Shown piece after piece: positions 1 through 64,000 of a stretch of 64,000 nucleotides of DNA (the first letter of the stretch is position 1; every line of letters starts with the position of its first letter). The notes under the pieces were generated by a model, which saw only the letters and a list, made by a program, of their open reading frames with translations, had not been told where the DNA came from and ran no database searches. Both the position numbers and the translations under genes were made by a program. Source of the DNA: Campylobacterales bacterium (lineage in GTDB: Bacteria; Campylobacterota; Campylobacteria; Campylobacterales; Sulfurimonadaceae); NCBI GenBank assembly GCA_016938735.1, contig JAFGUB010000010.1, positions 1 through 64,000 of the forward strand, in the 5' to 3' direction.

Positions 1-174
1 CCACTGTTGTATCTACATAAGTATATCATTTCTTCTACTGTTGCGTTTGCAATACTTTGGCTTCAATCGCGATGGTATCATCCATCAGCCTAATCACGTT
101 GACATAAGAAGGCTACAGATATTGGCGTGAGCAGTTGAGAACTACACAAAAAAAGGGGGCTACTTTACTCATTC
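1..174. other. Left-edge region with a possible gene remnant
   Basis: No complete gene is visible. On the minus strand, positions 38-112 hold a 25-codon open stretch (reading ...YVNVIRLMDDTIAIEAK...) that ends in TAG at 35-37 and has another TAG directly upstream at 113-115. Its composition looks protein-like, so it may be the tail of a decayed gene. It is too short to identify, and chance is a real alternative. Confidence 0.25.
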
Positions 175-468
175 TTACGACGCATAAAGCGCATTGATTT
201 TCTCTCGTAACGGCGTATCTTCTTGCTGGGAACTGATCGGCTGTGAGATTAGATAAAGGTATTCAGGCGCAAAATCAGCTCCGTTTTCCCATGCGATGGT
301 GCCACAGTCGAGATAGACTTTTTGGAACTGTTCGAGATTTTTGAGCGGTTCAAAAATTTCCCCGTCAAGTTCATTTTGCAAATCAACAATCTTGGTGATG
401 CCGTTGTTGAAGGTCACTTCTAACTGATAATCGTGCAGATGGCGGGCATGCGTTATATGTAAGATCAT
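175..468 (-). CDS. DUF2442 domain protein
   Basis: This 97-residue protein matches the DUF2442 pattern. It has an N-terminal beta-rich part with a short F-x-x-G-x-x-x-x-V-D-L strand, followed by an I-x-W-x-N-G-A-D-F-x-P-E-x-L signature near residues 58-71. The molecular function is unknown. DUF2442 proteins are often encoded directly after DUF4160 proteins, and that is so here: the start lies 3 nt beyond the stop of the upstream DUF4160 gene, so the two are probably one operon. Such pairs are suspected toxin-antitoxin modules, but I see no direct evidence for that activity. No Shine-Dalgarno of its own is obvious, which suggests translational coupling. Confidence 0.85.
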   Translation of the reverse strand: MILHITHARHLHDYQLEVTFNNGITKIVDLQNELDGEIFEPLKNLEQFQKVYLDCGTIAWENGADFAPEYLYLISQPISSQQEDTPLREKINALYAS

Positions 469-471
469 GCT

Positions 472-729
472 TTAGCTCAGTGGTTGGATTTTTTGAGGAA
501 GCTTTTGATCCATGGCCAAATTCCAGTCGATAAGAAGCTCCTCTTTGTGCAGTTCAGCCCATTCAAGCAGCAAATTGAGCGCTCTTTTGGGAAACTTGCC
601 CTCTACAATCCAACCTTCGATATAGATGATGACGCTGTATTCACCGTACTGCGCATGAAAATGAGGCGGGTTGTGCTCCCGAAAATTGATATACACTTTG
701 ATGCCGTAAAAACTACTGATCTCAGGCAT
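472..729 (-). CDS. DUF4160 domain protein
   Basis: This small protein (85 residues from the chosen start) fits DUF4160. It begins MPEIS, continues with a short strand containing G-I-K-V-Y-I, and has the family's H-x-P-P-H-F-H-A-x-Y-G signature at about residues 19-29. The ATG at 727-729 is preferred because AGGAG lies a few bases upstream. An in-frame ATG at 747 would add six residues and sits almost on the predicted transcription start. It is the first gene of a two-gene unit with the DUF2442 gene. The pair resembles a small toxin-antitoxin-like module of unknown activity. The histidines in the signature suggest metal or nucleic-acid contact, but that is speculative. Confidence 0.85.
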   Translation of the reverse strand: MPEISSFYGIKVYINFREHNPPHFHAQYGEYSVIIYIEGWIVEGKFPKRALNLLLEWAELHKEELLIDWNLAMDQKLPQKIQPLS

Positions 730-754
730 TGGCGCTCCTTGTTTCATCAGACTG

Positions 755-760
755 ATTATA
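755..760 (-). promoter_or_regulatory. -10 box for the DUF4160/DUF2442 unit
   Basis: Read on the minus strand this is a perfect TATAAT, about 26 nt upstream of the chosen DUF4160 start. No good -35 hexamer is seen at the usual distance, which is common for Campylobacterota promoters. Confidence 0.5.
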
Positions 761-942
761 ACATCACATCATCGTTTGCATACGTCCGTTCGATGACTTT
801 GCATCCCAGAAAAAACGGGCTGATAATAGGGATGAGACAACTTTATGATATTCTGCTCTACATGTAAAGATAAGGATAACAGGCCGCAAAACCTTGCATG
901 TAACACCCGCACGAAGCCCTTTGACACCGTCTTTTTGTTTCA

Positions 943-967
943 AAATGCCCATATCATTAGGGCATTT
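943..967. terminator. Inverted repeat, possible terminator
   Basis: AAATGCCC at 943-950 pairs with GGGCATTT at 960-967 around a 9-nt loop, a perfect 8-bp stem flanked by A and T runs. It lies between a minus-strand unit and a plus-strand gene that diverge from here, so its terminator role is uncertain. It could be a relic of a lost neighbour. Confidence 0.35.
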
Positions 968-1071
968 AGCGCCTAGCTTGAGGCGAAGAGCGTCCCTTTT
1001 GGGTGGGTGATAGTGATGGATTAAGTCTCGATAGCATAGAATAGTGGCCAACTCATCATCAAAGGAAGCCT

Positions 1072-2007
1072 ATGATAGATCAATCTAAAAAGTACCGTCT
1101 CGTCACCCGCAGCGACATGGACGGTCTGGTGTGCGCCGTGCTGCTGAAGGAGCTTGGCATTATCGAAGAGATCACCTTTGTCCACCCAAAAGATATGCAA
1201 GACGGCACCATTGCCATCAGCGGCAACGACATCACCACCAATCTGCCCTATGTGCCGGGCGTGCATCTGGCGTTTGACCACCACCTCAGCGAAACGATCC
1301 GCAACGAAAAACACGACAATCATATTATCGACCCCGAGGCGCCTTCGGCGGCGCGCGTGGTGTATGACTATTTCGGCGGCAAGGAGCGTTTTGCGACGAT
1401 TAGCGACGCCATGATGGAAGCGGTGGATAAGGCTGACGCGGCGCAGTTTGACCGTGAGGACATTCTAGAACCCAAAGGGTGGGAGCTGCTGAGCTTCTTA
1501 ATGGATGCGCGAACGGGTCTTGGGCGCTTTAGGGAGTTTCGCATCTCCAACTACGCGCTGATGATGGAGCTGATCGACTACTGCAAAAACCATGACATCG
1601 AGCAGATTTTGCAGCTCCCCGACGTGAAAGAGCGCGTCGATCTCTATTTCAAATACGACGCCGACTTCAAAGATCAGCTACAGCGCTGCTCCAAGGTTTA
1701 CGGCAACCTCGTGGTGCTCGATCTGCGCAACGAAGAGACAATCTTCCCGGGTAACCGCTTTATGATCTATGCGCTCTTTCCGCAGTGCAACATCTCGATC
1801 CATGTCATCTGGGGCTTCAAGCAGCAAAACACCGTCTTTGCCACCGGCAAATCGATCTTTGACCGCTCCTCAAAAACCAACGTGGGCGAGCTGATGCTGG
1901 GCTACGGCGGCGGTGGACACCACGCGGCGGGTACCTGTCAGATCGACAATGATAAAGCCGACGCGGTACTGCAAGAGCTGATTGCGGCCATCACTGCTGA
2001 GGGTTAA
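1072..2007 (+). CDS. DHH-family phosphoesterase
   Basis: This 311-residue cytoplasmic protein has the layout of DHH phosphoesterases. An N-terminal catalytic domain carries S-D-M-D-G at about 14-18 and the signature D-H-H at 69-71. A C-terminal DHHA1 domain ends with the glycine-rich G-G-G-G-H-H-A-A-G at about 279-287. These residues bind Mn2+ and the phosphate substrate. Relatives degrade oligoribonucleotides, phosphoadenosine phosphate, cyclic dinucleotides or polyphosphate; the exact substrate cannot be read from sequence. AAGGAAG precedes the ATG at a good distance. The gene stands alone on the plus strand and converges on the small secreted protein gene 13 nt downstream. Confidence 0.88.
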   Translation: MIDQSKKYRLVTRSDMDGLVCAVLLKELGIIEEITFVHPKDMQDGTIAISGNDITTNLPYVPGVHLAFDHHLSETIRNEKHDNHIIDPEAPSAARVVYDYFGGKERFATISDAMMEAVDKADAAQFDREDILEPKGWELLSFLMDARTGLGRFREFRISNYALMMELIDYCKNHDIEQILQLPDVKERVDLYFKYDADFKDQLQRCSKVYGNLVVLDLRNEETIFPGNRFMIYALFPQCNISIHVIWGFKQQNTVFATGKSIFDRSSKTNVGELMLGYGGGGHHAAGTCQIDNDKADAVLQELIAAITAEG

Positions 2008-2019
2008 ACGGCACGCTGC

Positions 2020-2256
2020 TTAGGGTTTGTGATGCACCCAGTGTCCGGGTATATGCCGTCCTCCCGGACCTACGTGCGCAGGGATCCAGAGGCGGTGCGG
2101 GTGCTTGGGATGAACCCAGTGCCCATCAATCCATACGCCTTTGGCATTTTGATGTTTGGGAACCCAGACAAATTCCACGCTTAAATGGGGTGGGCGCACT
2201 TCAGCCGATGCAAAGGTTGCCAGAAGCACGATGGCTCCAAGAATTTTTAAGTTCAT
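2020..2256 (-). CDS. Small His-rich exported protein, WXXGXW repeat type
   Basis: The product is 78 residues with a clear Sec signal peptide (MNLKIL start, cleavage after the A-S-A at about 16-18). The mature part is rich in His, Trp and Pro. It contains a W-I-D-G-H-W element and a degenerate second copy, I-P-G-H-W, at the C-terminus, the spacing of the YXWGXW/WXXGXW repeat family. Function is unknown. The many histidines would allow metal binding, which is an inference. GGAG lies upstream of the ATG. The VWA gene is immediately upstream on the same strand, 65 nt away, so the two may be co-transcribed. Confidence 0.7.
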   Translation of the reverse strand: MNLKILGAIVLLATFASAEVRPPHLSVEFVWVPKHQNAKGVWIDGHWVHPKHPHRLWIPAHVGPGGRHIPGHWVHHKP

Positions 2257-2321
2257 CCTCTACTCCTTTGGTTTAGATAGGCTTATCATAACACTTCAGT
2301 GTGTAGTCAGCGTTTAGCCGA

Positions 2322-3749
2322 CTACATTCCGCTCTCAAATTCGATCGATTCTCCCTTTTTGATCTCAAGTGCTTCGGCGGCTTCAAGCGCTTCGTCCATG
2401 CCCTTGAGCCAGACCATCACTTTGTAGGTTCCCGCAGGTAGGGCAAAGGTATTCCAGAGGGGAAAATCATTGTCCCAGCGTCGTGTCAATTTGAGTACGG
2501 AGCGGTTGTTTTGGGTGTCGATCAGCTCCCAGCCGACCCACTCTTTGGCATCTTTTGGCTTGAGCATCCGAAACGAGGTATCGATCTCAACCTGCGCGGT
2601 TTGCGAGGCCATGAGGTTGACGCCGTAGGCTACAGGCGTCGCCTCTTGGCTCTGCTTGTAGCGAAAAGCGACATCATAGGTGCCTTGGGGTAAAGGTTTG
2701 GGGAGGTAGAGATAGTAGTCGTTGCCGTGTTCTTGCAGTTGCAGCGTCAGATCGCTTGTGCGGGAGCGAATCTCGACGGCTGCAACGGGGAGTTTTTGCA
2801 AAGAGGGCGCACGATTGAAGCCCAAAGCACCCAGAGCCAAAATCCGCTCTTCGCCGCCGATCACTTCGAGTGTCGTGAGGTTGAGATCGGTTGCAGGGCG
2901 GTAGTTGGGGTTGGCATAGCCCAAAGCGATGCGGTAGCTGCCTGATGGGAGCGGGTGTAGGGTGTCGTTAGCAGGTTGTTCGATTGTTTTTTTGGGTGTA
3001 TCGCTTTGAGCGGCGAAGATCGAAGCAAAAGCCAAACTCTTTTGACTCTCAGGGGGCATCGTGATGCGTAGCTTGCCCAACGAGGATTTGGCGGATTTCG
3101 ACACCGACGTGACCTGTGCGACGCTTTGCGTCATCGATGTGTTGAGCTCACTGAGCGCGGCTGAGAGTTTATGGGCATCTTGGGCATGAAAATAGCGACC
3201 CGATCCGGCTTGTGCCAGACACTCCAGCTGCTTCGCCGCCGCTTCATCGACCCCGAACCCTATGACATGAACGATCGATTTGGGATGCGTCGCGTGGAGC
3301 TGCTGCATTTGGGCGCAGGGGTCTGGATGGCAGGTTTCGATGCCGTCACTGAGTAAAATGACGATTTTCTGCCCTTCTGTCTGAGCAAAGTGCCCAAACG
3401 CCTGAGCGACCGCGTCGATCATCGGAGTTTTGCCTAAGGGGCGAAGGGCTTGGATGTGGCGCACGATGGCATCGCGGTTGGCAAGGCCAAGGGGTTGCAT
3501 CAGCTCGATATCGCTGCATGAACTCTTGTCGCGATGCCCATACACCATCAGACCGATGGGCATTTGCGCTGGAAAGGTCGGCAGCACTTCGGTGAGAATT
3601 TTTTTGGAGCTTTCGATTTTGGCGATAGAATCGATCTGCCCCCACATGCTCCCGGAAGCGTCAAAAACAATGAAAAGTTCAGGCATTGACTCTGCTTTGA
3701 GCGGCGAGAGTAGCCAAAGAGAGATGATCCATAAACGTACGACCCACAT
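2322..3749 (-). CDS. Secreted VWA-domain protein
   Basis: This 475-residue protein starts with a signal peptide (about residues 1-19) followed directly by a von Willebrand factor A domain. The MIDAS motif D-A-S-G-S-M is at 30-35, and the later L-S-D-G-I-E-T strand lies at about 132-138, so the domain should bind a divalent metal and mediate protein contacts in the periplasm. Cysteines in C-H-P-D-P-C may form a disulfide. After about residue 225 the rest looks like beta-sandwich repeats with no recognised name. AGGAGG is well placed before the ATG. It is distinct from the Bat proteins later in the window, as it has no membrane segments flanking the VWA domain. Confidence 0.8.
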   Translation of the reverse strand: MWVVRLWIISLWLLSPLKAESMPELFIVFDASGSMWGQIDSIAKIESSKKILTEVLPTFPAQMPIGLMVYGHRDKSSCSDIELMQPLGLANRDAIVRHIQALRPLGKTPMIDAVAQAFGHFAQTEGQKIVILLSDGIETCHPDPCAQMQQLHATHPKSIVHVIGFGVDEAAAKQLECLAQAGSGRYFHAQDAHKLSAALSELNTSMTQSVAQVTSVSKSAKSSLGKLRITMPPESQKSLAFASIFAAQSDTPKKTIEQPANDTLHPLPSGSYRIALGYANPNYRPATDLNLTTLEVIGGEERILALGALGFNRAPSLQKLPVAAVEIRSRTSDLTLQLQEHGNDYYLYLPKPLPQGTYDVAFRYKQSQEATPVAYGVNLMASQTAQVEIDTSFRMLKPKDAKEWVGWELIDTQNNRSVLKLTRRWDNDFPLWNTFALPAGTYKVMVWLKGMDEALEAAEALEIKKGESIEFESGM

Positions 3750-3810
3750 ACCAAACCTCCTGAAGTTGGAAATGCTTTATTGTACCACGTGCGAACGAGG
3801 ATGTGCCGTA

Positions 3811-4638
3811 TCAGCGCTCCCCCTTGCTAAAGAGCCGATCGATCTGCGCATGAAACTGCAATGGATCGACGCTAAGACCTTGCAGCATGATCCCATAGTG
3901 CAGATGCGGCCCGCTTACCCTTCCACTCGCTCCGCTCAGACCCACCGCTTGGCCTTGTTTGACGGTTTCACCCGCCTTTACATGTAAGCGGCTTAGGTGG
4001 TAGTAAGTGCTGTAAATCCCCTCACCGTGATCGATCACCACCGATTGCCCCGCATAGAAGCGATCTTTGGCCAGCACCACCACGCCGTCATTACTGGCAT
4101 ATACGGGAGTGCCCACAGGTGCGCGAAAATCGGTGCCACCGTGAAAGCCCGATAGTGAGCCGTTGTAGATACGCGCCGTGCCAAAGGGGCTGGTGATGGG
4201 GCTTTGCAGGGGCAGGGTGAAGGGCTTGGAGTAGTGGCGTTTGGGGTTGAAGGTGCGGTAGATCGCCATCGCTTCGGCGTATTCGCGCTCCGTGCGCTCG
4301 CGCTCCGCTTTGGAGGGGGTGACTTTTTCTTGCGCGACGCTAAGCGTCTCTTTGGTGTAGTTGCCCTCTATGATCTTCAGCGCAATCGTTTTGGTGCCGC
4401 CGCTATAGCTTACATGTAAGGCTTTCTCCCCCAAAGCACTGCGGTAATCGATGGCGATCAGCGCAAAATAGCGATCCTTTTGTGTGGGATGGCGCAGCAA
4501 CGCCACATCACGCGCTTCAAAGCGCAGTGAAGCGTCAGGGGGGATTTTGGCAAATTCGATCAGCGCGGTCGTACCGTTGGCCGCTTCGAGTCCCAAAAGC
4601 GTGGCCGCCAAAAGCCACAAAGCCGCAAAATAGCGCAT
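3811..4638 (-). CDS. M23-family peptidoglycan endopeptidase
   Basis: The product has an N-terminal signal peptide, a beta-rich middle part, a charged helix at about 105-128 and a C-terminal LytM/M23 domain. The zinc-site residues are visible as H-G-G-T-D near residues 166-170 and H-L-H near 245-247. It should cleave peptide cross-links in periplasmic peptidoglycan. I start it at the ATG 4636-4638 (275 residues), because the AGGAGG box sits 5 nt before that ATG and overlaps the alternative GTG at 4644. Two exact TTACATGTAA copies lie in the gene (3978 and 4410), both read as Leu-His-Val. Campylobacterota use such enzymes for cell shape, but I cannot match it to a specific one. Confidence 0.88.
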   Translation of the reverse strand: MRYFAALWLLAATLLGLEAANGTTALIEFAKIPPDASLRFEARDVALLRHPTQKDRYFALIAIDYRSALGEKALHVSYSGGTKTIALKIIEGNYTKETLSVAQEKVTPSKAERERTEREYAEAMAIYRTFNPKRHYSKPFTLPLQSPITSPFGTARIYNGSLSGFHGGTDFRAPVGTPVYASNDGVVVLAKDRFYAGQSVVIDHGEGIYSTYYHLSRLHVKAGETVKQGQAVGLSGASGRVSGPHLHYGIMLQGLSVDPLQFHAQIDRLFSKGER

Positions 4639-4777
4639 GAGCACCTCCTTTTTTGATTTGTTACTATACCTTGCGCGTTATTAAGCCATCAGCATCATGG
4701 CTTGTGATCTTGCCGAGCAATGTATTGCGTTTTATCTTTGAAAATGTGTTTATTGATAATCTCTCTTTAAGAAGTCA

Positions 4778-4798
4778 TGTATATAATAACAATATACA
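4778..4798 (+). promoter_or_regulatory. Promoter and likely operator of the brnT-brnA unit
   Basis: TGTATAT (4778-4784) and ATATACA (4792-4798) form a perfect 7-bp inverted repeat with a 7-nt spacer. It overlaps a TATAAT -10 box at 4782-4787. The brnT ATG follows at 4812. This is the position expected for autorepression by the antitoxin, though binding is inferred. Confidence 0.55.
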
Positions 4799-4811
4799 AA
4801 GAGGCGCTTTT

Positions 4812-5120
4812 ATGAAATTTGATTGTTTGGATATCGCTGCTTGTGTTGGATTCGATTGGGACAAGGGAAATATCTATAAAAATGAAAATAAGCATGGAAT
4901 TAAATGGCAAGATATTGAAGAGATATTTTTCAATGATCCCTTACTTCTTTTGGAAGATATCAAACACTCTAGTGATGAATGTAGATGCTTTGCTCTTGGT
5001 AAAACTGATGAAGCGTTAAAACTTTTTGTAGTATTTACAAAAAGAGAGCGTAAAATCAGAGTGATAAGCGCAAGAATGATGAATAAAAAGGAGATGATGT
5101 ATTATGAAAACTATCAATAA
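4812..5120 (+). CDS. brnT: BrnT-family toxin
   Basis: This 102-residue protein matches the BrnT family of ribonuclease toxins. It has F-D-W-D-K near residues 13-17, N-K-H-G-I near 26-30, an E-E-I-F-F-N-D-P strand, R-C-F-A-L-G, and the C-terminal R-V-I-S-A-R-x-M strand followed by M-M-Y-Y. Family members adopt a RelE-like fold and cut RNA. I start at ATG 4812, which has AGAGG upstream; a longer frame reaches back to 4653 but would run through the operator palindrome. It overlaps the following antitoxin gene by 17 nt. The pair is AT-rich compared with neighbours, which suggests horizontal transfer. Confidence 0.85.
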   Translation: MKFDCLDIAACVGFDWDKGNIYKNENKHGIKWQDIEEIFFNDPLLLLEDIKHSSDECRCFALGKTDEALKLFVVFTKRERKIRVISARMMNKKEMMYYENYQ

Positions 5121-5367
5121 AATTCCTACATTTAAAACAGAAGAGGAAGAGCGAATATTTTGGGAAACTCATGATAGTAGCGAATATTTAGATTGGAGCA
5201 AAGCAAAGAGTGCAAGATTTGCTCATTTGAAAAAAAGTACACAAACCATATCACTTCGACTCCCTGCAGATATGCTTGAAGCTTTAAAAGTAAAAGCCAA
5301 CGCCTTAGATATTCCCTATCAGTCACTCATAAAGGTATTGCTCAAAAAAGAGCTAAATATAGGGTAG
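5104..5367 (+). CDS. brnA: BrnA/CopG-type antitoxin
   Basis: The 87-residue product has an acidic N-terminal half with E-E-E-R-I-F-W-E-T-H-D near residues 13-23, the element typical of CopG-type antitoxins paired with BrnT. The C-terminal half is a ribbon-helix-helix unit (T-I-S-L-R-L-P strand at about 48-54, then two helices). The RHH part should bind the promoter inverted repeat and the N-terminal part should wrap the toxin. The order toxin then antitoxin with a short overlap is usual for this family. The assignment rests on fold pattern and context. Confidence 0.82.
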   Translation: MKTINKIPTFKTEEEERIFWETHDSSEYLDWSKAKSARFAHLKKSTQTISLRLPADMLEALKVKANALDIPYQSLIKVLLKKELNIG

Positions 5368-5387
5368 CTTTGAGAGCGTCTGGCTAC

Positions 5388-5393
5388 TATAAT
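5388..5393 (+). promoter_or_regulatory. -10 box very close to the helicase start
   Basis: TATAAT at 5388-5393 ends 5 nt before the helicase ATG at 5399. No Shine-Dalgarno is present between the antitoxin stop and this ATG. If the box is used, the transcript would begin at or beside the ATG, giving a leaderless mRNA. Confidence 0.35.
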
Positions 5394-5398
5394 TATCC

Positions 5399-6664
5399 AT
5401 GCACAGCAGCGACCTCCTCACCCTTTTAGAGCACAAACGCGCCCTCTTTCTCACCGGCGGTGCCGGTGTGGGCAAGACGACGCTCACGCGCGGGCTCATC
5501 GCGCTGCTGGAGCGCGACGCCAAAAAGGTGGCGCGGCTGGCCTCTACCGGTATGGCCGCGACGCTGCTGGGCGGTCAGACCCTGCATAGCTTTTTTGACC
5601 TTGGCATCTGCGACAACCTCGAAGCGCTGGAGCGTCAGGGCAAATTGCCGCTCTCTAAAAAGCTGCACAAGCTGATTGCCTCGATGGAGTGCATCATCAT
5701 CGATGAGATCTCGATGGTGAGCGCGGAGGTGCTGGAGATGATCCGCTTTCGCTTGCTTCAGGCGGGTTTTTCGGGGACGGTTCTGGCGGTGGGGGACTTT
5801 TTGCAGTTGCCGCCCGTTGTGCGCGGCGGGAGCGTGCGCTTTGCCTTTGAGAGTGAAAGCTGGGCGCGCTTCGGGTTTGAGACGGTGACGCTACGCACCG
5901 TCTACCGCACGAGTGACGAGGCTTTTGTGCAACTGCTCGATGCGGTGCGTTTTTGCCGTATCGAAGCGGAAGAGGCGGCCTTTTTGGATCGTCTGGTCGC
6001 ACCTTTGCCGCAGGATCTGCGCAGTTACACGCTGCTCTTTGGGCGCAACGATTCGGCCAGGGCGCACAACGAAGCGCAGCTTGAGCTGATCGACGCTAAC
6101 GAGTTACGCTACGAGGCGCAGGTGATCCGCCATGAGCTTACATGTAAAGAGGCGGAGATCGAGCGTTTTTTTGACGATGCCCGTGTTGAGCGTGTGTTGC
6201 GGCTCAAAGTGGGCGCACCCGTGCTCTTTACGCGCAATGCGTGGAACTACTACAACGGCGAGCGCGCGGTGGTGGTCAAGTGCGAACTAAATGCCGTACA
6301 TGTACGTAAGGAAAACGGCACCATCGTGAAGGTCGAAGCGGTCGAGACGCTTAAAAGTGTCTGGAGAGAGGTGAGCGAAGGGGGCAAACAAGAGCTGCGC
6401 GAAGTGCCGCTTTTTGCGCTCTCGCAACTGCCGCTGCAGCTTGCTTTTGCGATCACCATCCACAAATCGCAGGGGATGAGCCTGCTCGATCTCATCGTCG
6501 ATACCTCCGAAATCTTCGCCCCGTCGCAGTTTTATGTGGCCCTCTCCCGCGCCATCACCCCTACGCGCCTCATCCTCACGCCTCCGCCTAGAGCATGGAG
6601 TCGGCTTGCGTTTGTGCATCCCAAGGCGCTGGAGTTTGTGCGTTTGACCTATACGTCGCTTTGA
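5399..6664 (+). CDS. PIF1-like superfamily 1B DNA helicase
   Basis: This 421-residue ATPase has Walker A G-G-A-G-V-G-K-T at 20-27 and a Walker B I-I-I-D-E-I-S-M at about 99-106. Motif III is V-G-D-F-L-Q-L-P-P. The C-terminal UvrD/RecD-like part has I-T-I-H-K-S-Q-G near 355-362 and Y-V-A-L-S-R-A near the end. This combination is the PIF1/RecD2-type 5'-3' DNA helicase, probably acting in the cytoplasm on replication or repair intermediates. Length is that of small bacterial PIF1 proteins. One exact TTACATGTAA copy (6138) reads as Thr-Cys-Lys. No Shine-Dalgarno is seen. Neighbours give no functional hint. Confidence 0.88.
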   Translation: MHSSDLLTLLEHKRALFLTGGAGVGKTTLTRGLIALLERDAKKVARLASTGMAATLLGGQTLHSFFDLGICDNLEALERQGKLPLSKKLHKLIASMECIIIDEISMVSAEVLEMIRFRLLQAGFSGTVLAVGDFLQLPPVVRGGSVRFAFESESWARFGFETVTLRTVYRTSDEAFVQLLDAVRFCRIEAEEAAFLDRLVAPLPQDLRSYTLLFGRNDSARAHNEAQLELIDANELRYEAQVIRHELTCKEAEIERFFDDARVERVLRLKVGAPVLFTRNAWNYYNGERAVVVKCELNAVHVRKENGTIVKVEAVETLKSVWREVSEGGKQELREVPLFALSQLPLQLAFAITIHKSQGMSLLDLIVDTSEIFAPSQFYVALSRAITPTRLILTPPPRAWSRLAFVHPKALEFVRLTYTSL

Positions 6665-6924
6665 AATACCTTAAAACCGCTATCCTGCTTTGACGATCTC
6701 TATAGAGCTTTCAGAAGTTGACGCTGTTGTCAAGGAGAATAAAAAGCAGACTCAAATCATCGCGCTGCTGAAGGTTTTTGCGCTTAAAGAGCTTGGGGTT
6801 ATGTGCGAAAGTTAAGTCAGGATGATTCTAAACGGCATGCATCATTTTTGTATGACGAACGTACAATCAGTGTACAAAGCCTAAGTATAGATCACTAAAG
6901 TGCTTGAAATATGAGGGTTTGAAG
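6665..6924. other. Intergenic region with a possible short gene or remnant
   Basis: Positions 6690-6815 (plus strand, TTG to TAA, 41 codons) read as a protein-like stretch, for example N-K-K-Q-T-Q-I-I-A-L-L-K-V-F-A. It has a stop shortly upstream and no Shine-Dalgarno. It may be the tail of a decayed gene or a tiny real one; I do not recognise it. The remainder up to the tRNA cluster shows only a weak GTAC...GTAC palindrome near 6860-6875. Confidence 0.3.
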
Positions 6925-6999
6925 TGGTGACTCCACGGAGAATCGAACTCCGGTAACCAGAATGAAAATCTGGGATCCTGACCGCTAGACGATGGAGCC
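6925..6999 (-). tRNA. tRNA-Glu (UUC)
   Basis: Read on the minus strand, the acceptor stem GGCTCCA pairs with TGGAGTC. The anticodon loop is TTTTCAT, giving anticodon TTC, and the T loop GTTCGAT is intact. CCA is encoded at 6925-6927. It lies just downstream of tRNA-Lys on the same strand and probably shares its promoter. Confidence 0.95.
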
Positions 7000-7016
7000 A
7001 TACATGTAAAGAAAAG

Positions 7017-7092
7017 TGGTGTCCCGTGATGGACTCGAACCATCGACCACATCATTAAAAGTGACGTGCTCTACCAACTGAGCTAACGAGAC
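7017..7092 (-). tRNA. tRNA-Lys (UUU)
   Basis: On the minus strand the acceptor arm GTCTCGT pairs with ACGGGAC (one G-U pair). The D arm TAGCTCAGTTGGTAGAGCA is standard, the anticodon loop CTTTTAA gives anticodon TTT, and the T loop is GTTCGAG. CCA is encoded. The 17-nt spacer to tRNA-Glu contains a near copy (TACATGTAA, 7001-7009) of the window's repeated palindrome. Confidence 0.95.
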
Positions 7093-7120
7093 AAACTCAA
7101 ACTTGCGTTTGCGGACGGGA

Positions 7121-7149
7121 ATTATAGGAAAAACTCTTTTCAAAGTCAA
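7121..7149 (-). promoter_or_regulatory. Sigma-70 promoter of the tRNA-Lys/tRNA-Glu unit
   Basis: On the minus strand TTGACT (7144-7149) and TATAAT (7121-7126) are separated by exactly 17 nt. The -10 box lies about 29 nt before the tRNA-Lys 5' end. This is the best promoter match I found in the window. Confidence 0.8.
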
Positions 7150-7235
7150 TAATTTTTGAGAATTTTTTTCTAAAAAATCGTTCTGTATGCGGGTGATGTT
7201 ATGATACGCATCAAAACCGATAACGGAGGTGGCGT

Positions 7236-8090
7236 GTGGCCAGTGGACTTTTGGTACTGCTTGATGATATTGCGATGTTGATGGATGATGCGGCGGTGAT
7301 GAGTAAGGTCGCGGCGAAAAAGACGGCGGGGATTTTGGGTGACGATTTGGCCGTCAATGCCGAGAAGGCAACGGGCTTTCATGCTTCAAGGGAGCTGCCC
7401 GTGATTTGGGCGATCACCAAGGGGTCGCTGATTAACAAGCTGATTATTTTGCCGATGGCCTTTTTGCTCAGCGCCTATGCGCCGTGGATGATTGTACCGA
7501 TTTTGCTGCTGGGCGGCGTCTATCTGTGTTATGAAGGGGCAGAGAAGATTTACGAGTGGATCGTGCCGCATCCGCACGCCGCAATCGCGGCAGAGCAGAG
7601 CAGTGATGCCGAGGAGATTTTGCGGCTTGAGCGCGACAAGATCCGTTCGGCGGTGCGTACCGATTTTATTCTCTCCATCGAGATTATCGTCATCGCGCTG
7701 GGAACGGTGATGGAGCAGAGTCTGGTGGTACAGGTGGCAGTGGTGAGCTTCATTGCGCTGCTTGCTACGGTTGGGGTGTACGGCTTGGTGGCGCTTTTGG
7801 TGCGGATGGATGATGCGGGGTTTTATCTGCAGGGCAGGGGCTACGAGCGTATCGGCGCACTGCTGGTATCGGCGCTGCCCAAAGTGATCCGCGTGCTGGG
7901 CGTGGTGGGGACGGTTGCCATGCTGCTGGTGGGCGGCGGGATGTTTGTACACCATATCGACGCGGTGCACGAAGCCTTACATGGGCTGCCTTCGCTACTG
8001 GCCGATCTGCTTGCGGCGCTTGTGGTCGGCGCGGCGGCTGTGGGGGTGGTGAAGCTTTTTGGAAGGTTGAGCGCCAAAGCAAAGGCGTAA
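7236..8090 (+). CDS. DUF808 (YedI-like) inner-membrane protein
   Basis: The 284-residue product begins with the DUF808 signature A-S-G-L-L-x-L-L-D-D-I-A and the stretch D-D-A-A-V-M-S-K-V-A-A-K-K-T-A-G-I-L-G-D-D-L-A-type helix. Several hydrophobic segments follow (about residues 70-110, 145-190 and 220-275). Family members are polytopic inner-membrane proteins of unknown function. The start is a GTG at 7236, supported by GGAGGT ending 5 nt upstream. The gene is followed, 28 nt later, by the DUF255 gene, with an exact TTACATGTAA (8094-8103) in the gap. Confidence 0.88.
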   Translation: MASGLLVLLDDIAMLMDDAAVMSKVAAKKTAGILGDDLAVNAEKATGFHASRELPVIWAITKGSLINKLIILPMAFLLSAYAPWMIVPILLLGGVYLCYEGAEKIYEWIVPHPHAAIAAEQSSDAEEILRLERDKIRSAVRTDFILSIEIIVIALGTVMEQSLVVQVAVVSFIALLATVGVYGLVALLVRMDDAGFYLQGRGYERIGALLVSALPKVIRVLGVVGTVAMLLVGGGMFVHHIDAVHEALHGLPSLLADLLAALVVGAAAVGVVKLFGRLSAKAKA

Positions 8091-8118
8091 GGCTTACATG
8101 TAAGCAAAAGGAGAGACG

Positions 8119-10074
8119 ATGCGCTTGTTGTGGATATTGTGTTTTTTCGGGCTGATGCTTTGCGCTGTACCCAACCGCCTCATTCACGAAGAGTCGCCTT
8201 ATCTGCAACAGCACGCGCACAACCCCGTGGCGTGGTATGCGTGGGGCGATGCGGCCTTTGCGCGGGCCAAAAAAGAGGGTAAGCCGATCTTTCTCTCCAT
8301 CGGCTACAGCACCTGTCACTGGTGTCATGTGATGGCCGAGGAGTCTTTTGAAGATGCGCAGGTAGCCAAGCTGCTCAACCGTGATTTTATCGCGATCAAG
8401 GTCGATAAAGAGGAGCTGCCGCATGTGGACAAGCACTACCAAAACCTGCATCTGCTCCTTAAAAAGCGCAGCGGAGGCTGGCCGCTGAGTGTGGTACTGA
8501 GCGAAGAGGGGGATGCCTTTTTTATAGCGACCTACATTCCCAAAGAGGATGGTTACGGATCGCAGGGCTTGCTTACGCTCTTGCCCGAGATTGCCGCGCG
8601 TTATGGTGCCAAACGTGATGAGACCATCGCTTATGCCAAAGCCGTCGAGGCGTTGATGCGCGATGTGGGTAGGGGCGAGCACAACGCGACGCTCGATCTC
8701 ACTCTGGTGAGAAAAGCGCTGGACGCCAATGCGGCGCTGTATGATACGCTGCATCACGGTTTTTCGGATGCGCCCAAGTTTCCCGAGGCTTCGCGCCTTG
8801 CTCTGCTCTTTGATCTGTGTCGCTTGAGTCGTGATGCACGCGGTTGTGAGATGGCCCACAATACGTTGAGTGCGATGGCGCGCGGAGGGATCTATGATCA
8901 GATCGACGGGGCATTTTTCCGCTACAGCGTCAACGCCACATGGCAGCTTCCCCACTTTGAGAAGATGCTCTATACCAATGCGGAACTGATCGTGCTTTAT
9001 GCTCGCGCCTATGCGCTCAAACCCGATCCGCTCTATGCGCGTATCATCCATGAGAGCATTGCGGAGCTCAAAAAGCGTTTTGGACACGAGGGGCTCTACC
9101 TGAGTGCCAGCGATGCGCGCAGCGAGGGTGAGGAGGGGCGCTACTTTTTGCATGAGCGCGATGATTCGCTTGCCGCGCTGATACAAGGCGGCTTGAAAGA
9201 GGCAGAGGCGGCAAGAGCACTCGACGCTCTGGGGATTGTGCCAGACGGTAACCTAAGCAACCCCTATATCGCCGCTGTGATCGAGCCGTCTTTGCTGGAG
9301 CGCGCCAAAGTGCTGCTGCGCCAAGAGCGTGCCAAACGCCCCTATCCCTTTGTCGATCCCAAGATCATCACTTCATGGAACGCCATGATGGCGGTGGCGC
9401 TTTTTGAAGCCTCCGCGCTCGATCCGCGCTACGGCCAAGAGGCGTTGGCGCTGCTTGATGCGCTAGAGGCCAAACTCTATGATAAAGGCGAACTCTACCA
9501 CCAAAAGCTCGCAACCAAGCCGCCGCAACAAAAGGCGCTGCTGGAGGATTATGCCTACATGATCCGCGCCGAACTGCGTGCCTATGCCTACCGTTTTGAT
9601 GAGGGCAGACTCCTCAAAGCCCATCAGCTCAGCGAGCGTGCGGTAGAGCGCTTTTACCGTGGCGGTCACTGGTATCTCTCCGATGACGGCTTTGATGCGC
9701 TTGCTGATCTGAGCGATCGCTACTACACCGCGCCGCTTTCGGTGATGCTGCACAATCTGCTTGATCTTGCGCTCTTGCAAGGCCAAATGGAGTACTACCG
9801 TTTGGCACAAAAAACGCTGGAGCGCTTTGGCGGCCTGATCGAAAATGAAAGCGCCGCTTATCCCCACGCCACCCGCGCCATGTTGCGCCTGCTGCAAGGT
9901 GATGTGCTGCTCAAAGTTCCTCAAACAGCGCTACTTCAGCCCATCGACTACCCCTATCTGCTGCTCAAACGCGAAGCGACGCCCGAGTATATGGCCTGCA
10001 CCATCGGGAGCTGTTTTGCACAGGAGAAGGCGCTTGAAAAGATCAAAGCGGCGATTGAGCGGCGCGCTCCTTGA
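8119..10074 (+). CDS. DUF255 thioredoxin-like protein with glycosidase-like barrel
   Basis: The 651-residue protein fits the DUF255/YyaL (spermatogenesis-associated protein 20-like) family. After a signal-like hydrophobic start (about 1-16) comes N-R-L-I-x-E-x-S-P-Y-L-x-Q-H and then a thioredoxin-like domain with C-H-W-C at 66-69 and N-P-V-A-W-Y upstream. The rest resembles an (alpha/alpha)6 barrel of the N-acylglucosamine epimerase/glycosidase type, with F-P-E-A-S-R, H-F-E-K-M-L-Y and T-S-W-N-A-M-M motifs. Length is typical. Biochemical function is not established for the family. GGAG precedes the ATG. A signal sequence would place it in the periplasm, which is unusual enough to note. Confidence 0.88.
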
Positions 10075-10077
10075 GGC

Positions 10078-11211
10078 TTACATGTAAGATTGATTGATGA
10101 TACCCAAAAGACCGAAGGCAAGCACCAACAGCACGATCGGTACCTTTTTGCTTGAAAGCGCCAGATAGCCTAGCACCGCCAGTGCCATCTCCTGCGTACT
10201 ATGGACGGCTGAGAGAAAGATCGGATCATACAGCGCGGCGAGCAAGATGCCTACGACGGCGGCGTTGACCCCGATGAGTGCGCCGCTAAGACGGGGCATG
10301 GTGCTGTAGCGCTCCCATGAACGCCCAAAGGCCAGAATCAGCAAAAAACCCGGAGCGAAGATGCCCAGCGTGGCGATGAGCGCGCCGAAGATCGGCGCAT
10401 CAGGGGCGAGTTCGGCACCTAAAAAGGTCGCAAAGCTAAACATCGGCCCCGGCACCGCCTGAGCCAGCGCATAACCCAGCATAAAACGCTCATGCGAGAG
10501 TGCTTCGCCCACGCTCTCTTGCAGCAGCGGCAGCACCACATGACCGCCGCCGAATACGAGGCTTCCGGCATGGTAAAAAGGTGCGGCGATGCGCTCATCG
10601 ATGAAGTCCAGCGCGACAAAGAGCAGCGCAAATACGACAAGGGCTATCTTGCCCAGCGACCCCTCTTTTTGGGTCTCGCTAGGCGCTTGGCTGCGCAGCG
10701 TCAGGGTGCCAAAAAGCGCCGCACCGACAAGCACCCCCATCTGCACTGCCGCGCCGCCAAAAAGCCACAAGGTCGTGGCGCTCAGCAGGGCAATAGCGCG
10801 CGTCTGGGTCGTGGCGGCAAAGCTGCGCCCCATCCCGAGCAGGGCATCAAAGACTACCACGACCGCCAAGAGCTTGAGCCCCTCTATGGCTCCGTGTATG
10901 AGCGCCGAGTCGCCGACGACATAGAGCGAAAAGCCGAGCATCAAAAGCGCCGAGGGGAGGGTGAAACCGACAAACGCGGCGAGTCCGCCCCAAAACCCGC
11001 CATGAAGTAACCCGATGGCAAAGCCGAGCTGACTCGAAGAGGGGCCGGGGAGAAACTGGCACAAAGCGAGCAGCCGCCCAAAACGCGCCTCATCAAGCCA
11101 CCCAAGACGCTCTACAAACGCAAGCCGAAAGTAGCCGACATGCGCGACAGGCCCGCCAAAACTGCTCAGACCCAAAAGCAAAAAGCGCCAAAAGATCTCA
11201 AGGGTGCGCAT
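10078..11211 (-). CDS. chrA: Chromate transporter ChrA
   Basis: This 377-residue polytopic membrane protein is a long-form (two-domain) CHR-family transporter. The N-terminal half carries F-L-x-L-G-x-x-S-F-G-G-P-x-A-H and L-C-Q-F-L-P-G-P-S-S-S-Q-x-G; the C-terminal half repeats the pattern with V-F-G-G-G-H-V-V-L-P-L-L and A-Q-A-V-P-G-P-M-F-S. ChrA proteins expel chromate from the cytoplasm. Its ATG directly abuts the TAG stop of the upstream ArsR gene with no spacer, so it is probably translationally coupled. Its own stop codon is the TAA of an exact TTACATGTAA copy (10078-10087), so the protein ends Tyr-Met. Confidence 0.9.
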   Translation of the reverse strand: MRTLEIFWRFLLLGLSSFGGPVAHVGYFRLAFVERLGWLDEARFGRLLALCQFLPGPSSSQLGFAIGLLHGGFWGGLAAFVGFTLPSALLMLGFSLYVVGDSALIHGAIEGLKLLAVVVVFDALLGMGRSFAATTQTRAIALLSATTLWLFGGAAVQMGVLVGAALFGTLTLRSQAPSETQKEGSLGKIALVVFALLFVALDFIDERIAAPFYHAGSLVFGGGHVVLPLLQESVGEALSHERFMLGYALAQAVPGPMFSFATFLGAELAPDAPIFGALIATLGIFAPGFLLILAFGRSWERYSTMPRLSGALIGVNAAVVGILLAALYDPIFLSAVHSTQEMALAVLGYLALSSKKVPIVLLVLAFGLLGIINQSYM

Positions 11212-11589
11212 CTACGCCTCTTTTGAGGTGTCGTTGAAAAAGAACGCGCGGTTGGCGTCGAAGTTTTTGACCAGCGTCGCAAAGCACTCCGCCATCTCGC
11301 GGATGGTCTCGATATTGGGTTCGATATAGACCTTGTTGCCCTTTTTCTCCACCGTGATGATCCCCGCTTCGCGCAGCTCCTTGATATGGCTTGAGATGGT
11401 CGGCAGTGAGAAGTTGAAGTGCTCCGCGACGGTGCTGACGCAGGTGGCGATGGGGTTGACCTCAACCCCCTCTTGTTTTTTGTCGAGCGAGCAGGTGTAG
11501 CCGCCCGTGAAGACGTTTTTGAAGATCAAAAAGCGGGTCTCGTTCCCGAGGGCTTTGAAGATCTTGAGTTTTTGGTGCATATCGAGCAT
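11212..11589 (-). CDS. ArsR-family transcriptional regulator
   Basis: This 125-residue protein has an ArsR-type winged helix: A-L-G-N-E-T-R-F at about 13-20, and the recognition helix F-S-L-P-T-I-S-S-H-I-K-E-L near 60-72, followed by a wing (T-V-E-K-K-G-N-K-V-Y). Cysteines at about 33 and 50 might sense a metal or oxidant, but the exact sensor site is not the classic C-x-C of ArsR. It sits directly upstream of chrA, so it likely represses itself and chrA. A divergent DsrE-thioredoxin-porin unit starts 184 nt away and could share regulation. A second in-frame ATG three codons in is an alternative start. Confidence 0.85.
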   Translation of the reverse strand: MLDMHQKLKIFKALGNETRFLIFKNVFTGGYTCSLDKKQEGVEVNPIATCVSTVAEHFNFSLPTISSHIKELREAGIITVEKKGNKVYIEPNIETIREMAECFATLVKNFDANRAFFFNDTSKEA

Positions 11590-11773
11590 GGGTTGCCTTC
11601 GTTTTTTGAAGCTGTTGGACGGGATTATAGCATGAGGATAAAAGCTGATATTAATTAGCTATTTAGCTTATTATGAAATTTACGTTATTTTTATATTCAA
11701 AGACTACAATACTTGTTGTATCGGAGGCTAAGCCCCCTAATCAAAGAATTCAAACCATCGTCAAGGAGAGTGT

Positions 11774-12127
11774 ATGACAACCATCATTTTAAATCATCCG
11801 CCCTATGACGGCACGGATGTCACGTGGAACGCGCTGCGTCTGGCTAAAACCCTGTACCAAAGCGGTGAGCCGGTGCGGCTTTTTTTGATGAACGACGCCG
11901 TCGATCTGGCGCGAGACGTTACATGTAAGCCCGAGGGCTATGAATACGATCTGGTAGCCATGCTTAAAAAACGCTACGCCGAGGGGATCGAGGTGCAGGT
12001 TTGCGGTACATGTAACGCCCGTTGCGGTATCTACAAAAACCACCCCTATTTCGATGAGCGGCTCAGCTCGACGATGCAGGTGCTTGCCGATTGGGTCATT
12101 AGTAGTGATAAAGTTTTGAGCTTTTAG
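11774..12127 (+). CDS. DsrE-family sulfur-relay-like protein
   Basis: The 117-residue cytoplasmic protein has the DsrE/DsrF-like fold. It starts with a strand then N-H-P-P-Y-D-G-T-D, continues with R-L-A-K-T-L and R-L-F-L-M-N-D-A-V, and has a Cys cluster C-G-T-C-N-A-R-C-G at about 78-86. Relatives shuttle persulfide sulfur or act as small peroxiredoxin-like partners; the Cys cluster fits such a role. It is first in a tight three-gene unit with an exported thioredoxin and an outer-membrane protein, divergent from arsR-chrA. GGAG lies before the ATG. One exact palindrome copy (11919) reads Thr-Cys-Lys and a near copy (12007) overlaps the Cys cluster. Confidence 0.8.
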   Translation: MTTIILNHPPYDGTDVTWNALRLAKTLYQSGEPVRLFLMNDAVDLARDVTCKPEGYEYDLVAMLKKRYAEGIEVQVCGTCNARCGIYKNHPYFDERLSSTMQVLADWVISSDKVLSF

Positions 12128-12135
12128 GAGTGGAC

Positions 12136-12525
12136 ATGAAGAGGATTTTAATCGTATGGATGGTTGCAGCTTCAGCGCTGCTGGCCGAATTTGATTGGGC
12201 GGCGTCGTATGAGGCGGGCTTGGCGGAGGCCAAGCAAGAGGGCAAAAAGGTGATGCTGATGTTCTCAACCCAAACGTGCAAGATGTGCAACTACATGAAA
12301 AAAACAGTTTATGAAGATGAGCGGGTGGGGGAGTATATCGACGCCTTTTTTATCCCTGTAGAGGTCGATATCGAGCGCCATCCGAATAAATACGGCTATA
12401 AGGTGATCGGCACGCCGACGTACTATTTTCTTACCCCAGAGGGTGAGCCAATCGGGCGCATGATGGTGGGCGGGGCGGACGCCGATGGGTTCTTAGAGCA
12501 GCTTCAAAGCGTGAACCGACCATGA
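12136..12525 (+). CDS. Exported thioredoxin-family protein
   Basis: The product (129 residues from this start) has a signal peptide (about 1-17) and a thioredoxin fold with C-K-M-C at about 48-51 and the cis-Pro loop G-T-P-T-Y near 96-100. It should act as a periplasmic thiol-disulfide reductant or isomerase, similar to SoxW or DsbD-gamma-like proteins. I choose ATG 12136 rather than GTG 12130, because TAGGAG ends at 12130 and leaves proper spacing. It lies 8 nt after the DsrE gene and overlaps the porin gene by 4 nt (ATGA). Confidence 0.82.
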   Translation: MKRILIVWMVAASALLAEFDWAASYEAGLAEAKQEGKKVMLMFSTQTCKMCNYMKKTVYEDERVGEYIDAFFIPVEVDIERHPNKYGYKVIGTPTYYFLTPEGEPIGRMMVGGADADGFLEQLQSVNRP

Positions 12526-13796
12526 GAGCATTTTGGATGCTTCTGCTGTGCGCCACGGTTTACGCTGACGACACGGCGCGTCTTGAAGCGATTGAGGCAC
12601 GCCTGAAGCAGCTTGAGCCGCGTTATGATCTGAGTTTTCCCGGGCAGTACCGCGTCAATTTTTACAGCATCGACAACGACCATGCGGGTGAGGAGCGCCA
12701 AAACGCCTACCGCGCGCGCATCCGCCAAAACGTCGATATCCGCTTTGACGATCATCTCAGCAGCTCCGTGCGGTTTCAGCTCAACCACTCCAACGCTTCC
12801 ACGACCGACGCCAAAGACGCGAGCGGCAACGGGGTGCTGATCCGCCACGCCTATGTTGATTTTGCCCCAAGTTCTGCGCATCATTGGCGCGGCGGGTTTG
12901 TGCCGCTCAAAGAGTACCACCACGATCTGCTCTACAGCGCAGCTTGGGGGTATAACCCGCTGGCCTTTGAGGGCTTTAGCGCCCTAGACGGTGCATGGAG
13001 CGTGCACTATAGCGCCGCGCAGCTTCAAGAGGGGGATGAGCGCATCGGCGAGGATGACTTGCTGCACTATCAGGTCGATCTGCGCTACAACGAAGCAGCT
13101 ACACTCTCATCAAGCGTGCTGGAGGTGCCTTATAATGGCGATTCGGCCTACCATGTCAACGCCGCGTTTGCTTTGGGGTTTGATCTAAGCCGTATGCTGA
13201 CATGTAAGGCCGATCTGCTTTATAGCCACAGCGACGGCGCACTCTTTGCGCATGGGCGTGACGCACAGGGCTTTGCGGCGCTTTTTGAGTTAGCGGCACA
13301 TTTTGACGCGCAGAGCCATGAGCTGCTGCTCACCCACGCAAGCGGCGAGAAAGAGGGGGCGGGCTTTTTGGTGCCGCTCGCCTTTGCCAAAACCAACTCC
13401 TACTGGGGCTATACGGCGATCATGACCGTGATGCCCCAAAGCGACACGGGCTTTGCCGCCGATTCGATCAACGTCTCCAATAACGGTTATGGCCTAAGCA
13501 GCGCTCAGTGGCGCAGCCGACTCAGGCTCGATCCTACCACGACACTACAACTTAGCGGCGGTTGGTTTGGCAATACCGAGGCCAAAGGGCGCAGCGCTGA
13601 AGTGGGCAGCGAGGTAATGGCGATGCTCTCGTATAAGCTGCATCCTTTGCTTGGTCTTGATATCGGCGCAAGCTACGCCGTGTTGCATGATAGCCTTAGT
13701 GGTTATGCGCAGGGCGTCGTCGGAAGCACCGCGTTTAATGGTGATGAGACGCGTATCAAGTCGGGGCTCTTTGGACGGGTGCAGGCAGAGTTTTAA
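12522..13796 (+). CDS. Outer-membrane beta-barrel (porin-like) protein
   Basis: The 424-residue protein has a signal peptide (cleavage after about residue 15), a short coiled-coil-like segment (L-E-A-I-E-A-R-L-K-Q-L-E), then alternating beta strands to a C-terminal Phe (Q-A-E-F). This is the layout of Gram-negative outer-membrane porins with a trimeric stalk, but I cannot name the substrate. The start ATG overlaps the thioredoxin stop (ATGA), so the two are coupled. A near copy of the palindrome (GACATGTAA, about 13200) encodes Thr-Cys-Lys. A role in moving a metal or sulfur compound with its operon partners is speculation. Confidence 0.75.
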   Translation: MRAFWMLLLCATVYADDTARLEAIEARLKQLEPRYDLSFPGQYRVNFYSIDNDHAGEERQNAYRARIRQNVDIRFDDHLSSSVRFQLNHSNASTTDAKDASGNGVLIRHAYVDFAPSSAHHWRGGFVPLKEYHHDLLYSAAWGYNPLAFEGFSALDGAWSVHYSAAQLQEGDERIGEDDLLHYQVDLRYNEAATLSSSVLEVPYNGDSAYHVNAAFALGFDLSRMLTCKADLLYSHSDGALFAHGRDAQGFAALFELAAHFDAQSHELLLTHASGEKEGAGFLVPLAFAKTNSYWGYTAIMTVMPQSDTGFAADSINVSNNGYGLSSAQWRSRLRLDPTTTLQLSGGWFGNTEAKGRSAEVGSEVMAMLSYKLHPLLGLDIGASYAVLHDSLSGYAQGVVGSTAFNGDETRIKSGLFGRVQAEF

Positions 13797-13820
13797 TTTC
13801 GGCGCGTTATTATTACCTTT

Positions 13821-14729
13821 ATGAATAATATCGGCTTTGAATATCCCTACCTATTAGCACTCATTCCCTTTTTCTGGTGGTGTTTGCTTACATGTAAAGA
13901 AAAATTGCAGTGGCGCTATTTTGTGCATCTGCACCTCTTTGAACCCGCCAAGCCCTGGATTCGGCGTGAATGGCTGCTGAAGCTTTTGATCCTCTCTTTG
14001 CTGGTGGTCGCGCTTGCCTCTCCCGTGCGTTTTGACAGCCGCAGCCCGAGTGAGCGCAGCGGGATCGATATCGTCCTCTCTCTTGATGGCAGCGGGTCGA
14101 TGAACGCTTCGGGATTTGATGAAAAAAACCCCAGAGCCACGCGCTTTGAGGTGGTACAGCAGATCGCGCAGGCCTTTATCCTCAAGCGTTTTGGTGATAA
14201 TGTGGGGGTGGTGCTCTTTGGGGATTACGCCTTTATCGCCTCGCCGGTGACCTATGAGAAGGAGATCGTCGCGGAGATGATCGGCTATCTCTCCCACGGC
14301 ATGGCGGGCAACAACACCGCCATCGGCGAGGGGCTGGCCCTTTCGCTGCGCGCGCTCGAGCGCTCCAAAGCCAAAAACCGTGTCGTCATCTTGCTCACCG
14401 ACGGCGAACACAACAGCGGGCGTATCGCCCCCAAAGAAGCGGTGGAGATGGCCAAAGCGCGCGGCGTGAAGCTCTATAGTATCGGCATCGGCAAGGAGGG
14501 AGAGTTTGACTCTGCGCTTTTGGAGATGATCGCGGATGAGGGAGGCGGCGCGTACTTTAGCGCAGTGGATAAAGAATCACTTGAGGAGGTCTATGCGCAG
14601 ATCGATGCCCTTGAGCCCTCACCCATCAAAAGCAGGGGGTATCTGGTGAAGGAGTTCTATTTTGCTTATCCGCTGCTTTTATCTCTGGCGCTCTTGTGGC
14701 TTTTGCTGCACGCTCGGAGGCACGCATGA
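13821..14729 (+). CDS. batA: BatA-like VWA membrane protein (Bat operon 1)
   Basis: The 302-residue protein has N-terminal hydrophobic segments (about 8-24 and 52-67), a VWA domain with MIDAS D-G-S-G-S-M at about 89-94, N-N-T-A-I-G-E-G-L and L-L-T-D-G-E-H-N-S, and a final membrane helix (about 280-296). This is the BatA architecture; the VWA domain faces the periplasm. Bat proteins were first linked to aerotolerance in Bacteroides and probably form an envelope complex. It opens a five-gene operon whose reading frames overlap. Unlike the second Bat locus at 21.7-28.2 kb, no moxR or DUF58 gene precedes it. An exact TTACATGTAA (13888) encodes Thr-Cys-Lys in the first membrane region. Confidence 0.85.
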   Translation: MNNIGFEYPYLLALIPFFWWCLLTCKEKLQWRYFVHLHLFEPAKPWIRREWLLKLLILSLLVVALASPVRFDSRSPSERSGIDIVLSLDGSGSMNASGFDEKNPRATRFEVVQQIAQAFILKRFGDNVGVVLFGDYAFIASPVTYEKEIVAEMIGYLSHGMAGNNTAIGEGLALSLRALERSKAKNRVVILLTDGEHNSGRIAPKEAVEMAKARGVKLYSIGIGKEGEFDSALLEMIADEGGGAYFSAVDKESLEEVYAQIDALEPSPIKSRGYLVKEFYFAYPLLLSLALLWLLLHARRHA

Positions 14730-16255
14730 GCTTTTTAGCGCCGATGTGGCTCTGGCTGCTAGGCTTTTTCGCACTCTATCTCTATGCCGCCAAAACCTTA
14801 CATGTAAGGGAGCGTAAAACGCTTTTGATGGCGCTCTCGATCCTCTTTGGCATCATCGCTCTTTCGCGTCCCGCGCTGCCTCAGGCACCTGCCACCCTGA
14901 CACAAGAGGGGCGCGACATCATTATCGCCATCGATCTGAGCTACTCGATGCAGGCCTCCGATCTCGCCCCCACGCGCCTCGCCTACGCCAAAACGCTGCT
15001 GCGCGATCTTATCGGTGCCAATACCAAAGACCGCTTTGCCATTATCGGCTTTACCACGAGTGCCATCATCCTCTCGCCGCTGAGTGATGATCGTGAACTG
15101 TTGCTGCACCTCTTTGAGGGGCTCGATGAGTCGCTGATTCTGACCAAAGGCTCCAGCATCATGAGTGCGCTGGAGCTGAGCCGTCGCATCTCCAGCGCCC
15201 CTAACCCTGCCGTACTGCTGCTCAGTGACGGCGGCGATGAGGAGCGCTATGAGAAAGAGGCGGCGTTTGCGAAGGCTGGGGGCTTACATGTAAGCGTTGC
15301 CCTGCTTGCCGGCGAGGCGGGTTCGAGTATCACACAAAGGGATGGGTCGCTGCTCAAAGATGAGCACGGCGATATCGTTATCTCCCGCGCCAACAACGCC
15401 GTGCGCGCCATCGCCGAATCGACGGGGGGCAGCTTTTTGATGCGCCCTAGCAGCGCGGAGTTGACGATATGGCTTGGCAGCTTGGAGGGGAGCGATTTCG
15501 CGCAGGAGAAAGAGGTGGCGCAGCACTTTGAGCTCTTTGGGTTCTTGGTGGCGCTCTCCTTGCTCTGCGCTCTTCTGGCCTTTACGACACTTGGGGTGCG
15601 CGTACATGTAATGCTTTTAGCGCTCTTTTTGGGCGCAAACGCAGAGGCGGGCGTGCTTGATTTTATACGGTTGCATCTGGCGCAGAGTGCGTATACGCAG
15701 GAGCGTTTTGAGGATGCGGCGCGTCACTTCGGCGCGGTCGATTCTGCTCAGGCGCGCTTTAACGCCGCGAGCGCACTCTATAAAGCAGGCAAATACGAAG
15801 AGGCGTTAACGCTGCTGCGTAGCCTTAAAAGCGCCGATGCGCACTTCAAGGCGCTGATCTTTTACACCATGGGTAACTGCCTGATTCGCCTCCAAGAGTT
15901 CAAAGAGGCGCGGGAGATGTTTATGAAATCGCTCACCCTCAAAGAGGATTCTCAGGCCAAAGAGAATCTGCTCGCCATCATGGAGACGCAGGAGCAAGAC
16001 CATATGATCACCGGACGCCAAAAGGGCAAGGAGCGTGCCCAAAGCCAGAGTGAAGAGAGCAGCCAAAAGGGACCGCGCAAAGAGGGGGGCAGCTCCAATA
16101 TGGAGGTCGATGCCGCAGGCTCAGCGGATAGCGACGGGGGCAAAGAGGTGCAAGGCGAGGAACGGCTTAGTTTTGGGCAGAGCAAAAGCAAACTCTCAAG
16201 TCGCCAGTATGAGCTGATCAATCAAAGGAGTGTAAATGAAACGAAGCCTTGGTAG
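14726..16255 (+). CDS. batB: BatB-BatC fusion: VWA plus TPR protein (Bat operon 1)
   Basis: From the ATG at 14726 (CGGAGG upstream; overlaps the previous stop as ATGA) the protein is 509 residues. It has two N-terminal membrane helices, a VWA domain with D-L-S-Y-S-M at about 70-75 and a third membrane helix near 275-295. A TPR region follows at about 310-430, and then a low-complexity Q/S/G/K/E tail ending in K-P-W. In classical Bat loci BatB (VWA) and BatC (TPR) are separate; here they are one chain, as in the second locus. The membrane-VWA part would anchor it and the TPR part would bind partners. Exact palindrome copies lie at 14798 and 15284 (both Leu-His-Val). Confidence 0.83.
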   Translation: MSFLAPMWLWLLGFFALYLYAAKTLHVRERKTLLMALSILFGIIALSRPALPQAPATLTQEGRDIIIAIDLSYSMQASDLAPTRLAYAKTLLRDLIGANTKDRFAIIGFTTSAIILSPLSDDRELLLHLFEGLDESLILTKGSSIMSALELSRRISSAPNPAVLLLSDGGDEERYEKEAAFAKAGGLHVSVALLAGEAGSSITQRDGSLLKDEHGDIVISRANNAVRAIAESTGGSFLMRPSSAELTIWLGSLEGSDFAQEKEVAQHFELFGFLVALSLLCALLAFTTLGVRVHVMLLALFLGANAEAGVLDFIRLHLAQSAYTQERFEDAARHFGAVDSAQARFNAASALYKAGKYEEALTLLRSLKSADAHFKALIFYTMGNCLIRLQEFKEAREMFMKSLTLKEDSQAKENLLAIMETQEQDHMITGRQKGKERAQSQSEESSQKGPRKEGGSSNMEVDAAGSADSDGGKEVQGEERLSFGQSKSKLSSRQYELINQRSVNETKPW

Positions 16256-17294
16256 CCTCTTGGCGCTGGTGCTTTCGCTCTACGCGGAGGTGCGCTTTGA
16301 GGTAGCGTGCGATCGGCGCGAGGTGGTGGTAGGAGAGCCGACATGGGTGCGCTACAGCGCCTATTTTGACGACGAGGCCTTTACGACGACGCTTGCGCTC
16401 TCGCTGGATTCCGACGCGCAGATTATCGATTACGGCACACATGACAGTGTGATAGACGGCAAGCGCGAAAGCCATTTTGAGTATCTTGTGGTGCCCAAGA
16501 GTGCCGGAGCGCAGGAGATTAAGGGAGAAGCGACGCTGCGCACCACCACGCGCGGTCAGATCGAAAATGCGGTGATCGGGCGCGATAACGTGCAGGGCTA
16601 TCAGTTTACGACGCGCACCCAAGCGCTCCCTTCACTCGCTCTGGTAGTTGGTGCCAACGACGCGGTGATGCTAGGTGATCTGAAGCTCTCCGTTGTGCTC
16701 TCGGGAGCGCAGATCAAGGCGTATGAGCCTTTACATGTAACGATCACGCTCGAGGGCAATGGAAGTCTGGAGCGCTTTGCGGCGTTTACGCCGCGCATCG
16801 AGGGGGTAGAGCTCTTTAGCGAAGCGCCGCAGCATGATTGGCGCTTGTGCCATGAGGGGCAGTGTGGCAAGGTGGTGCAGAAGATCGCGCTGGTGGCCCA
16901 AAAAGATTTTGTCCTCCCCTCTTTTGAGCTGGAGCTCTTTAATACCCGCACGCGCAGCCGCGAGACGCTGAAGTTTGACGCGACCCCCATTGGCGCTGAG
17001 GCCCCCTACGCGCCCCAAAGCCTGCTCGATGCCGATGCGCCGCGTGCTTGGGATTTGAGTTGGCTTAATGGCCTGCTGGGCTTGGTGCTGGGCATCGCTT
17101 TAGGGTGGGTGGCGCGTGATCGGCTGATGCGCCGCGCTCAAGTGCGCAGAGCGCCGCAACTGCCTCAAGAGCCAAAGGTGCTGCTGGTGCATTTCGCCCT
17201 TGAAGGGTGCGATGCGGCGCTGCTGGATCAGGCGGAGCGCGAGCTTTGGAGCCGCGCCAAAATTGTGCGCACATTTCAAAAGGAGCAACGATGA
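16236..17294 (+). CDS. batD: BatD-like membrane protein (Bat operon 1)
   Basis: This 352-residue protein has a signal peptide, two Ig-like beta domains (about 20-120 and 140-255) and one C-terminal membrane helix (about 272-290) followed by a basic cytoplasmic tail. That is the BatD layout, although it is shorter than the 484-residue BatD of the second locus and lacks one beta domain. It starts inside the 3' end of the batB-batC gene (20-nt overlap). Paired cysteines in C-H-E-G-Q-C could be a redox switch, and the next gene is a thioredoxin. An exact palindrome copy (16731) encodes Pro-Leu-His-Val. Confidence 0.75.
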   Translation: MKRSLGSLLALVLSLYAEVRFEVACDRREVVVGEPTWVRYSAYFDDEAFTTTLALSLDSDAQIIDYGTHDSVIDGKRESHFEYLVVPKSAGAQEIKGEATLRTTTRGQIENAVIGRDNVQGYQFTTRTQALPSLALVVGANDAVMLGDLKLSVVLSGAQIKAYEPLHVTITLEGNGSLERFAAFTPRIEGVELFSEAPQHDWRLCHEGQCGKVVQKIALVAQKDFVLPSFELELFNTRTRSRETLKFDATPIGAEAPYAPQSLLDADAPRAWDLSWLNGLLGLVLGIALGWVARDRLMRRAQVRRAPQLPQEPKVLLVHFALEGCDAALLDQAERELWSRAKIVRTFQKEQR

Positions 17295-17671
17295 AACGAC
17301 TGATACTAGCGGTGCTATGCGCGGCAGGGCTCTTAGGGGGAACCATTTTGCAAGACGGCGCATTCATACAAGCGGCGGCTTCGGGTAAAACGGTGCTGAT
17401 GCTTTACAGTACCAAGGGATGCCCCGAATGCGCCTATATGAAAGAGAAGGTCTTTATTGATCCCGAAGTAGCGGAGCGTCTGACGCGCGATTTTGTCATC
17501 ATCGAAAAGGATATCAACCGTGACGAGTTGCCGGAGGGTTTTGCGTACATCGGTATTCCGACACTCTTTGTTCTTGATGCCAACGGATCGCTGATCGAAA
17601 CGGTCATCGGGTCGCGCCGCGCGGGGGTCTTTGCGCAGATACTCGATACCATTAAAGAGGCGGGGCGATGA
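17291..17671 (+). CDS. Exported thioredoxin-family protein (Bat operon 1)
   Basis: The 126-residue product has a signal peptide (about 1-16) and a thioredoxin fold with C-P-E-C at about 44-47 and cis-Pro loop G-I-P-T-L. It resembles the thioredoxin at 12.1 kb and would act in the periplasm. The ATG overlaps the batD stop as ATGA, and AAAGGAG lies upstream; a longer frame extending left is only overlap with batD. Its presence inside a Bat operon suggests that it services Bat protein disulfides or answers oxidative stress, which is inference. It again overlaps the next start by ATGA. Confidence 0.83.
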   Translation: MKRLILAVLCAAGLLGGTILQDGAFIQAAASGKTVLMLYSTKGCPECAYMKEKVFIDPEVAERLTRDFVIIEKDINRDELPEGFAYIGIPTLFVLDANGSLIETVIGSRRAGVFAQILDTIKEAGR

Positions 17672-18264
17672 AGAAGTTGTTGGTTTATATGGCGTGGATC
17701 GGATCGCTTTGGGCATTTGATGCGCAGGATCTAAAGCGTTTGCGTGAGGAGCAGAGCTGCCCGCGCTGCGATTTGCGCGGTGCCGATCTAAGCGGTATGG
17801 AGCTGATTGGTGCTGAGTTACAGGGGGCCGATCTACGCGGTGCGCTTCTTGACGGTGTGGAGCTGGTCGCCGCAGAGCTTGACGGCGCTGATCTCTCCGG
17901 TGCGTCGCTGCGCTCGGCCAATCTCTGGAAAGCAGAGTTGCGCTCTGCCAACCTTACGCGCGTAGCGGCGCAAAAAGCGAATTTCAAAGGGGCGCATCTG
18001 CAGCGCAGCGAGATCGTCGAGGCGAACCTCTCCGGCGCTAAACTCTGGAAAGCAAGACTGGGTGAGGCACAGATCGTGCGCAGCGATTTTAAAGACGCTG
18101 AACTGGGGGATGCGACGCTAAGCCGAAGCGATTTGCGCGATTCACTGCTGGACGGGGCGATTTTATGGAAAACCCATCTTGTACATGTACGGATGACTCC
18201 GGCGCAGTGCCGCTATGCCCAAAGCGAAGAGGCAGATCTGAATGCAACCCTCTGCGAAGAGTAA
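17668..18264 (+). CDS. Exported pentapeptide-repeat protein (Bat operon 1)
   Basis: The 198-residue product has a signal peptide (about 1-16), a C-P-R-C pair near 31-34, then about 25 tandem pentapeptides of the A-D-L-x-G/A-N-L-x-x type to about residue 175. It should fold as a quadrilateral beta-helix. Most bacterial pentapeptide proteins are cytoplasmic, but this one is predicted to be exported. The two cysteines before the helix could be substrates of the thioredoxin encoded just upstream (overlap ATGA). It is the last gene of Bat operon 1. Function unknown. Confidence 0.83.
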   Translation: MKKLLVYMAWIGSLWAFDAQDLKRLREEQSCPRCDLRGADLSGMELIGAELQGADLRGALLDGVELVAAELDGADLSGASLRSANLWKAELRSANLTRVAAQKANFKGAHLQRSEIVEANLSGAKLWKARLGEAQIVRSDFKDAELGDATLSRSDLRDSLLDGAILWKTHLVHVRMTPAQCRYAQSEEADLNATLCEE

Positions 18265-18346
18265 GAAAAGGCTACTAAATAATAATAATTTTCCTTTAAG
18301 TGCCCAAACGCTACTATTTTGTCGCAAATTCACCTAAAGGCGCACA

Positions 18347-19360
18347 ATGAAAACCATTATTCTTTCTACTTTAGTCGCTTCAAGCCTGATGGCTTCTAGC
18401 ATGGTCAAAACCGCCGTCGAAGCGGGCCTTGCCCCTATTCCTGCCAGCCAGAGCGAGCTGTTAAAGCTTATCGACAACCCTAAAAACCCCATCACCGATG
18501 CCAAAGTCGAGCTGGGGAAAATGCTCTACTTTGAACCGCGCCTCTCCAAAAGCGGCCTCATTAGCTGTAACACCTGTCACAACCTCGCCGAAGGCGGCGA
18601 TGACGGCGTAAGCGCGGCAATCGGGCACAAATGGACGGCCAATCCGCACCACCTCAACTCGCCCACTGTGTACAACTCCGTCTTTTTCAGCGCCCAGTTC
18701 TGGGACGGACGCGACCCCAACCTCGAAAAACAGGCCCAAGGCCCGATCCAAGCGCACCCCGAGATGGCCGCTACGACCGATCACGTCGAAAAGACGGTCA
18801 ACTCCATGCCCGAATATGTCCGCGCATTCAAAAAAGCCTACGGCGCGGATGTGACCATCACCTTTGAAAAAGTGGCCGACACCATCGCTACTTTCGAGCG
18901 CACCCTTGTGACCCCTTCACGTTTTGATGAGTATATGAACGGCTGCGAAAAAGCGATGAGCAAAGAGGAGCTAGAGGGTATGAAGACCTTCATCGACAAA
19001 GGCTGCGCGACGTGTCACAACGGCGTAGGCATGGGCGGCTCGATGAACATGTTCCCGGTCATGGGTCAGTTCAAACACGCCAACGTCGGCGATTTCAAAG
19101 GCGACGCCAACGGTATGGTCAAAGTCCCCACATTGCGCAACATCACCCAGACCGCCCCGTACTTTCACAACGGCACCGTATGGAGCCTAGCAGAGACAAT
19201 CAAGATCATGGGCGAAACCCAGCTGGGTATCAAAATCAGCGACAAAGAGGCCGCGCAGATCGAGACCTTCCTTGGCGCGCTTGAGGGCGAAAAACCAGCC
19301 ATAACCTTGCCGATGCTTCCCGCTTCCACCGCTAAAACCCCACAACCGCAAATGAACTAA
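18347..19360 (+). CDS. ccpA: Dihaem cytochrome c peroxidase
   Basis: The 337-residue protein has a signal peptide and the bacterial CCP/MauG two-domain layout. The N-terminal haem motif is C-N-T-C-H at 74-78, and the C-terminal motif is C-A-T-C-H near residue 223. Other family marks are L-G-K-x-L-Y-F-E-P-R-L-S-x-S and F-W-D-G-R. It reduces periplasmic hydrogen peroxide with electrons from small cytochromes c. AAAGG precedes the ATG. It stands as a single gene between Bat operon 1 and a convergent surface-protein gene, and it is followed by a paired-palindrome hairpin. Confidence 0.93.
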   Translation: MKTIILSTLVASSLMASSMVKTAVEAGLAPIPASQSELLKLIDNPKNPITDAKVELGKMLYFEPRLSKSGLISCNTCHNLAEGGDDGVSAAIGHKWTANPHHLNSPTVYNSVFFSAQFWDGRDPNLEKQAQGPIQAHPEMAATTDHVEKTVNSMPEYVRAFKKAYGADVTITFEKVADTIATFERTLVTPSRFDEYMNGCEKAMSKEELEGMKTFIDKGCATCHNGVGMGGSMNMFPVMGQFKHANVGDFKGDANGMVKVPTLRNITQTAPYFHNGTVWSLAETIKIMGETQLGIKISDKEAAQIETFLGALEGEKPAITLPMLPASTAKTPQPQMN

Positions 19361-19367
19361 ATAGACT

Positions 19368-19395
19368 TTACATGTAACGTATGCGTTACATGTAA
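19368..19395. terminator. Paired TTACATGTAA hairpin between convergent genes
   Basis: Two exact palindrome copies (19368-19377 and 19386-19395) are placed so that TTACATGTAACG pairs perfectly with CGTTACATGTAA around a TATG loop. The 12-bp stem lies between the stops of the plus-strand peroxidase and the minus-strand beta-helix gene, a position suited to bidirectional termination. There is no long T run. Confidence 0.5.
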
Positions 19396-19404
19396 GCCGT
19401 TTGG

Positions 19405-20619
19405 CTAGAGCGCTTTGAGCGTCCCTGCTTGGCCTTTCCAGATGCGCTCTTCATCACCACCTATACACCCATTGCCGAGTACAAATCTTCCCTTGCCCAT
19501 CGCTTTGCGCTCTTTGATAAAGTAATCAAAGGCAGTGAAGGCGTCGGTTGGTTTTTGGCTGTTTTGCGTCGAAAAGAGCGCTTCTAGCTGCGCTACCTCG
19601 GGATGATGCAGGCAGATTTCGGCATCTAGGTATTTCGCTTCTGTCGTGTAGGTGTCTTTGCCCCGAAAGTAGATCATCTCGCGCGCCTCTTTTTTCTCGC
19701 TATATAGCGCGACGTTTTGGAGTCTGAATCCAGCGTCGTATTTGTTGTAGATGCCGCCGCCTTTGACGAAAGCAGTAAGGTTGCGGATGGTAGGAAGTGT
19801 CGCGTTGGTCTCTTCGGTCGCGATGTGGTCGCTGTCGTTACCGAACTCCATGATCGCGGAGTCGTGGTTGTTAGTGCTGTCTACCCTCTTTTGTTCGACC
19901 CATACGTCGCTGATCGTTCCGCGATAGCCCAAGTCGGCGTCGATGGAGTCATCCATCGCGTTGTAAACATACAGGCCGTTGACATTCGCCGTGCCGCCCC
20001 AGATTTCGAGTCCGTCGTCTTTGCCGCCGATGATGGCGATATTTTGCAGCACGGTGCCCGATCCGACACCCGCAAGCGAGAGGCCGTTGAGCTCTTTGTC
20101 TTTTTTGACCTTAAAGCCCGTGTGTTTAATCACGACGTACTCTAAAAACCCCGAGGAGTCGTTGTCATGTGTGTGATCGCTGCTGCCAAAAGCGATCTCT
20201 TCGTCTGCCTCGTAACGGTTGTCGCTGCCGTGGGTGTAGGCGCTTCCGGCGATGACGACGCCGCCCCATTCACCGGCACCATCAAAAGAGGAGAAGCCCA
20301 GCAGCTCCGTTTGCGAGGTAAAGGTGATGGGTTGACCAAGGGTGCCTTTGGCAACGATCTTGGCACCCGGAGCAATGACGAGATAGGAGTAGAGGCTGCA
20401 ACCGGCCAAAGTAGTGCCTGCTTCGATGGTTAAGGTGGCGTTGTTACTCACACGGACCCGTCGGTCGATGCCGTAGACTTTAGAGGCAGAGAGCGTCACA
20501 TCTGAGGTGATCTCGTTGGGCAGCCGCTCGTTTACGGCTACACTGTCGCAGTTACCCATGTCTGCGCCGGCATGGAGCGCAACAGCAAGAGAGAGAAAAG
20601 CCGAAACTAAATGGATCAT
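19405..20619 (-). CDS. Secreted right-handed beta-helix protein
   Basis: The 404-residue protein has a signal peptide (about 1-18) and repeated short strands of the parallel beta-helix type. Examples are N-A-T-L-T-I-E-A-G-T-T-L, K-I-V-A-K-G-T-L, V-V-I-A-G-S-A and D-G-L-E-I-W-G-G-T-A-N-V. Similar proteins are exported or surface-attached and often annotated only as hypothetical. Asp/Asn-rich loops (H-D-N-D-S-S-G, D-D-S-I-D-A-D) could bind calcium. GGAG precedes the ATG. It is probably monocistronic. Substrate or role cannot be inferred. Confidence 0.7.
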   Translation of the reverse strand: MIHLVSAFLSLAVALHAGADMGNCDSVAVNERLPNEITSDVTLSASKVYGIDRRVRVSNNATLTIEAGTTLAGCSLYSYLVIAPGAKIVAKGTLGQPITFTSQTELLGFSSFDGAGEWGGVVIAGSAYTHGSDNRYEADEEIAFGSSDHTHDNDSSGFLEYVVIKHTGFKVKKDKELNGLSLAGVGSGTVLQNIAIIGGKDDGLEIWGGTANVNGLYVYNAMDDSIDADLGYRGTISDVWVEQKRVDSTNNHDSAIMEFGNDSDHIATEETNATLPTIRNLTAFVKGGGIYNKYDAGFRLQNVALYSEKKEAREMIYFRGKDTYTTEAKYLDAEICLHHPEVAQLEALFSTQNSQKPTDAFTAFDYFIKERKAMGKGRFVLGNGCIGGDEERIWKGQAGTLKAL

Positions 20620-20718
20620 TGATTATAACTCCTGCTAATGTTTATAATGATTTATATAAAAGAGTGGAACTATAAAAGAGAAGGATTACCGCTGTGTTAC
20701 GTATGGATGAGAGGGGGG

Positions 20719-21627
20719 TTAGCCCTCGTGGTTGTTGCGGTTGGTATTTTTAAGATACATCGACATCCCCACCAGCAGCATAAAGACTCCTGTGATGATA
20801 AAAAGAGCATCGATGAGTTTGTCGGGTTCGGTGATGGCAAACTTAAAGACCAGCATCAGCGCTTCGATGGAGAGGGCGATGATGATGGAACCCAAAAAGC
20901 GCACCATCGTTTTGTGGGTGTCAAAAGAGCCCGATTCACGGTGTTTGCCCATCACCTCCTCTTCATAAAGCGTCTTGACCAGATCGAAGATCGCCAGCGA
21001 GAGGGTGAGCAAGATGGTCGCTTCGAAGATGTCGTTGATCTGTAGCGCGTGGTAGTCTGAACCGTACATTACGAAGGCTTCTACCCCTTTGACAAAGAGC
21101 AGCAGCGCGACCATGGCCAGCGCAACGGTAAAGGCGGCGTAGGTGTAGCGGAAAAATTTGCCTGCCAGCGAGTTCATGGCGGTAGGGTGGGCGATGCGCA
21201 GCACTTCGCCAAGGGGCATATCCATGCAGGCGACGTAGTGAATGTGGCCGTTTTCATCAAAGATGGGCTGTGAAGCGGTGACGCAGAGCTCATTGGAGAT
21301 CAGCGAGGGATAGGGGTCGGTGATGGTGCAGCGCTTTTCACGCATGGTGCGGTAGTAGTAGGCGCGGTCGCTGCGGATGCGTCCGGCGTCTTCGTCTAGC
21401 TGACCGTGTTTGAGATAGGTGGGCGATACCTGTACGCCGCGCTCATCGAGTAGATAAACCCCTTCGCAATCAGCCAGATCGCCCTTGATCTTGAGTAGCC
21501 GAGCGGTGATCGCTTCGGGCGTGATCGCGGGGAGGCGGTTGGGGAGGTTTTTGGAGAAGAGGTAGCAAAAATAGGCGCGGATTTTGACGCGGGATTCGGA
21601 AAAGTGCTGAATGTCTCGAGCGACCAT
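20719..21627 (-). CDS. PDC-sensor membrane protein, PsiE-like C-terminus
   Basis: The 302-residue protein starts with a soluble PDC/Cache-like sensor fold (about 25-150, with V-Y-L-L-D-E-R-G-V-Q-V-S and D-R-A-Y-Y-Y-R-T-M). About four membrane helices follow (near 165-185, 205-225, 240-260 and 270-290). The C-terminal helices loosely recall the PsiE phosphate-starvation family, which is a tentative call. It has no kinase, cyclase or methyl-acceptor output domain, so how a ligand signal would be passed on is unclear. A TATAAT -10 box lies upstream at 21658-21663. It is divergent from the second Bat operon. Confidence 0.65.
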   Translation of the reverse strand: MVARDIQHFSESRVKIRAYFCYLFSKNLPNRLPAITPEAITARLLKIKGDLADCEGVYLLDERGVQVSPTYLKHGQLDEDAGRIRSDRAYYYRTMREKRCTITDPYPSLISNELCVTASQPIFDENGHIHYVACMDMPLGEVLRIAHPTAMNSLAGKFFRYTYAAFTVALAMVALLLFVKGVEAFVMYGSDYHALQINDIFEATILLTLSLAIFDLVKTLYEEEVMGKHRESGSFDTHKTMVRFLGSIIIALSIEALMLVFKFAITEPDKLIDALFIITGVFMLLVGMSMYLKNTNRNNHEG

Positions 21628-21657
21628 AAGAGAACCTTTGAAGTGGAGTGCGCAGCG

Positions 21658-21663
21658 ATTATA
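21658..21663 (-). promoter_or_regulatory. -10 box of the PDC-sensor gene
   Basis: A perfect TATAAT on the minus strand about 31 nt before the ATG of the PDC-sensor gene. No clear -35 hexamer is seen. Confidence 0.45.
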
Positions 21664-21754
21664 GCAAAAAGCTTTAGCGTATCCGTATCAAAAATTAATC
21701 AACCATTTACCGCACTTGACTAGTATAGCTCTCTCAAATTTTTCAAGGTGTCAC

Positions 21755-22702
21755 ATGAACAGTACAATCGCTACAATCAAAGCCGAAGTCGCCAAAGTGG
21801 TGGTCGGTCACGAAAAGATGATCGACGCCCTGCTCATCGGTCTGCTGTGTGAAGGGCATATCCTGATTGAAGGCATTCCGGGGCTGGCCAAGACCACGAC
21901 CGTCAAAGCCCTCTCCGAGGCACTGGGGCTGGGCTTTAAGCGGGTGCAGTTTACCCCCGACCTGCTGCCTAGTGACATTTTGGGCGCGGAGATCTACGAT
22001 CCAAAAGCCAACGAATTCAAGATCAAACACGGTCCCATCTTCACCAATCTGCTCCTTGCCGATGAGATCAACCGCGCTCCGGCCAAGGTGCAATCGGCTC
22101 TGCTGGAGGTGATGCAGGAGCGTCAGGTCACCATCGGGGATGAGAGCTTCAAGCTCACGCCGCCCTTTTTTGTCATGGCGACGCAAAACCCCATCGAGCA
22201 AGAGGGGGTCTATCAGCTCCCCGAAGCGCAGCTGGATCGCTTTATGATGAAGTTACATGTAGGCTACAACACCCAAGAAGAGGAGCTTGAAATCGCGCGG
22301 CGCATCGCCAACAAACGCTCCGAGCCGATCCGCAGCGTCATTACGCTCGAAGAACTTGAAACGCTCAAGCGCAGTGTCGCGGCGGTACATATGGACGCGG
22401 AGGTCGAGAAGTACATCATCGAGCTCATTACCGCAACGCGTCACCCTGAGCGCTATGGACTGAGTGAGCTAAAAGGCAAGATCCAGTTCGGTGCCAGTCC
22501 GCGCGTGAGTATCGATATGTTCAAGGCGGTCAAAGCGATGGCCTTTTTGCGCGGCAAAGAGTTCGTGACTCCGGTAGACATCGCCTATATCGCCAAAGAG
22601 CTGATGCGCCACCGCATCGTGCTCACCTACGAGGCCGAGGCCGAGGGGGTCACCACCGACGCCATCATCGAGCAAGTGATCAAAGCGGTGCCGATTCCCT
22701 AA
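21755..22702 (+). CDS. moxR: MoxR-type AAA+ ATPase (Bat operon 2)
   Basis: From ATG 21755 (AAGGTG upstream) the protein is 315 residues. It carries Walker A G-I-P-G-L-A-K-T at 40-47, Walker B L-L-L-A-D-E-I-N-R-A-P, sensor A-T-Q-N-P-I-E-Q-E-G and the V-Y-Q-L-P-E-A-Q-L-D-R-F-M signature, all typical of MoxR. MoxR ATPases act as chaperones that assemble or load VWA-domain complexes, matching the two VWA genes downstream. It starts a six-gene operon with essentially no gaps. A near copy of the palindrome (about 22254) encodes Leu-His-Val. Confidence 0.93.
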   Translation: MNSTIATIKAEVAKVVVGHEKMIDALLIGLLCEGHILIEGIPGLAKTTTVKALSEALGLGFKRVQFTPDLLPSDILGAEIYDPKANEFKIKHGPIFTNLLLADEINRAPAKVQSALLEVMQERQVTIGDESFKLTPPFFVMATQNPIEQEGVYQLPEAQLDRFMMKLHVGYNTQEEELEIARRIANKRSEPIRSVITLEELETLKRSVAAVHMDAEVEKYIIELITATRHPERYGLSELKGKIQFGASPRVSIDMFKAVKAMAFLRGKEFVTPVDIAYIAKELMRHRIVLTYEAEAEGVTTDAIIEQVIKAVPIP

Positions 22703-23533
22703 ATGAGCCGACTTCAAAAAATCCTGATCCGCGCCCGCCGTCAGGTCTTTAGCGAGATGGTGGGCAACAACCCCTCCATCTTCCACGGCGAGGGCTACGA
22801 CTTCATCGAGATGCGCGAGTACCAGCACGGCGACGATATACGCCATATCGACTGGAACATCACCGCCAAGATGCAGCGTCCTTACGTGAAGGTCTTTCGC
22901 GAAGAGCGCGAGCTCAACGTCGTGATGGCCACCATGCTCTGCGGCAGTGTGCATTTCGGCTCCAAGGTCTTCAAGCAAGAGACGATCGCGGAGCTGGTGG
23001 CGCAGGTGGGCTTTTCGGTGCTGCGCAACGGTGATCTGCTCAGCCACTACCTCTTTGCCGATCGGCTTTATGGGCATGATCGCCCCGCCAAAAAGCTCTT
23101 TGCCCTGCACAAGCAGGTTGCCGATGTGCTTAATTTCGATGCGCTGGGCAAAAAGGCGGATTATGCGCTGATGGCGCGCACCCTTTTTGATCGGCTGCGG
23201 CGTAAATCGCTCATCATCGTGATCGGCGATTTTTTTGAGATTCCCGATTTTCGGCTGTTGGCCAAAAAACATGAGGTGCTGTGCCTCATTGTGCGCGACC
23301 GCCTTGAGGAGCATCCGCCCGTGATGGGTTTTAGTGCGCTGAGCGACCCTGAAAGCGGCATGATGCTTGAGGGTGATTTCAACCGCTCCAGCGTCGCCGC
23401 CTACGCCGCGAAGGTCGCCGCGCACGACCGTGCGCTCTTTGAGCGGCTGCGCAAAGATCAGATCCGCTTTACCAAAATCTACACCGACGACGTTGCAGGG
23501 GTGAAGCTGCGCCGTCTTTTTGAAGGACGCTGA
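22703..23533 (+). CDS. DUF58 domain protein (Bat operon 2)
   Basis: The 276-residue protein carries the DUF58 signature R-E-Y-Q-x-G-D-x-x-R-x-I-D-W-N-x-T-A-K near residues 36-54, followed by a VWA-like Rossmann part (V-V-M-A-T-M-L-C-G-S, I-I-V-I-G-D-F). DUF58 proteins accompany MoxR and are thought to be the link between the ATPase and the VWA membrane proteins. The ATG follows the moxR TAA with no spacer and has no ribosome-binding site of its own, indicating translational coupling. Confidence 0.9.
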   Translation: MSRLQKILIRARRQVFSEMVGNNPSIFHGEGYDFIEMREYQHGDDIRHIDWNITAKMQRPYVKVFREERELNVVMATMLCGSVHFGSKVFKQETIAELVAQVGFSVLRNGDLLSHYLFADRLYGHDRPAKKLFALHKQVADVLNFDALGKKADYALMARTLFDRLRRKSLIIVIGDFFEIPDFRLLAKKHEVLCLIVRDRLEEHPPVMGFSALSDPESGMMLEGDFNRSSVAAYAAKVAAHDRALFERLRKDQIRFTKIYTDDVAGVKLRRLFEGR

Positions 23534-23970
23534 TGGATACGTCTCACCTTCCCGCTCTGCCGCTCTCAGCGCCTAGTGCGCCGGACATTCCGCTGCATGA
23601 CATCAAGCCGCTTTTAGAGGTGAGCGACTATTCGCTTTATCACTTCATCGGCGTCGTAGCGGCTGCGGTCATTGTCGTGGCCGCGCTGCTCTTTTGGATA
23701 TGGCGCCGTTTCGTGCAGAGCCGCAAAGCTACCGCGCGTAAAATTGCCTATGCCGCGCTCAAAGCGGTCGATTTCTCCGATCCCAAAGCCGCCGCCTACG
23801 CTATTACCCGCCACGGACATCTGTTTGAGCACGACGGCGAGCGGCAGCGCGAGGCCTTTGCGCATCTGTGCGGCCTGCTTGAGGCCTACAAATACCGCCC
23901 CCGCGTGGAGATGATTGATGAGCAGACACGGGGGTACTATGAGAATTTCGTAGGGATGATCGATGTTTGA
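23533..23970 (+). CDS. DUF4381-like single-span protein (Bat operon 2)
   Basis: The 145-residue protein has a Pro-rich N-terminus containing L-H-D-I-K-P-L-L-E-V, one membrane helix at about 38-58 and a helical cytoplasmic part. Position between DUF58 and batA and overall pattern match DUF4381 proteins of Bat operons. The role is presumably as a small anchor subunit. It overlaps the previous stop (TGATG) and the following batA start (8 nt). Confidence 0.7.
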   Translation: MDTSHLPALPLSAPSAPDIPLHDIKPLLEVSDYSLYHFIGVVAAAVIVVAALLFWIWRRFVQSRKATARKIAYAALKAVDFSDPKAAAYAITRHGHLFEHDGERQREAFAHLCGLLEAYKYRPRVEMIDEQTRGYYENFVGMIDV

Positions 23971-24886
23971 AGGGTTCTACTTCGAATTCCCCAAGGCGGC
24001 GCTGCTGTTGCTGCTCTTTTTGGGATGCGCCAAACTCTGTCCGCTGCGCCCTACGACGCTCTATTTTCCGCATCTGTCGCAGTTCGCGCAGGCTAGCGTG
24101 CCGGCGCAGTATTGGCTGCGGCTGCTCAAATGGAGCGGGATTGTGCTGCTGGTGCTCACACTCATGTCGCCGGTGCGCGACGAGCAGATCACGCTCGATC
24201 CGACGGAAGGGTATGACATCGCACTGGTGCTGGATCTGAGCCAGTCGATGGCGGCGCCCGGTTTTGACCCCGCCAACCCCTCGGCCAACCGTTTTGATAC
24301 GGTGCGCGCGATCGTGCGCGACTTTATCGCGCAGCGGGGCAACGACAATCTGGCGATGGTGGTCTTTGGAGCCTACAGTTTCGTGGCCTCTCCGCTCACC
24401 TATGACAAGCAGATACTCGGTCGCATCCTCGATCAGCTCTACATCGGTATGGCCGGAAAACATACGGCGCTTTATGAAGGGGTGGCGCAGGGGGTAGGGC
24501 TGATGCAAGGCTCTAAAGCCGCCAGCCGCATCGCCATCGTGCTTACCGACGGTCACAACACCCCCGGCGGACGCATTTCGCTCGATGTGGCGGTCGATCT
24601 TGCCAAAAAAGAGGGGATCAAACTCTACCCCATCGGCATCGGCGCTCCGGGTGAATACAACGGCGAGGTGCTGATGCAGATGGCCAAAGAGACCGGCGGT
24701 GAGGCCTTTGCCGCGCAGAGCGCCGCGCAGCTTCGTCAGATTTATGAGACCATCGACGCGCTGGAGAAGTCCAAGATCGAGCGCGAGAGTCTAGAGTATC
24801 TCAAATACTATTACATGTACCCGCTCTTCGGCGCTTTTTTCGCGCTGCTGGGGTATGTCTATCTGCGCAGCAAAAAGGGGTGGTAA
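23963..24886 (+). CDS. batA: BatA-like VWA membrane protein (Bat operon 2)
   Basis: The 307-residue protein repeats the layout of the 13.8-kb BatA: two N-terminal hydrophobic helices, a VWA domain with MIDAS D-L-S-Q-S-M (about 90-95), K-H-T-A-L-Y-E-G-V and V-L-T-D-G-H-N-T-P, and one C-terminal helix. The two BatA copies are clearly paralogous but well diverged. It lies between the DUF4381-like gene and the batB-batC fusion, and the next gene starts immediately after its stop. A near-palindrome copy (about 24811, Tyr-Tyr-Met-Tyr frame) is present. Confidence 0.88.
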   Translation: MFEGFYFEFPKAALLLLLFLGCAKLCPLRPTTLYFPHLSQFAQASVPAQYWLRLLKWSGIVLLVLTLMSPVRDEQITLDPTEGYDIALVLDLSQSMAAPGFDPANPSANRFDTVRAIVRDFIAQRGNDNLAMVVFGAYSFVASPLTYDKQILGRILDQLYIGMAGKHTALYEGVAQGVGLMQGSKAASRIAIVLTDGHNTPGGRISLDVAVDLAKKEGIKLYPIGIGAPGEYNGEVLMQMAKETGGEAFAAQSAAQLRQIYETIDALEKSKIERESLEYLKYYYMYPLFGAFFALLGYVYLRSKKGW

Positions 24887-26722
24887 GTGAATTTTTTGCA
24901 TCCTGAATTTCTCTATCTGATGTTTCCCGTGCTCTGCGTGCTTTTTTTCTTTCTCATTACGGGCCGCTCTAACGCGCTGGCGGTGTTTAGCCCCGAAGTG
25001 CTAAGCCGTCTGCGCTGCGAGACGCACAGCCTGACGCCCCGCGCACGCAACGCCCTCTTTTTTGTGGCGCTGAGCCTCTTTATCGTTGCGCTTGCCCAGC
25101 CCGTGATCGAAGAGGGGCGGGTCAAGATCAAGGCCAAAAGTGCAGACATTATGATCGCACTGGATATCTCCGACTCGATGCTCTGCGAAGACAGTTACCC
25201 CAACCGCCTCGAAGCGGCCAAGCGCAAGGTGCTTGATCTGCTGGAACAAGCGCCTAAAGAGCGTATCGGGGTGATGGCCTTTGCCAAGGAGGCCTATCTG
25301 GTCGCGCCGCTGAGCTTCGATCACCGCGCCGTGCGTTTTTTACTTCAGCGACTGCAGACGGGCTCCATCACCGAAAAGGGAACGGACTATCTGCATCTGA
25401 TCGACACCGCCGCCAATACCCTGCGCTCGGATGAGGGGCGTTATCTTTTGCTGCTCACAGACGGCGGGGACGAGGGTGATTTTTCCGAAGCGATCGCGCT
25501 GGCCAAAGAGCAAAAGATCACCGTCTTCGTGCTGGGTATGGGAAGCCGACAGGGGGCACCGATCAAGTTATCTGACGGCTCATTTGTCAAACAAGGGGGC
25601 AATGTCGTGATCAGCCGCCTTAACGACTCCATATCGGCGTTTGCCACCCAGACGGGCGGCGCCTATATCGAAGCGGTGGGGGATGGACGCGATATCGAGG
25701 CGATGATGCGCGAGATCGAGGCCAAGACCGAGCGTCGGGTACTCAAAGAGGAGGAGGTGGTGATGTATCAGCAGCTCTTTTATTGGCCGCTGGGGATGGC
25801 CCTTTTGATGTTGTTAATCGCCTTCTCATCACTAGGTAAGCGCCGCACGATGGCAGTGCCGGTATTGGTCGCCATGGTGGCGGGCTTACATGTAAGTGAA
25901 TCGCACGCCGGCTTGCTCGATTTTCAGCTCCTTTCCGAAGCTAAAGCACGCTATGAAACGGGCGATTTCAACCAAAGTGCGCAGCTTTTTGACGCTTATG
26001 CCAAGAATCATCCAAGCGCCGAAGTGCTCTATAACCGTGCAGGTGCGGCTTACAAAGCTGGAAATTACGATGAGGCCGCCGCGACGTATGAGCAGCTTCG
26101 TTCAAGCGCGACCAAGCACCGCTTTGAGGTACTGCACAATCTAGGCAACAGTTACGCCAAAAAAGGGGACGCCGAGTCGCTTGCCAAAGCGCTCAAAGCG
26201 TATGAAGAGGCGCTCTCGCTCAAAGAAGAACAACCCACCAAAGAGAACCTTGAAGCGGTCAAAAAAGCACTCGAAGAGATGCAAAAGCAGCAGCAAGAGC
26301 AGCAAAACCAGCAGTGCGACAACCCCAAAGAGGGCGAGACGCAGCGCGACGATCAAAACGCCACCCAGGATGGGGAGCAAAAAGAGCCTCAACAGGGGGA
26401 TCAAGGCGGGGAGCGCCAAAAAAGCGAGCCGCAAGAGGGGGCTGATCAAAAAGGGGAGCAGTCCCAAAAGCAAGAGCCTCAAGAGACACCGCAGCAAGAA
26501 GATCAACAGCAAGAAGCCAAGCCGCAAGAGGCCCAGAGCAAAGATGCGCCCGACGCCAACGCGACTCAATCGCCGCAAAGCGCGGCCGCGCAGAGCGAGC
26601 AGATGAGCGACATGGAGGCCAGAAAATGGCTTGAGATGCTCCAAAACCAGCCCGTAGGCCACCTCTACCGTCTGGGCGAACCCAATTCATACAAGCGAGA
26701 TCAGAATGATAAACCTTGGTAA
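24887..26722 (+). CDS. batB: BatB-BatC fusion: VWA plus TPR protein (Bat operon 2)
   Basis: The 611-residue chain has N-terminal membrane helices, a VWA domain with D-I-S-D-S-M near 90-95 and a membrane helix near 300. TPRs follow at about 350-460, then a very long Gln/Glu/Lys-rich low-complexity tail (about 465-585), ending N-D-K-P-W. The paralogue in operon 1 is a similar fusion with a shorter tail and ends T-K-P-W. The GTG start directly follows the batA TAA. An exact palindrome copy (25886) encodes Gly-Leu-His-Val just before the A-G-L-L-D-F that opens the BatC part. Confidence 0.87.
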   Translation: MNFLHPEFLYLMFPVLCVLFFFLITGRSNALAVFSPEVLSRLRCETHSLTPRARNALFFVALSLFIVALAQPVIEEGRVKIKAKSADIMIALDISDSMLCEDSYPNRLEAAKRKVLDLLEQAPKERIGVMAFAKEAYLVAPLSFDHRAVRFLLQRLQTGSITEKGTDYLHLIDTAANTLRSDEGRYLLLLTDGGDEGDFSEAIALAKEQKITVFVLGMGSRQGAPIKLSDGSFVKQGGNVVISRLNDSISAFATQTGGAYIEAVGDGRDIEAMMREIEAKTERRVLKEEEVVMYQQLFYWPLGMALLMLLIAFSSLGKRRTMAVPVLVAMVAGLHVSESHAGLLDFQLLSEAKARYETGDFNQSAQLFDAYAKNHPSAEVLYNRAGAAYKAGNYDEAAATYEQLRSSATKHRFEVLHNLGNSYAKKGDAESLAKALKAYEEALSLKEEQPTKENLEAVKKALEEMQKQQQEQQNQQCDNPKEGETQRDDQNATQDGEQKEPQQGDQGGERQKSEPQEGADQKGEQSQKQEPQETPQQEDQQQEAKPQEAQSKDAPDANATQSPQSAAAQSEQMSDMEARKWLEMLQNQPVGHLYRLGEPNSYKRDQNDKPW

Positions 26723-28160
26723 ATTTCTCTATTTTTGGCTCTTTTGTGCGGTTTTGGCCGAGGCTTCGGGTGTGAGCGCAAAGGTGGACCGCAGCAGCGT
26801 GGTGCTGGGAGAACGCGTTGAGCTGCATCTGCAGATCGAGGGCGAGGAGTATGAAGAGCCGCAGCTCTCCAAACTCTGCGGCAGCGAGATTCTCTCGACC
26901 GCACGCCGTCAAAATACCCAGATCATCAACGGTACCATTACGCGCAACCAGACCCTAAGCTACTCCTTTATGCCCACCAAAAGCTGTACGATCGATCCGA
27001 TTGCGGTCAAAATCGACGGCAAATACGCCAGCACCGATCCCATCGCCATCACCGTAACGCAGATGGCCATTACCAAAGACGCTCCGTTCATTCTGGAGAT
27101 GAAGAGCGAAAAAGCGTCGGTCTATGTCGGTGAACCCTTCAAGATCGAAGTGATCCTCAAACAGCGCCACAACGCCGAAGCGGTCGATTCCAAATTCGCG
27201 CCGCCCGAGATGAAGGGTTTTTGGATCAAAGAGGAGCAGCAGGGGCGACGGTTCGAGGAAGGGGAGTATACGCTCACCAAGGTGATCTATGTCGTTGCCG
27301 CGCAGCAAAGCGGAACCTTAAGCATCGAGCGCGCCCAGCTTCAGGTGGCATCACGCAGCCATGCGCGCGATGCGTGGGGGCAGTGGTTCCCGCAGTTGCA
27401 GTGGCGCAGCTTCTTCTCCAATCCACTCTCGATCGACGTCAAGCCGCTACCCGATGGGGTCAAGCTCTCGGGCAGCTTTAGCATCGAAGCCACACTCGAT
27501 CGATCCGAAGCCAAAGCGGGCGAAGCGGTCAATCTGACGCTCAGCGTCACCGGCAGCGGCAATTTCGAGGATATCGGATCGCTCAAGCCCTCTATCGACG
27601 GCGTGAACGTTTTTGCCGAGGAGCCCGTGATTCAGGGCTATCTCGAAGAGGAGCGCTACCGTGGGTCGTGGACGCAGAAGATCGCTTTGGTGGGCGATGG
27701 GGACTTTACGGTGCCGAGCATTGCGCTGGAGTACTTCGACGTGACGCAGCACAAAAAGGTGCGCATCCAGACCGAGCCCTTACATGTAACGATTATCGGC
27801 GCTGCGCCTAAAGCCAAAGAGCCGATTCGTATCGAGCGCGGCAGCGAAGCGAGCGAGCCTTTGGCACCCACAAGCACGCTACAGACGGTCCAATGGTGGA
27901 TGATCGCCTTAGCGTTTGGGCTTGGACTGCTGACAGGTGTGCTGCTCAAGCCTTGGGTGCGCAACAAGGTGCGCAAAGAGCAGCGAGGCAGCGTTCATGT
28001 GGACGACCTGCGCGGCGCGCTTGGGGTGCTGATGCGCCATCTTGATGACGTGGAAGCGGCAGAAATGGTCGATCGTCTGGAGCGCAAGCTCTATATGGGT
28101 GCATCCGAAGAGATCGACAAAAAGGCGCTCAAAGCGCTTCTAAAAAGGCTAGAATTCTAG
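26706..28160 (+). CDS. batD: BatD-like membrane protein (Bat operon 2)
   Basis: The 484-residue protein has a signal peptide, three beta-sandwich domains (about 20-125, 130-255 and 260-370), a membrane helix near 397-417 and a short helical cytoplasmic domain. This is full-length BatD (oxygen-tolerance protein). Its start lies 17 nt inside the previous gene. Its TAG stop overlaps the stop of the convergent histidine kinase (CTAG at 28157-28160). An exact palindrome copy (27780) encodes Pro-Leu-His-Val. Confidence 0.85.
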   Translation: MINLGKFLYFWLFCAVLAEASGVSAKVDRSSVVLGERVELHLQIEGEEYEEPQLSKLCGSEILSTARRQNTQIINGTITRNQTLSYSFMPTKSCTIDPIAVKIDGKYASTDPIAITVTQMAITKDAPFILEMKSEKASVYVGEPFKIEVILKQRHNAEAVDSKFAPPEMKGFWIKEEQQGRRFEEGEYTLTKVIYVVAAQQSGTLSIERAQLQVASRSHARDAWGQWFPQLQWRSFFSNPLSIDVKPLPDGVKLSGSFSIEATLDRSEAKAGEAVNLTLSVTGSGNFEDIGSLKPSIDGVNVFAEEPVIQGYLEEERYRGSWTQKIALVGDGDFTVPSIALEYFDVTQHKKVRIQTEPLHVTIIGAAPKAKEPIRIERGSEASEPLAPTSTLQTVQWWMIALAFGLGLLTGVLLKPWVRNKVRKEQRGSVHVDDLRGALGVLMRHLDDVEAAEMVDRLERKLYMGASEEIDKKALKALLKRLEF

Positions 28161-29932
28161 CGGCAGCGCTCGGCTTCAAGCGTGAAATAAAAGGTGCTGC
28201 CGCAGTGCTCTTCGCTGGAGACTTCCAGCGTACCCCCCATGTGCGTCACCAAAGAGGCGCTGATGCTTAGCCCAAGTCCGGTGCCGCCAAAACGTCTGGT
28301 GGTTGAAGAGTCGGCTTGAGCAAAGGGCATAAAGATCTTTTGTTGTCGCTCTTTGGGGATACCGATGCCGGTATCTACCACCGCAAAGCGGATGCGCTGC
28401 GTCTGCTCGTTGGTAGATTCAACCCTTACATGTAGGGCTACTTTGCCCTCTTTGGGGGTAAATTTGATGGCATTACTGAGCAGATTGATCAGTACCTGTT
28501 TGAGATGTAAGACATCGACGATCAAACACTCTGCGATCTGCTGATCCATCTCAAGCGTGTAGGTGATAGCGCCTTCGCGCGCCTTTTCCGAAAGCAGCAA
28601 AAAGGCGCTTTCGACCTCAGAAAAGAGATGGCAGGGGTGGTAGTCGAGCTCGATCTGTCCGCTTTCGATTTTAGAAAAATCGAGTACGTCGTTGATGATG
28701 TGCATCAGCGAATCCATCGATTTTCCGATCAACTCGATATAGCGCTTCTGTTTGTCATCGAGCGTTGTACGTCCCAAGAGCTGTATAAAGCCGGAAATAC
28801 CATTCATCGGCGTACGGATCTCATGGCTCATGGTCGCCAAAAAGCGGGATTTTGCCTGTTCGGCGACCTCCGCCTTGGCGCGGGCGTGTTCCAGCTCCGT
28901 CACGTCAACGAGGGTGAGTAGATGGTGGGCCCGGCGTTCAAGGGTGATGGGGGTGATGGTGAGCTTGAAGATGAGCTCGCTTTCGCCGCGTCGATAGAGG
29001 ATCTGCCCGCCTTGATGGGCCTCCTGGGTGAGGGCATTGAACCATGCCGCCTCCTCTTTGGGGCTAGAGGGATCCAAGTAGCCGTCACGTCGCTCAAAGA
29101 GGGTGCCAAAGGCAGTGACGCTTTGGCGGTAATGTCCAATCGATTCGAAGCCGAAAGTATCGAAAAAGCGGCGGTTGGCATCGATGATCCCCTCTTGCGG
29201 ATCGACGATCAGGATGATGTTCTCTTGGGTATTGAAGATGTGGCTGATACGCTCCTGCTGGCGCTGCAGCTCCTCTTGATAGCGTATCTGACTGGTAATG
29301 TCCTCGCAAAGGGCCATATACTCCAAAATGGTTCCCTCTTTGTCGAGCAGCGGTACAATCGTGGCGCGGATGACATATTCTTCTCCGGTTTTTTTGCGGT
29401 TTGGGATCGTCCCGATCCAGATTTGTTTGGCGCTGATCGTGCGCCACAGATCTTCAAAAAGGGAGGCTTCGGCGTTGGGGTGTCGGACGATGCTGTGGGA
29501 GTGGCCCAGCAGCTCTTCGCGCGTGTAGCCACTGATGTGGCAGAAGTTGTCGTTGACGTAGGTGATGACGCCGTGGATGTCGGTCATGCTGACGATGAGG
29601 CTCTGATCCATCGCATGGCGGTATTGATGCAGCAGATGCAACATTTGCTCATTTTCTTGGGTTCGACTCTCAAGCAGTTTTGAGCGTTCGTCAAGCAGTG
29701 TGCGTAGGGATTCGTTTGTTTCGTGGATTCTGGCGTTGGCGCTGTTGAGCTCTTCGGTATTGACGCTGATGGTGTGCTCTAAGAAGCGTCGCTCCCGATC
29801 GTTCGTTTCATACGTTTGAGAGATCGCTTCAAGAAGCTCCTGAAGGTGCGGATCGAACTGATCGGAGTGCTGATTTTTGCCTAGATGGCGTTTGATCTGC
29901 CGCAAGAGCAGGCGATGGAGCTCATGCTTCAT
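28157..29932 (-). CDS. PAS-domain sensor histidine kinase
   Basis: The 591-residue cytoplasmic kinase has an N-terminal coiled-coil (about 35-110) and a PAS domain with G-V-I-T-Y-V-N-D-N-F-C near 120-130. A second PAS domain and then HisKA with M-S-H-E-I-R-T-P-M-N (His near 365) follow. The HATPase domain has D-T-G-I-G-I-P and G-T-G-L-G-L. There is no receiver domain and no membrane helix. It overlaps the upstream FIST gene by 11 nt, so the two are co-translated; FIST proteins are sensory, so this looks like a split FIST-PAS-kinase signalling unit. No partner response regulator is adjacent. A near palindrome copy (about 28429) encodes Leu-His-Val. Confidence 0.88.
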   Translation of the reverse strand: MKHELHRLLLRQIKRHLGKNQHSDQFDPHLQELLEAISQTYETNDRERRFLEHTISVNTEELNSANARIHETNESLRTLLDERSKLLESRTQENEQMLHLLHQYRHAMDQSLIVSMTDIHGVITYVNDNFCHISGYTREELLGHSHSIVRHPNAEASLFEDLWRTISAKQIWIGTIPNRKKTGEEYVIRATIVPLLDKEGTILEYMALCEDITSQIRYQEELQRQQERISHIFNTQENIILIVDPQEGIIDANRRFFDTFGFESIGHYRQSVTAFGTLFERRDGYLDPSSPKEEAAWFNALTQEAHQGGQILYRRGESELIFKLTITPITLERRAHHLLTLVDVTELEHARAKAEVAEQAKSRFLATMSHEIRTPMNGISGFIQLLGRTTLDDKQKRYIELIGKSMDSLMHIINDVLDFSKIESGQIELDYHPCHLFSEVESAFLLLSEKAREGAITYTLEMDQQIAECLIVDVLHLKQVLINLLSNAIKFTPKEGKVALHVRVESTNEQTQRIRFAVVDTGIGIPKERQQKIFMPFAQADSSTTRRFGGTGLGLSISASLVTHMGGTLEVSSEEHCGSTFYFTLEAERCR

Positions 29933-31061
29933 AGATGACGGTGAGGGTCATGGTTTGATTGTGCAGTGCACAGTCGGTAGGTGCGTCGCTAAACGGTGCG
30001 ATCTCGCCGTAGGAGTAGAATCCGGTGAGCTGTACGTTCGGGCCTAGAATCTCTTCAACCGCTTCTAGCTCATCGTCGACGAACTGGTTCATGACGATTT
30101 TTCGCCCGACGCAACTGACGACCAGTCCTAGTGCGGTGCGGTCGTTGGCGATGTGAATGGACTCCGCAGCGATGCCGGCCCCTTCAATCAATACGTCAAG
30201 ATCAGGCTTCATAAGACGGGCATGGTAGCCCTCGGGGATATCCCCGGCAAAGGTAATGGATTGATCCGAGTCGTTGATCGCCAGCAGGGTGCGGATCATC
30301 TCATGACCGCCTTGCGGCGGTCGAATGCTCAGCGGAAAGCGTAAGCCGCTGTTGGGCAATTGATCGGCCTGATCTCCGAGGTAGCGCCGGTAGAGTTGGA
30401 GTGCCGGTTCGCCGTCGATCTCGTAGAGAAGGTTTCCATCGGATTTGGTGATGGTGCGTACCGCGCCAAATTCGCTCCAGCCTCCATAGCATCCGCTGCT
30501 GATCGAGAGCGACTCGCCGTACCATCCGATAGCGGCGATGGTGGCTTCACGCGGAAGATCGTCGGCAATGACATAGGTGTGGGCAAAGCGGTCACCATCC
30601 CCTGCCATGCCACCGGTGACGCTGACGGATGTTTGAACCGCATTGATGCCGCGCACCAGATCCGAGCCGTTGACCAGCAGACCGTCGCTGACGATGAAGA
30701 TATGACGCAAGCCCTCTTTGGGGAGCTGTTCTATCAGTTGGCGTGAGGCATCTTTGAGATCGTCGTTTGCACCGAAGCGGATCTTCGAAAGTGCCACATG
30801 GGAGCGCTCCAGATAGACGGCAGTGGCACACAGCGGCGCGTCGATGATCCGTGCTCCAAGTATATTTCCAGAAGACGAGGCACCGACAATATGGGCTTTT
30901 GGAAAGCGGCGGCGCATCGTCTCAAACGCGGAGGCCTCTTGGAGGGTATCGGTGTCGCCAAAAATGAGAACCAGTTGAACTTTATCAAAATCGGCACTCT
31001 GGAGTGCACCTCCCTCTTCTTGCCATGACTCATTTTGGTAGGTCCAGGTTGCCAGTTGCAT
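29922..31061 (-). CDS. FIST-domain sensory protein
   Basis: This 379-residue soluble protein has the FIST-N pattern (L-V-L-I-F-G-D near 30-36, I-V-G-A-S-S-S-G-N-I near 58-67, G-G-M-A-G-D-G near 150-156) and a FIST-C domain with G-F-Y-S-Y-G-E-I near the end. FIST domains are predicted small-ligand (possibly amino-acid) sensors linked to two-component systems and cyclic-dinucleotide enzymes. The downstream PAS histidine kinase gene overlaps by 11 nt and is the likely partner. There is no signal peptide, so sensing would be intracellular. Confidence 0.85.
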   Translation of the reverse strand: MQLATWTYQNESWQEEGGALQSADFDKVQLVLIFGDTDTLQEASAFETMRRRFPKAHIVGASSSGNILGARIIDAPLCATAVYLERSHVALSKIRFGANDDLKDASRQLIEQLPKEGLRHIFIVSDGLLVNGSDLVRGINAVQTSVSVTGGMAGDGDRFAHTYVIADDLPREATIAAIGWYGESLSISSGCYGGWSEFGAVRTITKSDGNLLYEIDGEPALQLYRRYLGDQADQLPNSGLRFPLSIRPPQGGHEMIRTLLAINDSDQSITFAGDIPEGYHARLMKPDLDVLIEGAGIAAESIHIANDRTALGLVVSCVGRKIVMNQFVDDELEAVEEILGPNVQLTGFYSYGEIAPFSDAPTDCALHNQTMTLTVIYEA

Positions 31062-31148
31062 GCGTCGAACTCCTTGTTATTCCTGGATACGAGCATACAG
31101 TAAAATGCAACAGCCCAATCTTAAAAGAGGCACTTGCATGGGAGTACG

Positions 31149-31988
31149 TTAGGTGAAGATCTCCTGAAGTCGGTTGGCATTTTTCATCTGTGCATGCAGT
31201 GAGGAGAAGTCTCCGTTTTTGAGTGCTTTTTTCATATGTGAAAGCTCCTCTTCAAAGCGCTCTATCGCCTCAATAACGTTGTGGCTGTTTTGGCGGAAGA
31301 TATCCTCCCACATGTTCGGCGAGCTTTTGGCTAGGCGGCTCATGGAGCGAAAACCTCCGGCGGCGAGGGTGAGGATGTTCTCTTTGTCCTCTTGGGCCAA
31401 AACGGCATTGGCGATGGAGTAGCTGATGATGTGGGGCATGTGGCTGATAAATGCGGCGTGGCGGTCGTGTTCGTGGGCGTGCATGTAGTGCAGGCGCATG
31501 TGTAGGGCGCTAAAGAGCCGTACCGCCGTCTCTTGCTGATGCACGCCGCTCTGCTCTAGGTCGCACAAAACGACCGCTTTGTCGTCGTAGAGCCCTTCGA
31601 TGGCGGCTTTGGGGCCGAAATTTTCGGTGCCGGTCATCGGATGCGCCGCGACGAAGTTGCGCCGAATCTCGGAGGGCACGGCTTTGATGATCGCCTCTTT
31701 GGTGCTGCCCATGTCGATAACGGTCACATGCGCTGCCACGTCTTTAAGACGATGCAGCAATTCGATCACCCCCTCGACGGGGACGGCTAGGATGATGATG
31801 TCGCACGTTTTAATGGTCTCAACATCGACGATGGCGTCGATCAGACCTAGTTCTGTGGCCTCTTTTTGGTGTTTGGGGTTGTGGTCGCTGCCGAGTATGG
31901 CGTTGATAAAGGGGATGCGTCGCGCACTCAGAGCGAGCGATCCACCCATAAGCCCAAGGCCGATAATGCCTAAACGCATCTGTTGCAT
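31149..31988 (-). CDS. tyrA: Prephenate dehydrogenase
   Basis: The 279-residue enzyme has the NAD(P)-binding loop G-L-G-L-M-G-G-S near 10-17, an acidic D at the end of the second strand (S-D-H-N-P), and the prephenate-site segment H-P-M-T-G-T-E near 117-123. It converts prephenate to 4-hydroxyphenylpyruvate in tyrosine synthesis. GGAGGG precedes the ATG with 4-nt spacing. It is divergent from bamA; the same neighbours occur in Campylobacter as I recall. The shared promoter region contains an exact TTACATGTAA at 32019. Confidence 0.9.
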   Translation of the reverse strand: MQQMRLGIIGLGLMGGSLALSARRIPFINAILGSDHNPKHQKEATELGLIDAIVDVETIKTCDIIILAVPVEGVIELLHRLKDVAAHVTVIDMGSTKEAIIKAVPSEIRRNFVAAHPMTGTENFGPKAAIEGLYDDKAVVLCDLEQSGVHQQETAVRLFSALHMRLHYMHAHEHDRHAAFISHMPHIISYSIANAVLAQEDKENILTLAAGGFRSMSRLAKSSPNMWEDIFRQNSHNVIEAIERFEEELSHMKKALKNGDFSSLHAQMKNANRLQEIFT

Positions 31989-32110
31989 GGAACCCTCCTG
32001 CAGGTGTGAGGCGACATGTTACATGTAAATGTGTTAGAAAGCCTTGATATTTACGCAATATTAATGCGCTTATCGCTAGAATTTGCCCTATTTTCGCCTC
32101 GGGAACCCAT

Positions 32111-34390
32111 TTGAAACACTATTTTTGGCCAATCATTGCACTACTGTGGAGCGCTCATCTCTATGCGGGGAGCGTCACATCCATCCATTTTGAAGGGATG
32201 AACCATATCAGCGAAGGGGTAGCCAAGCGGATGCTCTCTTTTGGCGTGGGCGATCCGCTCGACCCCCAAAAAATCGACGCCTCCGTCAAGGCGCTCTTTG
32301 AGCAGGGCTATTTTGACGATATCTGGGTGGAAGAGCAAGACGGGGTCGTGACCTTTCATCTTAAAGAGAAGCCGGTGATCTCCAAGATCGAGCTCAAAGG
32401 CTACAAAGACAACGATGACGAGGCGCAAGAGAGTCTCTTGCAGATCAAAAAAGGCTCTCTTTACGATCCCAAACGGCTTGAAGCAGTTAAGAAGCGCATC
32501 ATCGACGCGCTGAGCGAAACGGGTAAGATCGATTCGGTCGTAGAGATTGAAACCGAAAAACAGGAGAACGGCAGCGTCAAAGTCCTCTTTCGGGTCAATG
32601 AAGGGGAGAACATCGTGATCGAGAAGGTCGATTACGATGGTGTTGGGGGGCTGGAGAGCGCATCGTTTGATGAGGTGATTGCCAATAAAGAGCATGAATT
32701 TATGGGATGGTTTTGGGGACGCAACGACGGCAAGATGCAACTCGCCCAGATGGAGTACGATCCGCTGCGCATCCGCGACCTCTACATGCAACACGGTTAT
32801 CTTGATGCGAAGGTTGATGAGCCCTTTGTGCGGGTCGATTTTGACAACTATCTGGCGCGCATGAGCTATCAGATCAGCGAAGGGGAGATCTACCGCGTCA
32901 GCGATATCGTGCTGATGCAGCGCAAAGAGGTGATTGACGAGCAGAAGCTGCGCGAAGCGATCAAACTTGAAAAGCAACAGGCGTTTAACATCAAAACCTT
33001 CCGCGAAGACGCCGAGCGGATCAAAACGGCGATTGCCGATCTGGGCTACGCCTTTGTGCAGGTCTCGCCCGATCTGCGCAAGGATAAAGAGAGCAAGAGC
33101 GTCGAGGTGGTCTATGCCATCGATCCCGGCGAGAAGGTGCGCGTCCGTAACGTCATCATCTCCGGTAACAACCGTACTCTTGACCGCATTATCCGCCGTG
33201 AGCTCTTTTTGGCTCCGGGGGATTGGTACAACCTCACCGACCTCAAAGATTCGCGCAACGCTCTGGGGCGTACGGGCTATTTCGAGTCCAACACGATTGA
33301 GGAGAAGCGTATCGACGCACAGACGATGGATCTGATCGTCAAGACCAAAGAGGCCCCCACGGGCAACATCCAGCTTGGCGGCGGTTATGGCAGCTACGGC
33401 GGGATTTTGCTCAGCGTCGCGGTGAATGACCGTAACATCTTCGGTTCGGGTATCAATGTGGGCGTGCAGCTCGAGCGCAGTCAGCGCAGCGAAAACTACT
33501 CTTTTAACATCTCCAATCCGCGCCTTGACGACAGCGATTTTAGCGGTAACTTTTCGCTTTATCAGACGCGCTACGAATACAACGACTACTCCGTTGCCAC
33601 CCAAGGGGTGACGGTGGGGACGGGGCACCGATTTACCAGACATATCACGGGCTATCTGAGCTACACCTACGCCGACAACGGCTACGACGATTATGAGGGG
33701 ACGCTTTCTCAGAGCTATTACGGGATGTTTTTTGAGAGCTACGCCAAAAGCGCGGTGACGGTGAGTCTGAATTTTGACAACACCGACGATTTTTATCTGC
33801 CGCGCGAGGGGATGATCGCTTCACAGAGCTTTGAGCGCGCCGGTCTGGGCGGAGACGCGGACTACTTTAAAAGCCGCACCAATTTCGGCATCTATCAGGG
33901 GCTTGAAGAGTGGCTGGACGCCGATCTGATCGCCCGCTACAAAGTCCGTTACAGCTACGCTTCGGATCTGGGCTACATGCCGCTGGCCGAGCGATACTAT
34001 CTAGGCGGTATCCGCACCTTACGGGGGTATCAGTCCTACTCCGTATCTCCCAACTACGTCGATGAGTACGGCAGCCGTCGGCGCATGGGGGGGATGCAGA
34101 GCTTCTCGCAAAGCGCGGAGCTGAGCTTTCCGCTGCTGCCCAAGGCCAAAATGCGCTTAGCGGCCTTTTATGACTGGGGTTGGATTGAAGGGGATGTGCC
34201 TGAGCATATCGCCTATCACAACATTCCCACGCAGGGCGGCGATCAAGAGCATATTCGCTCTTCTTACGGTGTGGCGATGGAGTGGTTTTCGCCGATGGGA
34301 CCGATTCAGCTGGTGTATGCCAAGCCGATCGATCCGCAGCGCGGTGACCGTACCGCCAACTTTGAATTTACGATCGGACAGAGGTTTTAA
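32111..34390 (+). CDS. bamA: Outer-membrane assembly factor BamA
   Basis: The 759-residue protein has a signal peptide (cleavage after L-Y-A near residue 18). About five POTRA domains follow (20-405), with the R-V-R-N-V-I-I-S-G-N-N-R-T strand in POTRA5, then an Omp85 beta-barrel with the lid motif G-G-I-R-T-L-R-G-Y. It ends with a terminal aromatic, R-F. It inserts beta-barrel proteins into the outer membrane. The start is read as TTG, since no ATG or GTG fits before the signal peptide and no strong Shine-Dalgarno is seen. It overlaps the downstream lipoprotein start by one base. Confidence 0.93.
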   Translation: MKHYFWPIIALLWSAHLYAGSVTSIHFEGMNHISEGVAKRMLSFGVGDPLDPQKIDASVKALFEQGYFDDIWVEEQDGVVTFHLKEKPVISKIELKGYKDNDDEAQESLLQIKKGSLYDPKRLEAVKKRIIDALSETGKIDSVVEIETEKQENGSVKVLFRVNEGENIVIEKVDYDGVGGLESASFDEVIANKEHEFMGWFWGRNDGKMQLAQMEYDPLRIRDLYMQHGYLDAKVDEPFVRVDFDNYLARMSYQISEGEIYRVSDIVLMQRKEVIDEQKLREAIKLEKQQAFNIKTFREDAERIKTAIADLGYAFVQVSPDLRKDKESKSVEVVYAIDPGEKVRVRNVIISGNNRTLDRIIRRELFLAPGDWYNLTDLKDSRNALGRTGYFESNTIEEKRIDAQTMDLIVKTKEAPTGNIQLGGGYGSYGGILLSVAVNDRNIFGSGINVGVQLERSQRSENYSFNISNPRLDDSDFSGNFSLYQTRYEYNDYSVATQGVTVGTGHRFTRHITGYLSYTYADNGYDDYEGTLSQSYYGMFFESYAKSAVTVSLNFDNTDDFYLPREGMIASQSFERAGLGGDADYFKSRTNFGIYQGLEEWLDADLIARYKVRYSYASDLGYMPLAERYYLGGIRTLRGYQSYSVSPNYVDEYGSRRRMGGMQSFSQSAELSFPLLPKAKMRLAAFYDWGWIEGDVPEHIAYHNIPTQGGDQEHIRSSYGVAMEWFSPMGPIQLVYAKPIDPQRGDRTANFEFTIGQRF

Positions 34391-34959
34391 TGATGCACGC
34401 TTTACATGTAACAGTGATCGCCGCCTTGAGTGCGCTCTTCTTTGCGGGTTGCGGCGTGGGCAACGAAGTGGGTGACTCCAACGTTACCCTATCGGTGCGC
34501 GTCTCGGCGCTGCACTATCTCGGCGATAACAACGAAACCAACGAGACCCGCTTTAGTGTGGGTGCGGCGCAGGGGAGTTACAGCGGCGTTTATGGCGCAT
34601 GGGATTTTTACGACGCCAATATTACGGGTGAGCGTGTGATTACTAAGGCGATGTATATTGCTTCGGATGCGAACTGCTCGTTTGCCATCGAGGAGAATGC
34701 CACCGCCCCGACGCTCAAAGCCCCCGCCGACGGGCTAAGCCGTTATCCTTATCTCAACGTCAATCCCTTTACCACCTTGCTGGTGGATGAGAATGTTACG
34801 CTTGAAGAGCTCGCGCAGCGTTACCCCACGGCCGCCTCCATCGATGCGGAGTTTAACTTTGACGTCGTTTCGGCCCGTTTTCAAAAGGCATACATCGATT
34901 CGCCGTTGACGGATGAGATCTGCGACGCCCTAGGGCGCGTGATCACACTGCAACCCTAA
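34390..34959 (+). CDS. Hypothetical lipoprotein
   Basis: The 189-residue product has a lipoprotein signal ending in the lipobox F-A-G-C (Cys near 21). I do not recognise the mature domain; it is mixed alpha/beta with two further Cys (near 95 and 178) that could pair. The gene begins on the last base of the bamA stop and ends shortly before pepN, so it is probably co-expressed with both. It could be an outer-membrane accessory factor, but nothing in sequence proves that. The exact palindrome copy at 34402 lies in the signal-peptide codons (Leu-His-Val). Confidence 0.7.
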   Translation: MMHALHVTVIAALSALFFAGCGVGNEVGDSNVTLSVRVSALHYLGDNNETNETRFSVGAAQGSYSGVYGAWDFYDANITGERVITKAMYIASDANCSFAIEENATAPTLKAPADGLSRYPYLNVNPFTTLLVDENVTLEELAQRYPTAASIDAEFNFDVVSARFQKAYIDSPLTDEICDALGRVITLQP

Positions 34960-34968
34960 AGGAGCTTG

Positions 34969-37545
34969 ATGTCGCGCATCCACCGTCAAAGCGACTATCG
35001 GCCCTCTGCTTTTAGCGTTGCTTGGCTTGAGTTGGTTTTTGATCTGTATCCGACGCAGACACTGGTGCAAAACACTATGCGCATGGTTGCTGCCGAGGCG
35101 GGCGAAACACTGCGGCTGGATGGTGAGCATCTGGAGCTTTTAAGCCTTACATGTAACGACAAAACGGTGGTGTACCGCAGGGTCGAAGGGGGCTTGGAGA
35201 TCGACGATATGCCGCAAGAAGCGACGCTGGTCATCAAGACCCGCATCAACCCCGAGGCCAATACCCAGCTTGAAGGGCTCTACTACAGCAACGCCCTCTT
35301 TTGCACCCAAAACGAGCCGGAGGGCTTTCGCCGCATCACCTACTGCATCGACCGTCCCGACGTGATGACCTTGTTTAGCACCAAAATCATCGCGGACGCC
35401 GTAACCGCTCCTGTTTTGCTGGGCAACGGCAATCTGATCGAGCGAGGTGCGCTACCAGATGGCCGCCATTACGCGCTTTGGGACGATCCTTTTGCCAAGC
35501 CGACCTACCTTTTTGCGCTGGTGGCCGGAGATCTAGGCAGCATTCACGACACCTTTGTCACGATGAGCGGACGGGAGATCGCGCTGGGTATCTATTGCGA
35601 CAAAGGCAACGAAGAGCGCTGCGTGCACGCCATGCGCTCACTCAAAAAAGCGATGGCGTGGGATGAGCGGGTTTATGGACGCGAATATGATCTGGATATT
35701 TACAATATCGTTGCAGTCGAGAGCTTCAACATGGGGGCGATGGAGAATAAGGGGCTCAATATCTTCAACGCGGCCTATGTACTCGCCGATGAGGAGCGTG
35801 CTACGGATGCTAACTTTATGGGGATCGAGAGTGTCATTGCCCATGAATATTTTCATAACTGGACGGGCAACCGCATTACATGTAAGGATTGGTTTGAGCT
35901 GACGCTTAAAGAGGGGCTGACCGTTTTTCGGGATCAGTGCTTCAGCGCCGATATGAACGATGCGGATGTGCAGCGTATTGATGATGTGCGCGCGCTGCGT
36001 GAGCGGCAGTTCGTCGAGGACGCCTCAGGCATGGCCCACCCGATCAAACCGCAGGAGTATGAGGAGATCAACAACTTCTACACCGCCACCGTCTATGAAA
36101 AGGGCGCCGAGGTGATTCGGATGCTGCACACGATGTTGGGCGTGGAGCGCTGGCGCGCGGCGATGGATCTCTACTTTGCGACTTTTGACGGCCAGGCGGT
36201 GCGCACGCAGGATTTTTTGTGGGCGGTGAGCCAGGGCGGCGGTATCGACTTGACGCAGTTCGAGCGCTGGTATCATCAGATGCGCACCCCTGTGTTACAT
36301 GTAAGCACCCGTCATGTGGGGGAGACGCTTACCCTCACGTTGCGACAGGAGATTCCAAGCGACACCAAAGATCAGCCGCAGCTTCCCTACCATTTTCCAC
36401 TGCGTTTTGCCTTTTTTGATGCACAGGGCAGTAGGATAGAGCCTCAGCTCTTGGCGGAATCGGCACAAGATGATGTTGCGCGCGCTCTGTTACTTGTACG
36501 CCATGAAGAGGAGCAGTTTGTTTTTGAAGGGGTGAACGACGGCGTGCGTCTTTCGCTCAATCGCGGCTTTAGCGCACCGATCATTGTTTCGTATGACGCA
36601 GCGGATTATCCTTTTTTGATGCGTTATGAGACCGATGGGTTTGCGCGCTATGAGGCGTCGCAGCGGCTGGCGCAGCGCGTCTTGCTTGAAGATAGTACCT
36701 GTAGAGGCGATTATCTCGACGCCTTTGCTGCGGTGCTTGAGGATGAGCGCATCCCTTCGATGCTCAAGGCACAGCTGCTTTTGCTGCCTTCAGATGTCGC
36801 GCTCATACAAGCGCAAGAGGTGATCGATATCGAAGCGGTCGCATCGGCCAAAAAAGCGCTGGAAGCGGCCATTTTGGAGCGCTGCGAAGAGACGATGCGG
36901 CTGATGTACGAGCGTCTTAATGAGCCCAAAAACAGTGCCATCGACGCCACTTCCATGGGTAAACGAGCGCTTAAAAATCTGCTTTTGGGCTATCTGTGCG
37001 GCAGTGCGCATGAGGGGGCTTTGGCGCTGTGCAGCGTGCAGTGTGAAGAGAGTGTCAGCATGACCGATCGGATTGCGGCGCTGGCTCTGTTAGAGCAGCA
37101 CGCCCCCCAAATTGCCGAACCCTTTTTGAGTGAGTTTTATGAGACCTACCATGACGATATGCTGGTGATGAGCAAATATTTTGCACTGATCGCCTCAACC
37201 GACCGCGACGGGGTGCTGGGTCGCGTCATTGCTCTGCAAAGTGATCCGGTCTATGATATCAAAGTGCCCAATCTGGTGCGCGCACTTTTGGGAAGTTTTA
37301 GCCGCAATCTGCGCCGCTTTCATACGCAAGAGGGATATCAGTTCATCGCTGAGCGCATCAGTGCGCTTGATCCCATCAACCCGATGATCGCCGCAGGCCT
37401 TGCGGGTGCATTTAAGAGCTATGGGCGCATGGATGCGCGCAAGAGAGGGTGGATGCTGGAGTCGATCGAAGGGGTGTTGTATGCCCAAACACTTTCGGGC
37501 AACGTACGGGAGATTTTAGAAAAGACAGTGATGCGCCACGGATAA
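34969..37545 (+). CDS. pepN: Aminopeptidase N (M1 family)
   Basis: From ATG 34969 (AAAGGAG upstream; a TTG at 34966 is too close) the enzyme is 858 residues. It shows G-A-M-E-N at 256-260 and the zinc motif H-E-Y-F-H at 292-296 followed by N-W-T-G-N-R. Length and C-terminal helical domain fit the E. coli-type M1 aminopeptidase N, which removes N-terminal residues in the cytoplasm. Three exact palindrome copies lie in it (35147, 35876, 36295). The one at 35876 sits in the conserved stretch after the zinc site, reading I-T-C-K-D-W-F. A palindrome-pair hairpin follows the stop. Confidence 0.94.
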   Translation: MSRIHRQSDYRPSAFSVAWLELVFDLYPTQTLVQNTMRMVAAEAGETLRLDGEHLELLSLTCNDKTVVYRRVEGGLEIDDMPQEATLVIKTRINPEANTQLEGLYYSNALFCTQNEPEGFRRITYCIDRPDVMTLFSTKIIADAVTAPVLLGNGNLIERGALPDGRHYALWDDPFAKPTYLFALVAGDLGSIHDTFVTMSGREIALGIYCDKGNEERCVHAMRSLKKAMAWDERVYGREYDLDIYNIVAVESFNMGAMENKGLNIFNAAYVLADEERATDANFMGIESVIAHEYFHNWTGNRITCKDWFELTLKEGLTVFRDQCFSADMNDADVQRIDDVRALRERQFVEDASGMAHPIKPQEYEEINNFYTATVYEKGAEVIRMLHTMLGVERWRAAMDLYFATFDGQAVRTQDFLWAVSQGGGIDLTQFERWYHQMRTPVLHVSTRHVGETLTLTLRQEIPSDTKDQPQLPYHFPLRFAFFDAQGSRIEPQLLAESAQDDVARALLLVRHEEEQFVFEGVNDGVRLSLNRGFSAPIIVSYDAADYPFLMRYETDGFARYEASQRLAQRVLLEDSTCRGDYLDAFAAVLEDERIPSMLKAQLLLLPSDVALIQAQEVIDIEAVASAKKALEAAILERCEETMRLMYERLNEPKNSAIDATSMGKRALKNLLLGYLCGSAHEGALALCSVQCEESVSMTDRIAALALLEQHAPQIAEPFLSEFYETYHDDMLVMSKYFALIASTDRDGVLGRVIALQSDPVYDIKVPNLVRALLGSFSRNLRRFHTQEGYQFIAERISALDPINPMIAAGLAGAFKSYGRMDARKRGWMLESIEGVLYAQTLSGNVREILEKTVMRHG

Positions 37546-37568
37546 CATGTAAGCGAAGGCTTACATGT
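37545..37568. terminator. Palindrome-pair hairpin between pepN and the psrC-like gene
   Basis: ACATGTAAGC (37545-37554) and GCTTACATGT (37559-37568) form a perfect 10-bp stem around GAAG. The arms are two near copies of the repeated palindrome. The hairpin begins at the last base of the pepN stop and lies 5 nt from the stop of the convergent gene, so it suits a bidirectional terminator. Confidence 0.55.
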
Positions 37569-37573
37569 AGCGC

Positions 37574-38767
37574 TTAGTGGTGCGCGTCGGCGTCGAGATT
37601 AAAGAGTTTGCTGCCGATAAAGTAGAGCAAAATACAGAGTCCAAGGCCGCCGAGTGAAATCATAATCTCTGCAGCCGACGGAAAATAGTGAATCCACTCC
37701 GGTGCAAGCTGGTACTCCTTAATCTTGAGCATCTGCAGCGGTTTGAGCTGAGCATCGTGTACCAGGTTGTAGCGCATAAAAAAGATACCGATCATGCCGC
37801 TGAGTGAGATCCAGAAGATGGCTTTGAGATTCTCACCCATGTTGCGCAATATCACGACCATCGGCACGATCATCACCAGCACCACTTCGATCCAGAAGGT
37901 CCATGATCCCAGAATATGCAAGGCCACATCCGCGCGTCCCGGTAGTCCGTCGTAGATATCGGTGAGCATTTTCCATGAAACGAAAAAGATCAGGATGGAG
38001 ATCAGCAGCGCCTGAATTTTGGCCAAACCGGTTAAAAGTTTCTTGATCTCTTCGGTGAAGTTGAGTTTATAGCGAAAACCGAGAATAATGAAGGTGATAA
38101 AGATACCGGTAATAAATGCCGTCAGAATAAAGTAGGTGGGGTAGAAGACGCCGTTGGCAATCGGGCGGGCATTGAGAAAACCAAAGACGCCGCCGAGGTT
38201 TGAGTGCGCCAAAAGACCGAACATCAAACCGAAAAAGCCTACATAGCGTGCCATACGCATGTCGTTGCGCAGCAAGAAGACAAACTCAACCACCATGAAG
38301 GTTAGATAGATCCCATAGAGCGTACCCATCCACCAAATGGCCGAAGTGAGCCCGGGGCTTAGGACGTTGTAAATCACCATCGTGACAGGGTGGCCGATCT
38401 CAAAGGCGATGACGGCAAAACCTGAGATAATCGTCACGATGGAGCCGAAAATGGCACGTTTGGAGACAGCCATATAATCTTTAAACCCAAAGACATCTCC
38501 CAGCGAACCGACAATGCAGAGTCCGGTCGATGAGACAACGAAGAAGATATAGACGGCGATCAGCAGCCCCCATGGGTGCTGTCGGCTGACGCCGTAGGCG
38601 TGATGGCCATGTTCAAGGTAGATGGCGACGCCAAGCGCGAACATCACCAGAAATGAGAGTGTCATGAGTGCGATCAGAATATTGACCGGACTTTTTTCAA
38701 ACGCAAACAGATCGCGCAGAGATATTCTGTTGTAGGGAATAGTGGCGATAAATTCTTTGATACTCAT
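37574..38767 (-). CDS. psrC: NrfD/PsrC-family membrane quinone subunit
   Basis: This 397-residue protein is nearly all membrane helices (about nine to ten) and fits the NrfD/PsrC family, which exchanges electrons with menaquinone for periplasmic molybdoenzymes. Features include H-P-W-G-L near 64-68, I-G-H-P near 123-126 and A-H-S-N-L-G-G near 190-196. It is last in the A-B-C gene order typical of polysulfide or thiosulfate reductases (psrABC/phsABC). The ferredoxin gene ends 10 nt upstream. Direction (reduction or oxidation of sulfur compounds) cannot be told from sequence. Confidence 0.88.
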   Translation of the reverse strand: MSIKEFIATIPYNRISLRDLFAFEKSPVNILIALMTLSFLVMFALGVAIYLEHGHHAYGVSRQHPWGLLIAVYIFFVVSSTGLCIVGSLGDVFGFKDYMAVSKRAIFGSIVTIISGFAVIAFEIGHPVTMVIYNVLSPGLTSAIWWMGTLYGIYLTFMVVEFVFLLRNDMRMARYVGFFGLMFGLLAHSNLGGVFGFLNARPIANGVFYPTYFILTAFITGIFITFIILGFRYKLNFTEEIKKLLTGLAKIQALLISILIFFVSWKMLTDIYDGLPGRADVALHILGSWTFWIEVVLVMIVPMVVILRNMGENLKAIFWISLSGMIGIFFMRYNLVHDAQLKPLQMLKIKEYQLAPEWIHYFPSAAEIMISLGGLGLCILLYFIGSKLFNLDADAHH

Positions 38768-38777
38768 GCGGCGATCC

Positions 38778-39341
38778 TTATGTCAGGTAGAAGAGTTTTG
38801 GGTTGGTGCCGAGGTGCGGCTTGAGGGTGAAATATTCACGCACGCGAAGGACTTGAGAGATTTCGCTCTCAGGATCATCAAGATCACCGAAGATACGCAC
38901 TTTTGTAGGGCAGGTTGCTTGACAGGCGGTGGTGGTCTCTCCACGCACCAAGCGGGTGTCGCTGCAGAAATTGCATTTGTCTACGATGTGGGTGCGGTCA
39001 TCCACATAGCGGGCGTCGTAGGGGCAAGCGACCATGCAGTAGCTGCATAAGATGCACTTTTCCGAATCCACACGCACCACGCCGTTTTCATCATAGTAGG
39101 TGGCGTGTGTGGGACAGACCGATTCACACGGCGCCGTTTCGCACTGTTGGCATTGGCTGGGCATGAAGGTGTTGGAGGTGATATCCAAAAATGGGTATTC
39201 CCCTTTGATCTCCCCATGACCCACCCAAATGCGCTGTTTGTCAGCGCCCAGCAGGATGCCGTTTTCCTCTTTGCAAGCCACTTCGCAGGCTTTGCAGTCG
39301 ATGCAGTTTTTATAATCGAGTGCCATTGCATATCGTGCCAT
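38778..39341 (-). CDS. psrB: Four-cluster ferredoxin subunit (PsrB-like)
   Basis: The 187-residue protein has four [4Fe-4S] cysteine groups: C-I-D-C-K-A-C-E-V-A-C, C-Q-Q-C-E-T-A-P-C, C-I-L-C-S-Y-C-M-V-A-C-P, and a final C-N-F-C plus C-Q-A-T-C-P. This is the DmsB/PsrB electron-transfer subunit pattern. It passes electrons between the molybdenum subunit and the NrfD-type membrane subunit on the periplasmic face. It has no signal peptide, and is presumably exported with the Tat-targeted large subunit, whose stop lies 2 nt before its ATG. Confidence 0.92.
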   Translation of the reverse strand: MARYAMALDYKNCIDCKACEVACKEENGILLGADKQRIWVGHGEIKGEYPFLDITSNTFMPSQCQQCETAPCESVCPTHATYYDENGVVRVDSEKCILCSYCMVACPYDARYVDDRTHIVDKCNFCSDTRLVRGETTTACQATCPTKVRIFGDLDDPESEISQVLRVREYFTLKPHLGTNPKLFYLT

Positions 39342-39343
39342 CG

Positions 39344-41737
39344 TTATACCTTTTTGATTTCTACAAATGTTTCATGCATGGCGGCGGAGCCATAGACCGG
39401 TTCAACGTGATCTTCAATAATGGCATTGTCGTTGGCACCGTTTTGGTAAGACCAGGTGAGCGCCTCACTCTCTTCTCCGAATCCATGGATGAAAAAGAGC
39501 TGATCCGGCGCAATTTTTTCGGTGGGATAGGCTTTAATGTGTAGCGAACCCATGCTGCTGCTCACTTCGACGGTCTCGCCAAAGGCAATATCCATTTTTT
39601 GAGCGACACGTTTGTTGATCCACAGGAAATTCTCGATCATCAAATCGCGCAGTTTGGCATTGTTGCGCGTTGAACTTTGGGTAAATTGTGCGTGTCGGCC
39701 GGTGAGAAGAAGAAACTTGTTTTGGGGAATGATATATTCGTATTCCTGTCGCCATTTGGGCATCGGATCAATTCCTTTGGCGACTAGATTGTTTAAATTA
39801 CACTCAATTTTCCCTGAAGGCGTCAGCGGTTTGCCGTTGCCGATGCTGTAGTATCGCTTGTTCTCGGGGTAATACTCGAAATCATTGACGGAAATTTGTT
39901 TGAAATATTGTTCCATGTCCGGATAGTAGACCCCTTTGGTCCGTAGTGCTTCGGCGGCACCGGGATAAGCGGAGACTTCGTGCTCGTTGAGGTGCTCTTG
40001 ATGCTCACGAAATGGCTGATTGATATCGAACTGTTTGAAGACCTCTTCTTCGCCATATTCGGCGATTTCAGCTTGAACCGATTCATCATACTTTTTGGTG
40101 ATATCAAACATCGGACGTGAGAGCATACGGGTTAAGCTGCGCAAGATGTCCCGAACGGGTTTCGTTTCATACATCGGCTCGACGACTTTATTACGCTGTG
40201 CAATGGAGGGTTCTGCGCCGCCGAACGTTTTGACGGGATCGGTGCGCTCAAGATAGTGGCATTCGGGCAAAATAACGTCGGAATACATGACGGTATCGCT
40301 TGGCATGGTGTCGATGCAGACGATCAATTCCATTTTTTTAAACATCTCGATGGTTTTGGCGCTTCCTGGAGTGTTGATGATCGGATTGTGTTTATAGATA
40401 TACATGCCGCGCACGTTGTAGGGCATGTCATTGTCTAAAAACCGGTTACGCCATTGAATCCATGAACCGCCGCCCGTGACGATGGCGCAGTCATGGTAGC
40501 CCGTATGGCCGCGGTCGTGATTACGCGGTTTTCCGAGCGCGCGCCCTTGCGCGCGCTCATAGAGCGGCGCGAGGGTCTCATGGCCCTTGAGAGTGAATTG
40601 TTTACCGAAAATCAGGCCGCCTTTGGTATCAATCCCCCCACCAAGTGCCTGAAAAATCGCCATGGCACGACGCAGCTGAAAGTCATTTTTTGCAAAGGTA
40701 GAGCGTCTTCCCGGGTAGTAGACCGCGCGCGGCGCGTGGGCCATAAAATCACGTGCGACTTGGTAGATATGCTTGGCATCGATACCGGTGATCGTTTGTG
40801 CCCACTCGGGGGTGTACTGGTTCTCGACAATGTTCTGTCGGTAGAGTTCAAAGTCGTTGAAATAGGCTTCGACATAGCTTTTGTTGTAGAGCTCTTCCGT
40901 CAGTACGACATAGGTCAGCGCCAACACGAATGCCAAGTCTGTGCCCGGTTTAATCGGGAGCCAAAGGTCGGCTTTTGCGGCGGTGTTGGTGAAGCGAGGG
41001 TCAATGCAGACGAGTTTGGCGCCCCTATTTTTGGTCCGCTTGAAGAGATCCATCGTATCTGGAGTGACAATCGCTTCTGCGCGGTTCGCACCGGCCATAA
41101 TCACATAATCTGCGTTTTCAAGATCTGCTTCGGGATATTTTCCGATCGTTACGCCATAGGCCGATGCAACGGTTTGTAAGCAGATTGAGGAGTGATTGAG
41201 CCAGTTTGCTGAGCCAAAGGCCTCATAGAACGATTTGAAGGTGTGCTCCGCCATGCCCTCACCTGCGCAAAATAGAAATGAAGAGCGGTTGTCCTGCTCT
41301 TCATCAAGTATCTTGAGCGTCTTTTGCATGATGTAGTTATAGGCCTCATCCCAAGTGACACGTTGGAATTTTCCTTCGCCACGTTCGCCGATACGAATCA
41401 TTGGATATTTCAGTCGATCAGGATCGTAGAGAGCCGATATAGCGGCATTGCCCCGAGGGCAAAGCATGTTTTTAGATTTTGGAAAAAGCGGATTGGGGTC
41501 AAGTTTGGTGACGACTCCGTTTTCAACGCGTGCGAGTGCGGCACATTTGTTGACACACATTTCACATAAAGTGGGGATCTCTTGCGCTTCACCGGTGCCG
41601 GTTTTACTAAAAAGCGCAGGTTTGGCCTGGGGCGGTTCGTTTGAGAAGAGATTCGGCACAGTTACGGCACTGCCGCCAAATACCGTCATGGCAACGCTAC
41701 CCTGAAGAAACTTACGTCGGGATATTTCAACTTTCAT
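39344..41737 (-). CDS. psrA: Molybdopterin oxidoreductase, PsrA/PhsA-like catalytic subunit
   Basis: The 797-residue enzyme begins with a Tat signal (S-R-R-K-F-L-Q at 6-12). It binds one [4Fe-4S] through C-x-x-C-x-x-x-C (C58, C61, C65) and C93. A Cys in H-S-S-I-C near residue 182 is the expected molybdenum ligand, as in PsrA/PhsA. Later motifs such as R-R-S-T-F and C-I-D-T-M-P-S-D-T fit the DMSO-reductase family. Likely substrates are polysulfide, thiosulfate or a related sulfur compound, but tetrathionate or arsenate cannot be excluded. AAAGGA lies before the ATG, and the leader contains a perfect inverted repeat (41764-41785). Confidence 0.88.
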   Translation of the reverse strand: MKVEISRRKFLQGSVAMTVFGGSAVTVPNLFSNEPPQAKPALFSKTGTGEAQEIPTLCEMCVNKCAALARVENGVVTKLDPNPLFPKSKNMLCPRGNAAISALYDPDRLKYPMIRIGERGEGKFQRVTWDEAYNYIMQKTLKILDEEQDNRSSFLFCAGEGMAEHTFKSFYEAFGSANWLNHSSICLQTVASAYGVTIGKYPEADLENADYVIMAGANRAEAIVTPDTMDLFKRTKNRGAKLVCIDPRFTNTAAKADLWLPIKPGTDLAFVLALTYVVLTEELYNKSYVEAYFNDFELYRQNIVENQYTPEWAQTITGIDAKHIYQVARDFMAHAPRAVYYPGRRSTFAKNDFQLRRAMAIFQALGGGIDTKGGLIFGKQFTLKGHETLAPLYERAQGRALGKPRNHDRGHTGYHDCAIVTGGGSWIQWRNRFLDNDMPYNVRGMYIYKHNPIINTPGSAKTIEMFKKMELIVCIDTMPSDTVMYSDVILPECHYLERTDPVKTFGGAEPSIAQRNKVVEPMYETKPVRDILRSLTRMLSRPMFDITKKYDESVQAEIAEYGEEEVFKQFDINQPFREHQEHLNEHEVSAYPGAAEALRTKGVYYPDMEQYFKQISVNDFEYYPENKRYYSIGNGKPLTPSGKIECNLNNLVAKGIDPMPKWRQEYEYIIPQNKFLLLTGRHAQFTQSSTRNNAKLRDLMIENFLWINKRVAQKMDIAFGETVEVSSSMGSLHIKAYPTEKIAPDQLFFIHGFGEESEALTWSYQNGANDNAIIEDHVEPVYGSAAMHETFVEIKKV

Positions 41738-41763
41738 AACAAAGAATCCTTTAAAACTGAAAT

Positions 41764-41785
41764 ATTGCTTAATAAATTAAGCAAT
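41764..41785. promoter_or_regulatory. Perfect 10-bp inverted repeat in the psrA leader
   Basis: ATTGCTTAAT (41764-41773) and ATTAAGCAAT (41776-41785) flank AA. It lies 26 nt upstream of the psrA ATG and about 22 nt downstream of the predicted -10 box (41807-41812), so it could be an operator or an RNA stem-loop. It does not match FNR/CRP or the Campylobacter NssR half-sites as I know them. Confidence 0.5.
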
Positions 41786-41806
41786 AAATCCATTTAAATT
41801 TGGCAC

Positions 41807-41812
41807 ATTATA
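41807..41812 (-). promoter_or_regulatory. -10 box of psrABC
   Basis: Perfect TATAAT on the minus strand about 70 nt before the psrA start, with no good -35 hexamer, suggesting an activated or Campylobacterota-type promoter. It separates psrABC from the upstream cytochrome b gene. Confidence 0.5.
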
Positions 41813-41872
41813 CAGACTGAATCTTATAGTAGATATAAAGTGGAATTATTTAGAGTGTTCTATGAGAAGAGA

Positions 41873-43006
41873 TTACTCTTTAGGTATGACAATTTTGGTG
41901 TCATCGAGGACGCCAAATTCGAAATCGATGTGGCATGCCGCGCAATTGGCCCGGCTTTTGATCGAGGGGCGCTTGTAGACCGAGGGGTCGATCTGGGCAT
42001 GGGTCTCGCGCCAGTAGAGCACTTTGGAGCTTGAAATCGGCGCTGCATCGCCTATCGACGCCAGCATTTTCACGGCTGCTTCACGGGTTGAGTGTTCTGC
42101 ACTGTGTTCGAAAAGGTATTGTTGGATTGATGCGCGTGCCGGAATAGAGATGTTCTGTTCGGTTATACGTTCATTGAAGTGCTCATGAAGGTCATTCATC
42201 AAGCGCTCCCACGATTTTTGTGGAAAAAGATAGGCGGGGTAGGGTTTGTGGCATGTGCCGCAATCTGTTGCATAGACCCTATGAACCTCTTCAAGCGAAA
42301 CGGGTGGGAATTTGCTACGGGTGATGAGATTGTCGTAGGTGCTGACGATGTAATAAAACGCTATTACTGAGAGGATAATAAACAGATACGAAGCGATACG
42401 CCCATACATTGAGATATCGGTATCAGGCCCCTCGCTTTTTTTATAGCCTGTGATCATCGCAAAAAGCATATTGGTCTTATGATAGAACTGTTCGATCAAC
42501 ACACCCGTGATGTGAATCAGGGCCCACACACCCAAGAGGTAAGAGATGTAGCGATGGATGAGATCAAATTCGCTCATATACATGTAATAACGATCGTTGA
42601 GAAAAGCGAAGAGACCTTTCCCTTCTTGGATCCCATAAAGTAGTAAACCGCTCGTGACGATGATCGATCCAAGGCTTAAGACGAGGATCGTATACCAGCT
42701 TGAAGCGGGGTTGTGTCCCGGAGGAATTTTCCGCCAACGATCGATGATCTTTTCGCGAAAATACCACACCAACTCATCAAACGATAATTTGAAGGTGTTG
42801 AATGTGGCGTAGCGGGGCCCGACGAAGCCCCATAAGATCCGATATCCAAGCATCACACCGAAAATCCATCCCAAGGCGACATGAATATCCAGATAAGGTT
42901 CATAAAAAGAGGTGTAAAAAGCACCCATAAACGATACGGCGATAATCCAGTGGATGATTCTCGTGGAGAGAGGCCAGACAAAGACAAGTCCTTTTTTGAT
43001 GTTCAC
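41873..43006 (-). CDS. Cytochrome b561-type / dihaem cytochrome c fusion
   Basis: The 377-residue protein joins an N-terminal four-helix cytochrome b domain (about 1-225) to a C-terminal periplasmic region. The b domain has haem-ligand candidates in R-I-I-H-W near 15-19, L-I-H-R-Y and L-I-H-I-T, like Ni-Fe-hydrogenase cytochrome b. The periplasmic region has two c-type haem sites, C-G-T-C-H near 258-262 and C-A-A-C-H near 355-359. It should move electrons between the quinone pool and periplasmic cytochromes. It lies between psrABC and the flavoprotein/cytochrome pair, all on the minus strand. A near palindrome copy (43028-43037) lies before the start. Confidence 0.82.
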   Translation of the reverse strand: MNIKKGLVFVWPLSTRIIHWIIAVSFMGAFYTSFYEPYLDIHVALGWIFGVMLGYRILWGFVGPRYATFNTFKLSFDELVWYFREKIIDRWRKIPPGHNPASSWYTILVLSLGSIIVTSGLLLYGIQEGKGLFAFLNDRYYMYMSEFDLIHRYISYLLGVWALIHITGVLIEQFYHKTNMLFAMITGYKKSEGPDTDISMYGRIASYLFIILSVIAFYYIVSTYDNLITRSKFPPVSLEEVHRVYATDCGTCHKPYPAYLFPQKSWERLMNDLHEHFNERITEQNISIPARASIQQYLFEHSAEHSTREAAVKMLASIGDAAPISSSKVLYWRETHAQIDPSVYKRPSIKSRANCAACHIDFEFGVLDDTKIVIPKE

Positions 43007-43127
43007 AAGAGAAGTCCAATCGTGGGATGTACATGTATCTTTATTCGACGCAAGAGTATAACTGTAACTCAGCTAAAAAAGATCAGGTAATGAATTTGAT
43101 AAGTTTAGCGAAAAGTTAATGATAGTT

Positions 43128-43151
43128 TGCCATCTCGGTATAGAGATGGCA
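43128..43151. terminator. Stem-loop after the cytochrome c gene
   Basis: TGCCATCTC (43128-43136) and GAGATGGCA (43143-43151) form a perfect 9-bp stem with loop GGTATA, 8 nt downstream of the lipoprotein cytochrome stop on the minus strand. No T run follows, so partial termination or mRNA-end protection is as likely as full termination. Confidence 0.5.
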
Positions 43152-43159
43152 GAGGGAGA

Positions 43160-43561
43160 TTATTTGTTGATGTTGAAGGTGTTGTAGATATACTCGGCCA
43201 TGCTGTCGGTATCGTAGTCCATACCTTTTTTCTTGATGGCTTTGTAGTTGTGTTCCATAATTTCGTGATCGGTTCCGGAAGATTGGTTGAGTCCGCCGTT
43301 TTTGATATCGGTAATGGCCAATTTGAGTTCGTAGATCTCTTGTTTGTTGAGTGCAGGACCTTTGGGTTTACCGTTCTTGTCGAGTTCCGCAACGCCTTCG
43401 CCCTGTTTACCGTGACAATTGACGCACATGTTTTCATAAACTTGGGCGTTGTTGTATTTGTAGGTGGTTGCTTCCTCTTTCTTGGTCTGCGAGCTGTCTG
43501 AGCAGGCGTTGAACATCAAAAGTGCAGTAGCGGCCAAAAGTGAAATACTTAGTTTAATCAT
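43160..43561 (-). CDS. Monohaem cytochrome c lipoprotein
   Basis: The 133-residue product has a lipoprotein signal with F-N-A-C (Cys near 20), a Ser/Lys linker and one class I cytochrome c domain with C-V-N-C-H near 46-50 and methionines near the C-terminal half as possible sixth ligands. It is anchored in a periplasm-facing membrane. AAGGAG precedes the ATG. It follows the flavoprotein gene by 30 nt, so it is the probable electron acceptor, as FccA is for FccB, although FccA proteins are usually soluble. Confidence 0.85.
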   Translation of the reverse strand: MIKLSISLLAATALLMFNACSDSSQTKKEEATTYKYNNAQVYENMCVNCHGKQGEGVAELDKNGKPKGPALNKQEIYELKLAITDIKNGGLNQSSGTDHEIMEHNYKAIKKKGMDYDTDSMAEYIYNTFNINK

Positions 43562-43591
43562 TTTATTCTCCTTGAATGTGGGTCGTAGGCA

Positions 43592-45064
43592 TTAAGCCCG
43601 GCCTGAAAGCATGCCGTAAACGGTCATCGGTTTAAGTGCTTTGGTTTTGAGCATCCACCAGATCCAGCGCTCTTGCGTTGGATCAAGCGGGAAACTTGGC
43701 GTGGGTTTGTTGGACCAGTCAAATTCGGCAAGCATCACCGTACCAAGGCCGGTAATCAAAGGACAGACGGTGTAGCCGCCATATGCGGCAGGAAGCTCTT
43801 TTTTACCTTCCATCGCGGCAACGACATTGTCAACAAGGACTTTGTACTGTTTGCGGACACTGCCGCCGGTTTTGCCCATGGGTACGGCTACGATGTCGCC
43901 CAAGCCAAACACGTTTTTATATTTGACATGCTGCAAGGTCTCTTTGACCACAGGAAGCCATCCTTTACCTGAGCCGACCGGAGAGTTGGCAACTTCGCTG
44001 GGTGCTTTCATAGGCGGAGTGATGTGGATAAAGTCGTATTTCATATCCACATTTTCGGATCTCAAATTCATCTCATACTCTTCAAGAATGGGATCCCATT
44101 CCCCTTTTTCAAGCCAGTGTTTCATAAAGGTGGCGACTTTAGTATCTGTGTCGATACCAATTAAGTTGTGCTTGTAGAGCCATTTAAACCCACGGGTTTT
44201 GAACTGTTCCAAAATAGCATCGTGGTACTCTTTGACACCGAACATGTTATTTCCGTTTGGAAGGAAGGTGAGTTCGACTTTGTCACGTACTCCGGCCTCT
44301 TCTAGGCGTGCATGGGCAAGATACATGATTTTTTTCGGAGCCCCGCCACATTTGATGGCGGTACTTGGATGGGTGAAGAGTGCTTGTAGCTTTTCTGGAC
44401 CTTTGTGCGCCTTGGCTTGGGCAATCAACTCTTGAATCCCTTTCCAAGTATCGGCGGCACCGTCGGCAAAATAGATGGAGTAGACGCCGTTTTTGCCGAC
44501 TTTGGCTTTGACCGCTTGATTGTCGTCGCTTGATGAAGTGATAACGCCATCAAGTCCTTTGATTGCTGCATAATCAAGTACGAGTCCTGTGGCCACAATG
44601 AGGTAATCATAAGCTACTTCTAAACCGCCGGCGGTGACTACCTTGTTGTTTTCCGGATCAAAGGTGACTACTTTGTCCTTGATAAGGGTGACACCGCTTG
44701 GAACAAAATCATCGCGATTGTAAACAATGTCGGCTGCATCCCAGACACCTCCGCCCACTAGGGTTTGGCCTGGCTGATAAGAGACTGATTTGGGGTCTGG
44801 TTCAATCACCGTAATGTCGGGATTGGAGAGTTTGCGGGTAAAGAGCGCTGCGGTAGACATACCGGCGAGGCCTCCGCCGACGATGACGATTTTGCCTTTG
44901 GCATCAGAGGCGATCGCTTCGGTTGCGGCTGTTGTGGTGCCGATCAGTGTTGCTGCGGCTACCGGAGAGATGGCCATAAATTTTAGAGCGTCACGGCGTG
45001 ACATCTCATTTTGATGCTCGATCAGGGTTTCGAGCAATTCGTCGTTTGCATTGTAGTGAGTCAT
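43592..45064 (-). CDS. Tat-exported sulfide dehydrogenase/quinone reductase-like flavoprotein
   Basis: From ATG 45064 (AGGTGG upstream; the GTG at 45073 overlaps that box) the protein is 490 residues. It has a twin-arginine signal (M-S-R-R-D-A-L-K-F at 21-29), the FAD loop I-V-G-G-G-L-A-G-M-S, and C-G-G-A-P-K-K-I-M-Y-L-A, a segment typical of SQR-like enzymes. T-V-C-P-L near the C-terminus supplies a second candidate redox Cys. It should oxidise sulfide (or a persulfide) in the periplasm and pass electrons to the cytochrome encoded next. FccB and SQR are the two alternatives; the paired cytochrome favours a flavocytochrome role. Confidence 0.8.
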   Translation of the reverse strand: MTHYNANDELLETLIEHQNEMSRRDALKFMAISPVAAATLIGTTTAATEAIASDAKGKIVIVGGGLAGMSTAALFTRKLSNPDITVIEPDPKSVSYQPGQTLVGGGVWDAADIVYNRDDFVPSGVTLIKDKVVTFDPENNKVVTAGGLEVAYDYLIVATGLVLDYAAIKGLDGVITSSSDDNQAVKAKVGKNGVYSIYFADGAADTWKGIQELIAQAKAHKGPEKLQALFTHPSTAIKCGGAPKKIMYLAHARLEEAGVRDKVELTFLPNGNNMFGVKEYHDAILEQFKTRGFKWLYKHNLIGIDTDTKVATFMKHWLEKGEWDPILEEYEMNLRSENVDMKYDFIHITPPMKAPSEVANSPVGSGKGWLPVVKETLQHVKYKNVFGLGDIVAVPMGKTGGSVRKQYKVLVDNVVAAMEGKKELPAAYGGYTVCPLITGLGTVMLAEFDWSNKPTPSFPLDPTQERWIWWMLKTKALKPMTVYGMLSGRA

Positions 45065-45438
45065 GAGTTCCACCTGTTATTAATATAGGTAGCGCAGTGT
45101 AACGCGTCGGAGGTAAGAAATTGTGAAGTTTAAGATAAAAGCGCGTGACGGTTCATATGAATGTGTAAATAAGTGACAAAAATTACGTCAATTTTTTTAA
45201 AATAGCATAAAGATAGAATCGATGGGTTTTCGTGTTTTATAACGTCAGCTATATAAAAATGGCTTTTTTGATCGATTTCTATAACTAAACGAAATATTAA
45301 TACTTTATTAACCGCCTAAAACACACGATGCAATTGATATTGTGATACGTCTATCAAAAATTTATCACTATAAAATAAGATTATATTAAACTCTGCGGCG
45401 CTACACTTGTCGGGTAGTTTCACAACAAAGGAAGAAGC
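45065..45438. other. AT-rich divergent regulatory region
   Basis: No gene is visible. It separates the sulfide-dehydrogenase-like gene (minus) from the DUF3373 porin gene (plus). A TATATT -10-like box at 45382-45387 precedes the porin start by about 50 nt. GTGATA (45342-45347) and TATCAC (45363-45368) form an inverted repeat around the expected -35 zone and may be a regulator site. No TTACATGTAA copy is present. Confidence 0.45.
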
Positions 45439-46986
45439 ATGAAGAAATGGATTAGCTTGTCGGCAGTAGCCGCAGTAGCCACAGTAGGCCTAAGCGCCAA
45501 TACCGAATATCAAGCGCAGATCGATGCGCTCAACGCTAAAATCAAAAAGCTCGAGCAGTCACTGGAGCGTCAGGGAGAGACGCTTACCGAGGTGAAGACG
45601 CACGGCGCCAAAGACAATCTGAAATTTGACGTGGATTTCAGAACGGCAGTGGATTATCTTGAGTATGAGACGGTCGGCGGCAAAAAATATATCAACAACA
45701 ACTTGCTCACGAACCGTTTGTGGCTGGGTATGAAGTATGCGCCTAGCGATACGATGTCTTTTAACGGTCAATTGGCGATGCACAAAGCGTTCGGTGCCAG
45801 CTACGGTCAGCGCGGTACCGGTATGGGCTTTGACACTTTTGACTGGGTCATCAACGAAAATCTCACTGACGAAACCATCCGCCTGCGCGAAGCGTACTGG
45901 ATCTGGAAGCCCTCATACGGCGATTATGACTTCAGCGTCAGCGTCGGCCGCCGCCCTTCCACCAACGGCTATTTGGCTAATCTGCGCGAGGATGACCAGT
46001 CTAAATCACCGCTTGGCCACGTGATCAATATGGAGTTTGACGGCGCGAGCGCGAGCATCAAAAACGATCAGTTCTTACCTGGTCTTGCGTTCAAGCTCTG
46101 TTTGGGTCGCGGCCTCACCAATGCGGTAGGCTGGTCTAATCAAGCAACGTACATGGGTTCAGGCGGCATGGTCGGTAATCCGATGATCCCCGGTAACTAT
46201 GCTAAAGATGAGAGCAGTCTTGAGACGGTCGATATGGCAGGATTCATCTTTTCACCCTACAACGACGGACAGTATGCGATTGAGACCACCTATTACCGCG
46301 GCTTCAATGTACCGGGTATGTTCGCGTCACGCATCATGATGGATCCGCAAAGCGGTATGGCGATGCCCGATATGAACTCCATGCAGATGATGAGCGCAGG
46401 CGATATGGACGGTGCGGCGGTCTCGTTTAAAGCGGACGGTATCGGCGACGGAATTAGCGATTTTCTGGATGAGACGGTCTTCTTTGCGTCATTCGCATGG
46501 TCACGTTCTAACCCTGACGACATTACCCGCGCGATTCATAATATGGGTGACGGTTCATTCATGATGAACAACACCGCCAAAAGCATGCTCGGCAGTGAAG
46601 ACTCTGAGGCAGGTACATCCGTATGGGTTGGCTTGCAGGTGCCTAACATGCTCGGCGGAAAATTCGGTCTTGAGTACAATCAAGGCAGCGAATACTGGAG
46701 ACCCTTTACCTACGGTGAAGATACCCTCGTAGGTTCAAAGCTGGCAACGCGCGGACAAGCGTATGAAGCCTATTTCACTCAGCCTTTGATGGGTGATTAC
46801 TTCTCTATGCAAGTTCGTTATACGTACATCAATTACGATTACACCGGTTCTAACGGCTTCTTCGGAGACGGCGGCGCACCTACCGACTTGGGTGACGAAA
46901 TGGCAGTCGCCGGTATGGCTATGATGGGTATGGATCCGGTGGAAACCGCTCAGGATCTTCGTGTTTACCTTCGCTACCGATACTAA
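45439..46986 (+). CDS. DUF3373-family outer-membrane protein
   Basis: The 515-residue protein has a signal peptide (about 1-20), a coiled-coil stalk (I-D-A-L-N-A-K-I-K-K-L-E) and a beta-barrel with F-D-V-D-F-R, N-R-L-W-L-G-M-K-Y, and L-R-E-A-Y-W-I-W-K-P. It ends L-R-Y-R-Y with a terminal aromatic. The pattern fits DUF3373, a putative porin family that I know mainly from Campylobacterota and other sulfur or metal reducers. AAAGGAAG precedes the ATG. Lying divergent from the sulfur enzymes, it may carry their substrate across the outer membrane, which is inference. Confidence 0.82.
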   Translation: MKKWISLSAVAAVATVGLSANTEYQAQIDALNAKIKKLEQSLERQGETLTEVKTHGAKDNLKFDVDFRTAVDYLEYETVGGKKYINNNLLTNRLWLGMKYAPSDTMSFNGQLAMHKAFGASYGQRGTGMGFDTFDWVINENLTDETIRLREAYWIWKPSYGDYDFSVSVGRRPSTNGYLANLREDDQSKSPLGHVINMEFDGASASIKNDQFLPGLAFKLCLGRGLTNAVGWSNQATYMGSGGMVGNPMIPGNYAKDESSLETVDMAGFIFSPYNDGQYAIETTYYRGFNVPGMFASRIMMDPQSGMAMPDMNSMQMMSAGDMDGAAVSFKADGIGDGISDFLDETVFFASFAWSRSNPDDITRAIHNMGDGSFMMNNTAKSMLGSEDSEAGTSVWVGLQVPNMLGGKFGLEYNQGSEYWRPFTYGEDTLVGSKLATRGQAYEAYFTQPLMGDYFSMQVRYTYINYDYTGSNGFFGDGGAPTDLGDEMAVAGMAMMGMDPVETAQDLRVYLRYRY

Positions 46987-47000
46987 AAACACCCTAAACC

Positions 47001-47016
47001 TGTGCCTTCGGGCATA
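47001..47016 (+). terminator. UUCG hairpin after the porin gene
   Basis: TGTGCC and GGCATA pair (one G-U) around TTCG, 14 nt after the porin stop. The very stable UUCG loop suggests a real RNA hairpin. There is no T run, so termination is possible but unproven. Confidence 0.45.
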
Positions 47017-47032
47017 GGGCACTGCTGATTAC

Positions 47033-49681
47033 ATGTACCACAGAATTTTCCCCACTTTTTTAGCCGTACACGAACACTTCGTATCTCACCAAAACGATAT
47101 TATCTCGCTTTGGGTTGCCTCGCCTTCCGTTGATGAAATTCTAAGGCGCCACGCCATAGAGCCGGACTATTTTTCAGAACATTTCGCCTTACATGTATTC
47201 CGTTACTTCATGCAGGTGATCCGCAGTGAAGTGATGATCGGCGATTGTCCCGTGATGGGCCGATTGTTGGAGTATTTTAAAGACCGCGATGTCAGTGCGC
47301 AGGAGCTTTTTGTGATCTGCACCCATTTTCGCAAAGCGATGCTCTCATTTGCCGGCAGCCTTGAATCATCAAACGGGCTGCTCGCAGAGGAGATCATCGA
47401 TCTGTTCGATCAGAATTTTGCGGGCGTTCTTAAGCGCTACACCGATACGATTTTCCAAAAAGAGCTCGAAATTGCCCGCAACGTCAAGCTGCTCGATGAG
47501 TACAAACGCGCCATCGACGAGAGCGCCATCGTCGCCAAAACCGATACTTCCGGCACCATCACCTACGTCAACGACAATTTCTGTACCCGTTCACACTATA
47601 GCCGCGAGGAGCTTTTGGGGCTGCGGTGCGAGGCGCTGTGGGATGATCCTTCTTCGGTAGAAGAGATCAGGTCGTGTATGGGTAGAGGCGAGATCTTTCA
47701 CGACACCGTTGCCCTGTATAAAAAGAGCGGCGAACGCTGCTACGTCGATATGACGATGCTGCCGATCTACACCTTTGATGGCAGTGTCGGCGAATATATG
47801 CAGATCAGCTACGAAGTGACCTCCTTGATTGAAGCGACCAGAGCCGCCGTAGCTGCAGGCGAGGCTAAAGAGCACTTTCTTTCGAATATGAGCCATGAGA
47901 TCCGCACGCCGCTTAATGCGATTTTGGGATTTGTGGCGCTGCTTCAAGAGGAGGTGAGCAGCGAGCGGCATCGGCAGTTTCTCAATATTATCAGCAACAG
48001 CGGCGAGAATTTGCTTTCGATCATCAACGATATACTCGATTTTTCCAAGCTCCAAAACGGGGAGTTCACCATTGAACCCCGTCCCTTTAACATTCACGAG
48101 CAGCTCAGCAAGACGCTCGAAATCTTTGTACCGGCGGCGCAAGAGCGGGAGATTACGCTGCTAAGCTACTTTGATCCTTCGATCCCGCATATACTACACG
48201 CCGACATTTTGCGCTTGAAGCAGATCGTCTCCAACTTCATCAGCAATGCCATCAAATTTTCGCATCCGTATGCGCATGTGGAGGTGCGGGTCTCCTGTCG
48301 CGATGCACATCTGAATATTGATGTACGTGACTGGGGGATCGGGCTGAAAGCGGAGGATATTGAGCGGATTTTTGACCCGTTTTCACAAGTACACGCCAGC
48401 ATGGACCGCATCTACGGCGGTACGGGATTGGGGCTCTCCATTTGTAAAAAGCTGGCAGAACGCATGGGCGGTTCGATCAAGGTGGCGTCGCGCCTTGGCG
48501 AGGGGAGCACCTTTTCACTGGAACTGCCTGTTGGTGTGGGTGAATACTCAAGTCAGTATCTGTTTGATCCGACCCCCTTTCGCTCTTTACGCATCGGCGT
48601 GATCAGTCTTAGAGGGGTGCAGAGCAAGATGCTTGACTCGCTCAACTACTACTTCGATTTTTTTGGCTTTGAGCGCCGTGTGATTGCGCCGCATGAGGTA
48701 CAAGGCTACGGTTTACTGCTCTTTGTCGATGAGGAGACGACGCCTCATATTTTAGCGCTGTTGCGCAGTTATGGTATGCCTATGATCGCCATCATGAAAC
48801 ATCTCAGCGACCGATTCGATCAAGATCCGCAGATCACACCGCTTTTTTGTCCGATCTACTGTGCCAAAATTTACAACGCCTTTTTATCGGCGTTCCACCG
48901 ATCCAAAGCCGATGATGGTCATCGCACATTAACGGCACATCGGCGTTTCAGCGGGCATCTTTTGGTGGCAGAAGACAATGAAGCCAATCAGGAGTTGATC
49001 AGAGCGATGCTTGAGCGTTATGGCCTTAGCTGCCGGATCGTCTCAAACGGTGATGATGCGGTGAGGGCGTATGAGCGGGAGGATTTTGATCTGGTCTTGA
49101 TGGATGAGCAGATGCCGCTTAAAAACGGGCTTGAGGCGATGCGAGAGATGAAAGCCCTGCATCTGCGGTCGGATGGAGCGCATGCGCCGATCGTCGCGCT
49201 GACCGCCAATGTCATCAAAGGGGCTAAAGAGCGCGCTTTGATGGCCGGATATGACGCTTTTTTGGGTAAACCGGTGGTGGCAAAAGAGATGGAGCGCATC
49301 TTTGATCTCTACCTCAAGCAAGAGCCTTCGAGTGCACCGTTTTGTCTTGCGGTGCAACCGTCGGATGAACGGATTGATTATGCCGATTTGTGTGAGACGC
49401 TGCAACTTGAAGCTGATGCGATCCAGACGCTTTTGGAAGTCTATGCGCGTAAGATGCGCGACACGCTCCCCAAGTTGGAGGCAGCAACAGCGCAATGCGA
49501 CTACAAAGCGGTTGCAAAGCTGGCCCACACGCTTCGCGGATCGAGCGCCAATTTTCGTTTTGAAGAGGTGGTGCAGCTTTTGGGGGTGATCGAGGAGAGC
49601 GCGGCAGCGGGGGATACGCAGTTCGCCTATGAAGAGGCGATAGCGGTGCTTAGAGAGCGTTTTGAGGCGCTGGGGCTTTAG
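47033..49681 (+). CDS. Hybrid sensor histidine kinase with receiver and Hpt domains
   Basis: The 882-residue soluble protein has an uncharacterised all-helical N-terminal domain (about 1-155), a PAS domain (about 165-270), and HisKA with phospho-acceptor His at about 288 (M-S-H-E-I-R-T-P). A HATPase domain (D-W-G-I-G, G-T-G-L-G-L) and a degenerate receiver-like stretch (about 515-610) follow. A full receiver with Asp at about 691 (L-M-D-E-Q-M-P) and a C-terminal Hpt domain with His at about 832 complete it. It is a phosphorelay protein. The ATG lies inside a near palindrome copy (TTACATGTAC) and has no clear Shine-Dalgarno. The convergent response regulator gene ends against it. Confidence 0.85.
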   Translation: MYHRIFPTFLAVHEHFVSHQNDIISLWVASPSVDEILRRHAIEPDYFSEHFALHVFRYFMQVIRSEVMIGDCPVMGRLLEYFKDRDVSAQELFVICTHFRKAMLSFAGSLESSNGLLAEEIIDLFDQNFAGVLKRYTDTIFQKELEIARNVKLLDEYKRAIDESAIVAKTDTSGTITYVNDNFCTRSHYSREELLGLRCEALWDDPSSVEEIRSCMGRGEIFHDTVALYKKSGERCYVDMTMLPIYTFDGSVGEYMQISYEVTSLIEATRAAVAAGEAKEHFLSNMSHEIRTPLNAILGFVALLQEEVSSERHRQFLNIISNSGENLLSIINDILDFSKLQNGEFTIEPRPFNIHEQLSKTLEIFVPAAQEREITLLSYFDPSIPHILHADILRLKQIVSNFISNAIKFSHPYAHVEVRVSCRDAHLNIDVRDWGIGLKAEDIERIFDPFSQVHASMDRIYGGTGLGLSICKKLAERMGGSIKVASRLGEGSTFSLELPVGVGEYSSQYLFDPTPFRSLRIGVISLRGVQSKMLDSLNYYFDFFGFERRVIAPHEVQGYGLLLFVDEETTPHILALLRSYGMPMIAIMKHLSDRFDQDPQITPLFCPIYCAKIYNAFLSAFHRSKADDGHRTLTAHRRFSGHLLVAEDNEANQELIRAMLERYGLSCRIVSNGDDAVRAYEREDFDLVLMDEQMPLKNGLEAMREMKALHLRSDGAHAPIVALTANVIKGAKERALMAGYDAFLGKPVVAKEMERIFDLYLKQEPSSAPFCLAVQPSDERIDYADLCETLQLEADAIQTLLEVYARKMRDTLPKLEAATAQCDYKAVAKLAHTLRGSSANFRFEEVVQLLGVIEESAAAGDTQFAYEEAIAVLRERFEALGL

Positions 49682-49752
49682 GCTTCGATGTAGTAGCCGA
49701 TTCCCGAAGCGTTTTTGATAATGTTGGTGGGCAGTTTGTTGCGCAGCCGTCA
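49678..49752 (-). pseudogene. Severed C-terminus of the response regulator
   Basis: In frame with the response regulator but after its TGA stop, 23 further codons read R-L-R-N-K-L-P-T-N-I-I-K and end G-I-G-Y-Y-I-E-A before TAA (49678-49680). This is exactly the last strand, turn and wing of an OmpR-type DNA-binding domain. The TGA (49750-49752) occupies the place of a Trp codon (TGG). Confidence 0.75.
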
Positions 49753-50427
49753 CACCAGGGTGCGCACGCTGTTTTCGGTCGCTTTGTTGTCATCCCAGAC
49801 ATATTTGATCACCTGCTCGAAGGTGGTGACGTTGCCAAGTTGGGCGACCAGCAGGCGGATAAAGGCGTTCTCTTTGCGGGTGAGTTTGATCTTTTTGTTT
49901 TCAAAAAAGGTTTCGCAGACGCTGATGTCGAGGTGGTACTCGTTGCCGAAAGGGACAATGGGCTTGTCTTCGAGCTTTTTGGCGTAGAGGAGCTTTTCGA
50001 GGCTGCTTTTATTTTGGCGTAGCGTGTTGATGCTGTTTTGGCGCTTTTGCTCCTCTTTATGCCGATGCAGCGCCATCACGATGGTGGCGTGCAGGCCGCT
50101 GGGTTCAAAGGGTTTGATGATGTAGCCGTAGGGCTCGGTGAGCTTCGCTTGCTCGATGATGTCGTTGTCGGTATGGGCGGTGAGGAAAATAAAAGGTTTT
50201 TTGTAGAGCTCGTTGATGTGGGCAGCAAGGTCGATGCCGTCAAGTCCCTCTTGCAGCGAGATGTCGATAAAGATGACATCGGGATTGTAGATCTTGATCT
50301 TGCTGCGGGCCAAAGAGGCATCGTCGGTGATACCGACCACTTCGTACTCCTGTTTCTCAAGCGAGAGCCTGAGATGCGTTGCGGTGACTTCGTCGTCTTC
50401 AACAATCAAAACTTTTGTCTTTTGCAC
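49750..50427 (-). CDS. OmpR-type response regulator, truncated by a nonsense codon
   Basis: The protein has a receiver domain (V-E-D-D-E near 9-13, I-F-I-D-I-S-L with the phospho-Asp near 55, T-A-H-T and I-K-P-F) and a C-terminal winged helix of the OmpR class (K-L-T-R-K-E-N-A-F-I-R-L-L). It stops at V-R-T-L-V, just short of the recognition-helix end, because of an in-frame TGA; 23 matching codons continue downstream. DNA binding is probably lost unless the stop is read through or is a sequencing error. I start at GTG 50427 (AGAGGA upstream); a longer frame to 50532 adds unrelated residues. It converges on the hybrid kinase, a plausible partner. Confidence 0.82.
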   Translation of the reverse strand: MQKTKVLIVEDDEVTATHLRLSLEKQEYEVVGITDDASLARSKIKIYNPDVIFIDISLQEGLDGIDLAAHINELYKKPFIFLTAHTDNDIIEQAKLTEPYGYIIKPFEPSGLHATIVMALHRHKEEQKRQNSINTLRQNKSSLEKLLYAKKLEDKPIVPFGNEYHLDISVCETFFENKKIKLTRKENAFIRLLVAQLGNVTTFEQVIKYVWDDNKATENSVRTLV

Positions 50428-50481
50428 GTTGATCCTCTGTAAACGCTGTATGGATGATCGATGATAACAAAAGGTTGATAA

Positions 50482-50487
50482 ATTATA
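50482..50487 (-). promoter_or_regulatory. -10 box of the response regulator gene
   Basis: Perfect TATAAT on the minus strand about 55 nt before the GTG start, in AT-rich sequence. No consensus -35 is seen. Confidence 0.4.
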
Positions 50488-50579
50488 AATTATTATGTAT
50501 GTAAATGGCGATAAAATTGTGATATGTTTCAATAATTCACCTGTGAAGATGGCTTAACCCTCGCTTCAACCCCACGCGC

Positions 50580-50585
50580 TATAAT
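50580..50585 (+). promoter_or_regulatory. -10 box of hemN, next to a palindrome copy
   Basis: TATAAT at 50580-50585 precedes the hemN ATG by 29 nt. An exact TTACATGTAA copy (50596-50605) lies in the short leader, just after the expected transcription start. No Shine-Dalgarno is obvious between the palindrome and the ATG. Confidence 0.45.
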
Positions 50586-50614
50586 CGCAAAATCCTTACA
50601 TGTAAAGTAATATC

Positions 50615-51985
50615 ATGCTCGATTTTGCCAAATTTACCCAATACTCCAAGCCCGGACCGCGCTATACCAGCTATCCGACCGCACTGGAGTTTGGTAGCGC
50701 TTTTAGCTATGAGCGCTACATTCATAAGCTCGAAACCCAAGAGCGCAGCCATCCGCTTTCGCTCTACATTCACCTGCCGTTTTGCCGCAACGCCTGTTAT
50801 TTCTGCGGCTGTAACGTCGTCTTCACCTCCCGCGAAGATAAAAAAGAGCGTTATATCGACTACCTTGAGCGCGAACTCGACTTGCTCGCAAAGCATGTGG
50901 ATACGACGCGCGAAGTGATCCAGATGCACTTTGGTGGCGGGACGCCCACCTTTTTTGATGCGCCGCAGCTAGAGCGCATCATTGCGATGATTCGATCGAC
51001 TTTTAAAAACTTCTCGCGTGATGCGGAGGTGAGCTGCGAGATCGATCCGCGCCATATCGACGAAGCGCAGATGAAGGTATTGCAAGGTGGCGGGTTTAAC
51101 CGTGTGAGCTTCGGGATTCAGGATTTTAACCCCAAAGTCCAAGAGGCGGTCCACCGCATCCAGCCTTATGAAGCCACCAAAGCGGCGATGGAGCTGGCGC
51201 GCGCGTGTGGGATGAAGAGCGTCAATGTCGATCTGATCTACGGACTGCCGTTTCAGAGTCTCGCTACTTTTAAGGAGACACTTGAACTCGCCGTATCGCT
51301 CGATCCCGATCGCTTTGCGGTCTTCAACTACGCCCATGTGCCGTGGCTCAAAAAGACGATGCGGAAAATTGATGAGACGACCCTGCCGCGCCCCGATGAG
51401 AAGCTCTCTATTATGCGCCATACCATCGATTTTATGAGTGAGCGCGGTTATCAAATGATCGGGATGGATCACTTCGCCAAACCGCATGATGAGCTCTTTT
51501 TGGCCATCGAAAAAGGCGAGTTGCACCGTAATTTCCAAGGCTACACCACCAAAGGGGGTGCGGATCTTATCGGGATCGGGCTGACCTCCATCGGCGAAGG
51601 CGCGGCGGATTATAATGCGCAGAACTTCAAGGAGATGACGCAGTATGAAGCGGCGATTGACGCTGGGCTGCTCCCATTTGAGCGCGGTGTAGAGCTGAGT
51701 GAGGATGACAAGATCCGACAGTACGTCATCATGGAGCTGATGAGCAATTTCAAACTCGACATCAAGCGTTTCGAATCCAGATTCGGGGTGGTTTTTGCCG
51801 AGTATTTCGCCGATGCGATTGAAGCGCTACGCCCGATGGAGGCCGATGAACTGCTTGGCATCACCGCAGAAGCCCTTACATGTAAGCCCACGGGAACCCT
51901 GCTGATCCGCAATATCGCCATGCCTTTTGATGCCTACATGAAGCGCCATGCGCAAAACCAAAAAACCTTTTCCAAGACGGTGTGA
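50615..51985 (+). CDS. hemN: Oxygen-independent coproporphyrinogen III oxidase
   Basis: The 456-residue radical-SAM enzyme has the family's C-x-x-x-C-x-x-C-x-C motif at 57-66 (H-L-P-F-C-R-N-A-C-Y-F-C-G-C), G-G-G-T-P-T at about 109-114 and the N-terminal G-P-R-Y-T-S-Y-P-T trip-wire region. It decarboxylates coproporphyrinogen III to protoporphyrinogen IX in haem synthesis without oxygen, which suits a haem-rich respiratory bacterium. It is followed, one base after its stop, by the Fe-S CCG protein gene. An exact palindrome copy (51876) encodes Leu-Thr-Cys-Lys. Confidence 0.94.
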   Translation: MLDFAKFTQYSKPGPRYTSYPTALEFGSAFSYERYIHKLETQERSHPLSLYIHLPFCRNACYFCGCNVVFTSREDKKERYIDYLERELDLLAKHVDTTREVIQMHFGGGTPTFFDAPQLERIIAMIRSTFKNFSRDAEVSCEIDPRHIDEAQMKVLQGGGFNRVSFGIQDFNPKVQEAVHRIQPYEATKAAMELARACGMKSVNVDLIYGLPFQSLATFKETLELAVSLDPDRFAVFNYAHVPWLKKTMRKIDETTLPRPDEKLSIMRHTIDFMSERGYQMIGMDHFAKPHDELFLAIEKGELHRNFQGYTTKGGADLIGIGLTSIGEGAADYNAQNFKEMTQYEAAIDAGLLPFERGVELSEDDKIRQYVIMELMSNFKLDIKRFESRFGVVFAEYFADAIEALRPMEADELLGITAEALTCKPTGTLLIRNIAMPFDAYMKRHAQNQKTFSKTV

Positions 51986-51986
51986 G

Positions 51987-53267
51987 ATGAAACGACCCGA
52001 AGAGATCTTTAACTTTGCCGAGACGGCCGATGCCTGTGTTAAATGCGGCAAGTGCATCCCCGTCTGTACCATCCACAACGTCAACCCCGATGAGGTGACC
52101 AGCCCGCGCGGTTTTATCGATCTGCTAGGCGCGTATCAAAAAGGGTATCTGGAGTTAGACCGCAACGCCAAAGATATTTTTGAGAGCTGCTTTTTGTGTA
52201 CTAACTGCGTCGATGTCTGTCCCAAGGCGCTGCCCACCGATATGGTAATCGAGCAGGTGCGCGCCGATCTGGCCGAAATCTATGGCATCGCGTGGTACAA
52301 ACGGGCCTTTTTCTATCTCCTGCGCCACCGCACGCTGATGGATATGCTCTTTAAAATGGGCTACGTCTTTCAGACCTGCGGCTTTAAGATTCATGCTGAA
52401 AAAAGCTCCATGGAGCCGCGTTTTACGCTACCCGTCATCAAAAAAGATCGCTTGTTGCCGAGCATGGGCAAAACTTCATTTTTAAACAGCTACCCCGAGC
52501 AGACGCATAACGGCGGCAAGCGCAAAGTGGCGATCTTTATCGGCTGTCTGGCCAACTACAACTACACGAGCATCGGCGATAGTCTTATGAAGATTTTAAA
52601 GGCGCTGGATATCGACGTGATGATCCCCAAAAAACAGCTCTGCTGCGGGGCACCGGCCTATTTCACCGGAGATTTTGACACCGTGCGCCACAACGCCCAA
52701 AAAAATATCCGCTATTTTGAGAGCTTTATCGACGATGTCGAGGCGATCATCATCCCCGAGGCTACATGTAGCGCCATGATCAAGGTCGATTATGAGCACT
52801 TTTTTCATGATGACCCGGAATACAAAGCCCGCGCAACGGCGCTCAAAGGGAAGATTTTTATGGCGACCGAGTGGCTAGAACAGCACACCCACCTGCGCAC
52901 ACTGCTCTCCTCCAAGCCCAAAAAAGCCTTACATGTAACCTACCATGACCCTTGCCACGCCCGCAAAATGCAAGGCATCTATCAAGAGCCGCGCCGCCTC
53001 ATCGCGCAAAACTACACCATCAAAGAGATGAGCGATCCCAACGCCTGCTGCGGCTTTGGGGGCGTAACCATGCAGACCGAAAAATTCCACTTCGCCCAGG
53101 CGGCGGGTCGCCCCAAGGCGGCCATGATCGAGCAAAGCGGCGCCAGTGTGGTCGCGGCGGAGTGTTCGGCGTGTCGCATGCAGATCACCAATTCGCTCTT
53201 TGAAGCCGAGGTCAACGCACATTTTAAAAATCCGATTGAGTTGATTGCAGAGGCGTTAGAAGGTTAG
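51987..53267 (+). CDS. Fe-S oxidoreductase with two CCG domains (GlcF/GlpC/LutA-like)
   Basis: From ATG 51987 (one base after the hemN stop) the protein is 426 residues. It has two ferredoxin-type groups, C-V-K-C-G-K-C-I-P-V-C at about 17-27 and C-F-L-C-T-N-C-V-D-V-C-P near 69-80, then two CCG domains (L-C-C-G-A-P and A-C-C-G-F-G-G). This pattern is shared by GlpC, GlcF, LutA and HdrB-like proteins that move electrons from 2-hydroxyacid oxidation or similar reactions. No catalytic flavoprotein lies nearby, so its partner is unknown. An exact palindrome copy is at 52929 (Leu-His-Val), with a near copy at 52764. Confidence 0.83.
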   Translation: MKRPEEIFNFAETADACVKCGKCIPVCTIHNVNPDEVTSPRGFIDLLGAYQKGYLELDRNAKDIFESCFLCTNCVDVCPKALPTDMVIEQVRADLAEIYGIAWYKRAFFYLLRHRTLMDMLFKMGYVFQTCGFKIHAEKSSMEPRFTLPVIKKDRLLPSMGKTSFLNSYPEQTHNGGKRKVAIFIGCLANYNYTSIGDSLMKILKALDIDVMIPKKQLCCGAPAYFTGDFDTVRHNAQKNIRYFESFIDDVEAIIIPEATCSAMIKVDYEHFFHDDPEYKARATALKGKIFMATEWLEQHTHLRTLLSSKPKKALHVTYHDPCHARKMQGIYQEPRRLIAQNYTIKEMSDPNACCGFGGVTMQTEKFHFAQAAGRPKAAMIEQSGASVVAAECSACRMQITNSLFEAEVNAHFKNPIELIAEALEG

Positions 53268-53452
53268 GATCGATCATGGCGCTTGAGATAGTACAGCAGC
53301 GCCATCGAGATAAGTCCGCCCGGAAGCCAAAAATAGCCTTGGTAGCGCAAAGAAGGAACGTCGTAGAGGGTACCTACGACGAGAAAAAGAAGGCCGAGCA
53401 GGGCGAAGGTAGCCGCTGAGGCCATCATCCCCCAAGCAGTGTAGTGACGCAT
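53264..53452 (-). CDS. Small two-helix membrane protein
   Basis: The 62-residue product has two hydrophobic segments (about 7-27 and 38-56) joined by a short loop with Y-F-W-L-P-G-G, and a basic C-terminus. I do not recognise a family. It lies 7 nt downstream of the DUF805 gene on the same strand, so it is probably in the same transcript. Its TAA stop overlaps the TAG of the convergent Fe-S gene (53264-53267). Confidence 0.6.
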   Translation of the reverse strand: MRHYTAWGMMASAATFALLGLLFLVVGTLYDVPSLRYQGYFWLPGGLISMALLYYLKRHDRS

Positions 53453-53459
53453 CTAAGCC

Positions 53460-53804
53460 TCAATAAGGCGCTGTGGGCGCAGATGCTCCATAAGCGTTCT
53501 CACCCTCTTCGCTTTTCAAGACGTAGAAGTAGATCAGTACAAAGAGGCCCAGAACCGGGATGAGACCAACCAGTAACCACCAGCCGCTTTTGCCGATATC
53601 GTGCATACGGCGTATACCTACGGCGATGCTAGGCACCAAAACGGCCAACGCGTAGATGAGTCCAAGTGTTTCAGAGAGTACATTGAGGATAAGCGATACC
53701 AAAAAGTGCGCCAGAATAAAAAACCAAATCTCTGCCCGCCCCGCACGACCTGTGAATCCGGTGTAGTTTTTCAACACCGATAGATACCAATTGACCATCT
53801 CCAT
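53460..53804 (-). CDS. DUF805 inner-membrane protein
   Basis: This protein (114 residues from the chosen ATG, 53802-53804) fits DUF805. It starts W-Y-L-S-V-L-K-N-Y-T-G-F-T-G-R-A-G-R-A-E and has about three to four membrane helices and the conserved I-R-R-M-H-D-I-G-K-S-G-W-W-L-L. The function is unknown (YhaH/YhaI-like in E. coli). GGAG lies upstream of this ATG; earlier in-frame ATGs up to 53831 would add nine residues. It is co-directional with the small membrane protein downstream. Confidence 0.85.
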   Translation of the reverse strand: MEMVNWYLSVLKNYTGFTGRAGRAEIWFFILAHFLVSLILNVLSETLGLIYALAVLVPSIAVGIRRMHDIGKSGWWLLVGLIPVLGLFVLIYFYVLKSEEGENAYGASAPTAPY

Positions 53805-53917
53805 AGCGCACTCCATCTTGTGAAATTGCACTTATCATAGCATACGGTGCTTATATGTACCTATTTTTATGATTACGAATATGGTTGTATATGAGCTTTG
53901 ATCGTGCTTTGGTATTT

Positions 53918-53945
53918 GCAAAGCCCCTACTCGGGTTGGCTTTGC
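53918..53945 (-). terminator. Stem-loop at the end of the envelope operon
   Basis: GCAAAGCC and GGCTTTGC (53918-53925 and 53938-53945) pair perfectly; inside them CCC and GGG can pair further. It covers the stop codon of the TMEM43-like gene on the minus strand. There is no strong T tract, so it is terminator-like rather than certain. Confidence 0.5.
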
Positions 53946-55099
53946 GGCGGCGTTCTTTTCCATTGGGGCTGGGCAGTTTCGTCTGTTTTAGCGCGTGTTC
54001 TTGCCCAGTAGATGAGCCCTGCGACAAGCAGCAGCAAGATACCCGTGAGCCACGGACGATACATAAACCACGCAATCACGATGATGCCGCCGCCGAATAT
54101 TAGCGTCAGTATGGCAGAAACAAGCGCGGTGCCCGTACCGACCAGATTGCCCAAAAAGGGAACGACCGATGCCAGCGTCGCAATCGGTCCCATGATGAGC
54201 AAAAAACCGCTGAACATTAAAAAGAGCCCAAGTGCGCGCAAACCCCATGCCAGAAGCGTGTTTTCATGTTCCGCCTGAGCGAAAATCGCTTCAGCGCTAT
54301 GGTTCCCTGAGACGACGAAGCCGATGTCATTGCCGTTTGGCAGCGTGTGGTAGCCGAGGTTTTTTTGCGCACCCTGATCAGCGACGATGCTAAATGGTCC
54401 GTCGGGAATGATGGTGTAGCTGATGCGTAGATCGCCCACCTGCGGTGCGGAGGGATCGGCTCCGATATAGAGCGCGTCGCCCTGCAGGGTTGCGGCGGTC
54501 GCGGTTTCGATGCTTTGGGGGAGAAAATCACGCCATCCGTCGGCCTCGTCAAGCAGTTCGGGTGCAAGCGTAAAGTCGCCGATGGTAGCCGTCGCGCCGA
54601 ACTGATCATCCGAATAGGGAAAAGAGGGGTTGGTATGTTCGGCAGATTGTCTAAAACCGGCAGAGTTGATGTGGGTGCTGCTCCATGTCGTCTCATAGCG
54701 GTAGGTTTTTGTGGTGGTCTCCTTGCCGCCGAGCTCCTGTTTGGTCTCTTCGCTCACCTCTTCGCGCCACTGATACATGGCCACATCGCGTTTGAGCAGG
54801 ATCCCCTGAGCATGCACGCCAAAGAGGGGGTCAAAAAGTGCGCCGCCATGCAGTGCGCCGCTGATGTGTATCGGTTTGCCGTTGTTTTGAGGGTCAAAAA
54901 CCGGCTCCGGAAGCGAGAGGGTCGCGGCAAGACCCGCAGAGAGCGTTTCGGTGCGCTCAACCGTGCGCCCCTCATTCCACCAGAGTAAAACAGTAGCGCC
55001 GATGAGCAGCGCCACGCCAAAGAGTATCCCCTTGAGCGACTCACCCAGACGCGAGCCGTAAGAGCGGGTTGTCGTTTCGGTAAAACTATCCTGTGCCAT
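53927..55099 (-). CDS. TMEM43-family membrane protein
   Basis: The 390-residue protein has one N-terminal helix (about 22-42) followed by W-N-E-G-R, a hallmark of the TMEM43/LUMA family. A large soluble domain follows (about 45-275, with W-R-E-E and G-F-R), and a cluster of membrane helices (about 280-375) ends with a charged Pro-rich tail. Bacterial members have no known function; the eukaryotic relatives sit in nuclear/ER membranes. Its ATG follows the AIM24-like stop by 2 nt, so the two are translated together. Confidence 0.82.
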   Translation of the reverse strand: MAQDSFTETTTRSYGSRLGESLKGILFGVALLIGATVLLWWNEGRTVERTETLSAGLAATLSLPEPVFDPQNNGKPIHISGALHGGALFDPLFGVHAQGILLKRDVAMYQWREEVSEETKQELGGKETTTKTYRYETTWSSTHINSAGFRQSAEHTNPSFPYSDDQFGATATIGDFTLAPELLDEADGWRDFLPQSIETATAATLQGDALYIGADPSAPQVGDLRISYTIIPDGPFSIVADQGAQKNLGYHTLPNGNDIGFVVSGNHSAEAIFAQAEHENTLLAWGLRALGLFLMFSGFLLIMGPIATLASVVPFLGNLVGTGTALVSAILTLIFGGGIIVIAWFMYRPWLTGILLLLVAGLIYWARTRAKTDETAQPQWKRTPPQSQPE

Positions 55100-55101
55100 G
55101 A

Positions 55102-55887
55102 TCAGCGCTCAAACATGCCGGCAATGCCGCCAAGTACCGAGCCTTCGCCCTGATCGCTTCCGCCGCCTGAAGGTGCGCTGCGGATGACGCGCTCTGCCAA
55201 ACGTGAAAACGGCAAACTCTGCAGATAGACACTGCCGTGCCCGCGCAGCGTGGCGAGAAAGAGCCCTTCGCCGCCAAAGATCATCGACTTGAGGTTGCCC
55301 GCTTTTTGAATGTCAAAGTCGATGCCCGGCGTGTAGGCGACCAGACAGCCGGTATCGACAAAGAGCGTTTCACCTTTGAGCTCTTTTTTCACGATGGTGC
55401 CGCCCGCGTGCAAAAAGGCCATGCCGTCTCCGCGCAGCCGCTCCATAATGAAGCCTTCGCCCCCAAAAAAACCACGCCCAAGCTTGCGGCTAAAGGAGAT
55501 GTCAAGCTGTGTGCCCAGTGCGGCGCACAAAAAGGCATCTTTCTGGCAGATGATCTCGTTTTCATGTTCAGCCATGTCAAGCGCTATGATCTTGCCCGGA
55601 AACGGCGCACCGAACGCGATGCGTTTTTTGCCGCTGCCTTTGTTGGTAAAGTGGGTCATAAAGAGCGACTCGCCCGTAATCATGCGCTTTCCGGCACCAA
55701 GCATGGTGTCAAAAAAACCGCTGCTCGTCTTGGAACCGTCGCCCATCTTCGTTTCAAACACAATGCCATCATCCATCCACGACATCGCGCCCGCTTCGGC
55801 GATGACCGTTTCGCCCGGATCAAGCTCCACCTCGACAACCTGCAGGTCGTCTCCCATAATTTCATAATCGACTTCGTGACATACCAT
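55102..55887 (-). CDS. AIM24-like (TIGR00266/DUF124) protein
   Basis: The 261-residue protein is predicted to be a beta-rich trimer-like fold. It matches the AIM24 family: [19 protein letters not shown] near 20-38, G-E-S-L-F-M-T-H-F near 71-79, F-G-G-E-G-F-I-M-E near 139-147 and F-G-G-E-G-L-F-L-A near 208-216. It has no signal peptide and is probably cytoplasmic or membrane-associated. GGAG lies before the ATG. The family occurs widely in bacteria and in mitochondria (inner-membrane organisation) but has no defined biochemical role. It is flanked by the exported micropeptide and TMEM43 genes. Confidence 0.88.
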
Positions 55888-55910
55888 TAGTGACTCCTTT
55901 GAATTTTGGT

Positions 55911-56042
55911 TTATTGTAACAAAATATGGTTGCCATTTGCCTCTAGCGAGCGTTGTGGATCTGGTTCCCAGAGGCCAACGGGCGGTGTTGCAAAAAGGCT
56001 TACATGTAAAGCCAGAATCAGAAGTAAAAATCGTAGTCTCAT
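55911..56042 (-). CDS. Exported micropeptide of 43 residues
   Basis: This small gene encodes 43 residues: a basic start M-R-L-R, a hydrophobic core and a cleavage site after L-F-A (about residue 18). A short mature part with [11 protein letters not shown] follows. AAAGGAG is 5 nt before the ATG, and the ATG overlaps the stop of the DUF3137 gene as ATGA, the same coupling seen elsewhere in this operon. The exact palindrome (56000-56009) encodes Leu-His-Val in the signal core. No family is recognised. It is followed by the AIM24-like gene 23 nt downstream. Confidence 0.65.
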
Positions 56043-56995
56043 GGGGTCTCCTTTGAGGTTGAATCTATCGGCGTGGCGGGAGCACGCAGCAGGTGATGCG
56101 CTTCGATGGCGTGGATCAAGTCGATGATGCTATCCATCATTTCAAAATGTTCTTTAATCCCCTCAAACGACGTCATCGGTCTCTTTTCCCAGCCAATTTG
56201 CGGTTCCAGCCAGCCGCCTGCGAGGTCAACGAAAACATAAATATGCTGCGCGCAAAATGAGAGCCTGAAAGGGAATTTTTGCGCTGTTTTGGTGATGGCT
56301 TCCATGACCGTGTAGTTCAGCAGATAATGCGCCTGAGTGGTGTCGCTGCCATAAACGATAAAGTGTTTTTCAAATTCAGGGCTGTCAAGGCGGAGGATCG
56401 GCAGGCCTTCTCTTTCTTTGTTTTGCACCGCTTTTCCTGCATCGCCCGCAATGCGTTCGGCAAGATCGGGAACGATCAGCGTCGCTCCCATGATGTTGAG
56501 CTGCGTCGGCGCGGCAACGAAAAGTCCGCAATGTCTTTTGATGATGGTCTTGTTGTCGGCATCGTTATACTGCTGTTCAAGCATCACATCGACCATCTCA
56601 ATGCTGCGCCCCGCCTCTTTAAAACGGGTGTGCTTTTTCTGCTCAAGCTTATGCATGTGAATGAAGTTGAGCAGTTTTGAGTTGCGCAACTCCCGTTCAT
56701 CAATGCCGCCTTCATAAGAAAAGCTAAACGCCTCTCCAAGTTGCCCCATCAGTGGTATGACGATCTTGTTTCGATAAGCGGATGCAATACTGTTTCTTGA
56801 GAGCAGCATCGCAATAAAACCAAGCGCGGCAACAGGCCCGCTCACTTCAGGCATCACCCCAAAAAGCAGGGCAACAAAAGCAATGAGCGTGATACCGACA
56901 AGGTACTGAGAGAGTTTCATTATCAAAGGAAAACGCCCAAGCGTGGGCTTGATGTGCTGTTCAAAGTAAGGTTCGAGGGTGTTGATGCGAGACAC
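56039..56995 (-). CDS. DUF3137 domain membrane protein
   Basis: The 318-residue protein has two membrane helices near 28-47 and 51-66, then a soluble cytoplasmic domain with F-S-F-S-Y-E-G-G-I near 90-98, [11 protein letters not shown] near 208-218, and I-Y-V-F-V-D-L near 251-257. It matches DUF3137 proteins (galanin-like in older annotation), of unknown function. Its start overlaps the OmpA-like stop by one base and its stop overlaps the micropeptide start, so it is in the middle of a tightly coupled operon. Confidence 0.8.
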
Positions 56996-58554
56996 TATTT
57001 CTCCTCAATCAAAAATCGAATTTCATACGTACCGTCATACCCGTTAATCCGTCCATAAACATGCTTGCCGTCACCTCTGTCTGGGATTTCAAAGGATAGG
57101 TTATTGCTGTAGTTGCCTATGATCTTGGCGTTGTAAAGCTCCAGCACGTTTTCATAGTTTTTGATGATTGCCTTGCGTGAAAAGGTTTTGTCGGTTTTGC
57201 CCTCTTTTTGAATCTCGTAGGAGATAACGTCAAGATGCCCTTTTACTGCGCGGTTCTCTCTTGTTTTAGCGTAGGGCTGGGTGTAATCGATGTTAAGTTC
57301 ACTGTTGTCGTAGCGGTATTGTGAGGTAATAACCGAGCCTTCAATTGGCTTAATAAAGTCAATCGTAATAACCGATTGTTTATCGCCGCCGCGCTCTTTG
57401 TGCAGCTCTACACGACGGTTTTGCGCACGCCCTTCGTCGGTGTCGTTGGTGGCAACGGGATCCTCTTCGCCATGACCTTTATAGCTCAGACGCGAAGCAT
57501 TCACACCTTCGGCAATCATCGCCTCCATCACCGCTTTGGCGCGCGCTAGCGAGAGGGTTGCATTGTAGGTATCATCACCTTTGGAATCGGTGTAGCCGTG
57601 CACGGAAAGTTCCAGATCGCTATAGCGCTGCATCAGTGCTACGGCAGAGAGAATTGCTTTGCGTGATTCGGGTTTTAAGGTAGCTTTGTCAAAATCAAAG
57701 TAGATACCATCAAGAGTGATTTTACCGCTTTTATCCAGCTCGGTTTTAATAGAATCTGGCGTGAGAATCAGGGCCTGGTTAAAGGCCTCTTCTTGAATGA
57801 TGTGAAGTGAAAAGGTGTTGTTGTAGCCTGCAAATTTTGCAATGGAATCACCTAGCCTGAAAGTAAAACTGTTCTCCTCATCTTTTAAAATCGTACCTCC
57901 AAGTGCGAGGAGCTTCTTTTTGTAATCATTGGCGACAATGTAACGGTAGCTGTCTGTCTCTTTGGCGGTTTTTTCATAATCAATCTTCCAGTATCGGCCT
58001 TCGTGTTGATGGCCGCCTTTGTCGTAATAAAAAGTGGCTTCATCAAACATAAAATACGAAGCATTCGAGATGACAAACCCCTTAACATTGGGAAGCAGCG
58101 GGTGTTTGGGAAAGCTCAATTTTTTAGATGGTGTCACATCGTAGGTTCCCTCAAAGGGCACGCTCACCACATCAGGGCAGGGTGTTACATGTAAGAGCAC
58201 ATAACTGTAGCTTCTGTTGTAGGATGCAACTTTGAGATAGTACGACTCGCCCTCATTTTCAAAGTGGGCAAAACGATCTTGAAAGAGCCTCGCATCAATA
58301 CCAAGCTGCGCGGCAAAAAAGGCTTTTGTCTTTTGCTCGTAATCATCGCCAATGGAATCCGGATGCGTAAAGTCCTGAGCGCTTGTTTCGCCATACACCT
58401 TCACATAGCCTTTTTCTTTGACCCAAAATTCAAGCATACCGTAGCGTTCATGCTTGAGTGGCGCGCCTGGCTTGGCGTTGGGGTAAGTGAGGTCGGGAAG
58501 CTCCATGGCTCCTAGTAAAAGAGGGAGCAGGAGCGTAAAAAAAAGTGTTTTCAT
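56995..58554 (-). CDS. OmpA-like peptidoglycan-binding protein with C-terminal extension
   Basis: The 519-residue product has a signal peptide (about 1-16), a large unrecognised N-terminal region, and an OmpA/MotB-type domain at about 275-385. The latter shows F-D-F-D-K-A-T-L-K-P-E-S, H-G-Y-T-D-S-K-G-D, L-S-L-A-R-A-K-A-V and N-R-R-V-E-L. Unlike most OmpA-family proteins, about 130 residues follow the domain, including a beta-rich segment to the end. It should bind peptidoglycan from the periplasm. It overlaps the upstream lipoprotein gene by 4 nt. An exact palindrome copy (58185) encodes Leu-His-Val. Confidence 0.82.
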   Translation of the reverse strand: MKTLFFTLLLPLLLGAMELPDLTYPNAKPGAPLKHERYGMLEFWVKEKGYVKVYGETSAQDFTHPDSIGDDYEQKTKAFFAAQLGIDARLFQDRFAHFENEGESYYLKVASYNRSYSYVLLHVTPCPDVVSVPFEGTYDVTPSKKLSFPKHPLLPNVKGFVISNASYFMFDEATFYYDKGGHQHEGRYWKIDYEKTAKETDSYRYIVANDYKKKLLALGGTILKDEENSFTFRLGDSIAKFAGYNNTFSLHIIQEEAFNQALILTPDSIKTELDKSGKITLDGIYFDFDKATLKPESRKAILSAVALMQRYSDLELSVHGYTDSKGDDTYNATLSLARAKAVMEAMIAEGVNASRLSYKGHGEEDPVATNDTDEGRAQNRRVELHKERGGDKQSVITIDFIKPIEGSVITSQYRYDNSELNIDYTQPYAKTRENRAVKGHLDVISYEIQKEGKTDKTFSRKAIIKNYENVLELYNAKIIGNYSNNLSFEIPDRGDGKHVYGRINGYDGTYEIRFLIEEK

Positions 58555-60806
58555 TCACACTTCTCGTTCTGGCAGGGTTCGAGCGTGAAATCGCAATAAG
58601 ATGCTCCGTCGCCTTTGGACATGGAAGACCACTCGGATTTTTTGCCTGCTTTGATGTTGGCAAGGGTGTCAGAAGCAAAGTTGCCAAAACAGCCGTTGAC
58701 GGGTCCATGACCGTAGGAACCTTCCCAGATAATTGACTCTATCTGCCACTCAATCGAAGGAATATAGGCTTCAAAAACGATACCTTCTGTTGCTATGGTC
58801 ATGTCTGAACCGAGATAAGGGTCGGCTTGTATGATGCCACTGTAAGAAAGGGAGGCCTTTTTCATTGTTCTGATATCAAGCTGATCATCATCAACCCACG
58901 CACATGTTGGAATCTCTCGATAGCCGATATTGCCAATCACAATAGCATCAGAGCTAGCATCATTGCCGGTGAGAGGATTGCTACAATCAAGTGTAAAGTT
59001 TTTATAGGTGACAGTGCCGCTTCCAAGATCGGGAAATACGTAGTTGATACGCAAGCGCCACAGCGGACTTAGCACAATCTTTTCCGTACCTGAAGCACAC
59101 ACATGGATGGTTTTGACATATGTGCCATCAACACTCACTTTATAATCACCAAATGGCATATTTTCAAAAACGGCCTCGCCCAGATCGTTGGTATCTACCT
59201 CTTCGCTCATTAGCAGCGAGTTGCCATCAACACCCTGATCTGCGCACGCATCTTGCTCAATGGTGACTCTTTTGTTCTCCAAAGGTACATCGGAAGCATC
59301 CACAACATCAATGCTAATGGTGCCCTTAACACTCGCATCGCTAAGGGTAAAATTTGCTTTAGCTGTAGGGCTGTCAAAAATAATGTTGCCCAGAGTTAGC
59401 GGGCATTGGCACGATGTATTCATGGTGGCGGTGTATTCACCTAGTGGAATATTCTTGACTTCAACGCTGTTGCCGCTGACACTGCCTTTAAAGGTATCTT
59501 CTTTAGGAGATGGGCCGATTCTATCAAGCGTTATCTCACCATTGAGCGTGACATCAGCGGTGACTTCTCCTGTTAGGATCTGATCGGCAGCACTCTCATA
59601 AAGTACCGATGCGGCATGAACAACACGCTTAATCGTCACTGTGTCGCCATCACGCGTGTAGGCATCGGCGTAGCTTAGATTGTGCGCTTTGACCTCATTG
59701 GTTTTGCCGTTTGTCGAACCGATATGGTAGAGATACTGCGTTAGTGTCTGCGCTACATTTCCAGGCGAGCCCATGGTGCTTTTGATGAAGTGGCTGTCAA
59801 TTTTGGTTTTTGCTTCGGTAAGAAACATGCTAAATTGGTCAATGCCCGTTTCGCCAAAGCCATCAAAGGTTCCGGTTTCCACATATGAAACACTCAAATG
59901 CCATCCTGTCAGATAGGGCGAGACATCCATATTCGTGACGGCTCGCACCGTATCTCTAACCATCACGGATGAAGCGATGCGCAGCGGTGATGCCGTCGCG
60001 GGAGTTTCATAAAGCAGTGTGCTGTCACTGTAGACCCAGCCGCTTTTGCGATACCACACATCTGCAATATCGCTAAGGGTATCTTCAAATCCGCTGGCTT
60101 TGTTCTGATCTTTGGCTACAACCATGACTGTGGTCTCACTGCCACTGTAAGCGACGCTTTTACCCTCATGAATGCTGCGCGTTGAAAGCGGCAGCTTTTC
60201 GCCCGAGCTGGTGTAGAAATCGAAATAGGCAATTTCGGTGTTAAGGCGTGCGCAGGTGTAGATAAGATCTTTGATATCCATAACGCCGTCGCCATTGGTA
60301 TCATAGGCGCTGTCGCTGTTAAAGAGGGCGCTTTTGAGCACGTCGAGGTCTTTGCTATCCACGCGGTAATCCCCGTTGGCATCACCGTTAAGAAGGTAGT
60401 TTTCATAATCGATCATGCCCTCTTTCACGCTGACGCTAAGGCTTTTGTTGCTGCCGCGCGGGGCAAATGACGGGAGGGTGTCTGTAGTGCTGAGGTGCTG
60501 CAATATGTCAATGCCAAACCTGTCAAACTGTATGCCAAACGCCGCTTCGTCGCTTTTGAGCGAATCAAGAAGCGTCTGCATGGCGGTGTAGGTATTGACG
60601 GCTTCATTGTTGAGTGTGCGCACCGCAGTGCCGTCGCTGTTGTAGTTATACGCAGCGGTGACTACTGAAGCGCTGCTATTGGCGCCGCCGGTTGCGGATG
60701 TGCTACTCTCTCCGGTTGCCTGAGTGTCGCTTCCGCCACCGCCACCGCCACAACCGATCAATAATGCCGTCATCGCGGCAAGTAAAAAAATGGGCGCTGT
60801 TTTCAC
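58551..60806 (-). CDS. Large lipoprotein with dockerin-like calcium loops
   Basis: The 751-residue product has a lipobox L-I-G-C (Cys near 19) followed by a Gly/Ser/Thr linker. Near 137-190 two calcium-loop motifs occur, G-D-A-N-G-D-Y-R-V-D-S-K-D-L and Y-D-T-N-G-D-G-V-M-D-I-K-D-L, the paired layout of type I dockerins. Beta-rich domains follow, including Cys-rich stretches (C-Q-C-P, C-A-D-Q, C-A-S) and a final C-x-x-x-x-C. The start is GTG 60806 with AAAAGG upstream. The signal resembles that of the upstream lipoprotein (A-L-L-I-G-C-G-G-G), so the two may be targeted together. A dockerin partner (cohesin) is not seen here. Confidence 0.72.
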   Translation of the reverse strand: MKTAPIFLLAAMTALLIGCGGGGGGSDTQATGESSTSATGGANSSASVVTAAYNYNSDGTAVRTLNNEAVNTYTAMQTLLDSLKSDEAAFGIQFDRFGIDILQHLSTTDTLPSFAPRGSNKSLSVSVKEGMIDYENYLLNGDANGDYRVDSKDLDVLKSALFNSDSAYDTNGDGVMDIKDLIYTCARLNTEIAYFDFYTSSGEKLPLSTRSIHEGKSVAYSGSETTVMVVAKDQNKASGFEDTLSDIADVWYRKSGWVYSDSTLLYETPATASPLRIASSVMVRDTVRAVTNMDVSPYLTGWHLSVSYVETGTFDGFGETGIDQFSMFLTEAKTKIDSHFIKSTMGSPGNVAQTLTQYLYHIGSTNGKTNEVKAHNLSYADAYTRDGDTVTIKRVVHAASVLYESAADQILTGEVTADVTLNGEITLDRIGPSPKEDTFKGSVSGNSVEVKNIPLGEYTATMNTSCQCPLTLGNIIFDSPTAKANFTLSDASVKGTISIDVVDASDVPLENKRVTIEQDACADQGVDGNSLLMSEEVDTNDLGEAVFENMPFGDYKVSVDGTYVKTIHVCASGTEKIVLSPLWRLRINYVFPDLGSGTVTYKNFTLDCSNPLTGNDASSDAIVIGNIGYREIPTCAWVDDDQLDIRTMKKASLSYSGIIQADPYLGSDMTIATEGIVFEAYIPSIEWQIESIIWEGSYGHGPVNGCFGNFASDTLANIKAGKKSEWSSMSKGDGASYCDFTLEPCQNEKCE

Positions 60807-60827
60807 GGTAATACCTTTTCTTTTGGG

Positions 60828-60859
60828 TTACATGTAAAGCCCAAAAGCCTTACATGTAA
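60828..60859. repeat. Two exact TTACATGTAA copies between lipoprotein genes
   Basis: Copies at 60828-60837 and 60850-60859 are 12 nt apart. Together with flanking GG/CC they can form one imperfect long hairpin. They lie between the terminator of the 61-kb lipoprotein gene and the start of the dockerin-like lipoprotein gene, so they would be in the leader or promoter of the latter. Confidence 0.6.
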
Positions 60860-60862
60860 ACC

Positions 60863-60886
60863 AAAAATCTCAAGCCGGAGCTTGAG
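60863..60886 (-). terminator. Rho-independent terminator after the 61-kb lipoprotein gene
   Basis: On the minus strand CTCAAGC-TCCG-GCTTGAG is a perfect 7-bp stem, followed by ATTTTTGG. It lies just after the lipoprotein TAA stop, so it should end or attenuate that transcript before the dockerin-like gene. Confidence 0.65.
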
Positions 60887-60888
60887 GA

Positions 60889-61842
60889 TTAGTTACATGT
60901 AGCGTCTTTTGTAACACTATAAACATAAAGGTTGTTAGGGCAGCTCTCCCCTGAACCATCGCCAATGCCACTCCAGCAGGTGCTTCCAATCACAAGCTGG
61001 TTGTTTGTATTGAGTTCAAGCGAGTCATTGAGAACCTCGCCCTCGTTATCGGTGCCCGACCATGAGAGTCTGTGCGGCTCAAAATCTGTATTGAGTGAGA
61101 TGGTATCTCCGAGAGTTGTAGTTGTACTTGACGCGCCGGATGCGGAGGTGATGATTTTGTATTCAAAGGTTCCGTCACATTTGAAAGATGCGGTGATTTT
61201 TTGATGCATAGTGTAGGCGCCACCGATGGTGTTTGATGATTCGTTTGAGGTGATGGTATAACCCTTGACATCATCGACGCTGTTGATGGTAAAAGTAGAG
61301 CTGTTGGATGGCGTTGAAGTTTCTGAGGAGACCACGGCGTTTTCATCGATGCCGTTGTCACTGTTTGAGACAATAGCGGTTGTGATGTAGCTACCCGCGA
61401 GTGATTCTCCGACAACGACTTCTTGTGAAGCATTGAGTGAGATTGCATTGTTATAAAGTTCACCCTGATCATCAGTGCCTACCATAGTTAGCATAGCAAT
61501 GCCAAAGGTGTCATCAATGCTGTAAGTAGTATGCACGACTTTGCGCTCGCCATTAAAATAGTCAGTAATAACAATACAGGCATTGTTAGGCAGAAAAATA
61601 AAAGTGAACTTTTGATAGTTACTGACTGTAACAGCTCCTTCTTGTTCTGCTTCGACGGTATAGCCTGCAAGGTTGTTGGCATTGCGAGACTGTTCGCTTT
61701 GAGCGGCTTGAGCGGAAGAGGTGCTGCCTTCTGCGCTGCTTGAACTTTTTGGCGTGTCACCGCCGTTGTCGCTGCTGCCGCCGCCGCAGCCGATCAAAAG
61801 CGCCGTAACGGCTGCAAGAGAAAGTGTCGTAATGCGTTTCAT
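60889..61842 (-). CDS. Hypothetical lipoprotein
   Basis: From ATG at 61840-61842 the product is 317 residues with a lipoprotein signal (M-K-R-I-T-T-L start, L-I-G-C near 15-18), a Ser/Gly/Gln-rich linker and two similar beta-rich repeats. Each repeat has a Y-T-V/Y-T-I opening strand, a G-T-D-x-x-G-E strand (near 125 and 270) and a later N-N/N-A-S stretch, so an internal duplication is likely. The earlier in-frame ATG at 61914 would place 24 unrelated residues before the signal. The last codons fall in a near palindrome copy. Function unknown; it sits directly downstream of the response regulator. Confidence 0.7.
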   Translation of the reverse strand: MKRITTLSLAAVTALLIGCGGGSSDNGGDTPKSSSSAEGSTSSAQAAQSEQSRNANNLAGYTVEAEQEGAVTVSNYQKFTFIFLPNNACIVITDYFNGERKVVHTTYSIDDTFGIAMLTMVGTDDQGELYNNAISLNASQEVVVGESLAGSYITTAIVSNSDNGIDENAVVSSETSTPSNSSTFTINSVDDVKGYTITSNESSNTIGGAYTMHQKITASFKCDGTFEYKIITSASGASSTTTTLGDTISLNTDFEPHRLSWSGTDNEGEVLNDSLELNTNNQLVIGSTCWSGIGDGSGESCPNNLYVYSVTKDATCN

Positions 61843-61917
61843 AAGTATGCCTTTGTGATGTGTTGATGCCATCATAGGGCAGCGCCGTTGCGCCAACGTT
61901 GCAACAACGCACAAAAT

Positions 61918-62601
61918 TTAATAGACAAAGCGGTAGCCTATGCCCACAATGGTCTCGATGAACTGCTGTCTGAGTTTGGTGCGCAGGCGGCTGATAAGGG
62001 CGCGACGGGTGCTTTCCATCGGGGGTTTGTCGGGCCATAGCGTATTTTCAAGATCATAGATCGTGACAATCCGGCGTCTGGCATTAATCAGGAGTTCGAG
62101 CAGTTCGCGTTCGCGTGAGGTGAGATGGATGGCCTGTGAATAGCAAAAGAGCTCTTTGCTGAGGGTGTCAAAACTAAATGCGTCATCAAGAACCAGATTG
62201 CCACGCCTTACATGTAAGGTTTCGAGCTTGTTATCATAATGCATCAGCGCGATTTTGACGGCAGTGAGCAGGTCATCGCGGCGGTAGGGTTTGTTTAGAT
62301 AGGCAGCCGGGGCTGTCGTGATGGCACGTTCAACCGTAGCATCATCATTAAACGCGGTCAGATAGATGATGGTTGTATGGAGCTGGCTTACAATACTCTG
62401 CGCCGTCTTGATGCCGTCATCTTCGCCTTTGATGTTGATATCCATCAAAATGACATGCGGTTGGTAACGCAGCGCCTGAATGTAAGCATCGTGGCCGTTG
62501 GCGGCGACGGCGACAACATGGTAGCCTTCTTGTGTCAGTGTTTGCGCCATTTCCATGGCGACGATGCTTTCATCTTCAACGATGAGTATGGGTGTTGTCA
62601 T
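61918..62601 (-). CDS. OmpR-type response regulator
   Basis: The 227-residue protein has a receiver domain (V-E-D-E near 8-11, I-L-M-D-I-N-I-K with phospho-Asp near 53, Y-L-T-A-F, N-K-P-Y) and a C-terminal winged helix with L-T-S-R-E-R-E-L-L-E-L-L and R-A-L-I-S-R-L-R-T-K-L, ending G-I-G-Y-R-F. I start at ATG 62601, which overlaps the kinase stop as ATGA. It is the intact counterpart of the truncated regulator at 49.7 kb. Its natural targets may include the lipoprotein operon just downstream. An exact palindrome copy (62208) encodes Leu-His-Val. Confidence 0.9.
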   Translation of the reverse strand: MTTPILIVEDESIVAMEMAQTLTQEGYHVVAVAANGHDAYIQALRYQPHVILMDINIKGEDDGIKTAQSIVSQLHTTIIYLTAFNDDATVERAITTAPAAYLNKPYRRDDLLTAVKIALMHYDNKLETLHVRRGNLVLDDAFSFDTLSKELFCYSQAIHLTSRERELLELLINARRRIVTIYDLENTLWPDKPPMESTRRALISRLRTKLRQQFIETIVGIGYRFVY

Positions 62602-64000
62602 GCCTGAAACCTTATGTTGTAATGGCACCCGTTTTGCGTCTTGGGCGTGATGGTGCCGCCAAGCTGATCTTGAACAAGGGTGCTCACCAGCTTGAGCCCC
62701 AGAGCACCTGTTGCAATGTCGCAGGCATCATAGCCGACGCCGTTATCGCTTACATGTAAGTGGATGGATTGCTGCGCATCGCGTTTTAAAACAATATGAA
62801 TCGTATCGGCTGTAGTAGCGTATTTGATGGCGTTGGATACGAGTTCGTTGACAATCAGCCCCACATAGACCGCTTCGCGCAGTGCGAGACTCAGCGCTAC
62901 GTCATATTTGAAATGCAGCGTTTTATGTGAGAGTGATGCCGCGAGATCTTCACAAAGGCTTTCGATGTATTCGTGCATGTCGATCGTTTCGATACGCTCG
63001 TTTTGATAGAGCAGTTCATGCGTTTTGGCAATGGAGCGGATGCGGTTTTCCAAATGCACAAAGGGTTCGCGCAGCGCGTCGTTCTTGAGGCGATCCGATT
63101 GGAGCCGTATGATGGAGAGGATGATCTGCAGATTGTTTTTGACGCGGTGATGCAGCTCGCGGTAGAGGCTTTTAAGCGTCTGTGTCTGCTCATTCACCTC
63201 CGCTTCGATAATGCGGTTGCGCTGCTCAAGCTCAGTAATCAGCCGCAACTCATAGGCCTCTTTTTGGTGCTGTAAGATACTCAGTTTATCCACAAAAGTC
63301 AGCAGCAAAAAGAGCGCTTCAAGCACGGTCAGCCAGAGAATGAGGTTGGGAAAGTGATACATAATGGTCACCAGACCAAGCGCATCGATAATCAGCAGAA
63401 AAAATCCCACAATCAGCACGACCCAGCCGATAATGAAAAATCGCGCCTGCGTGTTGCCGTGGCGGTACATGTAAAGCCCCGCACCCAGATTAAAGACAAT
63501 AAAGAGTAGCCCGGTGAGGATGGTGACTTGCGGGTAGTAGAACCATGGCGTGCCAAAAAGCGGAATCTGGGCAAGCAGCACGATGATAAAGGCGCGGTAG
63601 CCTTTGTAGATGAAAGGCATTTCGCGCGATTTTAAAAAATCCTGCGCAAAGAGGGCGGCGGTCATGATCATGGCGGCGATTTTGGGCACCACGATCTCAT
63701 TATCAATAGCGATAAACCACACCGGAGCGTAGAGCGGCAAAAAGCCGATGTAGGTGAGCTGGTGAAAGAGCAGGGTGGCGAGATAGAGCGCATAAAGCAG
63801 ATAGCTGCGGTCGCGTGTGTAGAGAAAAAGCAGCAGGCCGTAAATGAGCAGTCCGGCCAGAAGCCCCGCAAACAGGACAATGTTCATCTGCTGCTCTCTG
63901 TCGATGAGCATATAATCCTCCGGATTGTAGAGCGATATCCCGCTAGAGAGCATGGTGGTCGTGTTGCGGATTTCCAGATACCAAGTGTATTCGCTTTGCG
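62598..64000 (-). CDS. 7TMR-DISM sensor histidine kinase (partial, runs off the right edge)
   Basis: At least 467 codons are open to the window edge; the ATG at 63953 is internal, since sense codons continue upstream in frame (Y-T-W-Y-L-E-I-R-N). The visible part has the end of a periplasmic DISM-type domain, seven membrane helices (about 63885 down to 63300), a coiled-coil, and a HisKA_2 phospho-acceptor region with L-H-H-R-V-K-N-N-L-Q. A HATPase with N-E-L-V-S-N-A and D-N-G-V-G-Y ends the chain. It senses an external signal and should phosphorylate the adjacent regulator (overlap ATGA). An exact palindrome copy (62750) encodes Leu-His-Val. Confidence 0.88.
   Translation of the reverse strand, partial: QSEYTWYLEIRNTTTMLSSGISLYNPEDYMLIDREQQMNIVLFAGLLAGLLIYGLLLFLYTRDRSYLLYALYLATLLFHQLTYIGFLPLYAPVWFIAIDNEIVVPKIAAMIMTAALFAQDFLKSREMPFIYKGYRAFIIVLLAQIPLFGTPWFYYPQVTILTGLLFIVFNLGAGLYMYRHGNTQARFFIIGWVVLIVGFFLLIIDALGLVTIMYHFPNLILWLTVLEALFLLLTFVDKLSILQHQKEAYELRLITELEQRNRIIEAEVNEQTQTLKSLYRELHHRVKNNLQIILSIIRLQSDRLKNDALREPFVHLENRIRSIAKTHELLYQNERIETIDMHEYIESLCEDLAASLSHKTLHFKYDVALSLALREAVYVGLIVNELVSNAIKYATTADTIHIVLKRDAQQSIHLHVSDNGVGYDACDIATGALGLKLVSTLVQDQLGGTITPKTQNGCHYNIRFQA

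What the first reader, a model, noticed from the sequence alone, without database searches (positions are those of the whole stretch)
53927..60806. Tight envelope operon: dockerin-like lipoprotein, OmpA-like, DUF3137, micropeptide, AIM24-like, TMEM43-like
Six minus-strand genes overlap or nearly touch (4-nt and 1-nt overlaps, ATGA, then 23-nt and 2-nt gaps). They combine an outer lipoprotein, a peptidoglycan binder, an inner-membrane protein of unknown function, a secreted peptide, and two families shared with eukaryotic organelles or membranes (AIM24, TMEM43). The order spans outer membrane to cytoplasm, which suggests a trans-envelope assembly. I do not know a described system with this composition.
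Basis: partly seen in the sequence, partly recalled or inferred. Interest (0 to 1): 0.65.

Follow-up and report, generated by a model that had tools for sequence, protein, structure and literature searches.

The report
AIM24-TMEM43 membrane partner gene pair
The six-gene 'envelope operon' is one bacterium's own arrangement, but its last two genes, AIM24 and TMEM43 (families shared with our own cells), form a pair that recurs in other bacteria, apparently held together there by a GYF domain on AIM24 gripping proline-rich 'TPPPR' tags on TMEM43's tail, which would give two poorly understood families a testable joint function.

Summary
The layout is real: every overlap and gap is as stated, and AIM24, TMEM43, DUF3137 and OmpA pass curated cut-offs. 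The dockerin call is sub-threshold and the micropeptide is doubtful. The six-gene grouping recurs nowhere I looked; in the only congener held, synteny ends just upstream of the AIM24 start codon.

What recurs is AIM24 then TMEM43, same strand, in six other loci of five Campylobacterota genomes (AIM24 internally deleted in two), plus an AIM24 remnant in the congener. Of 298 phylum genomes, 7 have TMEM43, 7 AIM24, 5 both (Fisher 2e-8, not tree-corrected). The partner AIM24s are GYF_2-AIM24 fusions. In those genomes TMEM43 ends in a predicted cytosolic tail with TPPPR motifs, absent in Campylobacterota where GYF-AIM24 is absent (one draft genome excepted), the window included. In one complete genome TPPPR occurs only in its two TMEM43s, and the only GYF_2 domain is on the adjacent AIM24.

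Best reading: AIM24 docks on TMEM43's cytosolic face as a membrane-complex scaffold, with GYF-TPPPR as the latch in most Campylobacterota carriers; the window pair lacks both halves. The upstream trio is lineage-specific. Docking and scaffolding are inferred; the tree-corrected test is underpowered.

The parts
53927..55099 (-). TMEM43 family membrane protein, 390 aa: N-terminal helix, large beta-rich (predicted periplasmic) domain, three further helices, short C-terminal tail. Second gene of the conserved pair.
   Evidence: PF07787 219.9 bits; AlphaFold model pLDDT 88.7; recurs beside AIM24
53930..53974 (-). TMEM43 C-terminal tail AQPQWKRTPPQSQPE: one TPP, no TPPPR; absent in the congener G001.
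55102..55887 (-). AIM24 (TIGR00266) family protein, 261 aa, short type without GYF_2 domain, no signal peptide seen. First gene of the conserved pair.
   Evidence: PF01987 250.8 bits; closest solved structure PA3696, 1YOX, E 3.7e-96
53460..53804 (-). DUF805 membrane protein; follows TMEM43 here and in the congener, so possibly a third member of the block.
   Evidence: PF05656 93.9 bits; 82% identical and syntenic in G001
55911..56042 (-). Doubtful 43-codon ORF ('micropeptide').
   Evidence: SD-like sequence, but GC3 0.34, no family, contains hairpin and repeat palindrome
55997..56013 (-). Terminator-like hairpin GGCTTTACATGTAAGCC followed by TTTTT, between DUF3137 and AIM24.
   Evidence: consensus scan only, total count no higher than in shuffles
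56039..56995 (-). DUF3137 protein, diverged copy (one of four DUF3137 matches in the genome). Lineage-specific part.
   Evidence: PF11335 77.8 bits
56995..58554 (-). OmpA-like protein, 519 aa: N-terminal hydrophobic (signal-like) segment, unique N-terminal region, OmpA peptidoglycan-binding domain at 285-380, unassigned C-terminal region. Lineage-specific part.
   Evidence: PF00691 77.6 bits; no homologue of residues 1-265
58551..60806 (-). Predicted lipoprotein (LIGC lipobox), 751 aa, dockerin-like repeats below cut-off. Lineage-specific part, probable first gene of the transcript.
   Evidence: sub-threshold Pfam matches; only N-terminal similarity elsewhere
60869..60886 (-). Terminator-like hairpin closing the upstream lipoprotein gene.
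   Evidence: consensus scan

Best explanation
The cluster is two things side by side. The part with evolutionary support is a two-gene module, AIM24 then TMEM43 (with DUF805 behind it in this genus). The three genes upstream (lipoprotein, OmpA-like, DUF3137) are a lineage-specific envelope module joined to it. Likely mechanism: TMEM43 sits in the inner membrane with a large periplasmic domain and a cytosolic C-terminus. AIM24, a soluble beta-rich protein, is held against its cytosolic face, and together they act as a scaffold that stabilises membrane protein complexes. In most Campylobacterota carriers the docking is by lock and key: a GYF_2 domain at the N-terminus of AIM24 binds TPPPR motifs (one to three copies) in the TMEM43 tail. 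The window pair has neither half, so contact there would be through the core domains. Shown: gene pairing, GYF_2 fusion, motif distribution and its near-exclusivity in the genomes checked. Inferred: topology, physical binding, scaffold role.
For: AIM24-TMEM43 adjacency, same order and strand, in the window, G013, L029 (G432), L032 (G435), G400 and two loci of G203, plus an AIM24 remnant before TMEM43 in the congener. Co-occurrence in 5 of 298 genomes with 7 and 7 carriers, Fisher 2.3e-8. GYF_2 fused to AIM24 above cut-off in four of four partner-type proteins scanned. TPPPR tails in 8 Campylobacterota genomes, 7 of them with GYF-AIM24; none in 10 without it (Fisher 2.5e-4). In complete genome G203, TPPPR occurs only in the two TMEM43 proteins, and the only GYF_2 domain is on the neighbouring AIM24; no other TPPPR protein at the other matches in G400, G432 and G435. 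Eukaryotic relatives: AIM24 proteins stabilise membrane complexes (PMC6677890); TMEM43 is the assembly hub of the RNF26 complex (PMC7332293).
Against: No physical evidence. The tree-corrected test of tail against GYF-AIM24 is underpowered. G434 has a TPPPR tail and no AIM24 found; G437 and G449 have GYF-AIM24 and TMEM43 without TPPPR. AIM24 is internally deleted beside intact TMEM43 in three loci, so TMEM43 can persist without it. The window pair itself lacks both halves of the latch. AIM24 is common without TMEM43 elsewhere. The model of GYF-AIM24 was too poor to show docking.
Confidence: 0.55

Rival explanations
1. All six products form one trans-envelope assembly from outer-membrane lipoprotein to cytosolic AIM24.
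For: Overlapping genes suggest translational coupling; the predicted locations would span the envelope.
Against: No recurrence of the grouping; upstream genes absent in the congener; no homologue of the OmpA-like N-terminal region; terminator-like hairpin inside the cluster.
Confidence: 0.1
2. AIM24 and TMEM43 are a co-expressed pair without direct contact: both respond to the same membrane stress, and the TPPPR tails bind something else.
For: AIM24 deletions beside intact TMEM43; G434 keeps the tail with no AIM24 found; the short-type AIM24 of the window has no GYF_2.
Against: In G203 the only GYF_2 domain and the only TPPPR proteins are encoded by these neighbours; tail and fusion vary together.
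Confidence: 0.2
3. The adjacency is inherited by descent and transfer within one group of bacteria, with no functional meaning.
For: Most cases are in Sulfurovaceae and kin; neighbouring species are not independent observations.
Against: Linkage persists between TMEM43 proteins only about 35-40% identical and in differing gene neighbourhoods; the fusion domain and the tail motif sit on the two neighbouring genes.
Confidence: 0.1
4. The GYF_2 domain binds AIM24's own PPSR-type linker (self-association), and the TMEM43 tail motif is secondary.
For: Linkers of GYF-AIM24 carry APPSR, SPPSR or GPPSR; SPFH-GYF_2 proteins carry PPPxP motifs on both sides of their own GYF_2.
Against: Does not explain why TPPPR appears on TMEM43 only, in genomes with GYF-AIM24.
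Confidence: 0.25

Closest known systems
CD2BP2 GYF domain binding the CD2 cytosolic tail (recalled, not searched here)
   Same: A GYF domain paired with tandem proline-rich motifs in the cytosolic tail of a membrane protein.
   Different: Different families (AIM24 and TMEM43), a bacterial GYF_2 domain, a TPPPR motif, adjacent genes; binding here is not shown.
Eukaryotic TMEM43/LUMA and the RNF26 complex (PMC7332293)
   Same: Same Pfam family; a multi-pass membrane protein on which other membrane proteins assemble.
   Different: No AIM24 partner or TPPPR tail is described there; no ubiquitin ligase in bacteria.
Yeast AIM24 and plant PAWH1/PAWH2 (PMC6677890)
   Same: AIM24-domain proteins that stabilise membrane complexes (mitochondrial inner membrane, Hrd1 complex at the ER).
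   Different: No TMEM43 partner described; partner-type bacterial forms carry GYF_2.
Bacterial AIM24/TIGR00266 proteins PA3696 (1YOX) and SpyM3_0169 (1PG6)
   Same: Same family; PA3696 is the closest solved structure to the window AIM24.
   Different: No function known; no GYF_2.
SPFH (Band_7_1)-GYF_2 proteins of the same phylum
   Same: GYF_2 domain on a membrane-scaffold type protein, with PPPxP motifs nearby.
   Different: SPFH in place of AIM24; motifs lie in the same protein, and not adjacent to TMEM43.
LemA-DUF3137 gene pair
   Same: DUF3137 family; this genome has a LemA-DUF3137-EI24 row elsewhere.
   Different: The window DUF3137 is a diverged copy with no LemA beside it.

Membership tests
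TMEM43 (PF07787) | Profile match above curated cut-off over the whole domain | tested here: met
   219.9 bits, profile 1-250 of 250, cut-off 23.3
TMEM43 (PF07787) | Four membrane helices, one before and three after a large domain, C-terminus in the cytosol | tested here: inconclusive
   Model shows helices 14-59, 269-302, 314-346, 349-375 around a beta-rich domain; side of the membrane not tested
AIM24 (PF01987 / TIGR00266) | Profile match above curated cut-offs | tested here: met
   250.8 bits, cut-off 25.7; TIGR00266 126.4 bits, cut-off 96.6
GYF_2-AIM24 / TPPPR-TMEM43 latch type | GYF_2 domain on AIM24 | tested here: not met
   Window AIM24 has AIM24 only; no GYF_2 match in G000. Met in L008, L064, L029, L067
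GYF_2-AIM24 / TPPPR-TMEM43 latch type | TPPPR motif in the TMEM43 tail | tested here: not met
   Window tail ends RTPPQSQPE
GYF_2-AIM24 / TPPPR-TMEM43 latch type | AIM24 directly before TMEM43 on the same strand | tested here: met
   2-nt gap
Eukaryotic-style GYF / proline-rich peptide recognition | Physical binding of GYF_2 to the motif | not testable with these tools
   Needs binding assay or complex prediction
Dockerin type I | Profile match above curated cut-off | tested here: not met
   16.7 bits, cut-off 22.9
OmpA peptidoglycan-binding domain (PF00691) | Profile match above curated cut-off | tested here: met
   77.6 bits, cut-off 27.2
Six-gene trans-envelope system | Recurrence of the grouping in other genomes | tested here: not met

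The most novel reading that the evidence does not exclude
A bacterial two-protein membrane scaffold in which the GYF_2 domain of AIM24 grips TPPPR tags on the cytosolic tail of TMEM43: a dedicated domain-peptide latch that appears and disappears together on the two partners. It would be a first functional assignment for bacterial AIM24 and a prokaryotic setting for the family of the cardiomyopathy protein TMEM43.
Probability: 0.5. Interest if true: 0.75.

Novelty: new variant of a known kind. Interest (0 to 1): 0.58.

Why it matters
As of 2019 nothing was known of the physiological function of any bacterial AIM24 (PMC6677890), and no paper in the searched library names AIM24 and TMEM43 together. 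TMEM43 mutations cause a severe human cardiomyopathy, and neither a sequence search nor a fold search found a solved relative of the window's TMEM43. A natural bacterial pair with a short defined peptide motif and a 50-residue candidate binding domain makes a joint function directly testable by peptide binding and pull-down.

Tried and rejected
Six-gene machine: rejected on non-recurrence. Micropeptide as a confident gene: rejected on composition, hairpin and lack of homologues; RNA folding of the stretch is unremarkable (z -0.49). Sigma-70 scan: no minus-strand promoter-like site in the region, uninformative. TMEM43 fold search against PDB: no match with E below 0.001. GYF-AIM24 structure: poor model from three sequences (pLDDT 59), no inference drawn. 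PSP envelope-stress paper PMC11237479: no mention of AIM24, TMEM43 or DUF3137. Plasmid records: TMEM43 in six alphaproteobacterial records, none of them among the listed AIM24 hits. A first impression that the window pair arose independently (trees put AIM24 with L011/L012 and TMEM43 with G001) was dropped when an AIM24 remnant was found before TMEM43 in the congener, which fits older linkage in the genus. A gammaproteobacterial survey could not be run.
Full report
WHAT IS THERE. The window lies in genome G000 (2.85 Mb, 62 contigs). Its only same-genus relative held, G001, is the record titled Sulfuricurvum sp. (locus L027). TMEM43, AIM24, DUF3137 and OmpA pass Pfam's curated cut-offs; the dockerin match does not. 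The 43-codon 'micropeptide' has a good ribosome-binding site, but its third-position GC is 0.34 against 0.58-0.66 for DUF3137, AIM24 and TMEM43, it matches no family, and it spans a terminator-like hairpin with a T-run at 56013-55997. A second such hairpin at 60886-60869 closes the upstream lipoprotein gene. The total number of such sites is no higher than in shuffles, so these only suggest transcript boundaries.

DOES THE GROUPING RECUR? Not as six genes. Among 120 relatives TMEM43 is in 5, AIM24 in 6 and DUF3137 in 55. In 24 TMEM43 loci from the species-level collection and in the further loci fetched, DUF3137, the OmpA-like protein and the lipoprotein are never beside TMEM43. The first 265 residues of the OmpA-like protein have no homologue in 200 genomes of the order or in plasmids; the lipoprotein matches elsewhere only in its N-terminal part. 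In the congener the block DUF805-TMEM43 is conserved, and DNA similarity runs about 11 nt past the AIM24 start codon and stops. There, AIM24 itself is reduced to its first 29 codons joined to its last few. So the upstream trio was joined to an older AIM24-TMEM43-DUF805 block, or lost in the congener; either way it is not part of the conserved unit.

THE CONSERVED UNIT. AIM24 followed by TMEM43 on the same strand (2-56 nt apart where AIM24 is intact) is found in the window, G013 (L008/L041), L029 (G432), L032 (G435), G400 (L063) and twice in G203 (L064, L065). In L032 and in the second G203 locus AIM24 carries an internal deletion, as in G001. In an even draw of 298 Campylobacterota genomes, 7 have TMEM43 over cut-off, 7 have AIM24 and 5 have both; Fisher p is 2.3e-8 if genomes are treated as independent, which they are not. 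G148 and G160 have both genes, on different contigs. The pairing is not universal: G205 and G223 have TMEM43 and no AIM24, G081 has AIM24 without TMEM43, and TMEM43 genes on alphaproteobacterial plasmids have other neighbours, similar among three of the records read.

THE LATCH HYPOTHESIS. The four intact partner-type AIM24 proteins scanned (L008, L064, L029, L067) are fusions: a GYF_2 domain (PF14237, 31-43 bits, cut-off 25.8) ahead of AIM24. GYF domains bind proline-rich peptides in eukaryotes (established knowledge). The TMEM43 proteins of the same genomes end in tails with TPPPR motifs, for example STPPPRENDATPPPRSDATPPPRT (L029), STPPPRTPPPRRED (L008) and SATPPPRKEEREEAQQGEATPPLRSDATPPPRES (L065). 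Campylobacterota TMEM43 proteins without GYF-AIM24 end soon after the last helix and lack the motif. By genome: 7 have GYF-AIM24 (one of them, G435, with only the GYF part and the ends of AIM24) and a TPPPR tail; 1 has the tail with no AIM24 found (G434, whose TMEM43 is nearly identical to that of G148, which has GYF-AIM24); 10 have neither (Fisher 2.5e-4, not tree-corrected). The tree-corrected test has too few independent changes to decide. Two gammaproteobacterial genomes (G437, G449) have GYF-AIM24, not adjacent, and TMEM43 tails without TPPPR.

GENOME-WIDE SPECIFICITY. I fetched the complete genome G203 in pieces and called 2,217 genes with a simple caller. TPPPR occurs in exactly two proteins, the two TMEM43 copies. 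The only GYF_2 domain, by my profile and by Pfam's, is on the AIM24 next to one of them. A back-translated search in other genomes, followed by reading the frames, found no other TPPPR protein at the remaining matches in G400, G432 and G435, nor at the seven of ten other matches examined in G148; G013 has one other in its gene set, a TPR protein. Other GYF_2 proteins read in the phylum are SPFH-GYF_2 fusions that carry PPP-type motifs on both sides of their own GYF domain, consistent with GYF_2 being a proline-motif binder.

WHERE THE WINDOW STANDS. The window's AIM24 is a short type without GYF_2, grouping with L011 and L012, and G000 has no GYF_2 match at all. Its TMEM43 tail, AQPQWKRTPPQSQPE, has one TPP and no TPPPR. 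Lock and key are both missing, which agrees with the hypothesis but means the window pair is not itself of the latch type. Its contact, if any, would be through the AIM24 core and the TMEM43 cytosolic face.

MECHANISM. TMEM43 is modelled with confidence (pLDDT 88.7) as an N-terminal helix, a beta-rich domain and three further helices, with no meaningful PDB counterpart. Four membrane passes would put the tail in the cytosol with AIM24, which has no evident signal peptide (inference). By kinship, AIM24 proteins stabilise membrane complexes in yeast mitochondria and plant ER (PMC6677890), and TMEM43 is the component on which the RNF26 complex assembles (PMC7332293). I commit to a membrane-complex scaffold: functional pairing about 0.85, GYF-TPPPR docking about 0.65 in carriers that have both halves, scaffold role about 0.45. 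DUF805, downstream in this genus, may be a third member.

COMPARISON. It works like eukaryotic GYF-tail recognition such as CD2BP2-CD2 (recalled), with different families. No paper in the searched library holds both AIM24 and TMEM43, and none found by combining GYF domain, SPFH, AIM24, TMEM43 and DUF4339 links GYF domains with AIM24 or TMEM43. Preprints and most subscription papers are not in that library.

Noticed in passing
window, 28 sites, e.g. 56000-56009, 58185-58194, 60828-60859: The palindrome TTACATGTAA occurs 28 times in 64 kb against 0.02 expected, and 1,061 times in the genome. It is similarly abundant in the congener (794), in genera g3 and g5, in two g16 genomes at differing levels (367, 48) and in a distant family (G091, 1,220), but 0-6 times in most other genera: a HIP1-like highly iterated palindrome with patchy distribution. 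8 of the 28 are intergenic although about 95% of the window is coding. The HIP1 paper PMC4390886 does not mention it.
   Followed up: partly
L007:10160-10260, L032:7490-7980, L065:8750-9175: AIM24 beside TMEM43 has lost its interior three times while both ends survive and TMEM43 stays intact; one case is in a complete genome, so not an assembly fault there.
   Followed up: partly
L195, L198, L200, L201: SPFH (Band_7_1)-GYF_2 proteins carry PPP-type motifs both before the GYF domain and at the extreme C-terminus, as if for head-to-tail self-association.
   Followed up: partly
L223-L225 (Phaeobacter and Ruegeria plasmids): TMEM43 sits in a conserved row with a 189-aa protein before it and two hypothetical proteins after it, on conjugative plasmids among others; no AIM24.
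   Followed up: no
L012:7153-10818: In G092 a short-type AIM24 gene overlaps a 763-aa beta-propeller (PF09826) gene and is followed by a MntP-type putative manganese efflux gene.
   Followed up: no
window 60889-61854: A second lipoprotein gene just upstream has a similar N-terminus and lipobox to the dockerin-like one, suggesting shared origin of the signal region.
   Followed up: no
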